From positions 124,001-188,000 of the forward strand of contig NZ_WOTN01000003.1 of NCBI RefSeq assembly GCF_010993745.1: a stretch of DNA of 64,000 bases, written 5' to 3'. This DNA comes from Fodinicola acaciae. GTDB lineage: Bacteria > Actinomycetota > Actinomycetes > Mycobacteriales > HKI-0501. Made by a program: the position numbers and the translations under genes. Numbering within the stretch: position 1 is the first letter of the stretch; every line of letters begins with the position of its first letter. A model generated the notes under the pieces. The model was not told where the DNA came from, ran no database searches, and saw only the letters and a program-made list of their open reading frames with translations. This document shows positions 1-64,000 of the stretch, in pieces.

Positions 1-67
1 GTCGCCATTCCTGATCGCGCGGCGTTTTCCTAGCATCGACACCGGCTGAGTGGATGGAGGCGGAAAG

Positions 68-814
68 ATGGCGGTCACGGCCGAGATGTGCGAGCAGTAC
101 GCGAACGAAGGCTATTTCGTGCTGGAGCGCGCGCTCGACGACGAACAATTGGAGCTGCTGCGCGGCGGCGCGCAATATTCGATCGAGAAGATCGAGCGAC
201 AGATGGACGAGGCCGGAGTCGACCGGCTCAACATCAACGCGCGCGGCAAACGCTATTTCAGCCACATGATCTATCAGGACCGACCGGAGCTGCGGCGGTT
301 TCTGTTCGGCGAGACGATGGCGCAGATCTGCCGCGCGACCCTCGGCGAGGAGGCATACCTTTTCTGGGAACAGTACGTCATCAAGGCCGGTGACCCGGAC
401 ACTTCCTTTGCCTGGCACCAAGATTCGGGATACGTGCACGAAAACCACCGGCCGTATCTGACCTGTTGGATCGCTCTGGACGACGTGACCGAGGAAAACG
501 GCTCCGTCTATCTCTTGCCATACTCACGATCCGGCATCCGGTCGTACGTGAAACACATCCCCGATCCGGTGGTCAACGACAAGGTCTGCTATTTCGGCTC
601 CGATCCGGGGATCCCGGTCGTCGTGCCGGCCGGTTCGATCGCGGTTTTCTCCAGCGTGGTGATCCACCGCAGCGGCCCCAACCTCACCGACCAGCTGCGC
701 CGTGTCTATCTGGCGCAGTATTCCGGTGAGGTCATCAGGAAGCAGGACGGCGTGCAGCCGTGGGGGTCGTACGAGCAGTTCCTCTCCGGCGGAAAGATGG
801 TCGCCGGCATTTAG
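68..814 (+). CDS. Phytanoyl-CoA dioxygenase (PhyH) family oxygenase
   Basis: Predicted Fe(II)/2-oxoglutarate-dependent oxygenase of about 248 residues; the substrate cannot be told. The reading frame opens at a GTG at 50, but GGAGG at 56-60 lies 7 bases before the ATG at 68, so I start there. The jelly-roll metal triad is visible: H-x-D in WHQDSGY (H117, D119) and a distal histidine in VIHRSGPN (H200), followed by an arginine pair about 11 residues on that should bind 2-oxoglutarate. Length fits the family. Its last four bases overlap the stop of the convergent DUF402 gene. Nothing upstream is in the window, so operon membership is unknown. The family call is firm; the function is not. Confidence 0.85.
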   Translation: MAVTAEMCEQYANEGYFVLERALDDEQLELLRGGAQYSIEKIERQMDEAGVDRLNINARGKRYFSHMIYQDRPELRRFLFGETMAQICRATLGEEAYLFWEQYVIKAGDPDTSFAWHQDSGYVHENHRPYLTCWIALDDVTEENGSVYLLPYSRSGIRSYVKHIPDPVVNDKVCYFGSDPGIPVVVPAGSIAVFSSVVIHRSGPNLTDQLRRVYLAQYSGEVIRKQDGVQPWGSYEQFLSGGKMVAGI

Positions 815-1446
815 GCGGCGTGCCAGGACGGAGGAAGCGTGGGCAGCGGCCAGGACGGGTCCGGCCGGAAGTCGGTCCAACGGCCGTCGAACGGCGGCGC
901 GCCCGCCTCGGCCAGCGCGATCAACCGCTCGCCGGCGGCACGGATGTGCACAGCGCTGGAGGCGTCCCAGTAACCGGGCAGGCCGGTGAGGTCGGCGAAC
1001 TCGTCCTCGTCCTTCCACGACCACGTCCGGTCCGGCTCGAACCAGATGTCCAGCGCGTTGTCCGCGGTGTCGACGTATTGCACGCCGTCGACCACCTGCC
1101 GCACGTGCCGCTCCTCCAGGTTGCCGTACCAACCGGCGAAACCGCCGTCGGCGCGGAAAAACCACCACACCGACCAGTCCTCGGCCGGCGGGATCAGCAT
1201 CAGGATGCCGGTGCCTCTCCATCGCCGCGGCCGCAATGACCGCGGCAACGACGCGGCCGCCACCACCCCGACATCACGTACGGACCGGCCGTCGGCGAGC
1301 TGACCGCGTACGACCGGAGTGCCACCGGCCAGCCAGAGCAGCAGACCGGTGGCATCCTCCGTGACGATCGTGGTCGGCAGCGCCGCATGCGGCTCACCGG
1401 CACGAAAATGCCGTACGACGACCTGACTTCCCGACTGCCAGGCCAC
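811..1446 (-). CDS. DUF402 domain protein
   Basis: Protein of 211 residues with the DUF402 signature: an aromatic-rich strand region (WSVWWFFRADGGFAGWYGNLE) followed by YVDTADNALDIW and the acidic WSWKDEDEF motif that supplies metal ligands in characterised relatives. Members include nucleoside diphosphate phosphatases and FomD, a nucleotidyl-phosphonate hydrolase, so hydrolysis of a nucleoside phosphate is a reasonable inference. The GTG start at 1446 lies three bases after the stop of the archaeal-type proS and has no clear ribosome binding site, so translation is probably coupled to that synthetase. A tie to aminoacyl-adenylate or nucleotide clean-up is speculative. Confidence 0.75.
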   Translation of the reverse strand: MAWQSGSQVVVRHFRAGEPHAALPTTIVTEDATGLLLWLAGGTPVVRGQLADGRSVRDVGVVAAASLPRSLRPRRWRGTGILMLIPPAEDWSVWWFFRADGGFAGWYGNLEERHVRQVVDGVQYVDTADNALDIWFEPDRTWSWKDEDEFADLTGLPGYWDASSAVHIRAAGERLIALAEAGAPPFDGRWTDFRPDPSWPLPTLPPSWHAA

Positions 1447-1449
1447 GGT

Positions 1450-2862
1450 CTAGTACGACCGGCCGACCCACGCGGTCAGGCCTGACTCGTCAGGACTTTC
1501 CGGCACGCTGCCGTCCGCACGGGTCAGCACGCGTACGCTCACCGCGTCCTTGGCCAGCTCCGCCTCGCCTTCGACGCCGAGCACGTCCCACGGGATGCGA
1601 GCCCAGCCGGTCTTGGCCGCCTCGACGGCATCGCCGAGCGTCTTCACGTCCACAGTGGAGGATTCGCGGCGCTCCAACGCCTCCGAATACAAGGCGTCCT
1701 GGTCCTCGGTCAGCGCCGCCTTGGCGCCCTCGACCGCGGCGGACAGCGCGATCGGCGTCTTGGTGCCCGGCACGCGCCGCACCAGCGTCACTTTCTGCTC
1801 GGCGAGGTCGCGAGGACCGACCTCGATCCGCACCGGGATGCCTTTCAGCTCCGCGTCGACCGCGCGCCGGCCGAACGGCGTGTCGACCCGGTCGTCGAGC
1901 GCGGCGCGCACGCCTTCGCGGCGCAGGTCGTCGACCAGGCCCTCGGCGGCCGCGGCGACACCGTCACCGGCCTTGACGACGGTGACCAGCACCTGCGTCG
2001 GCGCGAGCCGCGGCGGCACGCGCAGGCCGTTGTCGTCACCGTGCGCCATCACGAGTGCGCCGATCATCCGCGTGGTCGAGCCCCACGAGGTCGTCCACGC
2101 GTGCTCGCGCGAGCCGCTGTCGGAGGTGAACTCGATGCCGAAAGCGCGCGCGAAGTTCTGGCCGAGCTCGTGGCTGGTCCCCATCTGCAGCGCCTTGCCG
2201 TCGCGCATCATCGACTCGAGCGTCATCGTGTTGATCGCGCCGGCGAAGCGCTCCTTGGCGGTCTTGCAGCCGGGCACCACCGGAATGGCCAGCACACCGG
2301 TCATCAGGTCCTGATACGCGTGGTGCAGGATCCGCCGCGCGTACGCCGCCGCGTCGGCCTTCGTCGCGTGCGCGGTGTGACCTTCCTGCCACAGGAATTC
2401 GGTCGTACGAAGGAAAACCCGCGGCCGCAGCTCCCAGCGCACCACGTTGGCCCACTGGTTGAGCAGCAGCGGCAGGTCGCGATAGCTCTGCACCCACTTG
2501 GCCATGAACTCGCCGATGACCGTCTCGGAGGTCGGCCGTACGACGATCGGCTCGTCCAGCTCCTTGCCGCCGGCGTGCGTGACGACGGCCAGCTCCGGCG
2601 AGAAGCCCTCGACGTGCTCGGCCTCGCGGGACAGATAGGACTGCGGGATGAACAGCGGGAAGTACGCGTTTTCCGCGCCGGCCGCCTTGATCCGGTCGTC
2701 CATCTCGCGCTGCACGCGTTCCCACAGCGCATACCCGGTCGGTCGGATCACCATGGTGCCGCGGACCGGGCCGTTGTCGGCCAGCTCGGCCTTGGCAACG
2801 ACGTCCTGATACCACCGAGGAAAGTCCTCGGCCTGCGGGGTGAGCACTCCGGGTTTGGCCAT
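1450..2862 (-). CDS. proS: Prolyl-tRNA synthetase, archaeal/eukaryotic type
   Basis: Class II aminoacyl-tRNA synthetase of 470 residues that charges tRNA-Pro. It lacks the bacterial editing insertion and has the shorter archaeal/eukaryotic (type 3) layout: motif 2 around RWELRPRVFLRTTEFLWQEG with the following HTAHAT segment, motif 3 around TTSWGSTTRMIGALVMAHGD, then an anticodon-binding domain with RLAPTQVLV and a zinc-binding-like C-terminal part ending in a terminal tyrosine (GRSY). It lies 10 bases downstream of a complete bacterial-type ProRS on the same strand, so the two are probably co-transcribed. Such pairs are known in some bacteria; a backup or inhibitor-resistant enzyme is an inference. 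Confidence 0.93.
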   Translation of the reverse strand: MAKPGVLTPQAEDFPRWYQDVVAKAELADNGPVRGTMVIRPTGYALWERVQREMDDRIKAAGAENAYFPLFIPQSYLSREAEHVEGFSPELAVVTHAGGKELDEPIVVRPTSETVIGEFMAKWVQSYRDLPLLLNQWANVVRWELRPRVFLRTTEFLWQEGHTAHATKADAAAYARRILHHAYQDLMTGVLAIPVVPGCKTAKERFAGAINTMTLESMMRDGKALQMGTSHELGQNFARAFGIEFTSDSGSREHAWTTSWGSTTRMIGALVMAHGDDNGLRVPPRLAPTQVLVTVVKAGDGVAAAAEGLVDDLRREGVRAALDDRVDTPFGRRAVDAELKGIPVRIEVGPRDLAEQKVTLVRRVPGTKTPIALSAAVEGAKAALTEDQDALYSEALERRESSTVDVKTLGDAVEAAKTGWARIPWDVLGVEGEAELAKDAVSVRVLTRADGSVPESPDESGLTAWVGRSY

Positions 2863-2872
2863 GCGGCGAATT

Positions 2873-4651
2873 CTAGTGAACCGGGTTTGGCCGCCTACAC
2901 ACCGCAGTCAGGTGAGCGACGACCTCACCCAGTGGCACGTCCTCGCGGTCGCCGCTGGCGCGGTCGGTGACCTCGATCGTGCCGTTGGACAGGCCGCGTC
3001 CGACAACGGCGATGGTCGGCACGCCGATCAGCTCGGCGTCGTTGAGCTTCACGCCGGGACTGATCCGCCGTCGGTCGTCGAACAAGACGCGCAGGCCGGC
3101 GTTTTCCAGGTCTTTGGCCAGTGTCTCGGCGGTCTCGAAGACGGCGTCGTCCTTGCCGGTGGCGACCAGGTGGATGTCGGCCGGCGCGATCTCGCGCGGC
3201 CAGCACAGGCCGGCGCCGTCGTGGCTCGACTCGGCGATCGCCGCGACCGCGCGGGAAACGCCGATGCCGTACGACCCCATCGTGACGGTGACGCGTTTTC
3301 CGTTCTCGTCCAACACCGACAGGCCCAGCGCCTCGGCGTATTTGCGGCCCAGCTGGAAAATGTGGCCGATCTCGATGCCGCGCTGCAGGCTGAGCGGACC
3401 GGAGCCGTCCGGCGCCGGGTCACCGTCGCGCAGCTCGGCCGCCTCGACGGTGCCGTCCGGGGTGAAATCGCGGCCACAGACCAGATCGAAGACGTGCCGG
3501 CCGGCCTGGTTGGCGCCGGTCAGCCAGCGCGTACCGGCGACGACCCGCGGATCGACCAGATAGCGGATGCCGGTCACCGACTCCGCGCCGAGCGCCTGCG
3601 GGCCGATGTAGCCGCGGACGAGTGCCGGATGCGCGGCGAAATCGGTGTCGGCGAAGACATCGACTGTCGCCGGCTCCAGCTGTGCCTCGAGCCTTTTCAG
3701 GTCGACCTCGCGGTCACCCGGCACGCCGACCACCAGCGGTTCGCGCTTCCCGTCCGGATGGGTCAGCATCACCACGACGTTCTTGAGCGTGTCGGCCGCG
3801 GTCCATTTGCCGTTCTCACGCGGAAACTTCTCGTTGGCCAGCGCCACCAGCGACTCGATCGTCGGCGTGTCCGGCGTGTCCTCGACATGTGCCGCCGGCG
3901 CGTCGTCGTACGGGATCGGCTCAGGCGCAGGCGTACGCACCGCCTCGGCATTGGCCGCGTAACCGCCAGGCGAGCGTACGAACGTGTCCTCGCCCACCGG
4001 CACCGGACACAGGAACTCCTCGCTGCGCGAGCCACCCATCGCGCCGGACATCGCCGACACGATCACGTATTCCAGCCCCAGCCGGTCAAACGTCCTGATG
4101 TAGGCGCGGCGGTGGTTTTCGTACGACCGCTCCAAACCGGCGTCGTCGATGTCGAAGGAATACGAGTCCTTCATGACGAACTCGCGGCAACGCAACAGGC
4201 CGGCGCGCGGCCTGGCCTCGTCGCGATATTTGGTCTGGATCTGATAGATCGACAGCGGCAGGTCCTTGTACGAGGAACACAGGTCCTTCACCATCAGGGT
4301 GAACATTTCCTCGTGCGTCGGGCCGAGCAGATAGTCGGCCTGTTTGCGGTCCTTCAGCCGGAAAAGCGTGTCGCCGTACTCGGTCCACCGGCCGGTCACC
4401 TCGTACGGCTCGCGCGGCAGCAGCGCCGGAAAGTGCACCTCCTGGCAGCCGGCCGCGTCCATCTCCTCGCGGACGACCCGCTCGACGTTGCGATAGACCA
4501 GATAGCCCAGCGGCAGCCAGCTGTAGACACCCGGCGCGGCCCGGCGGATGTAGCCGGCCCGCACCATCAGCCGGTGGCTGGGGACCTCGGCGTCGGCCGG
4601 GTCGTCGCGCAACGTCTTCACCAGGAGCGTGGACATCCGAATCAACACCAC
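2873..4651 (-). CDS. proS: Prolyl-tRNA synthetase, bacterial type with editing domain
   Basis: Full-length bacterial ProRS of 592 residues. The N-terminus [19 protein letters not shown] and the following [17 protein letters not shown] match the family closely. The catalytic core shows [19 protein letters not shown] (motif 2) and [16 protein letters not shown] (motif 3). Residues of roughly 230-400 between motifs 2 and 3 form the INS editing domain that clears Ala-tRNA-Pro. The frame starts with GTG at 4651; an ATG at 4636 (M6) is an alternative. No strong Shine-Dalgarno is seen for either. It precedes the archaeal-type ProRS by 10 bases, giving two complete enzymes for one amino acid. Confidence 0.95.
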
Positions 4652-4684
4652 GGCAGGGTAACCGGCGCGGCCGCCGGCGCTCGC

Positions 4685-5077
4685 TCAGGCCTCCGCGAGA
4701 GCCGTCTGGTAAGTCCCGAAACTCCAGATATTGCCTTCGAAATCCTTGGCCACGTACTCGCGCGAGCCATAGTCCTGGTCGGTGAGGCCGCGCACGATCA
4801 CCGCGCCGGCCGCCTTGGCGCGGTCGTGATGCGCGTCCGGATCGGCGACGACCACATAGACCGAGGCCGCGCCGGCCGGTGTCGCCAGCGACTCGTCACC
4901 GCAGTCCTGGCCAAACATCACCAGGCCGTTTCCGTACGCGAGCTCCGCATGGACGATCGCGCCGTCGTCGTCCTGGTAAACACCCTTGGCTTGGAAACCG
5001 AACGCCTCGCACAGCCATTCCACCGCTTTCTGCGGGTCCTTGTATCGCAGCGTCGGAAAAATCGTCGCGAGCGCCAT
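4685..5077 (-). CDS. VOC family (glyoxalase/bleomycin resistance-like) protein
   Basis: Small 130-residue protein with one pair of beta-alpha-beta-beta-beta modules: an N-terminal TIFPTLRYKDPQKAVEWLCEAFGF typical of PhnB/YdeE-like VOC proteins, a central ASVYVVVADPDAHHDRAKAAGA, and a C-terminal YVAKDFEGNIWSFGTY ending in the usual glutamate or aromatic ligand region. A strong GAGGAGG sits just before the ATG at 5077. It is probably a dimeric metal-binding enzyme or a ligand sequestration protein; the substrate is unknown. It lies between proS and an AraC regulator on the same strand, 82 bases from the latter, so it could be that regulator's target. Confidence 0.82.
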   Translation of the reverse strand: MALATIFPTLRYKDPQKAVEWLCEAFGFQAKGVYQDDDGAIVHAELAYGNGLVMFGQDCGDESLATPAGAASVYVVVADPDAHHDRAKAAGAVIVRGLTDQDYGSREYVAKDFEGNIWSFGTYQTALAEA

Positions 5078-5159
5078 TGCCGTCCTCCTCGGGTCGCGGT
5101 TGTACGTCCTGAGTCTGCGCGACCGCGACCGACGGCTATTGCAAAAATCTGACCCGCTC

Positions 5160-6026
5160 TCAGACGTGCTGTGCGTCGAGTTCCATGTCGAGCTGCGGCC
5201 AGACGCTGTCCAGATAGGTCCCCGGCGTACAGCCGCCGAGCGCGCGGAAGTCTCGGACCATGTGCGCCTGGTCGTAGTAGCCGCACTCGGCGGCGAGCGC
5301 GGCCATGCCGTGCGGATAGCCGCTGGCCAGCATCCGCGTCGCGCGGTGGAAACGCAGGATGCGGCCGACCAGCTTCGGGGTGACGCCGACGCGCTCGCGG
5401 AACAGCGAGATGAGGTGCCGGTGGCTGTAGTCGGACTCGGCGACCACGCGGTCGATGTCGACCCGGCCCTGCGAGGCGGTCAGCAGGTCCCAGGCCCGCA
5501 GTACGCCGTCGGCGCGCATCGGATCCCGCTCGAAAGCCCTGGTCAGGCGGTCGGTGAGGAGCCGGTCGACGAGGTCGAAGCGGCTGGTCCAGTCGGGCTC
5601 CTCGGGCAGCCGCGCGGCCAGCTCCCTGAGCTCCAGGTCGCCGAGCTCGTCGAAGTCGATCATCCGGTCGGCGACCTCGTGCATCGGGATGCCGAGCAGC
5701 AGGTAGGCACCGATCGGCCGGAAGTCGAGCTGGAAACCGCCGGTGGCGCCGTCGTACGCGGTGCCGGCCCAGGTGCGGCGAAGGCCGGCCAGCAGCGACT
5801 GGTAACGCCGGGTGCCGGGCTGCAGCGGGTCGTCGATGATCAGCGGAGCCGCGAAGTTGATCACCACGACCACGTCGGCGTTGGGCATCACCCGCGGGTG
5901 GATCTGTGCCGCCGGTGAGTTCCAGCCGGAGTATCGGCGCAGGTAAGGCCGCAGCGCTGGCGGTGGCACACGGGTCACCAGCTCGGTGTCGTCACCACCG
6001 AGCACCTGCAGGTCCGGCCGTTCCAT
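5160..6026 (-). CDS. AraC family transcriptional regulator
   Basis: Regulator of about 288 residues. The C-terminal third carries two helix-turn-helix motifs typical of AraC/XylS proteins: DIDRVVAESDYSHRHLISLF and GMAALAAECGYYDQAHMVRDF, ending with the family GCTPGTYL. The N-terminal part is a sensory domain with a PxxALRPYLRRYSGW opening, like many actinobacterial AraC proteins annotated with DUF6597. The long frame runs back to 6194 inside the amidohydrolase; I start at the ATG at 6026 (MERPDL), although GGAGG is only one base away from it. That start lies 20 bases after the amidohydrolase stop, so the gene may be read with the encapsulin operon. Confidence 0.85.
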   Translation of the reverse strand: MERPDLQVLGGDDTELVTRVPPPALRPYLRRYSGWNSPAAQIHPRVMPNADVVVVINFAAPLIIDDPLQPGTRRYQSLLAGLRRTWAGTAYDGATGGFQLDFRPIGAYLLLGIPMHEVADRMIDFDELGDLELRELAARLPEEPDWTSRFDLVDRLLTDRLTRAFERDPMRADGVLRAWDLLTASQGRVDIDRVVAESDYSHRHLISLFRERVGVTPKLVGRILRFHRATRMLASGYPHGMAALAAECGYYDQAHMVRDFRALGGCTPGTYLDSVWPQLDMELDAQHV

Positions 6027-6046
6027 GCCTCCACCGTACGTCCTGG

Positions 6047-7120
6047 TTACCGGATGACGCGGCCGCGCAGGATCATGCGTGCGGGCTTGGCGAGCGTACG
6101 CAGGTCGCGGCGCGGGTCTTCGGCGTAGACGACCAGGTCGGCGAGGCCGCCCTCGACCAGACCGGACAGGCCGAGCCAGTCGCGGGCCTTCCACGACCCG
6201 GCCGCCAGGGCGTCCACTGTGGACATTCCGGCCTGGTGGAGTCGTACGATTTCCCGCGCGATCAACCCGTGGTCGATGCCGCCACCGGCGTCCGTGCCGG
6301 CGAAAATCGGCACGCCGGCCTCGTGCGCCGCCGCGACCACGCTCGGGAAACCGGCCATCAGCCGCCGCATGTGGTCGGCGTACGTGGGGAACTTGGCCTG
6401 CGCTTTCTCCGCGATGCCACCGAAAGTCTCGATGTTGATCATGGTCGGCACCAGCGCGGTGCCGGCTTTTGCCATGATGTCCAACAGATCCGGCGACAGG
6501 CCCGTACCATGCTCGATGCAGTCCAGGCCAGCGGCCAACAAATCCGGCAGCGCGTCCTCACTGAACGTGTGCACGGTGATTCTGGCGCCGTTGTCGTGCG
6601 CGGCTTTTACCGCCGCTGTCAACGATTCGCGGTCGTAGTTGGTGCCGAGATCGCCGGCCGCGCGATCGATCCAGTCCCCCACCAGCTTCACCCAGCCGTT
6701 GCCGGCCTTGGCCTGCTCGGCGACCGCCGCCGCCAACTCCGGTCCGGCCGCGTCGACCGCGATGTTGGGCAGATAGCGCTTCGGCGGCGCGATGTGCCTG
6801 CCGGCGCGCAGAAGTCGCGGCATCTCCGGCTCGTCGTCCAGCTCCGCGTACGGCGTCGGCGAGCCGGCGTCGCGGATCGTCAGCACACCGGTGGCGCGGT
6901 CGACCATCGCCAGCTCGCGCGCCTGCTCGACGGTCGCCGCGACACCAGGCGGCACGAGGCCGAGGTGGCAATGCGCGTCGACCAGACCCGGGACGGCCCA
7001 GCCGGACCGTACGACCGTCTCGGCGCCCGCCACCGGCTCGTAGGTCAGCCGGTCGCCGACAACGTAAATGTCGCGCTCGACCTCGTCCGGCAGCGCGACG
7101 GCCCGTACGTGCAGCGCCAT
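6047..7120 (-). CDS. Metal-dependent amidohydrolase coupled to encapsulin
   Basis: Amidohydrolase-superfamily TIM-barrel enzyme of 357 residues. Metal ligands are visible in order: H-x-H in PGLVDAHCHLG, a lysine in WVKLVGDWID, histidines in ARITVHTFSE and DCIEHGTG, and the aspartate in IFAGTDAGGGI. A C-terminal strand (LVEGGLADLVVYAEDP) completes the usual small beta-sandwich. It resembles imidazolonepropionase/Xaa-Pro dipeptidase-like amidohydrolases; substrate unknown. The ATG overlaps the encapsulin stop by one base (TGATG), which implies translational coupling. I see no encapsulin loading tail at its C-terminus (it ends MILRGRVIR), so it is probably not cargo. The open frame extends further upstream but only inside the encapsulin gene. 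Confidence 0.88.
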   Translation of the reverse strand: MALHVRAVALPDEVERDIYVVGDRLTYEPVAGAETVVRSGWAVPGLVDAHCHLGLVPPGVAATVEQARELAMVDRATGVLTIRDAGSPTPYAELDDEPEMPRLLRAGRHIAPPKRYLPNIAVDAAGPELAAAVAEQAKAGNGWVKLVGDWIDRAAGDLGTNYDRESLTAAVKAAHDNGARITVHTFSEDALPDLLAAGLDCIEHGTGLSPDLLDIMAKAGTALVPTMINIETFGGIAEKAQAKFPTYADHMRRLMAGFPSVVAAAHEAGVPIFAGTDAGGGIDHGLIAREIVRLHQAGMSTVDALAAGSWKARDWLGLSGLVEGGLADLVVYAEDPRRDLRTLAKPARMILRGRVIR

Positions 7121-7917
7121 CAGGCCGTGACGGCGACGCCGGCCTCGGCGGTGTGCACGAGGAAAGTCAGCGTTTCGTGGAAATAGAGGTCCACAGCGGA
7201 CACGTCGTGGCTGAGATAGCCGATCGACAGGTCCTGGCCGAAGTACAGCTCGAAATCGCCGCCACGACAGGAAACCAGGCACGCGCCTTCGATCGCCGGC
7301 GTCCAGATGATGTCGCCGGAGACGATCTGGTTGAGGTGGTCGATCACCGGATATCCGTGGTCGGCCGCCTCGATCGCCGCCGTGTACGCGGTCGCGCTGA
7401 GCAAGAGACTGTAAGGCCCTTCGACACCTTGCGAACGCAGCCTGTTCAGTGCGTCACCGACCGCGTTGGGATAATCGCGCGCCTCGGTCGGCAGCGCGAT
7501 GGAGTCCACAGTGGACGCCGGCCGGATGCCTTCGATGCCGGCGTCGGAAAAGCCGTCGAACACCAAGCGATCCTCGGCGTACGCGATGGTCTGCGCGGCG
7601 TCCTTCACCGGCTGCCAGTCGGAATCCTTGGCGCCACGCTCGACGTCGTCGACCGCGTCGCGCGTCACCGTGAACGGCACGCGCAGCTCGACGATCGGCT
7701 GAGCCGTGCGTACGCGTGCCTGCACACCACTCGCCGGCGCGGCGATGGCCTTGAGATGACCGGTGCCGACCGCGGACAGCGACGCCTCACCGGTGACGGT
7801 CACGTCGACGATCCGGCGCGCCGAGGCGTACGTGGCGAACGTACGCTTGGCCTCCTCCTCGATCTCCGACCAGGCGGCGGCCGAGATCGGAGCGAGTTCA
7901 CGGTGCAGGTTGTTCAT
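7120..7917 (-). CDS. enc: Encapsulin shell protein (family 1)
   Basis: Shell protein of 265 residues that self-assembles into a nanocompartment with the HK97 phage-capsid fold. The N-terminus MNNLHRELAPISAAAWSEIE and the following RTFATYASARRIVDVTG-like segment are typical of family 1 (linocin M18-like) encapsulins; later landmarks are the D-G-F-S-D-A-G-I-E-G-I loop and the GPYSLLLSATAYTAA strand. The ATG overlaps the DyP peroxidase stop by four bases (ATGA), and the peroxidase has a matching loading peptide. The shell presumably encloses that peroxidase in the cytoplasm for oxidative stress defence. Confidence in the shell call is high. Confidence 0.95.
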   Translation of the reverse strand: MNNLHRELAPISAAAWSEIEEEAKRTFATYASARRIVDVTVTGEASLSAVGTGHLKAIAAPASGVQARVRTAQPIVELRVPFTVTRDAVDDVERGAKDSDWQPVKDAAQTIAYAEDRLVFDGFSDAGIEGIRPASTVDSIALPTEARDYPNAVGDALNRLRSQGVEGPYSLLLSATAYTAAIEAADHGYPVIDHLNQIVSGDIIWTPAIEGACLVSCRGGDFELYFGQDLSIGYLSHDVSAVDLYFHETLTFLVHTAEAGVAVTA

Positions 7918-8915
7918 GGCTGGCTCCTTCGCAGGCTGCCGATTCCCAGTGACTCCGGCTGGGTTTCCGGCTGGTTGTCGAGGAATTCCGCGGTCGGCAC
8001 GTAGAAAAGGGTGCCGGTGACCGGGGTGGAGAAATCGAGGATGCGGTCGTAGTTTCCCGGTGGGGAGCCGACGAACATGTTTTCCAGCATCCGCTCGGTG
8101 ACGCTCGGAGTTTTGGCGTATCCGATGAAATAGGTGCCGAACTCGCCGTACGCCGGACGACCGAACGGCATGTTGTCGCGCAGGATCTCGCGTTCCGTAC
8201 CGTCCGGCTCGGTGATCGTGTTGAGCGCGACGTGCGAGTTGCTCGGCTTTTCCTCGTCGGACAGCTCGATGTCGGAGAGCTTGCGGCGGCCGATGACCAT
8301 TTCCTGGTCCTCCGTGGACAACGCGTTCCACGCGGTCATGTCGTGCAGATATTTCTGTACGATCACATAACTTCCGCCGTCGTCGGCCAGGACCGCGTCA
8401 GACGCGTCCGGACCCGTCGGGTTTTCCGTACCATCGACGAAACCCAGCACGTCACGCGCGTCGAAATAGCGGAAGCCCTGGGTCTCGTCGGCGACCGTGA
8501 CCGCGCCGGCGAGCCGCACCATCAGCTGCGTCTCCAGCTCGAAGCACAGATCCATCCGCTCGGCGCGGAGGTGGAAGAGCAGGTCACCTTTGGTCGTCAC
8601 CGACTTGTGCTGGTCGCCGGCGAACACCGGCAGCTCGTGCAACTCGGGCGGCTTGGGTCGGCCGTACAACCGGTCCCAGGCTCGCGACCCGATGCCCGCG
8701 ACGCACGACAGGCCGCCGTCCAGCGACCGGAAGCCGACCGCCTTGACCAGGCCGGACAGATCGGCGAGCAGGCCGCGTACGGTGTCCTCGCCGCCGGCGT
8801 CGACCGTCACGACCAGGAAGATCGCGGCCCTGGTCAGCGGCCCCAGCACCGCCTGCGGCCGCGGCGGCACCTCAGCCGACCCCGCCGAAGTCACCACACC
8901 ATCCCCATACCACAC
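7914..8915 (-). CDS. DyP-type peroxidase, encapsulin cargo
   Basis: Haem peroxidase of about 333 residues. The DyP signature GFVDGTENP includes the catalytic aspartate (D161), and the haem-ligand histidine is in KPSNSHVALN, followed by LRDNMPFG. The last dozen residues (SLGIGSLRRSQP) match the known encapsulin loading peptide (consensus LGIGSL-K/R), preceded by a flexible linker with repeated PETQPES. The enzyme therefore should be packaged in the shell encoded next. The start is a GTG at 8915 behind GAGAAGG; in-frame GTG codons at residues 7 and 8 are alternatives. First gene of a coupled three-gene operon (DyP, encapsulin, amidohydrolase). Confidence 0.95.
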   Translation of the reverse strand: MWYGDGVVTSAGSAEVPPRPQAVLGPLTRAAIFLVVTVDAGGEDTVRGLLADLSGLVKAVGFRSLDGGLSCVAGIGSRAWDRLYGRPKPPELHELPVFAGDQHKSVTTKGDLLFHLRAERMDLCFELETQLMVRLAGAVTVADETQGFRYFDARDVLGFVDGTENPTGPDASDAVLADDGGSYVIVQKYLHDMTAWNALSTEDQEMVIGRRKLSDIELSDEEKPSNSHVALNTITEPDGTEREILRDNMPFGRPAYGEFGTYFIGYAKTPSVTERMLENMFVGSPPGNYDRILDFSTPVTGTLFYVPTAEFLDNQPETQPESLGIGSLRRSQP

Positions 8916-9003
8916 CCGTCCTTCTCCGGCCGTCGCTCATCCACACACCACCCCTCATCCTGCAGCCTCCCCCACTTCCCCGCTCCCCGACCCTCCCGCC
9001 TCT

Positions 9004-9060
9004 TTGGTCGCATGGCCACCATGCGTGCGTCCAACGCAAGCATGGTGGCCATGCGACCAA
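9004..9060. repeat. Palindromic repeat type A, copy 1
   Basis: Inverted repeat with 25-base arms and a 7-base loop (GTCCAAC), one mismatch between arms. The core ATGGCCACCATG is shared with four other copies. It lies between the divergent DyP operon and the AbiEi-like gene, where neither gene would need a terminator. There is no T-tract on either side. Confidence 0.9.
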
Positions 9061-9125
9061 CCGGTTATCCACAGGTGAGAAATTAGGTCAGCGCGGCCAG
9101 AGGCGCACGGTTCAGGATGTAGCTC

Positions 9126-10088
9126 ATGAAACGGGGCCGATGGGCTGACCAGCCGGAGCTTCTGCGCAAGCGCAGCAGGCTCAACGTGATCAAGGCAAGC
9201 ACGCTTCGCGAGCTTGGCATGAAGGACAGCACGATCTATCGCCGCTGTCGTCCGGACGGGCCTTGGCGTCGACTGCTGCCAGGCATCATCCTTCTCCAGT
9301 CGTCACCTCCGACCGCGGACCAGCGTGCGGTGGCCGCACTCCTGTACTGCGGGCCACTGAGCCAGATCACTGGCGCCGAGGCGTGTCGCCGCCACGGTCT
9401 GCGCCTGCCAAAACTCGGGGACGACCGTCTCCACCTTCTCAATCCGCACGAGACGAAGGTCGGCAGCAGCGGCTTCGTGCTGATCGAGCGAACGGCTCGC
9501 CTGCCGGAGCCGGTGGTGCGCGAAGGCATCCCGCTGACGCCTCTCACCCGAGCCGTACTCGACCTCACCAGGCGGATCCCGGAGGTCGAGCCGGTTATGC
9601 AGCTGGTCATCGAAGCGATCCAGCGGGGCCACTGCGTGCCAGAGGCGATGTCGAAGGAGTTGGAGATCGGTGGCCGACGCGGCTCCGCCATTCCTCGCCA
9701 GGTGCTCTCGCGGATCACCGACCTCCGTTCCGTCGCGGAATCTCACGGTCGCGACCTGAGCATGCGGATGAAGGTGCCTCCGTCGGACTTCAACGTCGAC
9801 GTGTACGACGCCAACGGCAGGTACATCGGCAGGCCTGATCAATGGTGGGACCACATCGCCTTGGCACACGAGATCGACTCGTTCGACTTCCACTTCTGGA
9901 AGGACGACTACGCACGTACCGTTCAACGCGACACTCGATACGCGGCCGCTGGGATCATCGTCGTACGCACGCTGCCATCGCGGATCCTGCAGGAACCGGA
10001 CGAGGTGCTGGCCGAGCTGGAAGCGGCGTATCAGGCGGCGCTCGCGCGACCGCGGCCCACCGTCCGCGCGATTCGTCGCGCCGCCTAG
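9126..10088 (+). CDS. AbiEi-like antitoxin-fold protein with nuclease-like C-terminal region
   Basis: Protein of 320 residues. The N-terminal region (about 20-110) resembles the winged-helix AbiEi antitoxin type: IKASTLRELGMKDSTIYRRC followed by PWRRLLPGIILLQ, then a helical domain with LSQITGAEACRRHGL. The C-terminal part (about 225-300: FNVDVYDANGRYIGRPDQWW, ALAHEIDSFDFHF, ARTVQRDTRYAAAGIIVVRT) looks like the DUF559/Vsr-type restriction-endonuclease-like region common in actinobacterial AbiEi relatives. No AbiEii nucleotidyltransferase partner is adjacent, so it is an orphan. It is exactly bracketed by two type A palindromes. Function unknown; a DNA-binding or abortive-infection role is inferred. 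Confidence 0.65.
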   Translation: MKRGRWADQPELLRKRSRLNVIKASTLRELGMKDSTIYRRCRPDGPWRRLLPGIILLQSSPPTADQRAVAALLYCGPLSQITGAEACRRHGLRLPKLGDDRLHLLNPHETKVGSSGFVLIERTARLPEPVVREGIPLTPLTRAVLDLTRRIPEVEPVMQLVIEAIQRGHCVPEAMSKELEIGGRRGSAIPRQVLSRITDLRSVAESHGRDLSMRMKVPPSDFNVDVYDANGRYIGRPDQWWDHIALAHEIDSFDFHFWKDDYARTVQRDTRYAAAGIIVVRTLPSRILQEPDEVLAELEAAYQAALARPRPTVRAIRRAA

Positions 10089-10090
10089 TT

Positions 10091-10137
10091 CGCATGGCCA
10101 CCATGCTTGCGTTGGACGCAAGCATGGTGGCCATGCG
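10091..10137. repeat. Palindromic repeat type A, copy 2
   Basis: Perfect 22-base inverted repeat around the triplet TGG, starting two bases after the stop codon of the AbiEi-like gene. It could end transcription of that gene, but no T-tract follows and the same element occurs in places where termination makes no sense. Confidence 0.92.
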
Positions 10138-10239
10138 GACTTTAACCACGTGCGGTGATGAATGGGATCGGAATCTTGTGTTGGACGGGGGCGGTAACCG
10201 AGGCGGAGGGTGATGGCACAGGCCACGTGGAGGAGTGAG

Positions 10240-11262
10240 ATGGAATTCCGTACGCTCGGCGGCACCGGGACGATCGTGTCGACGCAGTGCCTTGGCACGA
10301 TGACGTTTGGCAACGAGAGCAGCGAGGAGGTGTCGCACGCCCAGCTCGACCGGTTCGTCGAGGCGGGCGGCAACTTCATCGACACCGCCAACGTCTACTC
10401 GCGCGGCGTCTCCGAGGAGATCGTGGGCCGCTGGCTGGCCGGGAGCGGCCGCCGCGACGAGGTGGTGATCGCGACCAAAGGCCGCTTCGCGATGGGTGAC
10501 GGACCCAACGACGTCGGCCTCAGCCGTACGAGCCTGACCCGCGCACTCGACGCGAGCCTCAAGCGGCTGCAGGTGGACACCGTCGACCTCTACCAGGCAC
10601 ACGCCTGGGACGCACTGACGCCGATCGAGGAGACGCTGCGATTCTTCGACGACGCGGTGAAAGCCGGCAAGATCCGGTACGCCGGCGTCAGCAACTTCCT
10701 CGGCTGGCAACTGCAAAAGGCCGCCATGCTCACCGACATCCTTGGCCTCACGCCGATCGTGACGCTGCAGCCGCAATACAACCTGCTGGTACGCGAGATC
10801 GAGTTCGAACTCGTCGACGTGTGCGAAAACGAAAACATCGGCATCCTGCCGTGGTCGCCGCTCGGCGGCGGCTGGCTGACCGGCAAATACCGCCGCGACC
10901 AGACGCCGACCGGCGCCAGCCGGCTCGGGGACGATCCCGAGCGAGGCATGGAGGCGTACGCGCCGCGCAACGCGCAGGAGCAGACCTGGCAGGTCATCGA
11001 TGCCGTGCGCAAGATCGCCGAGTCGCGTGGCGTGAGCATGGCGCAGGTGGCGCTGGCCTGGACGGCCGACCGGCCGGCGGTCACGTCCGTGATCCTCGGC
11101 GCGCGGACGGTCGAGCAGCTCGACGACAACCTCGCCGCCGCCGGGCTGCACCTGAGCGACGAGGAGACCCGGCTGCTCGACGACGTGAGCGGCCCGATCG
11201 TCGGCGAATACCCATACGGTCCACAGGGTCGCGCGCAGCGCGCCTCCGGCCGCGAGCTCTGA
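10240..11262 (+). CDS. Aldo/keto reductase
   Basis: NADPH-dependent aldo/keto reductase of 340 residues with a TIM barrel. The catalytic tetrad is visible: D48 (NFIDTANVY), Y53, K80 (VVIATKGRF) and H121 (DLYQAHAWD). Cofactor-loop motifs [32 protein letters not shown] and [12 protein letters not shown] follow in the usual order. The frame is open from 10210, but a near-perfect GGAGGAG at 10229-10235 sets the start at the ATG at 10240. It resembles the IolS/YajO-like group of soluble reductases; the natural substrate cannot be told. Stands alone between a palindrome and a convergent kinase gene. Confidence 0.93.
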
Positions 11263-11295
11263 GCGTTTTACGACGAGGTTTGGCGCACAATCCGG

Positions 11296-11829
11296 TCACC
11301 GCGCGAAAGACGGCCTGCCAAGCAAAGCGGTGAGCCGAGTGGTGAGGTCGTCGAGGTCGACAGGTCCTGACGTGTCGACCTCGACGAGGGGTCCGATCCC
11401 CACCGGCTGCCGGTATTCGTCGAGCGACGACGCGGCCAACGTCGTCAGGGCGTGCGCCGGATGAGCCGTACGCGCGCGTTCGGCGTAGCGGCGGATGATC
11501 TCCGCATCCGAACAACGGCAGCGAACTTCGACGAACCGGGCGTCGAGCCGGCGCAGGTGCTCCTGCTCGATCGCGCTGCCAGGCCGGAAATTCGCCTCCA
11601 GGATCACCTCCGGACACTGCGCGGCGACCAGCCACAGCACTTCCATGGCCGCCGCGCCGATCCGGCGCGACCAGGCGAGGTCACCCGCCGGTCCGCCCAT
11701 TGCGTCGAAGATCGTTTCCTTGAGGTCGTCCTTGCTGATCAACGGCAGGTCCAACCGCTTGGCCAGCGCACGCGCCAATGTCGTCTTTCCGGCCGCCGGC
11801 GGGCCGGATACCAGAAGCACCAACCGCAC
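11296..11829 (-). CDS. P-loop kinase-like ATPase
   Basis: Small 177-residue P-loop protein. The Walker A motif GPPAAGKTT is at residues 9-17, followed by a lid-containing kinase fold: LPLISKDDLKETIFDAMG, VILEANFRPGS (Walker B-like strand) and the arginine-rich RCRCSDAEIIRRYAERAR. This pattern is shared by small-molecule kinases such as the chloramphenicol phosphotransferase-like and shikimate or gluconate kinase-like groups. Substrate unknown. Start is a GTG at 11829, facing pmt divergently across about 180 bases. It converges on the aldo/keto reductase. Confidence 0.75.
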   Translation of the reverse strand: MRLVLLVSGPPAAGKTTLARALAKRLDLPLISKDDLKETIFDAMGGPAGDLAWSRRIGAAAMEVLWLVAAQCPEVILEANFRPGSAIEQEHLRRLDARFVEVRCRCSDAEIIRRYAERARTAHPAHALTTLAASSLDEYRQPVGIGPLVEVDTSGPVDLDDLTTRLTALLGRPSFAR

Positions 11830-12006
11830 GCGCCCAGCCTACAACGACGGTTGTCAGGGCCCGATGATCTCGCGGCAGGTAACGTGCTTTCGAGAGATCG
11901 CGGACAAGCTGCGGTGGACGTAGGAGACAAATTCGCATTGGCGCAAGTCCAGCTTCAGTGGCGTGCTGACGTCCGTCGCGGCCGTGAGGGCCGATGCGCT
12001 GACCGC

Positions 12007-13416
12007 GTGAGGTTCAACGACCGCTGGCTCTCCTGGGTCCTGGCGATCGCCGTCACCGCCATCGGCGGCGTCCTCCGCTTCGCATACCTGGCGCGACCGC
12101 ACGACCAGAAGGCCGGCGCGCTGGTCTTCGACGAGATCTACTACGTGCCAAACTCCTGGTCGTTGCTGCACAAAGGCTATGAGCTCGGCGGCTATGACCT
12201 GTCCAAGCACGGCGAGTTCATGGCCCATCCGCCGATGGGGAAATGGTGCATCGCGGTCGGCCAGGCGCTGTTCGGCAACACGCCGTTTGGCTGGCGGTTC
12301 AGCGCGGCGGTCGCCGGCACCGTTGCGATCCTGTTGCTCGTACGCATCGCGCGGCGGCTGTTCGACTCGACGTTGCTTGGCTGCGCCGCCGGTCTGCTCC
12401 TGGCACTGGACGGCCTTGCCCTGGTGGAAAGTCGCACGGCGCTGCTCGACATCTTCCTGATGACCTTCGTGCTGGCGGCTTTCGGCTGCCTGCTGCTCGA
12501 TCGCGATCGACGCCGTACGACCAACACACGTGTGCCTTGGTGGCTGTTGGCGGCTGGCCTGCTCACCGGCGTGGCCACGGGAGTCAAGTGGAGCGCGATC
12601 TACTTCGTACCGGTTTTCGCGGTTTTGGTGGTGTGGTGGGAAATCGGCCGGCGGCGGCTGGCCGGTGCCGACCGGCCGGTACGCGGGGCGTTGCTTTTCG
12701 GCACCGGCTGGATCGCCGTTTTCGTTGGCTGCGCGCTGATCGCGTACGTGGCGACCTGGACCGGCTGGCTGGTGACCAGCACTGGCTATGACCGCAATTT
12801 CTACGCCGACCACAACGGCCATCCGCTGCCGCCGGTCGTCAACGCGCTTTACAACCTCGGCGTCTATCACTACGAGATGTACCATTTTGGCGCCACGCTT
12901 GACAGACCGCACACCTACCAGTCGCAGCCGTGGAGCTGGCTGGCGATGCTGCGACCGGTGGCGTACGGCTATTCGACGGCCGGTCCGTGTGGTTCCGCTG
13001 AGTGTTCCGCGGAAACTCTGGCGCTCGGTACGCCGACACTGTGGTGGAGTTTCCTGCCCGCGCTGGCCGCCTGCTGCTGGCAGTGGATCGCGCGACATGA
13101 CTGGCGCGGTGCGGCGGTGGTGATCTGCGCAGCCGCCGGCATCGTGCCGTGGCTGGCTTTCCCCAACCGTACGATGTTTTTCTTCTACGCGTTGCCGTCG
13201 CTGCCGTTCCTGATCCTGGCGGTGACGCTCGTACTGGGGATCGTGCTCGGCGACTCCTCCGCGAGCCTGCAGAGAAGGCAGGCCGGCGCGCTCGCCGCCG
13301 GCGCGTACGTCGTCATGGTCACGCTGACTTTTGCCTTTTTCTGGCCGGTCTACACCAGCGAGATGCTCACGTACGCCCAATGGCGGCTGCGGATGTGGCT
13401 GCCGTCCTGGATCTGA
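12007..13416 (+). CDS. pmt: Dolichyl-phosphate-mannose protein O-mannosyltransferase (PMT family)
   Basis: Integral membrane glycosyltransferase of about 469 residues (GT39) that transfers mannose from polyprenyl phosphate mannose to secreted proteins. The first extracytoplasmic loop carries the acidic pair in VFDEIYYVPNSW, followed by AHPPMGKW, both typical of the mycobacterial enzyme Rv1002c. Around ten hydrophobic segments follow, with a long loop at LYNLGVYHYEMYHFG. The frame opens at 11452, but upstream residues are not PMT-like; I start at the GTG at 12007 just before the first membrane helix. No strong ribosome binding site. The 3' end converges on ffh. Confidence 0.92.
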   Translation: MRFNDRWLSWVLAIAVTAIGGVLRFAYLARPHDQKAGALVFDEIYYVPNSWSLLHKGYELGGYDLSKHGEFMAHPPMGKWCIAVGQALFGNTPFGWRFSAAVAGTVAILLLVRIARRLFDSTLLGCAAGLLLALDGLALVESRTALLDIFLMTFVLAAFGCLLLDRDRRRTTNTRVPWWLLAAGLLTGVATGVKWSAIYFVPVFAVLVVWWEIGRRRLAGADRPVRGALLFGTGWIAVFVGCALIAYVATWTGWLVTSTGYDRNFYADHNGHPLPPVVNALYNLGVYHYEMYHFGATLDRPHTYQSQPWSWLAMLRPVAYGYSTAGPCGSAECSAETLALGTPTLWWSFLPALAACCWQWIARHDWRGAAVVICAAAGIVPWLAFPNRTMFFFYALPSLPFLILAVTLVLGIVLGDSSASLQRRQAGALAAGAYVVMVTLTFAFFWPVYTSEMLTYAQWRLRMWLPSWI

Positions 13417-13425
13417 CGCGCATGC

Positions 13426-14949
13426 CTAAGGCTTCTTGCGGTTTTGCAGTTGGTTGAAGTCGATCTGCGGCATTTGGAAGTTGGTCGGCAGGCCGCCGGC
13501 GCCAGGCGGGACCGGGCCGCCGGGTGGCAGCTGACCGAGCGGGTTGGCGGCGCCGCGCCGGACCGTACGACCGGCCTTGCCACCTTTGCGTTTGTTTTTC
13601 GGCGACTTGGTGGCCTTGCGGCGGCCGCCGAGGCCCGGCAGCCCCATCTGGCCACCCATCTGCTTCATCATCTTGCGCATCTCGAAGAAGCGGTCGACCA
13701 GCTGGTTGACGTCGGTGACCGTGACGCCGGAGCCGTTGGCGATGCGCAGCCGGCGCGAGCCGTTGATGATCTTCGGATCGGCGCGCTCGGCCGGGGTCAT
13801 GCCGCGGACGATCGCCTGCACGCGGTCGAGATGCTTCTCGTCGAGGTCGGCGAGCTGGTCCTTCATCTGCGCGGCGCCGGGCAGCATGCCGATCAGGTTG
13901 CCGAGCGGGCCGAGCTTGCGTACGGCCAGCATCTGCTCCAGCAGGTCCTCCAGCGTGAAGTCCTCGCCACCGGTGATCTTGGCGGCCATCCGCTGCTGCT
14001 GCTCGGCGTCGAAGGCGGTCTCGGCCTGCTCGATGAGCGTGAGCACGTCACCCATGCCGAGGATGCGCGAGGCCATCCGGTCGGGGTGGAAGACGTCGAA
14101 GTCCTCCAGCTTCTCGCCGGAGGAGGCGAACATGATCGGCTGGCCGGTGACGTGGCGTACGGACAGCGCGGCGCCACCGCGAGCGTCGCCGTCGAGCTTG
14201 GAGAGCACGACGCCGGTGAAGCCGACGCCGTCGCGGAAGGCCTCGGCCGTACGCACCGCGTCCTGACCGATCATCGCGTCGACCACGAACAGCGTCTCGT
14301 CCGGCGACACCGCGTCGCGGATCGCGGCGGCCTGCGCCATCAGCTCCTCGTCGATGCCGAGGCGGCCGGCGGTGTCGATGATGACGATGTCGCGCATCGC
14401 GCGCCGCGCGTGATCGATGGACGAGCGTGCGACCTGCACGGGGTCGCCGACGCCGTTGCCCGGCTCGGGCGCGTACACCTCCACGCCGGCGCGCTCGCCG
14501 ACGACCTGCAGCTGCTGCACCGCGTTGGGGCGCTGGAGGTCGGCCGCGACCAGCATCGGCTGGTGGCCGTTCTTGCTGAGCCAGCGGCCGAGCTTGCCGG
14601 CCAGCGTGGTCTTGCCGGCGCCCTGCAGGCCGGCGAGCATGATGACGGTCGGCGGGTTCTTGGCGAACTGGAGCCGGCGCGTCTCGCCGCCGAGGATGCC
14701 GATCAGCTCCTCGTTGACGATCTTGATGACCTGCTGGGCCGGGTTGAGCGCCTGCGAGACCTCGGCGCCGCTCGCGCGCTCCTTGATCGCCTTGATGAAA
14801 TCCTTGACGACCGGCAGGGCCACGTCGGCTTCCAGCAGCGCGACGCGGATCTCGCGGGCCGTACGGTCGATGTCGGCGTCGCTCAGCCGGCCCTTGGAGC
14901 GCAGCGACGAGAAGACGGCGGAGAGCCGGTCGGAAAGTGTGTCGAACAC
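13426..14949 (-). CDS. ffh: Signal recognition particle protein Ffh
   Basis: SRP54 GTPase of 507 residues that binds 4.5S RNA and signal peptides of nascent membrane proteins, handing them to FtsY. N domain at 1-90; G domain with GLQGAGKTT (about 108-116), DTAGR and TKLDGDARGG-like motifs; methionine-rich M domain at about 300-435 with the RNA-binding SRRLRIANGSG. The last 70 residues are an unusual Lys/Gly then Pro/Gln-rich tail. Its receptor gene ftsY is also in this window, 20 kb away. In mycobacteria ffh follows glnD as here; in this genome a GyrI-like gene and a palindrome lie between them. Confidence 0.97.
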   Translation of the reverse strand: MFDTLSDRLSAVFSSLRSKGRLSDADIDRTAREIRVALLEADVALPVVKDFIKAIKERASGAEVSQALNPAQQVIKIVNEELIGILGGETRRLQFAKNPPTVIMLAGLQGAGKTTLAGKLGRWLSKNGHQPMLVAADLQRPNAVQQLQVVGERAGVEVYAPEPGNGVGDPVQVARSSIDHARRAMRDIVIIDTAGRLGIDEELMAQAAAIRDAVSPDETLFVVDAMIGQDAVRTAEAFRDGVGFTGVVLSKLDGDARGGAALSVRHVTGQPIMFASSGEKLEDFDVFHPDRMASRILGMGDVLTLIEQAETAFDAEQQQRMAAKITGGEDFTLEDLLEQMLAVRKLGPLGNLIGMLPGAAQMKDQLADLDEKHLDRVQAIVRGMTPAERADPKIINGSRRLRIANGSGVTVTDVNQLVDRFFEMRKMMKQMGGQMGLPGLGGRRKATKSPKNKRKGGKAGRTVRRGAANPLGQLPPGGPVPPGAGGLPTNFQMPQIDFNQLQNRKKP

Positions 14950-15054
14950 GTGGCAGCAGTCCTCGGATCGCGAGCGGGCTAACTCCCTAAGCCTAACGAC
15001 CTCTGGCCGTACGCGATGGCGGCATGGCCGTACGCGGCGATCGGGCCGGATGGT

Positions 15055-15101
15055 CGCATGGCCACCATGCGTGCGTCTGACGCACGCATGGTGGCCATGC
15101 G
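15055..15101. repeat. Palindromic repeat type A, copy 3
   Basis: Perfect 22-base inverted repeat around CTG, two bases beyond the stop codon of the minus-strand GyrI-like gene and about 105 bases before ffh. It may end or process the upstream transcript, but lacks a T-tract. Confidence 0.92.
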
Positions 15102-15102
15102 G

Positions 15103-15591
15103 CTAGGCGAGCTTGAAGGCGAGGTCGGTCTCCCACTTGGTCACGTCCGGCTGCGTGGTGGGGTCGGTCTGGTAGATCTCCAGCCGGCAACCCCAACGCT
15201 CACCGTCGCGGTCCCAGGTCAGTCCCTGCTGGTCGGCCCACGTCAGCAGGGCCGCCGTGGCGTCGACGAGCTGGCTCGGCGGACCGACGTGCGTGACCGT
15301 CGCGTACCGGCCGGCCGGGATGACGCCGCTGATCATCTCCGGCGCCGGGTCGACCGGGGTCTGGGTCGGTACGCCGGCCTCCATCTCCAACTCGCGGCCC
15401 ATGTCGATCACGTTGTACTTGAGGAAAGGCGCGCCGGCCAGCGGGATGTCGTTGGCCATCAGCCAGCCGACGACGTCACCGATCCGGTCGGCGATGGCCG
15501 GGATGGAGGCCATGGTGACGGTGGCCCGGTAGGCGACGTACGGCTGCTCGTCGCGGGTCACGATGGTGGGTTGTGGAGTAGTCATGACCAC
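15103..15591 (-). CDS. GyrI-like effector-binding domain protein
   Basis: Stand-alone small-molecule-binding domain of 160-162 residues of the GyrI/AraC-effector (SOUL-like) fold: duplicated strand-helix modules with VAYRATVTMASIPAIADRIG, then GVIPAGRYATVTHVGPPSQLVDATAALLTWADQQGL and a terminal RLEIYQTDPTTQPDVTKWETDL, which matches the family end. No DNA-binding domain is attached. It might bind drugs or lipophilic metabolites; role unknown. Start may be the GTG at 15591 or the ATG at 15585 (MTTPQ). The gene sits between glnD and ffh on the same strand, with a hairpin upstream and a palindrome downstream. Confidence 0.8.
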   Translation of the reverse strand: MVMTTPQPTIVTRDEQPYVAYRATVTMASIPAIADRIGDVVGWLMANDIPLAGAPFLKYNVIDMGRELEMEAGVPTQTPVDPAPEMISGVIPAGRYATVTHVGPPSQLVDATAALLTWADQQGLTWDRDGERWGCRLEIYQTDPTTQPDVTKWETDLAFKLA

Positions 15592-15666
15592 ACAGACCGT
15601 CGCACGCGGCGAAACTCATCGACGACCCTCCGACAAGATTTTTTGTCATGCGGCCTCTCAACCCAC

Positions 15667-15690
15667 CCCCCACCCGACTCTGGGTGGGGG
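15667..15690 (-). terminator. Hairpin after glnD
   Basis: A 9-base-pair GC-rich stem (CCCCCACCC with GGGTGGGGG) and a 6-base loop, about 47 bases beyond the glnD stop codon in the direction of transcription. No T-run follows directly, as is common in actinobacteria. Likely terminator of the amtB-glnB-glnD operon. Confidence 0.6.
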
Positions 15691-15736
15691 CCCAGATTGG
15701 CAGGTGGGTATGACAGTTTCGAGCCGTAGCAGGTAG

Positions 15737-19642
<3,906 letters not shown>

Positions 19643-19701
19643 AGGCATCCTCCTCGTGAGGACACGGTGGCTGCTGGCTGTTTCGGCTCCGGTTCACCGG
19701 C

Positions 19702-19738
19702 ATTTCGTTGATGTTCCGCAATGTTTCGATCCTGTAAC
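19702..19738 (-). promoter_or_regulatory. GlnR-like operator upstream of amtB
   Basis: Read on the minus strand: GTTAC-n6-GAAAC-n5-GGAAC-n6-GAAAT. This is close to the actinobacterial GlnR consensus as I remember it (gTnAC-n6-GaAAC, repeated), with the first half perfect and the second shifted by one base. It lies 60 bases before the amtB start, where GlnR boxes are known in Streptomyces and Mycobacterium. Binding is inferred. Confidence 0.65.
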
Positions 19739-19838
19739 GACACCGGTGCGCGTTCGACATATCACCGCAAGTGCACGATCGGTGGCCGTTCGGCCAGACC
19801 TGCCGGCGATTGTCGGCGGTCGCCGGCACACTCGGGAC

Positions 19839-20594
19839 ATGGAGTATGTGAGCGCGGCCTTCGGCGTCGCGGCCGGGGCGTTGGTGGCCATGTCGCTGCT
19901 GGCCGCGGTCGCGCTGGTCGTGCTGGCGACGATGTGGCGGATCGCCGAATGGGTGCGGGTCGAGGCGGCCAGCCGGATCGACGCCGGCCTGACGCCCGAC
20001 CTGGTCGGATATCTTCGCGGCGGCGGTGAAGCTGCCTTGCTGGCGTCGATCGCGCGGCTGCACGCGTCCAACGCCATCGGCCAGCCGGGTTTGGTGGCGA
20101 CCGGGCCGTACGCCGGCGGCACACGGCTGGACTCCGCCGTCTACGCGGAGATCAGCGCGAAACCCGGGCGCGGCTTCGGCGACCTGGCGCGGTCGGCGAG
20201 CGTGGTCGCCGCTGTCGAAGCGGTCAGGGACACGCTCAAAGCCGGCGGCTATCTCGGCAGGCGGTCCGGGCGATGGCTGCGCCGCTGGGGCCGGCTGGTG
20301 TCCGTGCTGATCGGGATGTCCGGGTTGGCAGTTGGGCTCTTCAGCGTGTACGGGCGGTCCAGCGGCGGTGAGCTGACCGCGTTTCTACTGGTCGGGTCGG
20401 CGGTCGCCAGCTTCGTCCTGTTGGGGGTGCTGATCAGGGACCGCCGGCTCAGCGCGCGCGGCGAAGGTGCCGTGCGGCACCTGGCGCGCCGAGCACCGGA
20501 GTGGCCGTACGCCGTCGCCATCCACGGTGGGCCGGCCATCTGGAGCGTCGATCCGGCGTTCGCGGCGGCGGCCGGCATTCCGGGCCAGGTCTGA
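19839..20594 (+). CDS. TIGR04222-type membrane protein, no Cys tail
   Basis: Membrane protein of 251 residues resembling the actinobacterial TIGR04222 family. One N-terminal helix (residues 8-32), a soluble segment with GGGEAALLASIARLHASNAIG and a PYAGGTRLDSAVYAEISA region, then two closely spaced helices (about 148-195) and a soluble end with PYAVAIHGGPAIWSVDPAFAAAAG. That last motif is a family hallmark. Unlike the next gene it stops right after this motif with no Gly/Cys extension. ATG at 19839; weak ribosome binding site. It is 70 bases upstream of a second copy of the family and starts a four-gene plus-strand cluster divergent from amtB. Confidence 0.75.
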   Translation: MEYVSAAFGVAAGALVAMSLLAAVALVVLATMWRIAEWVRVEAASRIDAGLTPDLVGYLRGGGEAALLASIARLHASNAIGQPGLVATGPYAGGTRLDSAVYAEISAKPGRGFGDLARSASVVAAVEAVRDTLKAGGYLGRRSGRWLRRWGRLVSVLIGMSGLAVGLFSVYGRSSGGELTAFLLVGSAVASFVLLGVLIRDRRLSARGEGAVRHLARRAPEWPYAVAIHGGPAIWSVDPAFAAAAGIPGQV

Positions 20595-20664
20595 CCGGAA
20601 AGCCGGGGACTCCCGCTGGCATGGTTGCGGCACACTGTGCTCACGAGCAGATCGGGGGTCGACA

Positions 20665-21564
20665 ATGCCGACGTACGCAGCCGCTGGTGACACCTGGGGG
20701 ATCTCCGGACCGGCCTTCCTTGGCCTGTACGCGTTCCTGCTCCTCGCCGGGATCGTCGTGGTGGTGGCCGCCAACATCCTGATCCGGCAGTGGAGCCGGC
20801 CGGCCGGCGAGGTGACGCTCACGCCGAGCGAAGCCGCGGTGTTGCGACACCGCGGCCAGCTGACACCGGTGTTGGCGGCGCTGGCCTACCTTCGTGCCGC
20901 CGGAGCGATCGCGACGACCGGCACGACGGCTCTGCGCGCGACCGGACCGCTGCCGGCCGGGTCTGGTCCGGTGGAAGCGGCCGTCCATCACGCGATCGCC
21001 AGCGGCGCCACGAAACTGTCGACGCTGCAGCACGACCCGCGGGTGGCGAGCACGATCACCGGCGTACGGGCCGACCTGGACCGGCGCGGCATGATCGAGC
21101 CGTTCGTGCTGGCGGTCTATCGGATGACGGCCAGCCTGGGGCTGGTCTTCGTCCTCGTGCTCGGCATCGTGCGCATGGTCGCCGGCACGCTCAACGGGAA
21201 GCCGGTCTCCAACCTGCTGGTGTTCGTCTTCCTCACCGGCGCCGCGATCGTGGTGGCGCTCATCGTCGGCGCGCGGAAGCGGCTGCCGGCCGCGGCGAAG
21301 GCCGGCCTGGACACGCTGCGGCGGCGTACCGGCGCCGACCGCCGCTATGCCGGCGCGTCGCAGCTCGCCGGACCGCTCGGCGCCGCGGCGTCGGTGGCGT
21401 TGTTCGGCGCGGCGGCGATCTGGGCCACCGATCCGGAGATGGCCGCCGCCGCCGGCGTACCGCGCATGACGAGCGGAGCCAGCGGCGGTGGCGACAGCGG
21501 TGGAAGCGGTGGCGGCTGCGGTGGTGGAGGTGGCTGTGGCGGCGGTGGAGGCTGCGGAGGCTGA
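20665..21564 (+). CDS. TIGR04222-type membrane protein with Gly/Cys C-terminal tail
   Basis: Membrane protein of 299 residues from the same family as its neighbour: N-terminal helix at about 17-38, VTLTPSEAAVLRHRGQ, soluble region, two helices at about 155-205, and a terminal AAIWATDPEMAAAAGVP motif. After that motif comes a 30-residue low-complexity tail of Gly and Ser with three cysteines spaced by exactly five glycines (about C285, C291, C297). Such a tail next to a DUF692/MNIO enzyme, a family that oxidatively modifies cysteines of peptides, suggests it is the modification substrate; that is inference. Start ATG 20665 behind GGGGG. Downstream MNIO gene is 23 bases away. Confidence 0.78.
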   Translation: MPTYAAAGDTWGISGPAFLGLYAFLLLAGIVVVVAANILIRQWSRPAGEVTLTPSEAAVLRHRGQLTPVLAALAYLRAAGAIATTGTTALRATGPLPAGSGPVEAAVHHAIASGATKLSTLQHDPRVASTITGVRADLDRRGMIEPFVLAVYRMTASLGLVFVLVLGIVRMVAGTLNGKPVSNLLVFVFLTGAAIVVALIVGARKRLPAAAKAGLDTLRRRTGADRRYAGASQLAGPLGAAASVALFGAAAIWATDPEMAAAAGVPRMTSGASGGGDSGGSGGGCGGGGGCGGGGGCGG

Positions 21565-21587
21565 GCGCTGCCTGAGAGGATCGAGGC

Positions 21588-22406
21588 ATGGGACCGCTGA
21601 GCGGACGGGGACTCGGGATCGGCTGGCGGCCGGAGATCCACGCGTACGTCTCCAGGCTGCCAGGCCTGCGCTGGTGCGAGATCATCGCCGAGTCGGCGCG
21701 GCACACCGTGCCTGAGGGTCTGGACACGCTGATCGACCGCGGCGTCGCGGTCGTCGCGCATGGCACGCGGCTGTCGCTCGGAGGCGCCGAGCCGCTGGAG
21801 CCGGGTCGCGTCGCCGGGCTCGCGAAGGCCGCCGAGCTGCTGGGCTCGCCGCTGGTCAGTGAGCACATCGCATACGTACGCGCGGATGGCACCGAAGCCG
21901 GCCACCTGCTGCCGGTCCCCCGCAGCCGCGACGCGCTCGAGGTGCTGGTCGACAACGTGAAGCAGGTGCAGGCCGAGCTGCCGGTGCCGATCGCGCTGGA
22001 ACCGATCGCGGCGCTGTTGGAGTGGCCCGACCAGGAGTTCACCGAGCCGCAGTTCCTGACCGAGATCTTGCAGCGTACGCAGGCATATCTGCTGCTGGAC
22101 GTGGCCAATCTCTATGCCAACGCACGCAATCACGGTCGTGACGCGCTCGCGGAGCTCGACCAGCTGCCGCTCGAGCGCATCGCATATTGCCATGTCGCCG
22201 GTGGATCCGAGCGCGGCGGCCTCTATCACGACACGCACACCGATCCGACGCCGCCGGAGGTGCTGGAGCTGGTCGCCGAGCTGGCACGCAGGTCGCCGCG
22301 GCCGGCGCTGATGCTGGAGCGCGACGGCAACTATCCGCCGGCCGCCGAGCTGACCGCCGAGCTCGACTCGATCGCCGACGCCGCCGGCTGGGACCGGATC
22401 ACATGA
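21588..22406 (+). CDS. DUF692 multinuclear non-haem iron oxidative enzyme (MNIO, MbnB/TglH family)
   Basis: TIM-barrel iron enzyme of 272 residues. Metal-ligand residues of the MbnB/TglH family are in place: H58 in VVAHGTRLSLGG, H93 in VSEHIAYV, E138 in ALEPIAALLEW, D171 and N174 in LLLDVANLYANA, H202 in AYCHVAGG, D215 and H217 in YHDTHTDPTPPE, and E244 in LMLERDGNYPP. Characterised members act on cysteine-containing peptides, usually with a partner protein that presents the peptide. Here the downstream gene overlaps by ATGA and the upstream gene ends in a Cys/Gly tail. No free RiPP precursor peptide is seen, so the membrane protein tail is the likely target. The family call is strong; the reaction is unknown. 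Confidence 0.9.
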   Translation: MGPLSGRGLGIGWRPEIHAYVSRLPGLRWCEIIAESARHTVPEGLDTLIDRGVAVVAHGTRLSLGGAEPLEPGRVAGLAKAAELLGSPLVSEHIAYVRADGTEAGHLLPVPRSRDALEVLVDNVKQVQAELPVPIALEPIAALLEWPDQEFTEPQFLTEILQRTQAYLLLDVANLYANARNHGRDALAELDQLPLERIAYCHVAGGSERGGLYHDTHTDPTPPEVLELVAELARRSPRPALMLERDGNYPPAAELTAELDSIADAAGWDRIT

Positions 22407-22903
22407 CGCCACGCGAGCGGCTGGCGGCGAGGCAACGCGAGCTCGTACGAGCCCTGGTGGCCGGTGCCGCGGCGCCGGCCGGCTTCGATGAGTCGCGCGT
22501 ACGCGCCACCGCTCGCGCGCTGCTTTCCAAGCGTGCTGGCGAAATCGCGGCCACCTGGCCACGGCTGCGGGTCGGCCTGGACGACCGGTTTCGCCAGCTG
22601 TTCTTCGACTGGGCCGACGGCCGGCCACCGCTCGGCGCTCTGGTCGACGGCTTTCTGTTCGCCGGCGACCTGGCCGACGCCGACGCGCTGCCGCAGCTCG
22701 GAGCCGAGGAGCTGGCGGACGTACGCGCGTGCCTTTTCCTTACCTCGCGCCAACATCTGCACCGGCGTCCCGGTTTCGCGGTCGGCCGCGCGACGATCGC
22801 GTCGTCCGATGGCGGCGGCACGGCGATCACGTACGCTGTCCGCGGCCGCATCCTGCACCGTCGCCGCGGTCACGGGGTGAGGTCGCGGCGGCGCCAGGAA
22901 TAG
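22403..22903 (+). CDS. SCO6045-like protein, putative MNIO partner
   Basis: Protein of 166 residues, mostly helical and arginine-rich at its end. Residues 1-100 show ERLAARQRELVRALVAG, FDESRVRATARALLSKRAGEIAATWP and FRQLFFDWADGRPPLGALVDGFLFAGDLA, which I recognise as like the Streptomyces SCO6045 family found beside DUF692 genes; it also recalls partner proteins (DUF2063-like) of MNIO enzymes. A presenter role for the substrate tail is inferred. ATGA overlap with the MNIO gene. Its last 34 bases overlap the end of the convergent ABC permease, and the C-terminal stretch (RGRILHRRRGHGVRSRRRQE) is therefore encoded partly antisense to that gene. Confidence 0.7.
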   Translation: MTPRERLAARQRELVRALVAGAAAPAGFDESRVRATARALLSKRAGEIAATWPRLRVGLDDRFRQLFFDWADGRPPLGALVDGFLFAGDLADADALPQLGAEELADVRACLFLTSRQHLHRRPGFAVGRATIASSDGGGTAITYAVRGRILHRRRGHGVRSRRRQE

Positions 22904-24438
22904 AGGCCGATGGCGACCAGGGCGGCGGCGATCAGGGTCAGCCAGAGCAGGTTGACCGGCGACGCGCCGCCGGCCACCAGCACACTCGGCGTCGCCGCGT
23001 ACGGCGACAGGAACGACACGTCGTCGACGATCCGGAACTCCGCCAACAGGTCCAGCAGCAGGAAAACGCCGAGCACGGTCCAGGTCAGCGCCGCGGCAAG
23101 CCGTGGCAGCAGACCGAAAAACGCGACGCCGAGACCGACCAGGATCCAGGTCGCCGGCACGTACGCCAGCGTCGCGAGCACCGAGGCGGCCAGTCGGCCG
23201 GAGGAGATCCCGGCACCGATTCCCAGCGCCAGCAAGGCAATCACCGCGCTGGCGAGCGCGACGACCAGGTGGCCGGCGATCCATCGCAGCCGGCCGACCG
23301 GCGCCGCCAACAGCGGCTCGGCCCGGCCGGCCGCCTCTTCCGACCGTGTCCGCAGGACACCGATGATCGCCACGCCGGTCACGATCTGGCTGATGACGTA
23401 AAGGACGACGGCGAAGAAGACGGCGGAGATGCGTGCGCCAGGACCGCCAAGAGCCGCCGCGTACGCGCGCATGGCCGGCGTGTTGAGCTGCTGGTCCAGG
23501 CCGCTGGACGCGAAACCGAGCAACAGACCCAAAAGCGCGAAGCTCACACACCAACCGACCAGCTGGCCACGCTGCAACCGCCAGGCCAGCGCGGTCGATC
23601 CGGTCAGCCAGTGCGTCGCACGTTCGCGGCCGAGCCGTGCCGGCAGCAGGCCACCGGCCACGTCACGACGCACAGACAGCGCGTACGCGCCGGCCGCCAG
23701 CGCCGCTGTTGCCAGGACCGGCAGGGAAAGCACCCACCAGTCGTCGGTGGCGTACGGTTTCGCCAGCCGCGACCAGCCAAACGGCGACAGCCACACCAGC
23801 CACGTGCCGGTCACGTCGCCGAGGCCGCGCAGCACGAAAAACGCGGCGGCGACGGCCACCGCGATCGACCGTCCGGCCGCGGCGCTCTGCGAGATCTGCC
23901 CGGTCATCCCCGCGAGCGCGGCGAAAACCCAGCCGCCGATGCCGATCGCCAGGCCGAACAGGAACGAACCGCCGGCCGGCTGTCCGACCGCGATCAGTCC
24001 GATCGCCGCCAACAGGCCAAGCGCGAGATTCGCCGCCATGACAACCAGAAGTGCGGCGGTCAGTGGCGCGTGCCGGCCGACGACGGTGGCGCCGACCAGC
24101 TCGCGCCGACCGGCCTCCTCCTCGACGCGTGTGTGCCGGATGACCAGCAGGATGCTGATCAGGCCGCCGATGATCAACGACGACGAGCTCAGCGTCCACG
24201 AGGTCAGGCCCCCGACACTGGACGAGAAGACCGTGCCACGCGTGAAAAGCTCTGCCGGGCTGCCGGCGACGCCGGCAGCGAACGCCGCTCTTTCGGCCGC
24301 GTTCTTGTAAAGGCCGTTCGTCGAGACGGCGACCGTCATCGGCAGCAGCGCGGTGATGAGGATCCACGCCGGCAGGATGACGCGGTCACGCCGTACGACC
24401 AGTCGCACCAGCGAGCCGGTGCCAGCCAACGCGTCCAT
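22870..24438 (-). CDS. ABC-2 type exporter permease
   Basis: Membrane component of about 522 residues with two sets of six hydrophobic segments, the layout of TetAB/ExpZ-like polyketide or antibiotic exporters. The N-terminal half shows VVRRDRVILPAWILITALL and VEEEAGRRELVGATVVGR; the second half repeats this with LAWRLQRGQLVGWCVSFALLGLLLG and RSEEAAGRAEPLLAAPVGRLRW. The ATG at 24438 overlaps the ATPase stop by one base (TGATG). With the ATPase and TetR genes it forms a drug-efflux operon; the substrate is unknown. The 3' end overlaps the convergent SCO6045-like gene by 34 bases. Confidence 0.88.
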   Translation of the reverse strand: MDALAGTGSLVRLVVRRDRVILPAWILITALLPMTVAVSTNGLYKNAAERAAFAAGVAGSPAELFTRGTVFSSSVGGLTSWTLSSSSLIIGGLISILLVIRHTRVEEEAGRRELVGATVVGRHAPLTAALLVVMAANLALGLLAAIGLIAVGQPAGGSFLFGLAIGIGGWVFAALAGMTGQISQSAAAGRSIAVAVAAAFFVLRGLGDVTGTWLVWLSPFGWSRLAKPYATDDWWVLSLPVLATAALAAGAYALSVRRDVAGGLLPARLGRERATHWLTGSTALAWRLQRGQLVGWCVSFALLGLLLGFASSGLDQQLNTPAMRAYAAALGGPGARISAVFFAVVLYVISQIVTGVAIIGVLRTRSEEAAGRAEPLLAAPVGRLRWIAGHLVVALASAVIALLALGIGAGISSGRLAASVLATLAYVPATWILVGLGVAFFGLLPRLAAALTWTVLGVFLLLDLLAEFRIVDDVSFLSPYAATPSVLVAGGASPVNLLWLTLIAAALVAIGLYSWRRRDLTP

Positions 24439-25343
24439 CAGACGCCCACCTTCTCCGGCTCGGCGTCGTGGTAGTGCCGCAGGAAAAGCTCCTCCAGCGT
24501 CGGCGGCTGGCTGGTCAGGCCGCGTACGCCGGTCGACACCAGCCGGCCGAGCAACGCGTCCAGAGCGGCGGAGTCGACCTGGCACCGCAACCGGTCGCCG
24601 TCGACGTGGATGTCATGTATGCCAGGCAAATCGTCCAATGCCGGCACCGGTCCGGCCAGCTCCGCCGTCACCGACGTGCGCGTCAGGTGTCGCAGCTCCG
24701 GCAACGTGCCGGACTCGACCGTACGACCCGACCGTACGATGCTGACGCGGTCGCAAAGTGCCTCGACCTCGGACAGAATGTGGCTGGACAGCAACACGGT
24801 CCGCGATCGCCGGCGCTCCTCTTCGATGCACTGGTTGAAAACCGCCTCCATCAGCGGGTCGAGCCCGGAGGTCGGCTCGTCCAGGATCAGCAGCTCCACG
24901 TCGGACGCGAGCGCCGCGACCAACGCGACCTTCTGCCGGTTACCCTTGGAATAGGCGCGACATTTCTTCCTGGTGTCGAGCTCGAAACGCGTCACCAGCT
25001 CGGCGCGCCGTTTCGGGTCGATGCCACCGCGCAACCGACCGAGCAGATCGATCACCTCGCCACCGGACAGCGTCGGCCACAGCGTGACGTCCCCTGGCAC
25101 GTACGCGAGCCGGCGGTGCAACTCGGTCGCGTCACGCCACGGATCGCCGCCGAGCAGCCGGACCTCGCCGTCGGTCGGCCGCATCAGGCCGAGCAGGATG
25201 CGGATCGTCGTCGTCTTGCCCGCGCCGTTTGGACCGAGGAAACCGTGCACCTCCCCCGCGCGCACCGACAGGTCGAGGCCGTCCAATGCGCGCGTACGTC
25301 CGAAATGCTTCACCAGGCCGCTGATGCTGACAGCCTCACTCAT
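24438..25343 (-). CDS. ABC transporter ATP-binding protein
   Basis: ATPase subunit of 301 residues. Walker [10 protein letters not shown] at about 37-45, Q-loop region in [18 protein letters not shown], an atypical signature [13 protein letters not shown] in place of LSGGQ, Walker [14 protein letters not shown], and H-loop SSHILSEVE. The C-terminal 90 residues are an accessory domain typical of DrrA-like drug exporters. It pairs with the permease encoded immediately downstream. Its start overlaps the TetR stop by eight bases, so regulator and transporter are co-translated. Confidence 0.93.
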
Positions 25344-26004
25344 CGCTTTCCCCTTGCTGGTAACGGCTGATTCCGTCGCGCGCCAGATCGACGATGTCTT
25401 TTCCGACGAACTCCGGCGAAATGATGTCCAGACCGGCGCGTCCGACCCGATGGATCGCGTCGCCGTTGAGCGCGTCGGCGCCGAGTGCGCGCGCGACGTG
25501 GTTGTGCAGCACCGTGACGCCGAGCTTCATCGCGGTGAAGACGGCCGCCTGTGCGCGATTGTCGCTGAGCGGTTTTTCCGCGTGCTGCTTGAGATATCGC
25601 TCGGTTATGTCGACGATCTCGTCGAACATGGCGGCCGCCGCCGGCGATCCGTCGACCAGCGCGCGGCCGAGATAGGCCATCACCGGCGGTGCGGTTTCGT
25701 AGGTGGACGACAGAAACTCCGGGTCGTCGAGGTGCCGGTCGTCGATCGCCGTCCTGGTCGCGCCGCGGATGTAGTCCATGACGTACTCGTCGCAGGCCTC
25801 GCGCAGCTTCTCCTTCGAACCGAAGTGATGCTGGACGAGCGCCGGCGACACGCCAGCCGCCTCGGCCACCGCGCGGATCGTCGTGGCCTTGATGCCGCGC
25901 TCGCTCAACATCGCCAGCGCGGCATTGCGGATCCGCGCTCGCGCCGTCAGGTCCTCATCGCTCACTGAACGCACAACCAGCATCCTATACATACGTACAG
26001 CCAT
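25336..26004 (-). CDS. TetR family regulator of the ABC exporter
   Basis: Regulator of up to 222 residues. The HTH is at the N-terminus: [44 protein letters not shown]; the rest is a helical ligand domain. First gene of the TetR-ATPase-permease operon, so auto-repression with induction by the exported compound is likely. The start is uncertain: ATG codons occur at 26004, 25992 and 25983, and a GTG at 25974 has AGGA eight bases before it. A possible promoter (CTGTAC-n17-TATAGG on the minus strand, 25985-26013) overlaps the first ATG codons, which would favour one of the later starts. Confidence 0.87.
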
Positions 26005-26158
26005 TTGTACAGTCGACCAGCTCGACCGCGTTCAGCGTTGGAAAGGCATATTTCGGGTCGCGTTTAACGACCGCTGAATCGCAGCTTGGGTGGAAGCCTT
26101 CCACTGTTAATGGTTTGTCGGTAAAAATCGTCATCGAAGCCGCCAGCAGGAGGACGCC

Positions 26159-26539
26159 ATGACCGGTCTGCGAAGGTTCACGCTCACGGCGGGACTTGCC
26201 GCCGCCATCCTCGCGGCCGGCGCTCCGGCGTACGCCGACAGCAGCCGCTGCACGTCGGACAGCGGCTGCGCCGGCAAGGCGACGTTTGCCTCCTACGGAG
26301 AAGTTTTCACGGTGTACGACCAGAAAGCCGACGGCCACTCGGCCGCGCTGCTCTACTGGCTGCCGGACGGCGTCGGGCCGATCTACGTGTGGAACCACAG
26401 CGGCAACGGCACGTCCGTCAAGGCCGACCTGGAGCTGCCCGAAGGCAGCTGGGTCACCTATCGGGTCTGCCTCGGCGAATACGGCACGAAGCAGATCATC
26501 GCCTCGACCTGCGGCGCCACCATCACCGACTACGCCTAG
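26159..26539 (+). CDS. Small secreted four-cysteine protein
   Basis: Protein of 126 residues with a clear Sec signal peptide: RR-containing n-region, hydrophobic LTAGLAAAILAAGAP and an AYA-D cleavage site near residue 26. The mature part of about 100 residues has four cysteines, likely two disulphides: a close pair (SSRCTSDSGCAG) and a distant pair (YRVCLGEYG, ASTCGATI). The middle (EVFTVYDQKADGHSAALLYW) looks like a beta-sandwich. Similar small secreted proteins are common in actinomycetes, but I know no function. CAGGAGGA lies ahead of the ATG. The phoD gene begins 13 bases after its stop, so the two are probably co-expressed. Confidence 0.75.
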   Translation: MTGLRRFTLTAGLAAAILAAGAPAYADSSRCTSDSGCAGKATFASYGEVFTVYDQKADGHSAALLYWLPDGVGPIYVWNHSGNGTSVKADLELPEGSWVTYRVCLGEYGTKQIIASTCGATITDYA

Positions 26540-26552
26540 AAAGGCCGCTGTG

Positions 26553-28058
26553 ATGCCAAAACTCAGTCGCCGTACGTTCATCCTCGGCTCGGTCGCGGCC
26601 GGTCTGCTGACGATGCCGGGGATCGCCACCGCCGCCTTGCGCTATCCGTTTGAGCTCGGCGTCGCTTCCGGCGATCCACGGCCGGACGGCATGGTGCTGT
26701 GGACCCGGCTGGCGCCGGCGCCGTTGGACGTCGGCGGCGGCATGGGCACCGCGAATGTGGCCGTACAGTGGGAAATCTCCAAGGACGCCAACTTCGCGAC
26801 CATCGCCGCCTCCGGCACCGAGACCGCGGTCGCCGGCGAGGCGCACAGCGTGCACGCCGAGCCGCGCGGCCTGGCCGCCGGCACCGAGTATTACTACCGT
26901 TTCAAGACCGGCGAGCACGTTTCTCCGGTCGGACGCACCAAAACCGCGCCGGCCGCCGGAGTCGAGCCGGCGTCGGTGACGTTCGCGATGGCCTCCTGCG
27001 CACATTTCGAGGAAGGCTGGTATCACGCGTATCGCGGCATCGCCAACGACGACCCGGACCTGGTGCTGTTTCTCGGCGACTACATGTATGAGAAGCAGTC
27101 CGGTCAGTCCACCAAGGTGCGCGGCTATGTGGACTTCGACGAGACCGACACACTCGACGAGTATCGCGTACGCTATGCGCAACACAAGACCGATCCCTAT
27201 CTGCAGGCCGCACACGCGGCCGCGCCATGGCTGGCGGTTTTCGACGACCACGAGCTGAAGAACAACTGGTGGGGCTATCAGTCCGATGTCACCGCCACCC
27301 GGAAACAGGCCGCATTCCAGGCATTCTGGGAAAACATGCCGATGCCGAAGTCGATGAAGCCGGCCAACGCGGCCATTCCACTCTATCGGCGCGTCGGTTG
27401 GGGATCGTTGGCGCGTTTTCACATGATGGACACCCGGCAATATCGGTGGAAGCAGGCGCCAAACAACAACAACACAAACTGCACCGAGCTGAACCGCACG
27501 GACCGTACGCTCACCGGCGTGGCACAGGAGAAATGGCTCCTCGACGGCCTCGCCGCCGGCGGCTCGCGCTGGGATTTCCTCGGCCAGCAGGTGTTTTTCG
27601 CCTCGCAGGACAACGACGGCGCCGCGAGCACCTGTGACGTCAACGAAGACGCTTGGGACGGATATCCGGCCAGCCGCAAACGTATCGCCCAAGGCATCGT
27701 CGATCGGCACGTCCGCAACCCGATCGTGCTGACCGGTGACGTACACCGCCACTGGGCCAACGACCTGCGCGTCAACTACTTCGACCACGCCTCACCGCTG
27801 TTCGGCTCGGAGCTGGTCACCACCTCTGTCACGTCCAACGGCGGCACCGGTACGCCGGCGGGATTGGACAAGAATCCACATCTGCATTATGTGGCCAACA
27901 AGCGCGGATATGTGCGGGTCACGTTTACTCCGGCGCAGTTGACGGCCGAGTTCATGACGGTGTCGTCGGTGTTTGAGAAGGATCCGGCGAAGGTGACGAT
28001 CGGTGTGGAGAAGCGGTATGTGGTGCAGGACGGTGTGGCTGGGTTGCATTCGGCGTAG
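26553..28058 (+). CDS. phoD: Secreted PhoD-type alkaline phosphatase
   Basis: Calcium/iron-dependent phosphodiesterase/phosphatase of 501 residues that releases phosphate from organic esters outside the cell. A Tat signal is present (KLSRRTFILGSVAAG, cleavage near ATAA). The N-terminal PhoD domain (LGVASGDPRPDGMVLWTRLAP) is followed by the catalytic domain: MASCAHFEEGWYHAYR, LFLGDYMYE, VFDDHELKNNWWG and VLTGDVHRHW give the metal ligands. It follows the small secreted protein by 13 bases. The frame is open further upstream, but the ATG at 26553 precedes the Tat motif directly. I do not see a clear PhoP box. Confidence 0.94.
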   Translation: MPKLSRRTFILGSVAAGLLTMPGIATAALRYPFELGVASGDPRPDGMVLWTRLAPAPLDVGGGMGTANVAVQWEISKDANFATIAASGTETAVAGEAHSVHAEPRGLAAGTEYYYRFKTGEHVSPVGRTKTAPAAGVEPASVTFAMASCAHFEEGWYHAYRGIANDDPDLVLFLGDYMYEKQSGQSTKVRGYVDFDETDTLDEYRVRYAQHKTDPYLQAAHAAAPWLAVFDDHELKNNWWGYQSDVTATRKQAAFQAFWENMPMPKSMKPANAAIPLYRRVGWGSLARFHMMDTRQYRWKQAPNNNNTNCTELNRTDRTLTGVAQEKWLLDGLAAGGSRWDFLGQQVFFASQDNDGAASTCDVNEDAWDGYPASRKRIAQGIVDRHVRNPIVLTGDVHRHWANDLRVNYFDHASPLFGSELVTTSVTSNGGTGTPAGLDKNPHLHYVANKRGYVRVTFTPAQLTAEFMTVSSVFEKDPAKVTIGVEKRYVVQDGVAGLHSA

Positions 28059-28083
28059 GCGCGGGGCTCCCTGCGTGCGATAG

Positions 28084-28600
28084 ATCAAGCGTACGTTGGG
28101 TAAATGGGTTGCGTCTCTTGTTTGTTGCGTCGGGTGGATGGTGGGCTTTCTAGTTGTTGCGTTGGGGAGGTGGTTGCGTTTTCTGTTTGTCGCGTCAGGG
28201 GGTGGTGGGTTTTTCGCCTGCGCGGCGGGCGCTCCTGCGCGGAGGGCGACCTCAAGGGAGGGGCGCGTGGATGCCAATCGGTGTGCATGGGGGTGCGGGC
28301 GGGGGTTTGTGGGCGGGGCTGGGTTTTCTGGGCAAGCCAGGTCACGTGTGGGAAGCAACCCGTCGGATGGAGCCGATGATCTTTGCTGTAGCGCTAAATG
28401 TCTGCCTTGCCGGTTTGTGTTGTGGTGGTAAGGCCTCCTTACGTGCGTCTGACGCACGCATGGGGGCCTTGCGAACATCGAGTGGCGGCGGGGGTGGCGC
28501 TGGTGTGACTGGTATGGCTGACAAGACATCAAAACGGACATCTTTGCCGGCCAGCAGTCATGACAGCATCCGCGAACCTCTCAAGGCGGACATTTAGGCC
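28084..28600 (+). repeat. Long non-coding repeat, copy 1
   Basis: The 596-base gap between phoD and the M14 peptidase holds this element and no credible gene. Its left part (28084-28200) is a run of degenerate direct repeats built on GTTGCGT; from 28192 it matches the copy at 49673 with 54 consecutive identical bases, then long near-identical stretches. Landmarks are TGTAGCGCTAAATGTC at 28387-28402, palindrome B at 28430-28470 and a partial inverted end GACATTTAG at 28589-28597, after which the peptidase terminator begins. Open frames inside it run through the palindrome and look non-coding. Confidence 0.8.
28430..28470. repeat. Palindromic repeat type B, copy 1
   Basis: Imperfect inverted repeat around ACGTGCGT-CTG-ACGCACG. 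The left arm is AAGGCCTCCTTACG and the right arm CATGGGGGCCTT. The central part is the same as in type A palindromes; the outer arms differ. Confidence 0.85.
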
Positions 28601-28641
28601 GCGCCCTCCCCTTGAGGTCGCCCGCGCGAAGGGGAGGGCGC
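28601..28641 (-). terminator. Terminator hairpin of the M14 peptidase gene
   Basis: A perfect 13-base-pair stem (GCGCCCTCCCCTT with AAGGGGAGGGCGC) and a 15-base loop, 14 bases beyond the peptidase stop codon. It borders the right end of the long repeat. No T-tract follows. Confidence 0.75.
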
Positions 28642-28654
28642 AACCAGCAACCAG

Positions 28655-31219
28655 CTACACCTTCTCGGTCGACAAATACAGGGAATTGAACAGGAGCTTG
28701 AAAGTGCCGTGCGCCTGCGCGCGATGCTGGACGCTGAGGCCCAGCAACACGACCCGTCCCTTGCCAAACGGCGCATTGACCACGCTGCTCCGGCCGGCGA
28801 CGACGTCCGCGCCCAGGAGCCAGCCGCTGCGCAGAATGCCAGCCTCAGGATAGCGTACGGGAGTCGAAATGCCGTCGGCGTTCGGGACGAAGGCGGGGCT
28901 GTGGTCAGAGTACGCGTCGAGATTGGCCGGCAGACCGTAGGTGACCGGGTCGGTCTCCACACGGTTGGCCACCACCGAACCAGGAGAATAGTATTTCGTC
29001 GACGGCAGGCCGGAAGTCACATCGGTGACCGGCAGGCCAAAGCCCTTGATCGGCAGCTCCGACGCGCCGTCGACGGTCACGATCGTGCCGCCGTCGGCGG
29101 CGAACTTGCGGAGGTTTTCCACGCCGGCAGCTGTCATGCCACCGGCATACTCCGGCGGGATGGTGCCGGCTTTCAGGCCGTCGCGCATCCGAGCGTACGT
29201 CGCGTCCGGGAGCACGATGACGTCATATTTAACGGAAAGATTGCCTGCGCGTACGTCCGCGTCGTGGACCTGCTGATAGCCGAAGGAAAAACCTTCCAGA
29301 ACATAACGCGTCCAGCCTTCGTCGGCATTGCCGCCCCAGCCGTGATAGAGACCGACACGCGGCGCTTTCACCGCGACGGCACCGGACGGCTCGGCGTCGA
29401 CAGCGGCGACGGTCAGGCCATAACGCTTGGCCTCGGCCAAAACCTGCGGATCGCGTACGAGGAACGTGCCGGCCGGCCACTGGCCGAGTGAGGTCGCCAC
29501 CGGTGCGGTCGTACGCGTGACGGCGACACCGCGAGCCATCAGCCGGTTCATCGCGGCGAACGAATCATTCTGCCGCGTGTCCACGGCGTACGCGTATTTT
29601 GGCAAACCGGAGGGCACGACGGCCGGCGGCACCGGCGCTGTCGTCACCGTGCGGCTGTTCACGTTGAACGGAGCCGAAATCTTGTCGACGGTCACACCCA
29701 TCTGATACTGCAGCGTCCAGCCGGCCATGTCGTATGGCCGTTCCGGCGAGCCGTCGGGGTTGCGGCGGTCCGGATACACCTGCGGATTGAGCAGGTCGAC
29801 CACGGCGGCCCGGTACGGTTGCGCCGCGCGTATGACAAAACTGCCGGCTGGATAGGTCTTTCCGCCGGCGTCAAAGGAAGACAGCGCCTGCTCGACGCGG
29901 ATGTTGCTCTGCCGTAACACGTTCACCATCTTGGTGGCGGTCGCCGGATCGGCCTGGTCGGCCGGGATCACGTACGACTCGTCGCCGCCGGCCACCACCG
30001 CGCGCTTGGCCATCCGATACGAGCCATAGAGCCACTGGAACCGGTCGACGTCGGCCTGGTGCAGATAGGCCCAGCCGGTCGACTCGATGTACGCGCAGCT
30101 GTCCGACTGGTGCCACCAGCCGCCTTTCCACGGCGACGGGTAGAAAGCCGACGGCTCGCTGGTCGACACGCCCTGGTACGGGAAGGTCTTGGGGAAGGTC
30201 GCCGGATCGTAGTACTTCGGCGTGGCCGAGGCGTGCGAGGTCTCGGTCAGGATGCCGACCTGGTTGTGGAAGGCCGGCGCCGAACGCAGGCCGCCGTTCC
30301 ACCACTGGTCATACTGCTGGCGCGAGACCGCGCCGACCTTGCCTTCGCGGTCGAGCCGCTGCGTCATCGCGTCGCCGACCGAGTTGATGTCCCGGATGAT
30401 CTCCGGCGGAATGTTGGGGTTGCTCGGATCCTTGAACGGTGGCACGAAAATCCGCGCCGGGAAGGCGGCCTCCTGGTGGGTGTTGTAGACCAGCTGCGGC
30501 GTCCAGTCGTGGAACAGCACCTTGCCGAGGTTGCGGGTTTCGGCCAGGTTGAACATAAACCAGTCGCGGTTGTCGTCGTGACCTGCGTACTTCTGGTAGA
30601 GCTCCGGATAGGTCGAGTCACGATAGGGCGTGCCGACGTGCTGCATGTACCAGTCGGAAATCTTGGTGGTGCCGTCCGGGTTGATGTTCGGTACGAACAG
30701 CGTCACGACGTTGCGGCGGATCGACCGCGCCTCGTCGGTCTCGGTGGTCACCAGGTCGTATGCGAACTGCGGTGCGGTCTGCGTCGGCGCGACTTCCGTC
30801 GAGTGGATGCCGAAGTCGACCCAGGCGATGGTCTTCCCGTCGCTGGCCAGCTGCCGCGCGGTCTTGTCACTGACCGTGCCCTGCGAGAGCTGTTGCGAGA
30901 TTCGTTGGTATTTGGCCAGATTCTGCGGGGTCAGGTTCTGCGGGTCGGACACGATCGCCATGATCTGGTCGCGGCCCTCGGTGGTCTTTCCGAGGCTGAC
31001 GATCCGCATCCGGTCCGAGGCCGCGTCCAGTGCGCGGAAATAACGGGTGATCTGCTCGTACGTCGAGAGTTTGTAGTCGGCGCACGGCTTCCAGCCGAGC
31101 ACCGACTCCGGCCGCGGCGCGACCGACGCGGCCGCGATCGAGCCACTCAACAACGTGCCGCTCAGCGCCAGGCCGATCGCTATCGGCACGGCCACGGCAC
31201 GTACGTGTTTCCGGCGCAT
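28655..31219 (-). CDS. Secreted M14 zinc carboxypeptidase
   Basis: Large secreted metallopeptidase of about 854 residues. A signal peptide (basic start, AVAVPIAIGLALSGTLLSG, cleavage near AAA-SV) precedes the M14 domain: zinc ligands H139 and E142 in DFGIHSTEV, N-P-D-G in FVPNINPDG, R-D-W in DDNRDWFM, a histidine in YNTHQEAAFP and the catalytic glutamate in GILTETSH. The second half (about 430-850) is a beta-rich region followed by a GATase-like segment with GLYHGWGGNADEGWTRY. A start at 31219 is set by GGGGGAAAG; the frame begins five codons earlier. A strong hairpin lies 25 bases upstream. It digests extracellular peptides; exact specificity unknown. Confidence 0.88.
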   Translation of the reverse strand: MRRKHVRAVAVPIAIGLALSGTLLSGSIAAASVAPRPESVLGWKPCADYKLSTYEQITRYFRALDAASDRMRIVSLGKTTEGRDQIMAIVSDPQNLTPQNLAKYQRISQQLSQGTVSDKTARQLASDGKTIAWVDFGIHSTEVAPTQTAPQFAYDLVTTETDEARSIRRNVVTLFVPNINPDGTTKISDWYMQHVGTPYRDSTYPELYQKYAGHDDNRDWFMFNLAETRNLGKVLFHDWTPQLVYNTHQEAAFPARIFVPPFKDPSNPNIPPEIIRDINSVGDAMTQRLDREGKVGAVSRQQYDQWWNGGLRSAPAFHNQVGILTETSHASATPKYYDPATFPKTFPYQGVSTSEPSAFYPSPWKGGWWHQSDSCAYIESTGWAYLHQADVDRFQWLYGSYRMAKRAVVAGGDESYVIPADQADPATATKMVNVLRQSNIRVEQALSSFDAGGKTYPAGSFVIRAAQPYRAAVVDLLNPQVYPDRRNPDGSPERPYDMAGWTLQYQMGVTVDKISAPFNVNSRTVTTAPVPPAVVPSGLPKYAYAVDTRQNDSFAAMNRLMARGVAVTRTTAPVATSLGQWPAGTFLVRDPQVLAEAKRYGLTVAAVDAEPSGAVAVKAPRVGLYHGWGGNADEGWTRYVLEGFSFGYQQVHDADVRAGNLSVKYDVIVLPDATYARMRDGLKAGTIPPEYAGGMTAAGVENLRKFAADGGTIVTVDGASELPIKGFGLPVTDVTSGLPSTKYYSPGSVVANRVETDPVTYGLPANLDAYSDHSPAFVPNADGISTPVRYPEAGILRSGWLLGADVVAGRSSVVNAPFGKGRVVLLGLSVQHRAQAHGTFKLLFNSLYLSTEKV

Positions 31220-31244
31220 CTTTCCCCCTAGCAAGAGAAATGAC

Positions 31245-31281
31245 GGGCCTGTCGGACCGCCTCAGGCGGCTCGACAGGCCC
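31245..31281 (-). terminator. Hairpin between xthA and the M14 peptidase gene
   Basis: Ten-base-pair outer stem (GGGCCTGTCG with CGACAGGCCC) and a five-pair inner stem (CCGCC-TCA-GGCGG) separated by a two-base bulge, followed on the minus strand by CATTTCTCTTG. It ends 25 bases before the peptidase start codon. It could terminate the helR-xthA transcript or act as a leader attenuator for the peptidase. Confidence 0.65.
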
Positions 31282-31335
31282 TGGTCAAACTAATCAAAAA
31301 CTCATTACTTAGGGAGAGGTTTTCTTTGGCCGGTA

Positions 31336-32133
31336 TCAGACGTCGAGATCGACGACCACAGGCGCGTGATCGGACGGCGACTTGCCCTTGCGCGCCTCGC
31401 GGTCCACGTACGAGTCGGTGACCGCGCCGGCGAAAGCCTTGTTCGCGAGCACCAGGTCGATGCGCATGCCGCGGTTTTTCGGAAAGCAGAGCTGCCGATA
31501 GTCCCAGTACGTGAACGGATGGTCGTATTTGAGCGGACGCGGCAACAGATCCTGCAGCCCGGTGCCGACCACACCGGCCAGCGCCTCGCGCTCGGGAGCC
31601 GTGACATGCGTGTCGCCGGCGAACGCCGCCGGATCCCACACGTCCGCGTCGGTCGGCGCGATGTTGAAGTCACCGAGTACGGCGAACGGCCTCGTCCCCG
31701 AGGCGTCGTCGGCGACCGCCGCTCGCAACGCCTCCAGCCAGCGGAGTTTGTAGTAATAGTGCGGATGCTCGACCTCGCGGCCGTTGGGCACGTACACCGA
31801 CCAGACGCGCACCGGACCGCAGGTGGCCGCGATGGCGCGCGGCTCGGCGATCTCCAGCATCGAGTCCTCGGCCTGGAAACCCGGCTGCTCCGGCAGGTCG
31901 CGGACGACCTCGGCGAAGCCGACCTTGGACAGGATCGCCACGCCGTTCCACCGGCCGGTGCCGTGCGCCTCCACCTCGTAGCCGAGCTCGCGCACGTCCT
32001 CGTACGGGAACGCGTCGGCCGCACACTTGAGCTCCTGGACACACAACACGTCCGGTTCCGCCTTGCCCAGCCAGTCCAGCACCTGCGGCAGGCGTACGAC
32101 GATGGAGTTCACGTTCCAGGTGGCGATCCGCAC
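31336..32133 (-). CDS. xthA: Exodeoxyribonuclease III / AP endonuclease
   Basis: Base-excision repair nuclease of 265 residues in the EEP superfamily. Motifs in order: MRIATWNVNSIVVRL with the first asparagine ligand, LCVQELKC with the metal-binding glutamate, WNGVAILSK, SVYVPNGR, VLGDFNIAP with the catalytic aspartate and asparagine, MRIDLVLAN and the final SPSDHAPVVVDL histidine. Length and order are those of bacterial ExoIII. It cleaves abasic sites and removes 3' blocks in DNA. Ten bases downstream of helR on the same strand, so it may share the helR promoter. Confidence 0.95.
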   Translation of the reverse strand: MRIATWNVNSIVVRLPQVLDWLGKAEPDVLCVQELKCAADAFPYEDVRELGYEVEAHGTGRWNGVAILSKVGFAEVVRDLPEQPGFQAEDSMLEIAEPRAIAATCGPVRVWSVYVPNGREVEHPHYYYKLRWLEALRAAVADDASGTRPFAVLGDFNIAPTDADVWDPAAFAGDTHVTAPEREALAGVVGTGLQDLLPRPLKYDHPFTYWDYRQLCFPKNRGMRIDLVLANKAFAGAVTDSYVDREARKGKSPSDHAPVVVDLDV

Positions 32134-32143
32134 AGCCAGAACC

Positions 32144-34297
32144 CTAACTGGTCAGGACGACCAGCCGTTGGGTCGCTCGGGTCATCGCCACGTACCGGTC
32201 GACCGCTCCTTCGATCCCTGTGCCGAAACGCTCAGGATCGACCAGCACCACCAGGTCAAACTCCAGTCCCTTGGACAGCACCGGCGTCAGCGACCGTACG
32301 CGCGGGCGCTCGGCAAACGCCGGATCGCCGATGACACAGGCGGTGCCGTCGGCGTTCTCGGCCAGCCACTCGTCCAGGATCGCGTCCAGCTCGGACACCG
32401 ATCCGTGCCTGACCGGGATGCCGCTGGCCCGGATCGAGGTCGGCACGTTGGCGTCCGGCAGCGCGGCCCGGATGACCGGCTCCGCCTCGGCCATCACTTC
32501 CTCCGGCGTCCGGTAGTTGATCGTCAGGCCCGCCATCGTGACCCGGTCGAGGCCGACCCGCTTGAGCCGTTCCTGCCACGACTCGGTGAAGCCGTGCCTG
32601 GCCTGCGCGCGGTCGCCGACGATCGTGAAGCTGCGTGACGGACAACGCAGCAGCAACATCTGCCACTCGGCGTCGGTCAGCTCCTGCGCCTCGTCCACCA
32701 CGACGTGTGCGTACGGACCGGCGAGCACGTCCCGATCGGAGGTCGGCAGGACGTCCTCGTTGACCAGGCTGACCTGCGCGTCCTCGCCGCGCAGCATGTT
32801 CACCAGGCCGATGCCGTCGTCAGGATCGGCGCCGGAGTCGCGCGCGGCCGAGATCAGGTTGTCGACGACCAGGTCCATGTGTGCGCGCTGGTCGGCGAGC
32901 GCGGCGGCGCGCCGGCGCTTCTGCCGTGCCGCCGCCGGATCGCCGAGCCGCTGCCGCGCCGCGTCCAGGTAGGGCAGGTCCGAGACCGTCCAGGCCTGCG
33001 GATCGCGCCGTTGCAACGCTCGCACCTCCTCGACGCTCAGCCACGGCGCGCATTTGCGCAGGTACGCCGGCACCGACCAGAGATCGCCGACCACATCGGC
33101 GGCCTCCAGCAGCGGCCAGGCGGTGTTGAGCGCTGCCATCAGCTCGTTGTTACGCAGCAACGACCGCCGAAGAAGGTCGTCGTCCAGCTCGCCTTCGTAC
33201 TTGTCGGCCAGGATCTCCAGCAGCTCGCCCAGGATCAGCTCGCGCGCGTCGTTGTGCGGAACGCCGGCCTCTGCCGCGTCGAACGCCTGCGCCCAGTCGG
33301 CAGCGGTCAGCCGGATGCCGACACCGTCGACGGTGACCGTCGTGCCTTCCGCCGGCGGCTCCTCGTAGAACCGTACGGCCGGCTCGATCGCCTTCACCAG
33401 CTCGGCCGACGCCTTCAGCATCGCCACGTCCGGATCGGTCTCGACGGTCGCGATCGCGCCTTCCGTGACGAGGTCGCGCAGCGTGCAGGTGCGTACGCCC
33501 TCCTCGCCCAGACTCGGAAGCACGTCGGCGATGTAGGCCAGATACGGCCGGTGCGGACCGACGAACAGCAGACCGCCGTGCCGGTGGCCGAGACGCGGAT
33601 CCGAATAGAGCAGGTACGCCGTGCGGTGCAGCGCGACGACGGTCTTGCCCGTACCAGGGCCACCGTCGACGACGAGCGCACCGGACGACCCGGCACGGAC
33701 GATGGCGTCCTGGTCGGCCTGGATGGTGCCCAGTACGTCCCGCATCCGCGGTGACCGGCTGCTGCCGAGGCTCGCGATGAAGGCCGACTGGTCGTCCAGA
33801 GCGGCGGCGTGGCCGACCAGGCCGTCCGGCGTGAAGACCTCGTCCCAGTAGTCGGTGACCTGGCCGCGCGTCCAGCGATAGCGGCGCCGGCTCACCAGGC
33901 CCATCGGGTTGGCGTGGGTGGCGCCGAAGAACGGCTCGGCGGCCGGCGACCGCCAGTCGATCAGCAGCTGGCGGCCGGCGCTGTCCTTCAGGCCGAGCCG
34001 GCCCACGTACACCGGCTCGGGGTTGTCGGCGCTGACCATGTGACCGAGGCAGAGGTCCACACCGAAGCGCCGCAACGCGCGCAGCCGCGCGGCCAGTCGG
34101 TGGACCGCCAGGTCGCGATCGAGCGCGGCCTGTCCCATGCCGCCAGGTGCCCGGCGCTCGGCGTCGAGCTCCGCGGAGATCTCGGCGATCGACCGCTGCA
34201 GGCTCTCGGCGATCGCGGCGAAGTGCCGCTCGTCGGCGGCGACCAGCGCCGGATCGGCCTTGGCGGCGAGGTTGTCAGGAAGGTGGAACACGTGCAC
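32144..34297 (-). CDS. helR: HelR-like RNA polymerase-recycling helicase (UvrD/HelD family)
   Basis: Superfamily 1 helicase-like ATPase of 717 residues. Walker A is GGPGTGKT at 212-219 after the HelD/HelR-type N-terminal coiled coil (about 15-80) and a DWRSPAAEPFF segment. Later motifs are VVVDEAQELTDAEWQ (Walker B), LTINYRTPEEV and the C-terminal LSKGLEFDLVVLVDPE and YVAMTRATQRLVVL. HelR of Streptomyces dislodges rifamycins and stalled complexes from RNA polymerase. A rifamycin-associated element lies 56 bases upstream, which supports HelR rather than a generic HelD or helicase IV. GTG start at 34297 with GGAG seven bases before it. Confidence 0.87.
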   Translation of the reverse strand: MHVFHLPDNLAAKADPALVAADERHFAAIAESLQRSIAEISAELDAERRAPGGMGQAALDRDLAVHRLAARLRALRRFGVDLCLGHMVSADNPEPVYVGRLGLKDSAGRQLLIDWRSPAAEPFFGATHANPMGLVSRRRYRWTRGQVTDYWDEVFTPDGLVGHAAALDDQSAFIASLGSSRSPRMRDVLGTIQADQDAIVRAGSSGALVVDGGPGTGKTVVALHRTAYLLYSDPRLGHRHGGLLFVGPHRPYLAYIADVLPSLGEEGVRTCTLRDLVTEGAIATVETDPDVAMLKASAELVKAIEPAVRFYEEPPAEGTTVTVDGVGIRLTAADWAQAFDAAEAGVPHNDARELILGELLEILADKYEGELDDDLLRRSLLRNNELMAALNTAWPLLEAADVVGDLWSVPAYLRKCAPWLSVEEVRALQRRDPQAWTVSDLPYLDAARQRLGDPAAARQKRRRAAALADQRAHMDLVVDNLISAARDSGADPDDGIGLVNMLRGEDAQVSLVNEDVLPTSDRDVLAGPYAHVVVDEAQELTDAEWQMLLLRCPSRSFTIVGDRAQARHGFTESWQERLKRVGLDRVTMAGLTINYRTPEEVMAEAEPVIRAALPDANVPTSIRASGIPVRHGSVSELDAILDEWLAENADGTACVIGDPAFAERPRVRSLTPVLSKGLEFDLVVLVDPERFGTGIEGAVDRYVAMTRATQRLVVLTS

Positions 34298-34352
34298 GCA
34301 GTGACTCCGATGTCCGCGGTTTGCTTACGGTCGGTGATTCTGCGGCAGCACC

Positions 34353-34372
34353 GGGGTCTTGTGGCAAGGCCT
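34353..34372. promoter_or_regulatory. Rifamycin-associated element (RAE)-like inverted repeat
   Basis: GGGGTCTTGTGGCAAGGCCT, an inverted repeat with one mismatch between the arms (GGTCTTG and CAAGGCC). It closely matches the RAE I remember (about GGGGCTTGCGGCAAGGCCC) found before rifamycin-inducible genes, including helR, in actinomycetes. It lies 56 bases upstream of the helR start. Match is by eye. Confidence 0.72.
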
Positions 34373-34389
34373 ATGTTGCGGTATACGTT

Positions 34390-34420
34390 AAAAATGGAGG
34401 GAGGTCGTCCCTCCTTTTTT
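34390..34420. terminator. Bidirectional Rho-independent terminator
   Basis: Seven-base-pair stem GGAGGGA / TCCCTCC with a five-base loop, followed by six T on the plus strand and ATTTTT on the minus strand. It ends the ftsY-phosphotransferase transcript just after the stop at 34427 and insulates helR. One of the few textbook terminators in this GC-rich window. Confidence 0.88.
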
Positions 34421-34426
34421 GTTGCG

Positions 34427-35449
34427 CTAGGCGCGCAGCGCGTGCTCCCAGTGTGCCCGCTCAGCGTCGAGAATCCGCAGGTCACGCATCGGCCGGCGAA
34501 GATGGCCGCGCTGCACGATGCGTACGAACGCCGGCTCACCGGCCGCCGCCATCCGCCGGATGCCCTCCACGTGATCGACGATCCGGCGGCGGATCACCCG
34601 CACCAGCCGCTCCCGGTCACGCGGCGTGAGGCCGTACGCGTCGGCGAACAGGCGCAGCCGCCGCGCCCGGTCGGGCTGCTTCCAGCCGAGCGTCGCCGAG
34701 TCGCGGTCGGAGAACAACGGGACCCAGGTCCACGCCGAGTACGCCACGTCGTAGATCCGCGCGCCGGGACTGGCCAGGTCGAAGTCGATCATCGCCAGGC
34801 TGCCGTCCGGCCGCCAGACCACGTTGTGCGGCGCCGCGTCGTGATGGCAGATCACCTCGGTGTCCGGCGGCGGTGGGCCGAACGACCGCCAGGTCGCGCC
34901 GGCCGGCGGCACGAAACCGCGCTGCGCGTCGTGGAAGAGCCGCAGCATGGTCGCGACCGTGGTCAGCGCCTCGTCGGTCGTCCAGTGCTCGGCCAGCGGA
35001 TAGTCGCCGCACTCCCCCTCGACGAAGGAGAGCACCTCACGGCCCTTCTCGTCGATGCCGAGCGCGCGCGGGGCGCCGGTGTAGCCGACGGACTCCAGGT
35101 GCCGCAGCAACGCGTGCACGGCCGGCGTCCAGGGACCGGTGCTGCGGCGTACGGTGTCGCCGACCTTGACCACGGTCGAGACGTTGCCGCCGTGCAGCGG
35201 CGTCTCGTTTTCGTCGCGTTGCTGGGCCGGCGGCTGGCCGTACTGGTTGTGCGGCGGCGTCACCTGCTGCGCGATCGAGGTGTGCGGATGCTGGTAAGGC
35301 TGCGGTTGGTAGGGCTGGTAGGGCTGTTGCGGCGGATAGCCGGGCCATCGCTGGCCATTCTGTGGTGACTGGCTTTGGGGTGCCTGGTTCTGCGGCGACT
35401 GGTTGGGAGGCTGGTTGTAGCCCGCACCCGGCGGTGGCGGCTGGCTCAC
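34427..35449 (-). CDS. Phosphotransferase (APH family) with Pro/Gln-rich N-terminal extension
   Basis: Protein of 340 residues. Residues 1-78 are a disordered Pro/Gln/Tyr-rich extension with repeated PYQPYQPQPYQ; residues 85-340 are an aminoglycoside phosphotransferase/choline kinase-like domain. The catalytic loop is CHHDAAPHN (D204, N209) and the metal-binding site is MIDFDLASPG (D222, D224). VVKVGDTVRR is the ATP-binding strand. The substrate is unknown and nothing shows antibiotic resistance. The GTG start overlaps the ftsY stop by four bases (GTGA), so it is translationally tied to the SRP receptor. The low-complexity extension is unusual for this family. Confidence 0.83.
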   Translation of the reverse strand: MSQPPPPGAGYNQPPNQSPQNQAPQSQSPQNGQRWPGYPPQQPYQPYQPQPYQHPHTSIAQQVTPPHNQYGQPPAQQRDENETPLHGGNVSTVVKVGDTVRRSTGPWTPAVHALLRHLESVGYTGAPRALGIDEKGREVLSFVEGECGDYPLAEHWTTDEALTTVATMLRLFHDAQRGFVPPAGATWRSFGPPPPDTEVICHHDAAPHNVVWRPDGSLAMIDFDLASPGARIYDVAYSAWTWVPLFSDRDSATLGWKQPDRARRLRLFADAYGLTPRDRERLVRVIRRRIVDHVEGIRRMAAAGEPAFVRIVQRGHLRRPMRDLRILDAERAHWEHALRA

Positions 35450-36591
35450 GCGGTCTCCCCCAGTAGGGCATCGACGAACTGCTCGGCGTCGAAGGGTGCC
35501 AGATCGTCCGGTCCTTCGCCAAGACCAACCAGTTTGACCGGAATGCCAAGCTCGCGCTGGACGGCGATCACGATGCCGCCCTTGGCGGTGCCATCCAGCT
35601 TGGTCAGCACCACCCCGGTCACGTCGACGACCTCGGTGAACACGCGTGCCTGCGCGAGGCCGTTCTGGCCGGTCGTGGCGTCGAGCACGAGCAGCGTCTC
35701 GTCCACGTCACCGTGCCGCGACACCACCCGCTTGACCTTGCCGAGCTCGTCCATCAGGCCGGTCTTGTTCTGCAGCCGGCCGGCGGTGTCGATCAGTACG
35801 GTGTCGACTTTGTCCTCGATGCCGCGTTTGACGGTGTCGAACGCCACCGACGCAGGGTCGGCGCCCTCCGGGCCGCGTACGACCTCGGCGCCGACCCGGG
35901 AGGCCCAGGTGGTGAGCTGGTCGGCGGCGGCCGCGCGGAAGGTGTCGGCAGCGCCGAGCAGCACGCTGCGGCCGTCGGCGACGAGTACGCGCGCGAGCTT
36001 GCCGCAGGTCGTCGTCTTGCCGGTGCCGTTGACGCCGACCATCAGCAGCACCGCCGGACGGTCGTCATGCGGCGCCGTGTGCAACGAACGGTCGACGTCC
36101 TTGCCGATCGCGTTGACCAGCTCCTCGGCCAGCAACGCGCGCAGCTCTCCGGTCTCGCGGGTGCCGAGCACGCGCGTACGCTCGCGCAGCCGCTCCACGA
36201 TCTCGGAGGTCGCCTTGACACCGACGTCGGCGGTGAGCAGCGAGTCCTCGACCTCTTCCCAGGCATCGTCGTCGAGCCTGTCACGGGACAGCAGGCTGAG
36301 CAGGCCGCGGCCCAGCGTCGACTGCGAGCGAGCCAGCCGGGCGCGCAGCCGTACCAGCCGGCCGGCGGTCGGCTCCGGGACCTCGATGACCGGCTCTGGT
36401 GGCGCCTCGACCGCTGCCGGTGCCGGTCTCGTCGCTTCCGGCTCGGCGGTCGCCTCTGGTGTGCTCGTGTCCTCCAACTGCCGCTGAGCGTTGCGCCGCC
36501 GCAGCGCCGGCACGGCGTACGCGACACCGCCGGCCACCGCGGCCAGCACCACGATCGCGGCCACCACAATCGTGACGAGCACCCAATCCAT
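35446..36591 (-). CDS. ftsY: Signal recognition particle receptor FtsY
   Basis: SRP receptor GTPase of 381 residues. An N-terminal membrane helix (DWVLVTIVVAAIVVLAAVAGGVAYAV) anchors it; an acidic, Pro/Glu-rich A domain follows (about 40-75); the NG domain starts near residue 80 with VGVNGTGKTTTCGKLA (G1), DTAGRLQNKTGLMDEL (G3) and LTKLDGTAKGG (G4), ending at QFVDALL. The long open frame reaches 37848, but GGAGG ahead of the ATG at 36591 and the membrane helix define the start. In mycobacteria smc, ftsY and amt are adjacent; here PhoD-like and other genes intervene on both sides. Confidence 0.96.
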   Translation of the reverse strand: MDWVLVTIVVAAIVVLAAVAGGVAYAVPALRRRNAQRQLEDTSTPEATAEPEATRPAPAAVEAPPEPVIEVPEPTAGRLVRLRARLARSQSTLGRGLLSLLSRDRLDDDAWEEVEDSLLTADVGVKATSEIVERLRERTRVLGTRETGELRALLAEELVNAIGKDVDRSLHTAPHDDRPAVLLMVGVNGTGKTTTCGKLARVLVADGRSVLLGAADTFRAAAADQLTTWASRVGAEVVRGPEGADPASVAFDTVKRGIEDKVDTVLIDTAGRLQNKTGLMDELGKVKRVVSRHGDVDETLLVLDATTGQNGLAQARVFTEVVDVTGVVLTKLDGTAKGGIVIAVQRELGIPVKLVGLGEGPDDLAPFDAEQFVDALLGETA

Positions 36592-36669
36592 GGCCGTAAT
36601 CCTCCCAGATTGGAGCCACGGGGCTCGCCAAGGGCTCGGCCGGGTTGGCGCATGCGCTAGACATGGGGG

Positions 36670-38340
36670 ATGCCGAACCTGCGCCTTGGACCCGTTCTTC
36701 GTTACGTGTCCAGCACGGAAGCGACCATTTGGGTGGAAACCGACGAGCCGTGCGAGGTGGACATTCTCTCGCATCGTGCGCGTACGGTGACGGTCGGCGG
36801 CCATCATTTCGCGCTGGTGTCGGTGGCGGATCTCACGCCCGGTTCGCGGACCGCGTACGAGGTGCGGCTGGACGGCGACCTCGCCTGGCCACTGGCCGAG
36901 TCGCCCTATCCGGCCAGCGTGATCCGCACGCCACTGCCGGAGCAGAAGCTGCGGTTCGCCTTCGGCTCCTGCCGGCACGCGACGCCGATGGCCTTCGGCG
37001 AGCAGAGCCCGCACGATCCGGACGCGCTGGACACGTACGCGCGGGATCTCGCCGCCGGCACGAAGACCTGGCCGGACGTGCTGATGCTGCTCGGCGACCA
37101 GGTCTACGCCGACGAGACCTCGCCGGACACCAAGGCCTTCATCGCGACGCGGCGCGACATCGAGCGGCCGCCTTATGGCGAGGTGGCCGATTTCGAGGAA
37201 TACACGCGGCTTTACCTGGAGTCGTGGGGTGACCCGGACGTACGTTGGCTGCTGTCGACGGTGCCGAGCATGATGATCTTCGACGACCACGACGTACGCG
37301 ACGACTGGAACACTTCCGAGTCCTGGCGCCGAAAGATGGCCGCGACCGACTGGTGGCACGGCCGGATCACCGGCGGGCTCGCGTCGTATTTTCTCTATCA
37401 ACACCTGGGAAACCTGTCGCCGGCGCAGCTGGCCGCCGAGCCGACCTGGGCCGAGGCGCAGAAAATCAGCGCCGACGGCGCAGATGCCTGGGACCTGCTG
37501 GAAGGTTTCGCCGAGCGCGCCGACGCCGAGGCCGACGGCGGACCCGGCTATCAGTGGAGTTATCGCCGTGATTTCGGCCGTACGCGCGTGTTGGTGATCG
37601 ACACGAGGTGTGGACGCGTACTGACCGACGGACACCGCTCGATGGTGAGTCCGCCAGAATGGGCCTGGATCAAGGAACAACTGGCCGGCGACTACGACCA
37701 CCTGCTGATCGGCTCGTCGCTGCCCTGGTTGATGCCGCAGGCGATTCACGACATCGAGGCCACCAACGAGGCGATGGTCGCCGGCGTCTGGGGACCATCG
37801 TGGGCCGCCCGCGGTGAAAAGCTGCGACAGTTGGCCGACATGGAACACTGGGCCGCGATGCGCGAGTCTTTCGAGGCTTTCCTCGACCTCGTACGCGCCG
37901 TCGGCCGCGGCGACTACGGCCCACCGCCGGCGACAATTTGTGTGCTGTCAGGCGATGTTCATCACGCGTACGTGGCCGAGGCCGACATCGCCGGTGTTTC
38001 TTCGAAGGTCTATCAGCTGACCTGCTCGCCGGTGCACAACGACGTACCAGGATTCATGCGCGTCGGCTTCACCGCCGGCTGGTCCCGCTGGGCCGCGCGA
38101 CTGACCCGGCTTTTCACTCTTGGCGCACGGATTCTGCGGCCGCGGCTGACCTGGCACAAGCTGGCCGGTCCATACTTTGGCAACATGCTTGCGGTTTTGG
38201 AGATCGACCGGCGTGCTTCCCGGATTACGCTGAACAAGTCGTACGCCGGCACCCGCGCCGCGCTGAAACCGGCGGCCGCCGTACCGTTGTCATGGCACAA
38301 CAACCTGCCGCCAGCCAAGCCTCGCCGCGCCCGCCGCTAA
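36670..38340 (+). CDS. Cytoplasmic PhoD-like metallophosphatase
   Basis: Protein of 556 residues of the PhoD-like phosphatase superfamily, without a signal peptide. A short fibronectin-like N-terminal domain (LGPVLRYVSSTEATIWVETDEPCEV) precedes the catalytic domain: RFAFGSCRHATPM, LMLLGDQVYADE, MMIFDDHDVRDDWN and ICVLSGDVHHAYVAEAD provide the metal sites. It differs from the secreted PhoD in this window in length and in having an inserted helical region (about 225-290). Substrate unknown, perhaps a nucleotide or phospholipid head group. Plus strand, divergent from ftsY by 78 bases; its end overlaps the following convergent gene by four bases. Confidence 0.87.
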   Translation: MPNLRLGPVLRYVSSTEATIWVETDEPCEVDILSHRARTVTVGGHHFALVSVADLTPGSRTAYEVRLDGDLAWPLAESPYPASVIRTPLPEQKLRFAFGSCRHATPMAFGEQSPHDPDALDTYARDLAAGTKTWPDVLMLLGDQVYADETSPDTKAFIATRRDIERPPYGEVADFEEYTRLYLESWGDPDVRWLLSTVPSMMIFDDHDVRDDWNTSESWRRKMAATDWWHGRITGGLASYFLYQHLGNLSPAQLAAEPTWAEAQKISADGADAWDLLEGFAERADAEADGGPGYQWSYRRDFGRTRVLVIDTRCGRVLTDGHRSMVSPPEWAWIKEQLAGDYDHLLIGSSLPWLMPQAIHDIEATNEAMVAGVWGPSWAARGEKLRQLADMEHWAAMRESFEAFLDLVRAVGRGDYGPPPATICVLSGDVHHAYVAEADIAGVSSKVYQLTCSPVHNDVPGFMRVGFTAGWSRWAARLTRLFTLGARILRPRLTWHKLAGPYFGNMLAVLEIDRRASRITLNKSYAGTRAALKPAAAVPLSWHNNLPPAKPRRARR

Positions 38341-38741
38341 CCGGCCAGAGCCAGCACCCCGACCGCGAGCAGCCCGATGATCTTCGGGATTTCCAAGGCG
38401 ATGTAGGCAAAATGCAGTCGTGACCGCGGCAGGTCCTCGCCGGCCAGCACGCGATCCGACCGGCGGTTGAGGCCTGGCCGTATGGCGATCAGCTGCACCA
38501 GCAAAACAACATCGATCGCGACGATCCCACCGACCAGCCGGGTGGCCGCGAACGCGGCGGCCAGCAGGACCAGCCCGAGGACCAGCTCGATCGCATTGAG
38601 CGCACGAAAAACCACCCGCCCGATGCCAAGCCCGATCGCCGTCGTCACGCCAGGCGCACGAAACTTCAGCGGCGCCTCGACGAACGAGATCCCCACCACC
38701 AGCCCAAACCACACGAAGCACACAGCCGCGACAACCGCCAT
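38337..38741 (-). CDS. Small four-helix membrane protein
   Basis: Integral membrane protein of about 134 residues with four hydrophobic segments (residues 2-20, 45-65, 70-88 and 112-133). The first loop SFVEAPLKFRAPGVTTAIGLGIGRVVF is a motif I have seen in uncharacterised bacterial membrane proteins. The short loop NRRSDRVLAGEDLPRSRLHFAYIALEIPKI lies between helices three and four. The frame opens at 38798, but the ATG at 38741 begins the first helix. Function unknown. It lies alone between the PhoD-like gene and a region with two palindromes. Confidence 0.68.
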   Translation of the reverse strand: MAVVAAVCFVWFGLVVGISFVEAPLKFRAPGVTTAIGLGIGRVVFRALNAIELVLGLVLLAAAFAATRLVGGIVAIDVVLLVQLIAIRPGLNRRSDRVLAGEDLPRSRLHFAYIALEIPKIIGLLAVGVLALAG

Positions 38742-38832
38742 AGCCCCTATTGTCCCTCCCCGTCTCGGCAGGTGACGGCACGGTCCACTATGCGACACCC
38801 GGCCGAGCCCGCCTCACCCGTATTGCCAGCCA

Positions 38833-38965
38833 CACCAGTCACCGCCCGGGCCGCCACTCAATGTTCGCAAGGCCCCCATGCGTGCGTCAGACGCACGTAA
38901 GGAGGCCCTACTACCAAAACCCCAACGCACCAAACAGAAAACCCAACCACCCTCCACCGCAACAA
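38833..38965 (-). repeat. Short, inverted copy 3 of the long repeat, with palindrome B
   Basis: Read on the minus strand this matches the other two copies on both sides of a type B palindrome (38871-38907): the GGTTGGGTTTTCTGTTTGG-type GTTGCG repeats before it and the GTGACTGGTGTGGCTGGCAA segment after it. The middle block of about 200 bases present in the longer copies is missing. It fills the 279-base gap between the small membrane gene and smc together with the next palindrome. Confidence 0.7.
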
Positions 38966-38966
38966 C

Positions 38967-39013
38967 CGCATGGCCACCATGCGTACATCCAGCGCACGCA
39001 TGGTGGCCATGCG
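38967..39013. repeat. Palindromic repeat type A, copy 4
   Basis: Inverted repeat of 22-base arms with three mismatches near the centre (left arm has GCGTACAT where others have GCGTGCGT). It lies seven bases beyond the smc stop codon and abuts the short copy of the long repeat. Confidence 0.9.
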
Positions 39014-39020
39014 ACCAAAC

Positions 39021-42000
39021 CTACGAAACAGGCTCCGGCTCGCGGATGCGCTGGCTGATGACCTGCGTGATGCCGTCGCCGCGCATCGATACGCCGTAGA
39101 GCGCGTCAGCGATCTCCATCGTCCGCTTTTGGTGCGTGATGATCAGCAGCTGCGACGTGTCACGCAGTTGCTCGATCAGTGTCAACAGCCGACCGAGGTT
39201 CGTGTCGTCCAAAGCCGCCTCGACCTCGTCCAGCACGTAGAACGGCGAAGGCCGCGCGCGGAAGATCGCGACCAGCAGGGCCACCGCGGTCAGCGAACGC
39301 TCGCCGCCGGACAGCAGGGACAGCCGCTTGACCTTCTTGCCCGGCGGCCGCGCCTCGACCTCGATGCCGGTGAGCAGCATGTCGTCAGGATCGGTGAGGA
39401 TCAGCCGCCCCTCGCCGCCGGGGAAGAGCGTACGGAAGACGACCTCGAACTCGGCCGCCACGTCGTTGTACGCCTCGGTGAAGACCTCCAGGATCCGCTC
39501 GTCCACGTCCTTGATGACGGTCTGCAGGTCCTTGCGGGTCTTCTTCAGGTCCTCCAGCTGTGTCGACAGGAACGTGTGACGCTCCTCCAGCGCGGCGAAC
39601 TCCTCCAGCGCCAGCGGGTTGACCTTGCCGAGCAGCTGCAGGTCGCGCTCGGCCTTGGCGGCGCGTTTCTCCTGTACGGCGCGGTCGTACGGCTTCGGCT
39701 CCGGCGGCTCCTTGCCGTCGGCCTCGGCCTTGGCGAGCTCGGCGGCCGATGGTGGTACGAGCTGCTCGGGGCCGTATTCCTCCAGCAGCGTCTCGATCTC
39801 GATGCCGTGGTCCTCGGCGGCCTTGGTCTCGAGCGCGTCGATGCGCATGCGCTGTTCGGCGCGCGCCATCTCGTCCTTGTGTACGGCGTCGGTCAGTTTG
39901 TCCAGCTCCGAGGCCAGCTCACGCGTACGCGCGCGCAGGTTGACCAGCTCACCGTCGACGGCTGCTCGCCGGTCGTTGGCGGCGTCGCGTTCGGCGGAGG
40001 CGATCTCCAGCGACATCGCCACCTTCTCGGCGGCCTTTCGCGCGGCGACCGACACGGCCTTGGCGATCTGCGCGCCACGGATACGAGCGGCACGCGCGCG
40101 CTCGGCACGTTCGCGCGCGGCGCGCTCAGCGGCGGCGGCTCGTTCCAGCGAGTCGGCGCGACCGTGCAGCGCACGCACGCGTTCCTCGGCCGTACGCACC
40201 GCCAGCCGCGCGTCCATCTCACGCTGGCGCGCCAGCACGACCTCGGCGCTCAGCTCGTCCCGCTCGTCGGTCGACGGCTCGTCGTCGACCGGCGTGTCCT
40301 CGGCCGCGAACAGCCGCTCCTCCAGCGCGTTCAGCGCCTCCAGGTCCTGGTCGCGGGCCTCCTCGGCCTTGCGGCGAGCCGCCGTCAGCCGCTCGGCCTC
40401 ACCGGTCGCCGACCGCGCCGCCGCGCCGAGCTGCGCCAGCTGCTCGGTGACCGCGTTGAGCCGCGCGTCGGACTCGTGCAGAGCCTGCAGGGTGGTCTCG
40501 ACCTGCTCCTTCGCCGCCGCCGACGCGGCGGTCGCCGCCTCCAGCTCGGCGGCCAGCCGGCTGGCCTGCTCCTCGTATTCCTTGCGGTGGTGCTCGGCCT
40601 CGTCGACCGCCGCCTGCACCTCGATCAGGCTCGGCGCGGACGCCGAACCGCCGGCGGCCCAGTCGACACCGAGCTGGTCGCCTTCTGCCGTCACGGCGCG
40701 TACGGCCGGGTGATACGCGACCAGCGAGCGAGCCGCCGCCAGGTCCGGCACGAGCGCCACGCGATCCAACGCGCGTACGAGCGCACGCTGCAGATGCTCA
40801 GGAGCGCGGATCGCGTCGACCGCCCAGCGCGCACCGGCCGGCAGCGGCGGCCAGCTGTTGCGGTCGACCGGCGGACCGGAGCTGCCGATCAGGATGCCGG
40901 CCTGGCCGGCGTCCTCCTCGCGCAGCAGCTTCAGAGCCGTGATGGCGTCGTCGGCGGTGGCCGCGGCGACCGCGTCGGCGATCGGACCGAGCGCGGCGGC
41001 CAGCGCTGCCTCGGCGCCGGGCTCGACGGTCAGCAACGCGGCGACACTGCCGAGCAGTCCCGGCGCGCGCTCGCCGGCGGCCAGCAGCGCGGCGGCACCG
41101 TCCTTACGGCGCAGGCCGAGCGCCAGCGCCTCCTCGCGCGCCTTCCACTCGCTGGCCGACTTTTCCGCCGCACGCAACGCGTCTTTCAGCTCGTCGACAC
41201 GTGCCTTGGCGGTCTGGTATTCCTCGCTGGCGGCCTCGTGCCGCTCGTCCAGGCCCAGCTCGCCCTCGTTGAGGCCCTCGATCTGCGCCTGCAGCGTGTC
41301 GAACTCGCTCTGCGCCTGCTGCGCGCGATCGACCGCCTGCGCGATGGTGGCCGACAGCCGCTCGATCTCGTCCGCCTTGGCGGACGTACGGCTGCGCGCC
41401 GCGTTGACCTGGCCGGTCAGCTTGGCCAGCCCCTCACGCCGATCTGCCACCGACCGTACGGCCGCGACCAGCGCTTTCTCCGCCTGCTGCAACCGGCTCT
41501 CGAACTCGCGGCGCGCCTCGATGGCGTCCTCAAGACGCTCGCTCTCGGTCTCCTGCAGTGCGGTGAGCTCGGCTTCTTCCTCGCGTACGGCGGCGGCCTC
41601 GCGTTCCAGCTGCTCCGGGTCGCGGCCGCTGCGCGTCTCCTCCGGCTCGCTGGACAGAAACCGTACGCGCTCGTCGGCCAGCTGCGCGGTGCCCCGGAAC
41701 CGCTCGGCCAGCGACGACAGCTTGTACCAGGTCTCCTGCGCGCGAGCGAGCGCCGGCGCGAGGTCGGCGACCACCTTGTCCAGCTCGCCTTCGCGCTGCC
41801 GCGCCTCGCCGAGCTCGCTCTCCACGTACGTCCGCCGCTCCCGGATGGCCGCCTCGTCGGCGACCTCCTTCTCCAGCGTCGTACGCAGGCTGATGAAGTC
41901 GTCGGCGAGCAGTCGCAGCCGCGCGTCGCGCAGGTCGGCCTGCACGGTGGCGGCGCGGCGGGCCACCTCGGCCTGCTTGCCGAGTGGCTTGAGCTGGCGG

Positions 42001-42596
42001 CGCAGCTCGGCGGTGAGGTCGGTCAACCTGGTCAGGTTGGCGCTCATCGCCTCCAGCTTGCGGACCGCTTTTTCCTTGCGCTTGCGGTGTTTGAGCACGC
42101 CGGCGGCCTCTTCGATGAAGCCGCGGCGGTCCTCCGGCTTGGCCTGCAGGACCGAGTCGAGCTTTCCCTGGCCGATGATGACGTGCATCTCGCGGCCGAT
42201 GCCGGAGTCGGACAGCAGCTCCTGCACGTCCAGCAGCCGGCACTTGTTGCCGTTGATCTCGTACTCGCTCTCGCCGGAGCGAAACATCCGGCGGGTGATC
42301 GAGACCTCGACGTACTCGATCGGCAGCGCGCCGTCGGCGTTGTCGATCGTCAACGTGACCTCGGCGCGGCCGAGCGGCGCCCGGCCGGCCGTGCCGGCGA
42401 AGATGACGTCCTCCATCTTGCCGCCGCGCAACGACTTGGCGCCCTGCTCCCCCATCACCCAGGCGAGCGCGTCCACCACGTTGGACTTCCCCGAGCCGTT
42501 CGGCCCGACGACACAGTTGATGCCGGGCTCGAACTTCAGGTGCGTCGCCGACGCGAAGGACTTGAACCCCTTCAGGGTAAGGCTCTTGAGGTGCAC
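39021..42596 (-). CDS. smc: Chromosome segregation SMC protein
   Basis: Condensin ATPase of 1191 residues that compacts and separates chromosomes with ScpA and ScpB (not in this window). N-terminal ATPase half: MHLKSLTLKGFKSFA and Walker A GPNGSGKSNVVDAL; two long coiled coils (about 170-500 and 680-1020) flank a hinge at about 510-670 with LLGSVAALLTVEPGAEAALAAALG; the C-terminal half has LSGGERSLTAVALLVAIF and Walker B FYVLDEVEAALDD. A very long antisense open frame (38970-42692) is only a GC-composition shadow. The gene order smc-acyP-mutM-rnc is the usual actinobacterial one. Confidence 0.97.
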   Translation of the reverse strand: MHLKSLTLKGFKSFASATHLKFEPGINCVVGPNGSGKSNVVDALAWVMGEQGAKSLRGGKMEDVIFAGTAGRAPLGRAEVTLTIDNADGALPIEYVEVSITRRMFRSGESEYEINGNKCRLLDVQELLSDSGIGREMHVIIGQGKLDSVLQAKPEDRRGFIEEAAGVLKHRKRKEKAVRKLEAMSANLTRLTDLTAELRRQLKPLGKQAEVARRAATVQADLRDARLRLLADDFISLRTTLEKEVADEAAIRERRTYVESELGEARQREGELDKVVADLAPALARAQETWYKLSSLAERFRGTAQLADERVRFLSSEPEETRSGRDPEQLEREAAAVREEEAELTALQETESERLEDAIEARREFESRLQQAEKALVAAVRSVADRREGLAKLTGQVNAARSRTSAKADEIERLSATIAQAVDRAQQAQSEFDTLQAQIEGLNEGELGLDERHEAASEEYQTAKARVDELKDALRAAEKSASEWKAREEALALGLRRKDGAAALLAAGERAPGLLGSVAALLTVEPGAEAALAAALGPIADAVAAATADDAITALKLLREEDAGQAGILIGSSGPPVDRNSWPPLPAGARWAVDAIRAPEHLQRALVRALDRVALVPDLAAARSLVAYHPAVRAVTAEGDQLGVDWAAGGSASAPSLIEVQAAVDEAEHHRKEYEEQASRLAAELEAATAASAAAKEQVETTLQALHESDARLNAVTEQLAQLGAAARSATGEAERLTAARRKAEEARDQDLEALNALEERLFAAEDTPVDDEPSTDERDELSAEVVLARQREMDARLAVRTAEERVRALHGRADSLERAAAAERAARERAERARAARIRGAQIAKAVSVAARKAAEKVAMSLEIASAERDAANDRRAAVDGELVNLRARTRELASELDKLTDAVHKDEMARAEQRMRIDALETKAAEDHGIEIETLLEEYGPEQLVPPSAAELAKAEADGKEPPEPKPYDRAVQEKRAAKAERDLQLLGKVNPLALEEFAALEERHTFLSTQLEDLKKTRKDLQTVIKDVDERILEVFTEAYNDVAAEFEVVFRTLFPGGEGRLILTDPDDMLLTGIEVEARPPGKKVKRLSLLSGGERSLTAVALLVAIFRARPSPFYVLDEVEAALDDTNLGRLLTLIEQLRDTSQLLIITHQKRTMEIADALYGVSMRGDGITQVISQRIREPEPVS

Positions 42597-42717
42597 ACCA
42601 TCTCCGGATGTCGCAGTCGACTCAGCCGTTTAACCCGGACACTTTTCGCGATGACCGGGTGGACGGGGGATGAGAAGGCCGACGCCGTGTGAGTGGAGGT
42701 GCACCGGCGGGGGAAAG

Positions 42718-42734
42718 GGCCTGTCGCACAGGCC
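42718..42734 (-). terminator. Short hairpin after the small coiled-coil gene
   Basis: Seven-base-pair stem GGCCTGT-CGC-ACAGGCC, 17 bases past the stop at 42751 in the direction of transcription, followed by CTTTCCCCC. Plausible terminator before smc. Confidence 0.55.
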
Positions 42735-42750
42735 GCCTTGGAGGCGAAAG

Positions 42751-42948
42751 TTAGGTCAGGGCTGGTTCTTCCAGTCGGATCGCGTCCTCGGATACGGCTA
42801 CCGCCGCGTGCAGCCGGTCGTTGTCGGCGCGCAGCCGAGCGACCTCGAACTCCAACGCACGTACCCGAGCGCGCAGCCGATGTACCTCATCGGTGAGACG
42901 CCGGTCTGGCGCCGTACCGACGTGGCCGAGCAGGGCCTTCGCCATCAT
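42751..42948 (-). CDS. Small actinobacterial coiled-coil protein
   Basis: Protein of 64-65 residues, starting at one of two adjacent ATG codons (42948 or 42945) behind GAGGAG; spacing favours the second. The N-terminus MAKALLGHVG is followed by a heptad-like helix (RRLTDEVHRLRARVRALEFEVARLRADNDRL) and ends LEEPALT. Similar short coiled-coil proteins occur at this place near smc in other actinobacteria, but I know of no function. The upstream in-frame extension to 43050 has a poor start context. Probably oligomeric and cytoplasmic. Confidence 0.72.
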   Translation of the reverse strand: MMAKALLGHVGTAPDRRLTDEVHRLRARVRALEFEVARLRADNDRLHAAVAVSEDAIRLEEPALT

Positions 42949-43142
42949 GACTCCTCGTTGCAGCGCCAGCTGGTTGCGGGCGCAGACTTTTGAACCTCGG
43001 CAGTTGTACGTCACTCCAAGGCGGTCACCCCAGTGTCCGCCGGGTGGCACGACCGGTCAAGTTGGTCCCCCCACAGCCCGGTCGCACCTTGCTGACCAGC
43101 ACAAACACTCTCCTAGGCACTTTCGCGCCCTCCCCGCGCCGG

Positions 43143-43427
43143 TCAGCGCTCCACAAATCCTACCGCCATCCCCCGGGCCGGTGACCAGCGCTCCACCACC
43201 GCGTCGACCCGGCCCGGCGTACGGCCGCTGTTGAGCGCCACCAACAGCCGCTCACAGTCCGTTTTATCCCCTTCGGCGACCACCTCGACGCGGCCGTCCC
43301 GAAGGTTTGACGCGTAACCCCGCAGGCCGAGTTCCAACGCGCGAGCACGCGTCCACCAACGAAAACCGACGCCCTGCACGTGACCGCGCACCCACGCGGT
43401 CAGCCGTACGACCTCCTGCTCCGCCAC
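43143..43427 (-). CDS. acyP: Acylphosphatase
   Basis: Small enzyme of 94 residues that hydrolyses acyl phosphates such as carbamoyl or acetyl phosphate. The phosphate-binding loop and catalytic arginine are in [13 protein letters not shown]; the catalytic asparagine is in [16 protein letters not shown]. Both match the family consensus, with Y-A-S-N in place of the usual W-V-R-N. GTG start at 43427. Located between mutM-side genes and smc, as in mycobacteria (Rv2922A). Confidence 0.9.
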
Positions 43428-43495
43428 GCTCGCGACCTTATCGCCGGTCCGCTTAGGGGTGATCAGGAGATTGCTATGCGTGTCGCGTATAGCTG

Positions 43496-43960
43496 TCACG
43501 ACTCGACGACCGACTTGAGGCGGTCGAGGGTGCGGCTGATGTTGCGCGTGTTCTCGGCCGTACGGTCGCGGACGCCGGTGACCGGGATGCTCGCGTATCG
43601 CAGCCACGCCGGCCGGCGGTCCCAGGTGCTCTCGGTGACCGTGCAGCCGTCGCCGGTCGCGACCAGGTCGAACTGCCAGCGCGCCACCGGCGTGCCCATG
43701 GTGATCACCTCGAACGCGAACCGCTTCCCCGGCTCGGCGTCGGTCACCCGGCTGACCGTCGACCAGCCACGCCGGCCGCGCCTGTTACGACCGCGAAACC
43801 GCGCGCCCACGGCCGCGGTGCCGCCGTCCAGCCACTCGCAGCTGACACATTCGGCCGAATACTCACCGGTCCGCGTCACGTCGCTGACCAGGTCGTACAC
43901 CGCCTGCGGGGAGGCGCTGACGGTGACGGCGGCGCTAGCGGTGGGTGGGGTGGAAGGCAT
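43496..43960 (-). CDS. SRPBCC (START-like) family protein
   Basis: Protein of 154 residues with the polyketide cyclase/dehydrase-like helix-grip fold: [35 protein letters not shown], a central [21 protein letters not shown] and an amphipathic C-terminal helix. It should bind a hydrophobic ligand in a deep pocket; the ligand is unknown. AGGAG seven bases before the ATG at 43960 fixes the start, which lies 26 bases inside the end of the transporter gene. Last gene of the mutM-transporter-SRPBCC run. Confidence 0.83.
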
Positions 43961-44951
43961 CGGTCTGCTCCTGTCCGGCGGCCTCGTCGGAGGACCCAGC
44001 CCACGCAGCGTACCGACGCGCGAGCACCGCGCAGGCCATCAGCTGGATCTGGTGGAAGAGCATCAGCGGCAGCACGATCAGGCCGACACCGTGCGCGGCG
44101 AACAGCACATTGGCCATCGGCAGACCGGTCGCCAGGCTCTTCTTCGAGCCACAGAACACGATCGTGATCCGGTCCTCGCGTGAAAACTTCAGCAGTTTCG
44201 CGGAGAAGTTGGTGATCGCGAGTACGAGCGCCAGCAGCACAACGTCCACGGCCAGCAGCGCGCCGAGCTGCCAGCCGGACAACCGCTGCCAGATGTGCGC
44301 CGCGACCCCGGCGCTGAACGCCGTGTAGACCACCAGCAGGATCGAGCCACGGTCGACCAGCATCAGGATTTTGTTGTGCTTCTGGACAAAGTCCGCGGTC
44401 CAGCGACGGGACAGCTGACCGATGACGAACGGTACGAGCAGCTGCAGAGCGATGTCCGGAATGGACGACGCGCTGAATCCGCCGCTCGCGGAAAGGAAAA
44501 TCCCGACCAACAGCGGAGAAACGACCACACCGACCAGATTGGACAGTGACGCGCTGGTGATCGCCGCGGCCACATTGCCACCGGCGATCGAGGTGAACGC
44601 GATCGACGACTGCACGGTGGATGGCAGCACACACAGGAAAAGAACGCCGGCGTACAGCTGCGGGCTGAGCACCCCGGGCACCAACACCTGCGCGGCCATG
44701 CCGAGCAACGGGAAAAGCACGAACGTGGAGGCGAGTACGACCGAGTGCAGCCGCCAGTGTTTCAGGCCTTCCCACGCGGTCGCGGTCGACAACCGTGCGC
44801 CGTAAAGGAAAAACAACAGTCCAATCACGATGGTCGTCGCGTGGCTGGCGATCGTGGCGGCCAGGCCGGTCGCCGGCAGCACGGCGGCCACGCCGACGGT
44901 CGCCAGGATCGCCAGAATGAACGGGTCGACCAGCCGGGAAAGCCGTTTCAC
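43935..44951 (-). CDS. Bile acid:sodium symporter family (SBF-like) transporter
   Basis: Membrane transporter of about 338 residues with ten hydrophobic segments, of the SBF-like branch (YfeH/DUF4137 type) rather than the arsenite ACR3 branch. Landmarks: [57 protein letters not shown] with crossover polar residues, and [20 protein letters not shown]. Substrate unknown. The frame extends upstream (ATG at 44981), but the GTG at 44951 overlaps the mutM stop by GTGA and starts just before the first helix, so I prefer it. Its coupling to a DNA repair gene is probably only positional. Confidence 0.82.
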
Positions 44952-45823
44952 CAGCGCGCTCGCCGTGGCCTCGGTTGGCATTTCGGGCACGTGTAGCTCG
45001 ACCTGTTCATGAACGGATCGCGGCGGATCGCGGTGCCACAACGCGGACACGGCAGGCCTTCCTGGCCGTACGCGTTGAGCGACCGGTCGAAATAGCCGCT
45101 GCTTCCGTTGATGTCGACGTACAGGCTGTCGAAGCTGGTGCCGCCTTCCCGCAGCGCTGCCTCCATGACATCGCGGACATGGACGACGATCGAGCGGATC
45201 GCCGGCGCCGTCATCGTCTCGGTCGGCCGCGCGTAATGCATTTTGGCGCGCCACAACGCCTCGTCGGCGTAGATGTTGCCGACGCCGGAGATCAGCGACT
45301 GGTCGAGCAGCGCACGCTTGAGTCCAGTGCGGCGGGCGCGAATGCCGGCGATGAAAAGCGACTCGGAGAACAGCTCTTCGAGCGGGTCCGGTGCGATGTG
45401 CTGCAGTGTCGCCGGCACGTCGGTGTCCGGATACAGGTCGTACGGCACGAGAGTGTCGACGAACATGCCGCCGAACGTCCGCTGGTCGACGAACCGCAGC
45501 TCGCGGCCGCCGTCGGTGAACGTCCAGCGGATCCGCAGGTGCGTCTCGTCCGGCGCGTCCGGCGGCTGCACGAGCAGCTGGCCGCTCATGCCGAGATGGC
45601 CGACGATCGCCTCACCGGAGTCCAGTGGCATCCACAGGTATTTCCCGCGTCGCCGCGCGGATAGCACCTTGCGACCGGCGACACGGTCGGCGAAGCCGGC
45701 GGCGCCACCGACCTCACGGCGTACGGCCCGCTGGTGCAGCACCTGCACGGCGTCGACCGTCCGGCCGGCGACCCACTGCTGCAACCCGGCGCGTACGGTC
45801 TCGACCTCGGGCAACTCTGGCAC
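44948..45823 (-). CDS. mutM: Formamidopyrimidine-DNA glycosylase
   Basis: Base-excision repair glycosylase/lyase of 291 residues that removes oxidised purines such as 8-oxoguanine. It begins [14 protein letters not shown], with the catalytic N-terminal proline (after Met removal) and E3. Helix-two-turn-helix residues are in [18 protein letters not shown], and the C-terminal zinc finger has two C-x2-C pairs ([10 protein letters not shown] and YTCPKCQ). R in the finger arm is present. Placed between rnc and the transporter as in mycobacterial Rv2924c. Confidence 0.96.
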
Positions 45824-45907
45824 CGGAAAACCTTATCCAGGCCACACCGCCGCCGGTCAGCACGCACCGCGCGTATTTGCTCACACCCTTGCCGCGGTGC
45901 GGCGAAA

Positions 45908-46714
45908 CTACGAGGTGGTGGCGGAGCCGTCGGCGATGGCCGGCACCGAGGCCGCGTCCGGCTGGCGGGAGCGCAGCAGCCGCCAGGCGGCTTCGGCGGC
46001 CTCCTGCTCGGCCTCCTTCTTGCTGTGGCCGGTGCCGCTGCCGACGTCCTCGCCGCTCACCACGGCGACCGCGGTGAACGTCTTGTCGTGGTCGGGCCCG
46101 GTGGCGGTCACCTTGTATTCCGGCACGCCGAGCGAGCTGTCCGCGGTCAGCTCCTGCAGGCTGGTCTTCCAGTCCAGGCCGGCGCCGCGCTCGGCGGCGT
46201 CCGAGATGACCTGGCCGAACAGCCGCTCGACCACCTCGAAGGCGGTCGGCATGCCGTACTGCTCGTAGACCGCGCCGATGACGGCTTCGAGCGTGTCGGC
46301 GAGGATGCTGGACTTGTCCCTGCCCCCGGTGGCCTCCTCGCCCTTGCCGAGGTAGACATGCGCACCCAGGCCGCCCGGCCCGAGCCTGCGGGCAACGGCG
46401 GCCAAGGCGCGCATGTTCACCACCGAGGCGCGCAGCTTCGCCAGCTGGCCCTCCGGCAGGTCGGGGTAGTCACGGTAGAGGCGGGTGGTCACCACCACGC
46501 CGAGCACCGAGTCGCCGAGAAACTCCAGCCGTTCGTTGGTCGGCAGGCCACCGTGCTCGTACGCGTACGAGCGATGGGTGAGCGCGCGTATCAACAGCTG
46601 CTCGCCGACCGGCACCCCGACCGCGTCGGTCAGGTCACTGGTCGGCGGACGCTGGTAGGTCTGCGCGGCGCGCTTTCCGGCTAACGGGGCATCTGATCCC
46701 TGGGCTACCGGCAT
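45908..46714 (-). CDS. rnc: Ribonuclease III
   Basis: Double-strand-specific endoribonuclease of about 268 residues that processes rRNA precursors. The signature [13 protein letters not shown] lies near residue 60, followed by a second acidic cluster in [16 protein letters not shown]. The C-terminal double-stranded RNA binding domain runs from about [11 protein letters not shown] to [13 protein letters not shown]. An N-terminal extension of 30 residues ([13 protein letters not shown]...) precedes the usual start. The ATG at 46714 lies 14 bases after the rpmF stop with a weak ribosome binding site. Confidence 0.95.
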
Positions 46715-46728
46715 AGGCTCTACGCCGG

Positions 46729-46902
46729 TCAGACCGCGATGACCTGGCGGCCGTTGTAGCGACCGCAGACGCTGCACGCGGTGTGCGGCAGCTTGGGGGA
46801 ACGGCACTGCGGGCACGGCTGGGTCGCGACGGCCGTGGTCTTCCACTGCGATCGACGCGAACGGGTGTTGCTGCGCGACATCCGGCGCTTCGGGACGGCC
46901 AC
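46729..46902 (-). CDS. rpmF: 50S ribosomal protein L32
   Basis: Ribosomal protein of 57 residues. It begins [19 protein letters not shown] after the initiating GTG and has a zinc ribbon with two C-x2-C pairs (CPQC and CSVC), i.e. the zinc-binding C+ form. AAGGAG lies eight bases before the GTG at 46902. Only two bases separate it from the DUF177 gene upstream, the usual pairing in bacteria. Confidence 0.96.
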
Positions 46903-46904
46903 GG

Positions 46905-47531
46905 TCAGTTCTCCTTCTGGCGATGCGGCCGCGCGTCGCGACCCTGGTCTTCTGATCCTACGGTTGGCTCGGCCAGCGTCTGCAACGCCTGCCACCTCGG
47001 GTCGGCCTGCTGGTGGGCGTGACCGGCCGGCAGGTCGTCCAGCCGGCCGCCGCAGTCCGGGCACAGGCCGGCGCAGTCGGGCCGGCAGACCGGGTTGGCC
47101 GGCAGCGCCAGCACGATGGCCGTACGCACCGGCTCCTCGAGGTCGAGCGTGTCGTCGTGCAGCCGAGCGACCTCCTCCTCGTCGGTGGTCTCGGCCGTGG
47201 TGCTGGTGTCGAAGACGTACAGCTCCTGCAGGTCGACGACCAACTCGGTGTCGATCGGCTCCAGGCAGCGGCCGCACTCGCCGACCACCTGCGCGGTCAC
47301 CGTGCCGGAGGCGTACACGCCCTCGCTGACCGCCTCCAGCCGCAGGTCGAGATCGAGCTCGGACCCCTCCGGCACGCGGATCATGTCCAGGCCGAGGTCG
47401 GCCGGCGCCGGCACCCGCAGCTGCGTCTCACGCATCTCGCCCGGCTGGCGGTCGAACTGGCGCACGCCGACGACGAACGGCGACCGGTGGTCGACGCCGG
47501 TCCGGCCGTGGCCAGTCCTGTTCTCGGGCAT
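46905..47531 (-). CDS. DUF177 (YceD) family protein
   Basis: Protein of about 208 residues of the DUF177 family, encoded before rpmF in most bacteria and linked to large-subunit rRNA accumulation. It has a beta-rich N-terminal part ([34 protein letters not shown]), a first cysteine pair in CGRCLEP, the acidic segment typical of the family, and a second cluster [13 protein letters not shown], which likely binds zinc. The C-terminus is a charged tail. ATG at 47531; the frame extends to 47588 without a better start. Homologue of mycobacterial Rv2926c by position. Confidence 0.88.
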
Positions 47532-47647
47532 AGCGGTTTCTTGGCGGCTTCTCTGTGATTGGTGACAGCGCTGAGCGGCCCGCTGCATGCAGACCGAAGA
47601 AAGAGGCTACCTCAGCAACCCGTCCGCGTCGAAATCGGCCTCAAGGT

Positions 47648-47694
47648 CGCATGGCCACCATGCGTGCGTCCAGCGCACGCATGGTGGCCATGCG
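47648..47694. repeat. Palindromic repeat type A, copy 5
   Basis: Inverted repeat with 22-base arms around CCA and one central mismatch, five bases past the stop codon of the SepIVA-like gene and 117 bases before the DUF177 start codon. Same core as the other type A copies. Confidence 0.92.
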
Positions 47695-47699
47695 AGCTT

Positions 47700-48347
47700 T
47701 TAGAACGGCAGCGGGCCGGCGTCGTCGGAGGCCTCGTACGGACCGATCTCGGAGAGGGCCTTGAGCTTGTCGCGGCTGCGCTCGACGAAGGCCAGGTTGC
47801 GCTGCAGCGTCTGCTCGAAGTTGGCCAGCGCGGTGTCGATCAGCTGGTCGGTCTCCTCGCGGCGGCGCTGCGCGGAGGCCTTGGCCTCGGCGCGGATCCG
47901 GTTGGCCTCGTGCTGCGCCGCCACCGTGACCTCGGCGGTGGAGACCAGCCGCTGGTGCTCGGTGTGTCCCTCGGCGATGATCCGGTCGGCCTCGCGCTGG
48001 CCGGCCGCGACCAGCTTGTCGCGCTCCTCCAGCAGCGCCTGCGCGCGGCGGATCTCGGTCGGCAGCTCCACCCGCAGCTCGTCGAGCAGGCCGAGCAACT
48101 CGCCGCGGTTGATGATGCAGTTGGACGACATCGGAACGCCGCGCGCCTGCTCCACCATCGCGGTCAGCTCGTCGATGCGGTCCAGCGCCGCCTCGGTGCT
48201 GCCGCGCCGCTCCGGCTCGGCCGGCTCATAGCCGTACGGCTGCTGCTCGTAGGCCTGGTCGTACGGCAGCGGCCCGGTCGGCTGCTCGGCCACCGCCTCG
48301 CCACCGGCGAAGAACTGGTGCCGGCCGGTCTGGTCGGTCTCGCTCAT
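47700..48347 (-). CDS. sepIVA: SepIVA-like (DivIVA-domain) cell division protein
   Basis: Coiled-coil protein of 215 residues. A low-complexity Tyr/Gln/Pro/Glu N-terminus (about 1-45) precedes DIVIVA-like helices: ALDRIDELTAMVEQARGVPMSSNCIINRGELLGLLDELR, then a long coiled coil (about 100-195) with EADRIIAEGHTEHQRLV. By position (between coaD/rsmD and DUF177/rnc) and sequence it matches mycobacterial Rv2927c/SepIVA, a septal protein that organises polar and septal cell wall growth. Role here is inferred from that homology. ATG at 48347 behind GGGGGG. Confidence 0.83.
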   Translation of the reverse strand: MSETDQTGRHQFFAGGEAVAEQPTGPLPYDQAYEQQPYGYEPAEPERRGSTEAALDRIDELTAMVEQARGVPMSSNCIINRGELLGLLDELRVELPTEIRRAQALLEERDKLVAAGQREADRIIAEGHTEHQRLVSTAEVTVAAQHEANRIRAEAKASAQRRREETDQLIDTALANFEQTLQRNLAFVERSRDKLKALSEIGPYEASDDAGPLPF

Positions 48348-48368
48348 GTCAGATCCCCCCTCGCCGGC

Positions 48369-48851
48369 TCAGCCGGACTGTCCGAACTGCTCGACGAGCC
48401 GCTTGCGCACCGCGTCCGGCACGTGCTCGGACACGTCGCCACCCCAGCGTGCCACGTCCTTGACCAGGCTGGAGGACAAGAAAGAGTGCACCGGGTTGGT
48501 CGGCATGAACAGCGTCTCGACACCGGCCAGCTCGTGGTTCATCTGCGCCATCTGCAGCTCGTAGTCGAAGTCGCTGACCGCGCGCAGGCCCTTCACCACC
48601 ACCGGGATGTCCTTGGCCCGGCAGTAGTCGACCAGCAGGCCACGGAACGAGTCGACGACCACGTTGCCATAGGACGAGGTGACCTCACGCAGCAGCTCGA
48701 TCCGTTCCTCGACCGGGAACAGGCCCTGCTTGCTCGCGTTCATCAGCACCGCGACCACGACCTCGTCGTAGAGCCGGCTGGCCCGGCCGATGATGTCGAG
48801 GTGACCGTTGGTGACCGGGTCGAACGAACCGGGACACACCGCACGCCGCAC
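48369..48851 (-). CDS. coaD: Pantetheine-phosphate adenylyltransferase
   Basis: Coenzyme A biosynthesis enzyme of 160 residues that adenylylates 4'-phosphopantetheine. Nucleotidyltransferase motif GSFDPVTNGHLDII at residues 8-21, substrate-binding VKGLRAVSDFDYELQMA and C-terminal SSSLVKDVARWGGDV (usually ISSTLVRE) are all present. GGGAGG six bases before the GTG at 48851 sets the start; the open frame begins further upstream at 48899. It follows rsmD by 11 bases, the common rsmD-coaD pair. Confidence 0.96.
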   Translation of the reverse strand: MRRAVCPGSFDPVTNGHLDIIGRASRLYDEVVVAVLMNASKQGLFPVEERIELLREVTSSYGNVVVDSFRGLLVDYCRAKDIPVVVKGLRAVSDFDYELQMAQMNHELAGVETLFMPTNPVHSFLSSSLVKDVARWGGDVSEHVPDAVRKRLVEQFGQSG

Positions 48852-48862
48852 GCGTGACCTCC

Positions 48863-49423
48863 CTAACCTGGGACGGCCTGACCGTACCAAAGGGTGCACT
48901 CTCCGTACGCACGCTGGCGCACCGCGACGAGTGGATCAGGCCACATCCACGGCTCGTCCCGCGAGGAGCGTTCCACCACGATTGTCGCGTTTTGCCGCAG
49001 CCAGCCGTTTTCCCGCAGGTCAGTGAGCACCTTGCGCAGATCGTCGGCCGGCAGCGCGTACGGCGGGTCGGCGAAGACGACGTCGTACGCGCGCGGCGCA
49101 TGGCTCGCCGCCAGCCGCTCGACGGCGGTCGCCTCGATGGTGACTTCGAGGCCGAGGCTGGCGGCGTTCTGACGCAGCGTGACCAACGCCGGTCTCGCGT
49201 TCTCGACCAGCGTGACCGCGAGCGCGCCGCGCGAGGCCGCCTCCAGGCCGATCGCTCCGGAGCCGGCGTAGAGGTCGAGGAAGCTGCAGTCGGCCAGGTC
49301 GACCAACGAGTTGAGGGTCGAGAAGAGGGCTTCGCGCGTGCGGTCGGCGGTCGGTCTGGTGTTACGGCCAGGTGGCACTTGTAGCCGGCGGCCACCGGCC
49401 ACACCGGCCACGATTCTTGTCAC
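48863..49423 (-). CDS. rsmD: 16S rRNA (guanine966-N2)-methyltransferase
   Basis: SAM-dependent methyltransferase of about 186 residues for G966 of 16S rRNA. MTRIVAGVAGGRRLQVPPG and TRPTADRTREALFSTL are typical of RsmD; SAM binding is in FLDLYAGSGAIGLEAASRGA and the catalytic motif is VFADPPYALP. GTG at 49423 is chosen from family length; the open frame extends to 49576 into the repeat region. Upstream, 49424-49544 holds only low-complexity G/T-rich sequence in which I see no gene. Confidence 0.93.
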   Translation of the reverse strand: MTRIVAGVAGGRRLQVPPGRNTRPTADRTREALFSTLNSLVDLADCSFLDLYAGSGAIGLEAASRGALAVTLVENARPALVTLRQNAASLGLEVTIEATAVERLAASHAPRAYDVVFADPPYALPADDLRKVLTDLRENGWLRQNATIVVERSSRDEPWMWPDPLVAVRQRAYGECTLWYGQAVPG

Positions 49424-49544
49424 GGGGGTGAGCCTAGGTGGTGCGGTCTTGGGCTTGGGGAGTGGCGCGGTGGGGCATGGGTGAGCTGTGGGCTGGCGGG
49501 GGCGGTGGCGGGGCAGTTGGCTGAGGCGGGGCAGTTTTGGTGCG

Positions 49545-50130
49545 TTGGGCAGGTAGTTGCGGCGTGGTTGCTGCATGGAGTGAGGGTGGTTGCATCTCCT
49601 GTTTCTCGCGTTGTGGAGGCGGTTGCGTCGTCCCTTGTTGCGTTGGATCGGTGGTGGATTCGCCCGTTTGTTGCGTCAGGGGGTGGTGGGTTTTTCGCCT
49701 GCGCGGCGGGCGCTCCTGCGCGGAGGACGACCTCAAGGGAGGGGCGCGTGGATGCCAATCGTGTGCATTGGGGGGTGCGGGCGGGCGTTTGTGGGCGGGG
49801 CTGGGTTTTCTGGGCCGACATTTTGGAAGCAACCCGTCGGTCTGGATGCCAGCGATTGCGCTGTAGCGCTAAATGTCTGTCTTGTCGGTTTGCGTTTGGT
49901 AATGGGGCCTCCTTACGTGCGTCTGACGCACGCATGGGGGCCTTGCGAACATCGAGTGGTGGCCGGAGTGGTGCTGGCGCGACTGCTGTGGCTGACAATG
50001 CAGGTGAGGCGGGCCGACTGCGTAATACTTGTTAAACAAGACATCAAACCGGGCATTGTTGCGAGCTGCCAATCACGGCAGCATCACTGGCCTCTTCAGT
50101 CGCATTCACCACACGACATTTAGCGCTACA
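49545..50130 (+). repeat. Long non-coding repeat, copy 2, with terminal inverted repeats
   Basis: Fills most of the 786-base gap between rsmD and pepC; no credible gene is seen. The left part (49545-49680) is made of degenerate GTTGCGT-type direct repeats; 49673-49726 is identical to 28192-28245. A 16-base sequence TGTAGCGCTAAATGTC at 49862-49877 is repeated perfectly in inverted orientation at 50115-50130, enclosing 269 bases that include palindrome B. These ends resemble the terminal repeats of a non-autonomous mobile element, but I could not identify target-site duplications. Confidence 0.78.
49906..49942. repeat. Palindromic repeat type B, copy 2
   Basis: Inverted repeat GGCCTCCTTACGTGCGT-CTG-ACGCACGCATGGGGGCC with a few arm mismatches. 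The same 37 bases occur at 28432-28468 and, inverted, at 38871-38907. It lies within the enclosed part of the long repeat. Confidence 0.87.
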
Positions 50131-50209
50131 CACGCGCTCCTGGTCCATATACTGGATCTTCTCGCCACCTATCGGGACGCCGACGGCTCCTCGGCCGCGC
50201 AGGCGCCTT

Positions 50210-51532
50210 TTACCGAGCGAGAGCGCCCATCGGGTCCCAGGCTGGCAGGACGATCGGGTCGGTGTCGAGGGCGGCGGTCAGGTTGGCGGGCAGGGCCGAG
50301 CGGCGGGCGGCGATGACGAAGACGTATTCGCCGAACCAGGAGTCGTTCATGGTCCAGAAGCCGTCGTTGCCCTTGTCCTCGCCCCAGCTGTTCTCGACCC
50401 GCCACCGCCGCGGCGCGCCGTCGACCACGTCGACGCCGGTGAACAGCATCGCGTGGGTCATCTGGCTTTCGTGGTGCAGCAGCCGATCGGCTTTGCCGAG
50501 GCCGAAATCCGTATCATAGACGGATTCGTAATCGTAAAGCCGCACGTCCCACATGCCGAGCTCGGTGCTCATCTGCTGACCGACATCGCAACCGAACCAG
50601 ACTGGCTCGCCGCCCACGAGGCTGTCCATCGCGAGCTTGCGCAGCACGTCGATCTCGGTATTCACATACACGACCGGCGGAGCCTCGACGATGTTTCCAA
50701 GGTATTGCACGGTAAACAGCCGCCCGGCGGGACTGGACGGTCGCGGGTCGTGCACCAGGCAGACATAGTCGTCCAGCGGCAGTTGGACGTACGTGTCGGC
50801 GAACTCCGCCGGCGTCAGCCAGCCGTCGCGGTGGAAGACCTTGTCGTCGTCCTTCCACTGCCACAGAAACGTCCGCGGCGGCGTGCCGAGGTGAATGCTC
50901 AGGACGCGGTGTACGACCTTGAGGATCTCTTCCTTGCGCTCGCGCCGCGCCGGCTCGTCCGGCAGCGCGCGCAGCGCGCGGGCACCTTCGCGCAACACCT
51001 TGCGCAGGATGCCGTTCATCGCGCCGGTCGCCGCGGCGCTGTCGGTCTCCGGCATGGCGACCTTGGGCACCAAGCCATATTTGCGGACCAGCGCGGCGAA
51101 CATGTGCCACTGGCCGCCGTCGTCGATCGGCGACGACAGCAGGTGCGCCACCGTACGGTCGTCGACGTCGCGGTCGGCCGTCTCGATGATCGCCTCAAGG
51201 AAGTAGTTGGCGCGCTCCAGCTTGTCCCACCACTGGACGTACGCCTGGGAGAACTCGAAGTCCTTCACCCCGAGCTTGGCGGCCGCGCCGACCCGCAGCA
51301 GGTTGAGGCCGGCGAACATCCAGCAACGGCCGGACTTTCCCTGGTTGGTGACCTTCCAGTCGTCCAGCAGGTGCGACACCGAGCCGTCGATGCCGGTCAC
51401 CACCCGCCGGTCCAGGGCGATGTCGGCGACCGCGGTCTGGGTCACCGCGTTCTGCATCAGCCGGTAGGCCGGCCTGGCCGCGAAATCCTTGTCGAAGAGT
51501 TCGAGGTGTTCGGTCCGCAGAGTGCGCTCCAT
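50210..51532 (-). CDS. pepC: C1 family aminopeptidase C (bleomycin hydrolase)
   Basis: Cytoplasmic papain-like cysteine peptidase of about 440 residues. The active site is complete: Q and C in NQGKSGRCWMFAGLN, H in SQMTHAMLFTGVD and N in RVENSWGEDKGNDGF. The family forms hexameric barrels with the C-terminus lying in the active site and trims peptides or inactivates bleomycin. The frame is open to 51655; the ATG at 51532 (MERTLRTEHLELF) fits the family length. No signal peptide. Terminal gene before the long repeat at 49.5-50.1 kb. Confidence 0.93.
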   Translation of the reverse strand: MERTLRTEHLELFDKDFAARPAYRLMQNAVTQTAVADIALDRRVVTGIDGSVSHLLDDWKVTNQGKSGRCWMFAGLNLLRVGAAAKLGVKDFEFSQAYVQWWDKLERANYFLEAIIETADRDVDDRTVAHLLSSPIDDGGQWHMFAALVRKYGLVPKVAMPETDSAAATGAMNGILRKVLREGARALRALPDEPARRERKEEILKVVHRVLSIHLGTPPRTFLWQWKDDDKVFHRDGWLTPAEFADTYVQLPLDDYVCLVHDPRPSSPAGRLFTVQYLGNIVEAPPVVYVNTEIDVLRKLAMDSLVGGEPVWFGCDVGQQMSTELGMWDVRLYDYESVYDTDFGLGKADRLLHHESQMTHAMLFTGVDVVDGAPRRWRVENSWGEDKGNDGFWTMNDSWFGEYVFVIAARRSALPANLTAALDTDPIVLPAWDPMGALAR

Positions 51533-51578
51533 GGTGAGGAACGCTATATCAGCGAACAAACTCCGCGTAGTCCTCGCA

Positions 51579-52349
51579 TCACTGGACGTCCGGCATCGTC
51601 CACGTCGGCCCGTGGTCGCCGACCGGTACGAGATGCGTGACCGGATCCGGACCATCGAAGAAATGCAGCAGGAAACCCGGTGGCTCGGACCGGAAGGTGA
51701 CCTCGGTGGCGCCGGTCAGGTCGAGGGTGACCTGGCGCGCCGTGCTCGGCGACACCGTCACCGTCGTGCCGCCAAAACGTGCGCTGACGGACCGGTGGAT
51801 GTGACCGGTCAGCACGCGTACGACGTGCGGATGGGCCGCCAGCACCTCGGCGAAACCGGGAGCGGTCAGGCCGATCGCGTCCATGCCGGCGATGCCGGTC
51901 GCCATCGGCGGATGGTGCAGCGCGACCAGCGTCGGCGTGTCGGGCCGCTCGGCGAGGGTGGAGTCCAGCCAGGCCAGCCGGTCGGCGGACAGCTCGCCGG
52001 CGGCCGAGCCGGGGATGAGCGAGTCGAGCACCACCAGCCGCGTGTCGCGGATGTCCACCGCATACTGCACGAACCCCTCGCCCGGCAACGAGAACACCTG
52101 CCGAGCGGCGGCGCGATCGTCGTGGTTGCCGAGTACGAGGTGCACCGGCCACGGCAGGCCGGCCAGCAGCGGCCGCAGCCGTTCGTACTCGGCGACCTGG
52201 CCGTTGTCGACCAGGTCGCCGGTGATCACGACCGCGTCAGGTGCGTACGCGGCGACGGTCCGCAGGGCCGTACGCAGGCCGGCCTCCGGTCCGTCGCCGG
52301 CAGGTCCGACCGTGAGGTGCGGGTCGGACAGGTGCGCTATCAGCGTCAT
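51579..52349 (-). CDS. Calcineurin-like phosphodiesterase (CpdA-like)
   Basis: Metallophosphoesterase of 256 residues related to CpdA cyclic-nucleotide phosphodiesterases. All metal motifs are visible: AHLSDPHL, VVITGDLVDNG, LVLGNHDDR, VALHHPP and LTGHIHRSVSA. Substrate could be cAMP, another cyclic nucleotide or a phosphodiester in lipids. The ATG at 52349 overlaps the recG stop by four bases (ATGA), so it is translated together with recG. The frame extends further upstream inside recG, without an alternative start that makes sense. Confidence 0.88.
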   Translation of the reverse strand: MTLIAHLSDPHLTVGPAGDGPEAGLRTALRTVAAYAPDAVVITGDLVDNGQVAEYERLRPLLAGLPWPVHLVLGNHDDRAAARQVFSLPGEGFVQYAVDIRDTRLVVLDSLIPGSAAGELSADRLAWLDSTLAERPDTPTLVALHHPPMATGIAGMDAIGLTAPGFAEVLAAHPHVVRVLTGHIHRSVSARFGGTTVTVSPSTARQVTLDLTGATEVTFRSEPPGFLLHFFDGPDPVTHLVPVGDHGPTWTMPDVQ

Positions 52350-54547
52350 CCTTTGGAAAGATAGTCGGCCGAGTCCGGGTTGAGGAACGCGTCGACGGCG
52401 ACCGCCAGTGCCGTGTGCTTGGCCAATGTCGGATCCTCGTTGACGATCTGCGTCGCGTCCTCGCGCGCGTGAAGGATCATCTTGCGGTCGCGCTGCAGCG
52501 ACAGCAGCCGCAGCTGCGACCGCCGGCCGGACTGCGCGGCGCCGAGGATGTCGCCTTCCTTGCGGGCCTTCAGATCCAGCTCGGCCAGCTCGAACCCGTC
52601 CAAGGTGGACGCCACGTCGGTCAGCCGGGTGTGCGTCTTGGTGCCGTACGGAATGGTCGTCACCAGGAAACACATGCCGGCCGCCGAGCCACGGCCGACC
52701 CGGCCGCGCAACTGGTGCAGCTGGCTCACGCCGAACCGGTCGGCGTCCAGGATCACCATCACGGTCGCGTTGGGGACATCGACGCCGACCTCGATGACCG
52801 TGGTGGCGATCAGTACGTCGACCTTGCCGGCGGCGAAGGAGGTCATCACCGACTCCTTCTCGTCGGCCGGCATCCGGCCGTGCAGGATCCCGCAGCGTAC
52901 ACCGGCCAGCTCGCCTCGCATCAGCGCCGGCGCGACCTCCAGCACGGCCTGCAGCTCCTGCTTCTCGCCGCCTTCGTCGTCGTCCAGGAACTCCTCGTCG
53001 ACGTCGTCGTCGGCGCCGCGCTCCTCACCGATGCGCGGACACACGACGTACGCCTGGCGGCCGGCGGCGACCTCGTCGCGCACCTTCTGCCAGGAGCGCT
53101 CGATCCACTTCGGCTTGTCGGCCGGCACGACGTGGCTGGTGATGCCGGCGCGGCCGGCCGGCAGCTCGGACAGCGACGACGTCTCCAGGTCGCCGTACAC
53201 GGTCATCGCGACGGTCCGCGGGATCGGGGTCGCGGTCATCACGAGTACGTGCGGCGGTTTGTCGGACTTGGCGCGGAGGACGTCGCGCTGCTCGACACCG
53301 AACCGGTGCTGCTCGTCGATCACCACGAAACCGAGGTCGGCGAAAGTCACGCCTTCGGAGAGCAACGCGTGCGTGCCGACGACGATGCCGGCCTCACCGG
53401 AGGCCGCCTCGGCCTCGGCGGCGCGGCGGGCCGGCGCGGACAGCGAGCCGGTCACCAGCGTCACGCGCGTGGCGTTGTCGTCGGCACCGAGCTCTCCGGC
53501 GGTCGCCAGCGGACCGAGCAGCTTGCGCAGCGACCGCGCGTGCTGTGCGGCCAGCACCTCGGTCGGGGCGAGCAGCGCGGCCTGGCCGCCGGAATCGACG
53601 ACCTGCAGCATCGCGCGCAACGCACACACCGTCTTGCCGGAGCCGACCTCCCCCTGCAGCAGCCGGTGCATCGGAAACGGCTCGGCCAGCTCGGTCGCGA
53701 GCGTCTTGCCGACCGCCAGCTGGCCGTCGGTGAGCCGGAACGGCAGCCGCTCGTCGAAGGCGTCGAGCAGGCCGCCGAGCCGGCCGGGCCGCGGCGTGGC
53801 CGGGTTGTCGCGAGCCGCGTGCCGGCGCTGCGCCAGCGTCACCTGCAGGGCCAGTGCCTCGTCGTACGCGAGGCGCTTGCGCGCCTCGTTGAGCGAGTCG
53901 CGCGTCGTCGGCCGATGGATCTCCTTGAGCGCGGTGGCCAGGTCCATGAAGCCGTGCCGCCGGCGTACGGCCTCCGGCACCGGATCCTCCGGCGGCGCGA
54001 GCATCTTCAGGACGAAGTCGACCGCCTTGGAGATGTCCCAGGTGGTGACCTCCTTGGTGGCCGGATAGAGCGGGATCAGGCCGGCCGCGAACACCTCCAC
54101 CGGATCCTCGCCGTCGGCCAGGTCGGTCACGTCGATCGGCTTGAAGTCGGCGTTGGTCAGCTGGTAGGCGTTTTTGAACTTACCGACCCGGCCGGCGAAC
54201 AGGGCCCAACCGCCGAGCTGCAGCGCGTGCACCCGCTTGCGCTGGTTGAAGAAGGTGACCTTGAGCCGGCGCTGGCCGTCGCCGACGGTGAACTCGGCGA
54301 TGTGCAGCGGCTTGTCGTCGGTCTTGCGCCTGGTCTGGCGTACGTTCTTGGACACGATCTTGGCGATGATCGACACGTCCTCGTTGACCTTCAGGTCGCC
54401 GAGGTCGGTGGCCTCGCCGCGCTCGCCGTAGCGACGGGGGAAGTGATAGATCAGGTCGCCGACGGTCAGCAGGCCGAGACCGTCGGCCAGCTTGCGGGCC
54501 TGCGCCGGCTTGAGGATGCTCTTGAGCGGCTTGTCCATCGCATACAT
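52346..54547 (-). CDS. recG: ATP-dependent DNA helicase RecG
   Basis: Branch-migration helicase of about 733 residues for stalled forks and recombination. Wedge/OB domain at about 45-160 (DLIYHFPRRYGER, AEFTVGDGQRRLKVTFFNQ); helicase domain with LLQGEVGSGKT (Walker A), VVIDEQHRFGVEQR (DExH), MTATPIPRTVAMTVYGD, GRMPADEK, ATTVIEVGVDVPNATVMVI and QLHQLRGRVGRG. A 30-residue acidic insert (GADDDVDEEFLDDDEGGEK) interrupts the second half, as in other actinobacteria. Start is the ATG at 54547 or 54538; no clear ribosome binding site. It follows the fakA-like gene by 16 bases. Confidence 0.95.
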   Translation of the reverse strand: MYAMDKPLKSILKPAQARKLADGLGLLTVGDLIYHFPRRYGERGEATDLGDLKVNEDVSIIAKIVSKNVRQTRRKTDDKPLHIAEFTVGDGQRRLKVTFFNQRKRVHALQLGGWALFAGRVGKFKNAYQLTNADFKPIDVTDLADGEDPVEVFAAGLIPLYPATKEVTTWDISKAVDFVLKMLAPPEDPVPEAVRRRHGFMDLATALKEIHRPTTRDSLNEARKRLAYDEALALQVTLAQRRHAARDNPATPRPGRLGGLLDAFDERLPFRLTDGQLAVGKTLATELAEPFPMHRLLQGEVGSGKTVCALRAMLQVVDSGGQAALLAPTEVLAAQHARSLRKLLGPLATAGELGADDNATRVTLVTGSLSAPARRAAEAEAASGEAGIVVGTHALLSEGVTFADLGFVVIDEQHRFGVEQRDVLRAKSDKPPHVLVMTATPIPRTVAMTVYGDLETSSLSELPAGRAGITSHVVPADKPKWIERSWQKVRDEVAAGRQAYVVCPRIGEERGADDDVDEEFLDDDEGGEKQELQAVLEVAPALMRGELAGVRCGILHGRMPADEKESVMTSFAAGKVDVLIATTVIEVGVDVPNATVMVILDADRFGVSQLHQLRGRVGRGSAAGMCFLVTTIPYGTKTHTRLTDVASTLDGFELAELDLKARKEGDILGAAQSGRRSQLRLLSLQRDRKMILHAREDATQIVNEDPTLAKHTALAVAVDAFLNPDSADYLSKG

Positions 54548-54563
54548 GACGGCTACGAGTCTG

Positions 54564-56195
54564 TCACTCGACACCGACAAGAACCGGCCGCGACACCTGA
54601 CCGCCGGCGAACACCTGCGCCTCGGCCAGCGGCCACCGCGCGGCGACGTGCTCCTCGACCAGCTCGGCGAGGCCGTCCGGCGCGTCCGCTCCGGTGACGA
54701 CGGTGACCAGCTCGCCGCCGGCGCTCAGCAGCCGGTCGATCAGGTCGGTCAGCGCCGACGCCAGCACCTCCTCGGCCGACCCGTCGGTGACCGCGATGAC
54801 CTCGCCTTCGACCAGCGCCACGACGTCACCGGCACGAGCGCGGCCGGCGACCGTCAGCGACTCCTTGGTCGCCACCACCAGCTCGGCCCACCGCGTCGCG
54901 CCGGCCGTCTCCGCCATCGTGATGACGACGTCGTCGAAGCGGCGCTCCGGATCGAAGACGGCGGTGGCCGCCAGCGCCTGGACCGGCGACGCGACCGGTA
55001 CGACCGTGACGCGGCGGCCGTCCTCGCGCGCGCCGTGAGCGGCGGTGTCGACGGCCGCGTGGCCGCTGCCTTCGCCTTCGACATCGGCCAGGCAGACGAT
55101 GATGACCTCGGCCGCGCCGGTCGCGTCGATCGACGCGCGTACGTCCGCCGCGCGCACCGGACTCGCCGCCAGCACCGCGGCACCGGCCTCCTCAAGCACC
55201 TGCGCGAGGCCCGTGCCAGCGATAATGACCAGCACCGCGCGACCGGCCGGCCGCTCCGGCTCAACCGGCGGCTGGTGCACGTGGCCGGCGTGCGGCGCGT
55301 GGTCGAGCTGGTCGGCGAACCGGGTCACCGAGATGTGGTGTGGCCGGCCGGACTGGATGCCGGCCTCGATCGCGGCGCCGATGTCGTTGACGTGTACGTG
55401 CACGTTCCACGTGCCTTGGTCGGCGCTCACCACGGCCAGCGAGTCGCCCAGCGGCGCGAGCTTGCGGCGGAGGTGGTCGACCGCCGACCTGGTGGCGTCG
55501 AGCAGATACTGCACCTCGTACGCGGGTGGTCCGGCCGGCTTGGTCTCCTCCGGCTCGTCGGTGTCGTCGTCGAGGATCGAGCCGCCGGTGGCGACCGTCG
55601 TGAGCGCCTCGAACAGGACGAGCAGCCCGCGGCCGCCGGCGTCGACCACGCCGGCGGCGGCCAGCGCCGGCAGCTGGCTGGTCGTGCGCTGCAACGCCTG
55701 CGCCGCGCCGTCGGTCGCCGCTTCGCAGACCGACGCGAGGTCGCCGGCGGCCTTCGCCGCCTCGGCGGCGGCGCGCGCGACGGACAGGACCGTGCCCTCC
55801 AGCGGCTGCTCGACCGCCGCCGTACAGGCGTCGGCCGCCACTGTGAAGGCCTCCGCCAGCTCGGCCGGTGTCGCGACCCTATGGCCGGCCAGCGCGTCGG
55901 CCATGCCGCGCAGGAACTCGGCGACGATCACACCGGAGTTGCCGCGCGCGCCGAGCAGCGCTCCTCTGGCAGCATGCCGGAGCACCTCGCCGACGCGCTG
56001 CGCGTCCTTGCCGTCGGCCAACGAGCGGCAGGCGGAGCGCATGGTGAGCACGAGGTTCGTACCGGTGTCGGCGTCCGGCACCGGAAAGACGTTGAGGCCG
56101 TTGATCTCGTCGCGGTGCCGTCGCAGCTTGGCCAGACCGGCTGCACACCAGCGGCGCGCGATGGCCGCGTCGAAGACGCCGTCTGGTGTCGACAC
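54564..56195 (-). CDS. fakA: DAK2/DegV-region protein, fatty acid kinase FakA-like
   Basis: Protein of 543 residues. The N-terminal DAK2 domain has the ATP-binding LNVFPVPDADTGTNL and GARGNSGVIVAEFLRG motifs of dihydroxyacetone kinase-like proteins; the middle holds the AGGRGLLVLFEAL segment and the FakA-type VQYLLDATRSAVDHLRRKLAPLGDSLAVV; the C-terminal domain is DegV-like. FakA phosphorylates fatty acids held by FakB; no FakB gene is nearby. In most actinobacteria it precedes recG as here. It is divergent from rpmB. Confidence 0.88.
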   Translation of the reverse strand: MSTPDGVFDAAIARRWCAAGLAKLRRHRDEINGLNVFPVPDADTGTNLVLTMRSACRSLADGKDAQRVGEVLRHAARGALLGARGNSGVIVAEFLRGMADALAGHRVATPAELAEAFTVAADACTAAVEQPLEGTVLSVARAAAEAAKAAGDLASVCEAATDGAAQALQRTTSQLPALAAAGVVDAGGRGLLVLFEALTTVATGGSILDDDTDEPEETKPAGPPAYEVQYLLDATRSAVDHLRRKLAPLGDSLAVVSADQGTWNVHVHVNDIGAAIEAGIQSGRPHHISVTRFADQLDHAPHAGHVHQPPVEPERPAGRAVLVIIAGTGLAQVLEEAGAAVLAASPVRAADVRASIDATGAAEVIIVCLADVEGEGSGHAAVDTAAHGAREDGRRVTVVPVASPVQALAATAVFDPERRFDDVVITMAETAGATRWAELVVATKESLTVAGRARAGDVVALVEGEVIAVTDGSAEEVLASALTDLIDRLLSAGGELVTVVTGADAPDGLAELVEEHVAARWPLAEAQVFAGGQVSRPVLVGVE

Positions 56196-56253
56196 GGTGT
56201 GAGAGCCTAGCCTGCGGACCCGGTTTGGCCGTGGCCAATGGTGCTGGTTATTC

Positions 56254-56282
56254 TTGACAGGTTGCCTGCCGCACCCGATGGT
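56254..56282 (+). promoter_or_regulatory. Possible rpmB promoter
   Basis: TTGACA at 56254-56259, then 17 bases, then GATGGT at 56277-56282. The -35 element is perfect and the -10 is weak. It lies about 36 bases before the GTG start of rpmB in the gap shared with the fakA-like gene. Confidence 0.45.
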
Positions 56283-56318
56283 GTCGCGTCACCGATCATG
56301 AGCTTGAGGAGAGAGTCA

Positions 56319-56540
56319 GTGTCCGCACATTGTGACGTCTGCGGCAAGGAGCCCGGCTTCGGAAACACCGTCGCCCGGCTGGGTAAGAACGCGATCAAGC
56401 GGCGGGTCAAGGGTCGCTCGGCGCGGATGTTCCGGCCGAACATCCAGTCCGTACGGACTGTCATCAACGGCACCCCCAAGAAGCTCAGCGTCTGCACCTC
56501 CTGCCTGCGCAAAGGCAAGGTCCAGCGGCGCGCCGCCTAG
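56319..56540 (+). CDS. rpmB: 50S ribosomal protein L28, zinc-binding form
   Basis: Ribosomal protein of 73 residues. C-x2-C pairs in HCDVCGKEPGFGN and VCTSCLRKGK make it the zinc-binding C+ type; RVKGRSARMFRPNIQSV is the conserved core. Actinobacteria often carry a second, zinc-free copy elsewhere, controlled by Zur; that copy is not in this window. GTG start at 56319 behind AGGAGAG; the frame begins upstream at 56238. Stands alone on the plus strand between the fakA-like gene and thiL. Confidence 0.95.
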   Translation: MSAHCDVCGKEPGFGNTVARLGKNAIKRRVKGRSARMFRPNIQSVRTVINGTPKKLSVCTSCLRKGKVQRRAA

Positions 56541-56551
56541 CACTTTTCGCC

Positions 56552-56585
56552 AGTGGGCCCGGTCGCTCGGCGACCCGGGCCCACT
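56552..56585. terminator. Hairpin between rpmB and thiL
   Basis: Long GC stem starting AGTGGGCCCGG and closing CCGGGCCCACT, with a short loop around TCGCTCGGCGA. Twelve bases after the rpmB stop and 20 bases from the stop of the convergent thiL gene, so it can serve both. No T-tract. Confidence 0.75.
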
Positions 56586-56604
56586 GCTGTCTCGGCCGGC
56601 GGTC

Positions 56605-57561
56605 TCAGGGGTTGGTGAAGTGGTCGTGTCCCGGCGGTCCGTCGTATGTGCCGCCGTCGACGGTCACCGCCGGACCGTGCGCGCCGGCGGCGACGACGTG
56701 GCCGACCGGCCGCCAGGACGCCGGCAGCCTCACCGCGGCCGGAAAGGTGGCCAGCAGCGCGTGGTCGTCGCCGCCGGTCAGGATCCAGCGCAGCGTGTCG
56801 TGGCCGAGCGCGGTGGCGGCGTTGGCCATCGCCTCCGGCACATCGAACGCCGCGCTCTCCAGGTCGATCGATACGCCGGACGCGCTGGCGATGTGTCCGG
56901 CGTCGGAGAGCAGGCCGTCGCTCACGTCGCACATCGACGTGGCACCGAGCGCCGCAGCGGTCGGCCCGGCGGCGTACGGCGGCTCCGGCCTGCGGTGAGC
57001 GTCGACGAGTACGCGCGGCGAACGGAAGCCGCGGGTCAGCGCGGCGATGCCGGCGGCGGCGTAGCCGAGCCGGCCGGCGACCGCCACCGTGTCGCCGGGT
57101 CGCGCGCCGGCGCGGGTCACCGGCGGTATGCCGGCGAGGTCACCGAGCGCGGTCGCCGAGAGCATGATCACATCGGCACGCGAGATGTCGCCGCCGACCA
57201 CCGACGCGCCGATCCGCGCGCACTCGTCACGCAGGCCGTCGGTGAACTCCTCGACCCAGGCCACCTCGATGTCCGGCGGACAGGCCAGGCCGACCAGCAA
57301 CGCGGTCGGCGCGGCCCCCATCGCGGCGATGTCGGCGAGGTTGGCGGCGGCCAGCTTGTGGCCAACGTCTCGGCCGGACGACCAGTCCCGGCGGAAGTGC
57401 CGGCCTTCCAGCATGAGATCGGTGCTTGCCACCACGCGACCGTCGGTCGCGCGTACGACCGCGGCGTCGTCGCCGGGTCCCAGCAGGCTGGTGGCCCCTT
57501 GCGGCAACCGTGCCAGAATGCCGGCGATCAGCCCGAACTCCCCCACATCCCCCACCGACAC
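56605..57561 (-). CDS. thiL: Thiamine-monophosphate kinase
   Basis: Kinase of 318 residues that makes thiamine diphosphate from the monophosphate. AIR synthase-like fold with GPGDDAAVVRA near residue 28, STDLMLEGRHFRRDW, ANLADIAAMGAAPTALLVGL, GGDISRADVI and the C-terminal DVSDGLLSDAGHIA and TGGDDHALLATFP. Motifs and length match ThiL. Single gene on the minus strand, with its start facing the Lrp-type gene across 111 bases. Confidence 0.94.
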   Translation of the reverse strand: MSVGDVGEFGLIAGILARLPQGATSLLGPGDDAAVVRATDGRVVASTDLMLEGRHFRRDWSSGRDVGHKLAAANLADIAAMGAAPTALLVGLACPPDIEVAWVEEFTDGLRDECARIGASVVGGDISRADVIMLSATALGDLAGIPPVTRAGARPGDTVAVAGRLGYAAAGIAALTRGFRSPRVLVDAHRRPEPPYAAGPTAAALGATSMCDVSDGLLSDAGHIASASGVSIDLESAAFDVPEAMANAATALGHDTLRWILTGGDDHALLATFPAAVRLPASWRPVGHVVAAGAHGPAVTVDGGTYDGPPGHDHFTNP

Positions 57562-57672
57562 GCACCCTCCCCGACGGCTGAAGCCCCCCGCAACCGATCA
57601 ACGCATGACGCGCATACGGTAGCGTCCGGTCGTTGAATGCCGTCGACGACAGCGTCAATAGAGGAGGTCCCG

Positions 57673-57906
57673 TTGGTCCAGGCCTACATCCTGATTCAGA
57701 CCGAGGTCGGCAAGGCGCGTGATGTCGCGGCCACCATCGCCGAGATCAGCGGCGTCTCGAAGGTCGACTCGGTGACCGGCCCGTACGACGTCATCGTGCT
57801 CACCGAGGCCGACACCGTCGACGAGCTCGGCAGCCTGGTGGTCTCGCGCGTGCAGAACGTGCCTGGCATCACGCGTACGCTGACCTGCTCGGTGGTGCAC
57901 CTGTAG
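57673..57906 (+). CDS. Lrp/AsnC ligand-binding (RAM) domain protein
   Basis: Stand-alone RAM domain of 77 residues: VQAYILIQTEVGKARDVAATIAEISGVSKVDSVTGPYDVIVLTEAD. It lacks the DNA-binding helix-turn-helix of full Lrp proteins, so it is probably an amino-acid-binding oligomer or a modulator of other regulators. GAGGAGG five bases before TTG at 57673 makes that unusual start convincing, although the frame opens at 57637. A stand-alone RAM protein at this location beside thiL and a DUF3515 gene is conserved in actinobacteria as I remember. Confidence 0.83.
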   Translation: MVQAYILIQTEVGKARDVAATIAEISGVSKVDSVTGPYDVIVLTEADTVDELGSLVVSRVQNVPGITRTLTCSVVHL

Positions 57907-57926
57907 CGACTGGTTTCCTTTCTCGC

Positions 57927-58481
57927 GTGTCCGACTCAGAGCGGAAACCACCAGCCACCGACCGGCGCGGCGCCGCGCGGCTGGCCGCGTTCATCGCGGT
58001 GCCGATCGCCGTCGTCGCCGGCATCGCGTTCTTCGCGATCCGATCCGCGACCCTGCCGCAGCCGGCGGCGTCGGCGACCCCATCCGTCGCGGCCAGCGGA
58101 CCGGTCACGGTGACCGCGCCGCCGTCCGCGCCGGCGGACGTCGTGGCACTGTGCGGCAAGATGATCGGCTCGCTGCCGATCGTGCTGGACGGCAAGCACT
58201 CGCGCGCGGTGAGTACGGCCCCGGACCGCGTGGTGGCCTGGGGCGACCCGGCCGTCGTGCTGCGCTGCGGCGTCGCACCGGTGACGTATCCGCCGGACGC
58301 CAACCTGCTCGGCATCAACGGCGTCACCTGGTACGGCAAGGCCGTCGGCCGTGACGTCGTGTTCACCAGCATCGACCGTAAGGTGCCGATCGAGATCACC
58401 GTGCCGGCCGCCAAGGGCAACCCGTCCGACCCGATCGCGACGCTGTCGACGCCGATCGGCCACATCGTCCCGCCGAAGTGA
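57927..58481 (+). CDS. DUF3515 family membrane-anchored protein
   Basis: Protein of 184 residues: a short cytoplasmic basic start, one membrane helix at about 20-42 (LAAFIAVPIAVVAGIAFFAI), a Pro/Ala/Ser-rich linker and an extracytoplasmic domain with two cysteines (VVALCGKMIGSLP, VLRCGVAPVTYP), then WYGKAVGRDVVFTSIDRKVPIEITVP. This matches the actinobacterial DUF3515 family, often next to ddl and thiL; ddl is absent here. Function unknown, cell-envelope location inferred. Starts 20 bases after the RAM gene. Confidence 0.85.
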   Translation: MSDSERKPPATDRRGAARLAAFIAVPIAVVAGIAFFAIRSATLPQPAASATPSVAASGPVTVTAPPSAPADVVALCGKMIGSLPIVLDGKHSRAVSTAPDRVVAWGDPAVVLRCGVAPVTYPPDANLLGINGVTWYGKAVGRDVVFTSIDRKVPIEITVPAAKGNPSDPIATLSTPIGHIVPPK

Positions 58482-58576
58482 GGAATGCGGGGCACCTGGC
58501 TCGCTGTTCACCCATCAGACATCCGATCGACGTCCGGGCCACCGGACGTCGATTGCTGCGAGTGGGGAGGGGAAAC

Positions 58577-58963
58577 ATGAGCGACCAGCCAGCCACCGAG
58601 GGCACCGCCGAGGTCTACGCGCGTGCCGAGCGGTTCCGGTCCGCCGGACAGCCGGCGGAGGCCGCTCGCATCCTCGAGCCGGTCGCCGCCGAGCACCCGG
58701 ACAACGCCCAGGTGCTGACCACCCTCGCGCAGGCGTACTTCTCCTCCGCGCAGCTGGGCCGCGCCGAGGAGACCCTGCGCCAGCTCGTCGAGGTGGCCCC
58801 TGCCGACCACTGGGCCCGCTTCGTCCTCGGCCGTACGTTGGAACGCCAGGGCCGCTATCCGGAGGCCCTCGGCCACGTACGGCTCGCCGCCGCGATGCGC
58901 GACCATCCCGACTACCAGGCCACCCAGAACCGCCTCGAGGGCATGGTCCGCGACAACGTCTAA
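58577..58963 (+). CDS. Tetratricopeptide repeat protein
   Basis: Protein of 128 residues with about three TPR units: AEVYARAERFRSAGQPAEAARILEPVAAEHPDN, AQVLTTLAQAYFSSAQLGRAEETLRQLVEVAPAD and HWARFVLGRTLERQGRYPEALGHVRLA. Likely a small adaptor or chaperone-like protein; the partner is unknown. ATG at 58577 follows GGGGAGGGGAAAC. The frame opens 99 bases earlier. It ends 34 bases before the convergent membrane gene. Confidence 0.85.
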   Translation: MSDQPATEGTAEVYARAERFRSAGQPAEAARILEPVAAEHPDNAQVLTTLAQAYFSSAQLGRAEETLRQLVEVAPADHWARFVLGRTLERQGRYPEALGHVRLAAAMRDHPDYQATQNRLEGMVRDNV

Positions 58964-58996
58964 GAGGTCGCGCGGATAGGGGAGTGGGTGACTCCG

Positions 58997-59701
58997 CTAT
59001 GGCCTCTCCGGCTGCGGCCGCTGCCGTGGCACGTCGGGTTTTTCCTTCAGTTCCCCGGCGATCTCGGTCGCCAATGCCGCCGCGCCCTGCAGTTGTCGGC
59101 TAGCGAAGCGCACGTCGTCGGCGAGATCAACTGGCCGGCGCGCGGCGGCCAGCCGGTGTGACTCGGCCAGCAGCGGGAGCGCTTTGCTGAGCAAGTCCGC
59201 CCGCTCGGCCGCCAGCAGTGCGTTTTCTCGTTGCAGCGCTCGTGTGTCCGCCGTACGCCCGAGCGCCCGCCCGCGCTGGAGGTTGCGCAGGATCCGCGAA
59301 TCGTACGGCGACTCCGTCGGCGTACGTTGCAACCTGCGGCTCTGCCGCCTCGTCTCGACCCTGACCAGGGCGACGTCGACCACGAAGGCGACGGCGACCA
59401 GCACCAGCGAGCCGAGGACTCCTGGCAGCAGCCGCTGGCCCGCCACCTGGAATCCGGCGAATATCACCAACGTGCGTCCCCAACGCCATCTCCGCCGATC
59501 CCAGATGCTGTCCTCGGCCCACGCCCGTGCCGTCAGGCGTTCATCGGCCGAGCGCACGAGCGACCGCGCCGGGCCTGTGTATCGACGGAGGCCGGCGCCA
59601 CCGTCGTCGATTCGGTCGAGGTAGCGGATGATGTCCATCATGTCGATGGTGAGTTGAAAGAGATCGGTCGCGGTTTGCCGGCGTTGCTGGCGATTTCGCA
59701 T
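58997..59701 (-). CDS. Membrane protein coupled to an ATP-grasp gene
   Basis: Protein of 234 residues. A basic N-terminal region with LFQLTIDMMDIIRYLDRIDDGG is followed by two adjacent hydrophobic segments (about 77-112: RTLVIFAGFQVAGQ and LPGVLGSLVLVAVAFVVDVALV) and a long, Arg/Leu-rich helical C-terminal half. I do not recognise a family. The ATG at 59701 overlaps the ATP-grasp stop by one base (TGATG), so the two proteins are made together. Possibly an inner-membrane partner, transporter-like anchor or target of the ligase; this is speculative. Confidence 0.65.
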   Translation of the reverse strand: MRNRQQRRQTATDLFQLTIDMMDIIRYLDRIDDGGAGLRRYTGPARSLVRSADERLTARAWAEDSIWDRRRWRWGRTLVIFAGFQVAGQRLLPGVLGSLVLVAVAFVVDVALVRVETRRQSRRLQRTPTESPYDSRILRNLQRGRALGRTADTRALQRENALLAAERADLLSKALPLLAESHRLAAARRPVDLADDVRFASRQLQGAAALATEIAGELKEKPDVPRQRPQPERP

Positions 59702-60672
59702 CAGCGGGCTTTGGTCAGCGCGTCGACCAGGGCGTCGGCGACCGGCAGGTCGAACTGCATCGCATACCAGCTCCACTCCGCGGTCGGGTCGATCTGCGTC
59801 AGCACCCACGGCCCGTCGCGCGGCACGGCGAAATCGAGAGCCGTGTAGCCAAGGCCGGTGTCCTCCTGGAAATCCCAGATCGAGCTCGCCACCTCGTCGG
59901 TGACGGTGGTCAGGTCGTACGCGTCCTCGTGCGTACGAAAGGCGAAAAGCCGGTTGCCGGCGACGATCACGTGGACGTTGACCTCGCGTTCGACGTATTC
60001 CTGGAAGAGAAATCCGTCCAGCCGGTGGTGCTGGTATTCGGCTCGCAGCACCGGCCGGCTGTACGCGGCGCCCGCTTCGGGGTCGACCAGCGGCACGCAG
60101 AGCACGTTTTTGCCATGTTTGCAGGCAAAGTCGGTGACGCCCTGCCGGTTGTTGGCCAGCAGGCTGGCGGGCAGCCGGAATCCGCTGTTCGCGGCCGCGG
60201 TCAGCAGCGGAAGCCGGTGTTCGTCGGTGTAGCGGCCCGGATGGTTGACCCACCGGCACGGCAGCGACGCGAGCATCCCGTACAAGGTGACGCGCGCGTG
60301 CGCCTCACGGCTGAGCGCACGCGGGCCGGGAACCATCCGGCGTACCGGCCCGGTGATCGAGTTGCCGCCCGGCTCGCGCACCCACAGCCGCGGCGGCCGG
60401 TAGTAGATCGCCGACACGTCCTCGACGGCGATCGTGTGGTCGATGGTGCGCAGCTCACCGGTCCAGCGGCCGTCATCGCCGTTGTCGCAGCGCAGCCGTA
60501 CGTCCAGATGCATCGAATGCTCGAACTGGCTCGGATCCACCGGCGCGTAGCTGATCCCGCGCCGTGCCAGCGCATCACACATCGCCGTCGCGTCGGTGTC
60601 GCCCGCCGGCCCCACCACGACCACCATCGGCTCGCCCGGCACGTGCGACAGCGCCGGCTCCCTGTTGTCCAA
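59701..60672 (-). CDS. ATP-grasp ligase, peptide-maturase-like (SAV_5884 type)
   Basis: Protein of about 323 residues resembling the actinobacterial ATP-grasp ribosomal peptide maturases (related to MvdD). The pre-ATP-grasp domain shows VVVVGPAGDTDATAMCDALARRG and AIYYRPPRLW; CRWVNHPGRYTDEHRLPLLTAAANSGFRLPASLLANN is typical, and the catalytic part ends with FLFQEYVEREVNVHVIVAGN and GPWVLTQIDPTAEW. It would make amide or ester links on a peptide, but no precursor peptide is adjacent. The start is uncertain: GGGAG precedes a TTG at 60672; ATG at 60627 is an alternative. Divergent from an HTH gene. Confidence 0.78.
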   Translation of the reverse strand: MDNREPALSHVPGEPMVVVVGPAGDTDATAMCDALARRGISYAPVDPSQFEHSMHLDVRLRCDNGDDGRWTGELRTIDHTIAVEDVSAIYYRPPRLWVREPGGNSITGPVRRMVPGPRALSREAHARVTLYGMLASLPCRWVNHPGRYTDEHRLPLLTAAANSGFRLPASLLANNRQGVTDFACKHGKNVLCVPLVDPEAGAAYSRPVLRAEYQHHRLDGFLFQEYVEREVNVHVIVAGNRLFAFRTHEDAYDLTTVTDEVASSIWDFQEDTGLGYTALDFAVPRDGPWVLTQIDPTAEWSWYAMQFDLPVADALVDALTKAR

Positions 60673-60741
60673 GTCTTCTCCCGTACAGTGATTGCCCGAT
60701 CTCGAAGTGCGACACGAGCTAACTGACACGGGCACTCGATA

Positions 60742-60752
60742 CGCAAGTTGCG
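60742..60752. promoter_or_regulatory. Possible operator CGCAA-G-TTGCG
   Basis: An 11-base inverted repeat in the gap between the divergent ATP-grasp and HTH genes, immediately followed on the plus strand by TAGCCT, which could be a -10 box. WhiJ-like HTH proteins often bind short palindromes near their own promoters; binding here is inferred. Confidence 0.45.
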
Positions 60753-60859
60753 CTAGCCTCGTTTCGCCGGAAATGGCCGAAGATGTCGGATGAGCGCGGC
60801 GGCCGTTTCACAACGAGCGCTGTTCGTGGCTCGCTTCGTAGGGAAAAGTAGGAGGGGCC

Positions 60860-61762
60860 ATGCCCACCACCGAGATCGGCTCGACCGTGCCTCGCCGCCA
60901 GCTCGGCCGCGAGCTGCGCAGGCTGCGCGAAGCCGCCCGGATCACCGTCGACGAGGCGGCCGAGCAGCTGGAGCTGTCGCGGGTCAAGATGTGGCGGATC
61001 GAGAAGGGCGCGTCGGCGATGCGGTCGCTGGACGTCGAGCACATGTGCCGCCTGTATGGCCACGGCCCGGACGCCGAGATCACCAAGGCCCTGATGGCCC
61101 TCGCCAAGGAAACCAAGGAAAAGGGCTGGTGGGTCAGCTACGCGGGTGTCATTCCGCGAGGATTCGAGGCATTCATTGGCTTGGAAACCGCTGCGTCGTC
61201 GATGTCCGCGTATGAGCCATCAATCGTGCCTGGCCTTCTTCAGACCGAATCGTACGCGCGAGCGATCGTGGAGAAGGGTGGGCCTGCCGAGCTTTCGCCT
61301 GCGGAAGTCGAGCGCACGGTCGAGCTGCGCATGGAGCGTCAGAAGATCTTGACGCGCACCAAGAAGCATCCAATACAGCTGGATGTGGTGCTGGGCGAAG
61401 AAATTCTCCATCGCCTCGTGGGCGGCCGAGCGGTCGTGGCGGAGCAGCTGCGCCACCTGCTCGTAGTCAGCGAGCGAGTCGACACAATCCGCATTCGGAT
61501 CGTCGACAACGCGAGCGGCGCCCATGCCGGGTTGTCTACCGGCGGCTTCGCGTTGCTGGACTTTCCGCGTAGCGGGACGGGCAAGCCGACCGAGCCGACC
61601 ACTGTCTATTTGAGTATCGGTTCGGCGTCTCTGTACCACGACAAGCCGCGAGTTCTCGGCTACTACCAGAAGACCTGGCGTGCCCTGGATAAATCTGCGC
61701 TTGACGAAGAAGCAACACGTGTCCTTGTCCGCGCTGCAATACAGGAGATGGAGAAGCCATGA
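60860..61762 (+). CDS. WhiJ-like helix-turn-helix regulator (DUF5753)
   Basis: Regulator of 300 residues. The Xre-type HTH is at 14-70 (LGRELRRLREAARITVDEAAEQLELSRVKMWRIEKG); the rest is a DUF5753 sensory domain with the usual AYEPSIVPGLLQTESYARAI, MERQKIL, LDVVLGEEILHRLVGG and TIRIRIVDNASGAH. These proteins are common in streptomycetes and relatives, usually paired with a DUF397 gene, and some control development (WhiJ). GGAGGGG ahead of the ATG at 60860. Its end overlaps the DUF397 gene by ATGA. GC content falls in the second half of the gene relative to neighbours. Confidence 0.9.
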   Translation: MPTTEIGSTVPRRQLGRELRRLREAARITVDEAAEQLELSRVKMWRIEKGASAMRSLDVEHMCRLYGHGPDAEITKALMALAKETKEKGWWVSYAGVIPRGFEAFIGLETAASSMSAYEPSIVPGLLQTESYARAIVEKGGPAELSPAEVERTVELRMERQKILTRTKKHPIQLDVVLGEEILHRLVGGRAVVAEQLRHLLVVSERVDTIRIRIVDNASGAHAGLSTGGFALLDFPRSGTGKPTEPTTVYLSIGSASLYHDKPRVLGYYQKTWRALDKSALDEEATRVLVRAAIQEMEKP

Positions 61763-61950
61763 ATCCTGCCCTGACGTGGCGGAAGAGCTCCCGTAGCAAT
61801 CAGCAGACGAACTGTGTTGAGATCGCGGACGCTGGCGATTTCACATTCGTACGGGACTCCAAGCTTGGGGATGACTCACCAGTCTTGAGCGTCGCTTCGT
61901 CCAGTTGGCGGTCATTTGTCGTAACCATCCGCGAGGGGACCCTCACTTGA
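61759..61950 (+). CDS. DUF397 small protein
   Basis: Protein of 63 residues with the DUF397 layout: W-R-K-S-S-R-S near the start, NCVEIAD, FVRDSKLGDDSPVL and a final WRSFVVTIREG. DUF397 proteins are partners of DUF5753 HTH regulators and may act as antagonists or toxin-like factors. ATG overlaps the HTH stop by four bases. There is a 41-base gap to the next gene. Confidence 0.9.
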   Translation: MNPALTWRKSSRSNQQTNCVEIADAGDFTFVRDSKLGDDSPVLSVASSSWRSFVVTIREGTLT

Positions 61951-61991
61951 TAGCCTGACGCCTGCTGCGTACATACACGGGTGGAGTCCTA

Positions 61992-62591
61992 ATGACCAAG
62001 ATCATCGTTCCCGTCGGCTTCGACAACGGCCCGCGTTACGCGGCCTCCGAGTCAACGTCCAGTTACTACGAGCTCCTCTTGTCACACGATGAAGGCCTTG
62101 AGCTTCCTGCCGACGCGTATCGGGCGTGGACCCTTGCGGCGACAGACCTCCAAGCCCATCAAGACTTGGCCTTCACCCGCGAGCGGCTCATCAAGCTCGC
62201 GTCAGCCGGCCCGGAGAACGTGGAGCAGGCCGAGGGAATCATTCAAGGTCTGGTCGAGGCCGGCGCACTTGCCGAGTATGAACCGGGCACGCAGTCGGCA
62301 ATTGAGATCCTGCGCCGACACCGGATGTTTCCGTTCGCCCAAGGCATGGGAAACACGCCAGATCGGCCGGACATGTTCAGGATCGGCCGCAACGGCGAAG
62401 TGTTGCTCGAAGTTTACTCAGATATCTACTCGGTATGGAGTCTCAACCTCGACAACTCGAACATCTGGGAGATGATCGAGGAATTCTGCCAACCGCCAGC
62501 GCCGCTGAGCGCCGAAGAGACGGCATACATGTTCGCCCAGGCATTGCCGACGTTGGTGACTCTGCAACTCGGTTATCTGATGCCATCATGA
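61992..62591 (+). CDS. Unknown 199-residue protein
   Basis: I do not recognise a family. The protein is acidic and mostly helical, with a possible winged-helix-like segment in the middle (ADAYRAWTLAATDLQAHQDLAFTRERLIKLA, then AEGIIQGLVEAGALAEYE) and an unusual aromatic patch (LLEVYSDIYSVWSLNLDNSNIWEMIEEF). No signal peptide or membrane helix. ATG at 61992. The stop overlaps the start of the next gene by ATGA, so the two act together. Base composition is less GC-rich than the window average (many A/T third positions), which hints at recent acquisition. Confidence 0.7.
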   Translation: MTKIIVPVGFDNGPRYAASESTSSYYELLLSHDEGLELPADAYRAWTLAATDLQAHQDLAFTRERLIKLASAGPENVEQAEGIIQGLVEAGALAEYEPGTQSAIEILRRHRMFPFAQGMGNTPDRPDMFRIGRNGEVLLEVYSDIYSVWSLNLDNSNIWEMIEEFCQPPAPLSAEETAYMFAQALPTLVTLQLGYLMPS

Positions 62592-63589
62592 GTCAGCCAA
62601 CGTTCACAAGAACCCCGACCAAAGGCAGACATCGCGTTGATCGGCCGGCGCGGTGGTGGCAGTTTTTACGCCGGAACAAGCTGACTGATGCGAAGGCCAA
62701 GGAGTCGCTGCGGGTCGAGAACCTGATCAATCGCGACAAGGCGTTCTGGGACATACCGACGAGGCTCGCGTTCAGCGGCGCGGTGACGGTCGCGACCTGG
62801 GCGCTGGGCAAGTACGTCGGCGCCCTGCCGATCAACGGGGTCGAAGTCTCGCAGTATCTCACCGCCATCGCCGCGCAGATCCAGGCGCTCCCGGGCGGCC
62901 GGGCGCTGACCGGCGCCATCGGGTACGCATCCGCCGCCGGGCCGCTGGCAGTCGGCACCGTTGCCGCCAGCTATGTCGGCGATCGCTACAAGTCCGGCCG
63001 CAAAGCCCAGGTCGAGCAGCAGAAAAACCAGGCGGAACAGCAGAAACGCGCGGAGCAGCGGCAACGCGGCGTTGACGTCGACACCGACCCGTACGAGCAG
63101 ATTCACGCGCTGAAGACACAAAACGCCGCTCTCCAGAACGAAAACGCCGGATTGCAGGCGCAGGTGTCCGAGCTGCAACAGTTCAAGGCGTACGTGGAAG
63201 GGCAGTTCGCCGCGATCAACGACAGCCTTCGCGACGCCTACGGGGCACACGTCGCCACCAACCAGCGCATCGACAACCTCGAACGACAACCTGTTCCGTG
63301 GTCACGGCCCGACGATGATGATCCCGGCTTCGGCCCCGACGGGCCGCGCCCTCCGGCAGCACCCCCGCCTGGCGCCGGCCCGAAACCACCGGCGCCACCT
63401 CCAGCCGCGCCGTCGCAGATGCTCTCGCGCGAGACCTCCAACCAGGCGCGCAACCTGCTGTCGCGTGCTCAGCAAACCCAGCAGACACTGGGAAAGTCGA
63501 AGGCAGAACCACCGACTCCGCCCGCCGACCGGCAGCGCGGCGCGACGCCGTACCAGGCACCCGCCACCCCGAGTCGCCCCCGCCGATAG
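62588..63589 (+). CDS. Unknown membrane coiled-coil protein with Pro-rich tail
   Basis: Protein of 333 residues of no family I know. Parts in order: basic N-terminus (1-45); one weak hydrophobic stretch (about 57-75, TRLAFSGAVTVATWALGKYVG); a second (about 100-124, GAIGYASAAGPLAVGTVAASYVG); a long coiled coil (about 128-205) rich in Gln, Lys and Arg with LKTQNAALQNENAGLQAQVSEL; a Pro/Asp/Gly-rich linker (about 235-275); and a charged C-terminus. Likely a membrane-anchored scaffold. ATG overlaps the preceding stop (ATGA). Possibly one of a pair of effector proteins controlled by the HTH/DUF397 module upstream. Confidence 0.7.
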   Translation: MSQPTFTRTPTKGRHRVDRPARWWQFLRRNKLTDAKAKESLRVENLINRDKAFWDIPTRLAFSGAVTVATWALGKYVGALPINGVEVSQYLTAIAAQIQALPGGRALTGAIGYASAAGPLAVGTVAASYVGDRYKSGRKAQVEQQKNQAEQQKRAEQRQRGVDVDTDPYEQIHALKTQNAALQNENAGLQAQVSELQQFKAYVEGQFAAINDSLRDAYGAHVATNQRIDNLERQPVPWSRPDDDDPGFGPDGPRPPAAPPPGAGPKPPAPPPAAPSQMLSRETSNQARNLLSRAQQTQQTLGKSKAEPPTPPADRQRGATPYQAPATPSRPRR

Positions 63590-63704
63590 CTCCACCAGAT
63601 TCTGACCATCTGTGCCTGAGCTATCACGTGCCGTGGATAACGATCTAGGAAATAAGCGACAATAGGTGGTGGTGGAGTCTGCGCGGCTGAGGGGAGCCGG
63701 AGCC

Positions 63705-64000
63705 ATGACAGAAGCACCGCCCGCCACCTATCGCAGCGTTTTCGCGGTTGCCGAGTTTCGGAACCTGTGGCTCGCGCACATCCTGTCTGTCGCCGGTGAC
63801 CAGCTGGCGCGGGTCGCGCTGACCGTGCTGGTCTTCGACCGTACGAAGTCGGCCGGCCTGGCGGCGTTGACGTACGCGATCTCCTTCGTCCCCGACCTGG
63901 TCGGCGGCGCGCTGTTGTCCGGCGTCGCCGACCGCTATTCACGTCGCGCGGTCATGGTCGTCGCCGACGTGGCGCGCGCCGCGTTGGTGGCGGTGATGGC
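63705..64000 (+). CDS. Major facilitator superfamily transporter, N-terminal part (runs off the window)
   Basis: The frame is open from the ATG at 63705 (GGAGCCGGAGCC upstream) to the end of the window, 98 codons. It shows YRSVFAVAEFRNLWLAHILSVAGDQLARVALTVLVF, then two membrane segments and the signature loop LSGVADRYSRRAVMVVADV that resembles the loop between helices two and three of MFS exporters. It is an antiporter-like permease of about 400 residues in full; substrate unknown. Preceding 115 bases hold a possible promoter (GACAAT before the start) but nothing else. Confidence 0.85.
   Translation, partial: MTEAPPATYRSVFAVAEFRNLWLAHILSVAGDQLARVALTVLVFDRTKSAGLAALTYAISFVPDLVGGALLSGVADRYSRRAVMVVADVARAALVAVM

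Follow-up and report, generated by a model that had tools for sequence, protein, structure and literature searches.

The large non-coding repeat that recurs in the 64,000-nucleotide stretch of Fodinicola acaciae DNA analysed here (called the window; C3:124001-188000 in a genome of 8.86 Mb in four contigs) belongs to a dispersed family of modular, non-coding elements of about 0.4-1.1 kb. With a probability of roughly 0.6, we consider these to be recently active, non-autonomous mobile elements of a MITE/BOX-like kind, the insertion or survival of which is coupled to replication. Dispersal, polarity and genome position together favour a mobile DNA element. New observations are that most elements point against the replication fork, with the same bias in both replichores, that they are nearly absent around the origin, and that single-copy mutations are spread about evenly over conserved and variable modules. 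Literature searches did not describe the family in what they listed, which is no proof of absence. Bacterial genomes commonly carry repeats dispersed between genes, the movement of which is often unexplained; inverted ends built of ~33-bp units, together with a symmetric polarity and a gap around the origin, make the question whether replication places repeats testable by comparison of strains.

Copies in the window and anatomy of the family

A 517-base query gave at least 107 matches in the genome (40 of 352 candidates were scored), and the core motif was found at 141 sites genome-wide at up to 3 mismatches versus 2 sites for a reversed-pattern control. This genome-wide search, which a first-pass annotation of the window had proposed, places the repeat in a dispersed family beyond the window copies. 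Modules were mapped in 101 stretches amounting to 2.064 Mb or 23% of the genome (71 stretches of 20 kb at core sites, 29 elsewhere and the window itself), in which they form 142 clusters. The gene analysis was performed on 101 elements that are flanked by predicted genes on either side and hold MID or INN, or LC together with T1.

Alignments of 16 short and 19 long copies yielded the full plan of the element: an array (U) of ~33-bp units, a core (LC, 61 bp), a middle module (MID), an optional hairpin module (PB), an AT-rich motif (T1), an inner module (INN), an inverted core and an inverted array, so that the full form mirrors itself about its centre and the two cores face one another. Both inverted cores are kept in 37 of the 101 elements, where array matches average 2.5 on the left and 1.0 on the right side, and the inverted core arms are also visible in the self-alignment of one copy. 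Variation of the arrays leaves the outer ends of the elements ill-defined. We read the short copies as internally deleted versions of the long ones, element A retaining a piece of the right core (Table 1). Long palindromic inserts, N1 and N2, are nested within some elements (L061, L064, L047, L063 and L078), and some of these inserts were apparently lost between short direct repeats.

Table 1. Position and composition of the repeat copies in the window, numbered from its first nucleotide; the outer limits of elements A and B are approximate. Percentages are identities to the module consensus.
Feature	Position	Strand	Evidence
Element A, compact full plan (array, core, middle, hairpin, AT-rich motif, inner remnant, inverted core)	28094..28632	+	module matches
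Element A, tandem array of ~33-bp units (U)	28094..28209	+	three overlapping U2 matches; minus-strand fold
Element A, core module LC	28208..28267	+	98%
Element A, middle module MID	28266..28366	+	91%
Element A, hairpin module PB (type B palindrome)	28386..28482	+	95%
Element A, AT-rich motif T1, part	28521..28541	+	module match
Element A, inner module INN, remnant	28567..28597	+	module match
Element A, right core LC', inverted, partial	28600..28632	-	E 2e-4; pairs with left core in predicted folds
Element B (array, core, middle, hairpin, AT-rich motif, part of inner module; without right core)	49537..50181	+	module matches
Element B, core module LC	49689..49748	+	96.7%
Element B, hairpin module PB	49861..49956	+	93.8%
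Element B, AT-rich motif T1	50016..50057	+	92.9%
Fragment C, hairpin PB and array units	38857..38965	-	PB 95.7%, U2 89.1%

The two long copies are joined by an exact match of 54 bases, the longest between them, which starts at 28192 and 49673 exactly as first annotated, and the module matches bear out a type B palindrome in elements A and B and in fragment C. The annotation had given the long copies as 28192-28497 and 49673-49970, which is too short (Table 1). Element A aligns to 49588-49998 with 83% identity over 423 columns (E 6e-119). The shorter inverted relative reported at 38833-38965 was recovered as well: the segment 38826-38926 matches at 88% (E 5e-31), and fragment C consists of the palindrome and array units only, without the core. 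That the long copies occupy the two largest gaps of the window did not hold, since by our own gene predictions the first rank belongs to 49307-50209 (903 bp), and 28059-28654 (596 bp) comes only fourth. The second largest gap by these predictions, 42597-43495 (899 bp), carries no module of the family.

Coding potential, RNA structure and mutation pattern

Two frames of the inner module look protein-like by eye; INN was rejected as protein-coding on the basis of pN/pS, stops, length changes and Pfam. Across 75 copies the best frame has a pN/pS of 0.59-0.64 and 38 stops in 4316 codons, the other frames range from 0.69 to 0.99 (about 0.7-1.0), and 24 copies are longer or shorter than the mode of 178 bases, in most cases by just one or two. 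With no conserved frame in these copies and no Pfam match to INN at E<1, the earlier non-coding reading is supported. Remnants of a protein gene or a dead insertion sequence might account for the INN frame with the lowest pN/pS, which is open over most of its codons, but the values of the other frames, the frequent length changes by one or two bases and the Pfam result make such an origin highly improbable.

Element A folds better than shuffled sequences on both strands (z -5.7 and -3.0), and its predicted fold consists mostly of core-core and hairpin pairing; inverted repeats alone would give such an excess over shuffles. The covariance analysis proposed in the first-pass annotation gave a weak signal over 72-73 copies: covariation in LC and MID is near nil, with the sole exception of one compensatory change in the core, which is a single haplotype carried by a whole subfamily. 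No Rfam match reached the gathering score in the window, a relaxed search at six loci returned only sub-threshold matches (one microRNA model, on a palindrome), and no promoter-like site was found in element A. The folding of both strands and the compensatory subfamily change could be expected of a family of structured small RNA genes, a proposal to which we give very little credence in view of the scarce covariation, the Rfam result for the window and the lack of a promoter-like site in element A. The elements had been annotated as "DNA or RNA elements"; the non-coding part of that description stands, and between the two options the location and orientation of the copies speak for mobile DNA.

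The modules differ in their conservation. Family-wide, LC and T1 copies have median identities of 96.5% and 95.6% to their consensus, compared with 84-91% for U, MID, PB and INN, and shared variants amount to 1.9% in LC, 4.1% in T1, 9.2% in MID and 11.0% in INN. Single-copy (private) mutations were determined as 0.80% in LC, 0.70% in MID, 0.75% in INN and 0.56% in T1, and purifying selection on resident copies was not seen in this comparison of modules. The test is rough because existing variants can mask new mutations and lead to an undercount in the variable modules; by our own estimate, up to about two-fold constraint on LC is compatible with the private-mutation data. In our reading, copies decay neutrally once inserted, whereas the lineages that give rise to new copies keep LC and T1 unchanged, as would be expected if movement requires these sites. 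Alternatively, the shared variants could stem from gene conversion between copies.

Placement among genes and along the replichores

Genes were predicted with our own codon-usage script (1772 genes, with approximate gene starts), and none of the 101 elements overlaps a predicted gene. The elements reside in 44 convergent, 48 tandem and 9 divergent gaps, as compared with 44 convergent, 149 tandem and 96 divergent gaps of at least 200 bp that are devoid of an element; they are thus enriched in convergent and depleted in divergent gaps (p 3e-8 and 5e-7). In 39 of the 48 tandem gaps, the element is closer to the upstream stop codon. For the pneumococcal BOX and RUP repeats, an excess in convergent gaps has been interpreted as a sign of parasitic mobility (PMC3049150).

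The same placement could result from a cellular role as transcription terminator or insulator, in which the transcript runs through hairpin cores into an unstructured, C-rich array, a potential binding site for Rho, and convergent and tandem neighbours are shielded. The complement of the array in element A is C-rich and, as part of the minus-strand transcript, is predicted to be almost wholly unpaired; sequence and predicted fold agree with what is typical of Rho-dependent terminators, about 78 nt of unstructured RNA rich in C and poor in G. A 78-nt stretch with (C-G)/78 ≥0.3 is present at 66% of the 136 gene 3' ends that face a gap with an element, compared with 4.2% of 237 ends without an element and 0.6% of 1276 coding stretches. 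A terminator role is also consistent with the location behind genes, including the tandem cases near the upstream stop, and with the observation that none of the 101 elements has a type A hairpin (a separate repeat described below) within 250 bp, even though one adjoins fragment C in the window. However, the C-rich strand comes last and adjoins the opposite gene, where it could hardly protect that gene, the core has as many private mutations as the other modules, and most genes lack the element. Placement behind genes is moreover predicted by insertion tolerance (PMC3049150). We therefore regard a terminator or insulator as an unlikely explanation of the family. As the arrays give C-rich, G-poor, unpaired RNA, the elements may nevertheless affect transcription even if they did not evolve for it.

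The reading as mobile DNA coupled to replication draws on the orientation of the elements. Two perfect parS sites are located at C4:591 kb, and the GC skew is reversed near 1.25 Mb on C1, whereas almost every stretch of C2, and likewise of C3, has a skew of the same sign; with the contig order deduced from skew and lengths, the chromosome would comprise two arms of about 4.4 Mb. Complete elements are directed against the fork in 62 of 77 cases (p=6e-8) and all elements in 74 of 101 (p 3e-6). The two replichores agree, with ratios of 31:7 and 31:8 (against versus with the fork) for complete elements. When all 142 module clusters are considered, 24 could not be oriented and the others are divided into 79 against and 39 with the fork. 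Convergent gaps provide a test free of gene-direction preference, and the ratios there are 24:7 for complete elements (p 0.003) and 31:13 for all (p 0.010). Genes themselves are biased towards the leading strand (1004 of 1772), a bias exceeded by the polarity of complete elements (p 1.5e-5); gene direction contributes too, complete elements opposing the genes in 26 of 38 tandem cases. Independently of the sampled stretches, 68 of 85 left-type core sites identified genome-wide (up to 2 mismatches) are directed against the fork (p 2e-8). Up to a distance of 1.5 Mb from the origin, the 85 sites are represented by only 3, against an expectation of 29 (p 1e-11). The type A hairpin, which is likewise intergenic, served as a control and shows no such depletion: 18 of 50 sites among the matches listed (17 expected), and 13 of 35 perfect sites as counted by eye (about 12 expected), fall within this distance. 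The polarity suggests a role of the replication fork, either in insertion itself or in determining which orientation persists.

A polarity that is strong and equal in both arms, and the scarcity of copies around the origin, would also befit a polar chromosome-organising sequence that binds nucleoid or segregation proteins or acts as a fork-polar barrier. Yet polar motifs known so far are short, the family was not found in G001, the only further genome of the genus (74% complete), and its copies decay without detectable constraint, all of which renders this possibility quite improbable.

Comparable loci and known mobile systems

The LC core was searched in 200 genomes of the order and matched 13, namely the genome under study at E 7e-55 and 12 others at 1e-5 or weaker; T1 together with INN matched 6 of 298 genomes, which include our own and five others at 2e-4 or weaker. 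The matches outside the own genome were weak and short, and nothing comparable was found in these sets of 200 and 298 genomes. In G001, a 347-base query retrieved the hairpin alone, in four short matches. In G001 and in a further genome (G002), rsmD comes immediately after recG, while element B and further genes lie between them here; this interval (49424-52346 in the window) includes a gene for a bleomycin-hydrolase-like C1 peptidase. Between rnj and ftsK, our genome has an element and G001 has a hairpin and another gene. Genes were gained or lost at both loci, and neither presents a clean empty site.

Like MITEs, the elements have no gene or open reading frame of their own, possess inverted ends and occur in many dispersed intergenic copies. 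The pair of inverted cores retained in 37 elements corresponds to terminal inverted repeats, but arrays lie outside these cores, and the elements are larger than MITEs, internally repetitive and devoid of a detected target-site duplication or parent transposase. The longest direct match between the flanks was 4.6 versus 4.7 in shuffled pairs (n=37, with the element ends ill-defined). No gene-bearing, autonomous relative was seen among the 142 clusters in 2.06 Mb, and one split candidate resolved into a pair of partial copies located in separate gaps. BOX of Streptococcus pneumoniae, compared by description (PMC3049150), is likewise modular and intergenic, with a variable tandem array and an excess in convergent gaps, and is thought to be mobile. 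Its array is internal (boxA-boxB(n)-boxC), whereas here arrays are at both outer ends and inverted. According to the same source, the strand bias of BOX and RUP mirrors the coding bias, with 60.8% of BOX copies on the leading strand, in contrast to the 80% of complete copies directed against the fork in our family.

REP/BIME sequences mobilised by TnpA-REP (Y1) transposases resemble the family in their palindromes and many intergenic copies, but are shorter by a factor of at least ten. A search for the Y1 transposase (PF01797) gave no match in the own genome, while control matches were obtained in 5 of 14 genomes, and mobilisation of the RAYT/REP type was ruled out on this ground. A link to a group II intron or retron was discarded as well. 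The only RVT_1 match of the genome is a reverse transcriptase with an open frame of 422 codons on C4 (L222, G000:C4:365843-366430), which has no convincing module nearby (best E 0.006), shows no Rfam intron there and is unlinked to the repeat. Eukaryotic foldback elements have inverted ends built of short tandem repeats. By description, the ends of our elements are constructed in the same way, in a bacterial host.

For the elements as replication-coupled mobile DNA, we infer mobility itself, the recognition of LC and T1 and the coupling to replication. An enzyme supplied in trans would recognise the core and the AT-rich motif, and insertions would persist almost exclusively behind genes. The coupling could arise, for instance, if the inserted strand is the one that becomes exposed at the lagging-strand template, or if the other orientation is selected against. 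IS200/IS605-family Y1 transposases act at the lagging-strand template (PMC6006769). The mobilising enzyme of our family may have been lost or may be of another kind than Y1. A narrower proposal, namely that a gene-less element spreads only via the fork as single strand of the lagging-strand template, with the help of a non-Y1 enzyme and excluded from the origin-proximal third, is possible but remains doubtful in our judgement.

The type A hairpin is a near-perfect palindrome of ~50 bp that occurs in the window at 9005-9059, 10088-10137, 15049-15101, 38967-39016 and 47645-47695, and at 151 sites in the own genome as compared with 3 in G001 and 0 in G002. Within the 2.06 Mb, 33 sites lie outside elements and have neighbouring genes, and those located behind a gene are separated from its stop codon by a median of 3 nt. 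Several paired changes suggest that type A is a maintained hairpin at gene 3' ends.
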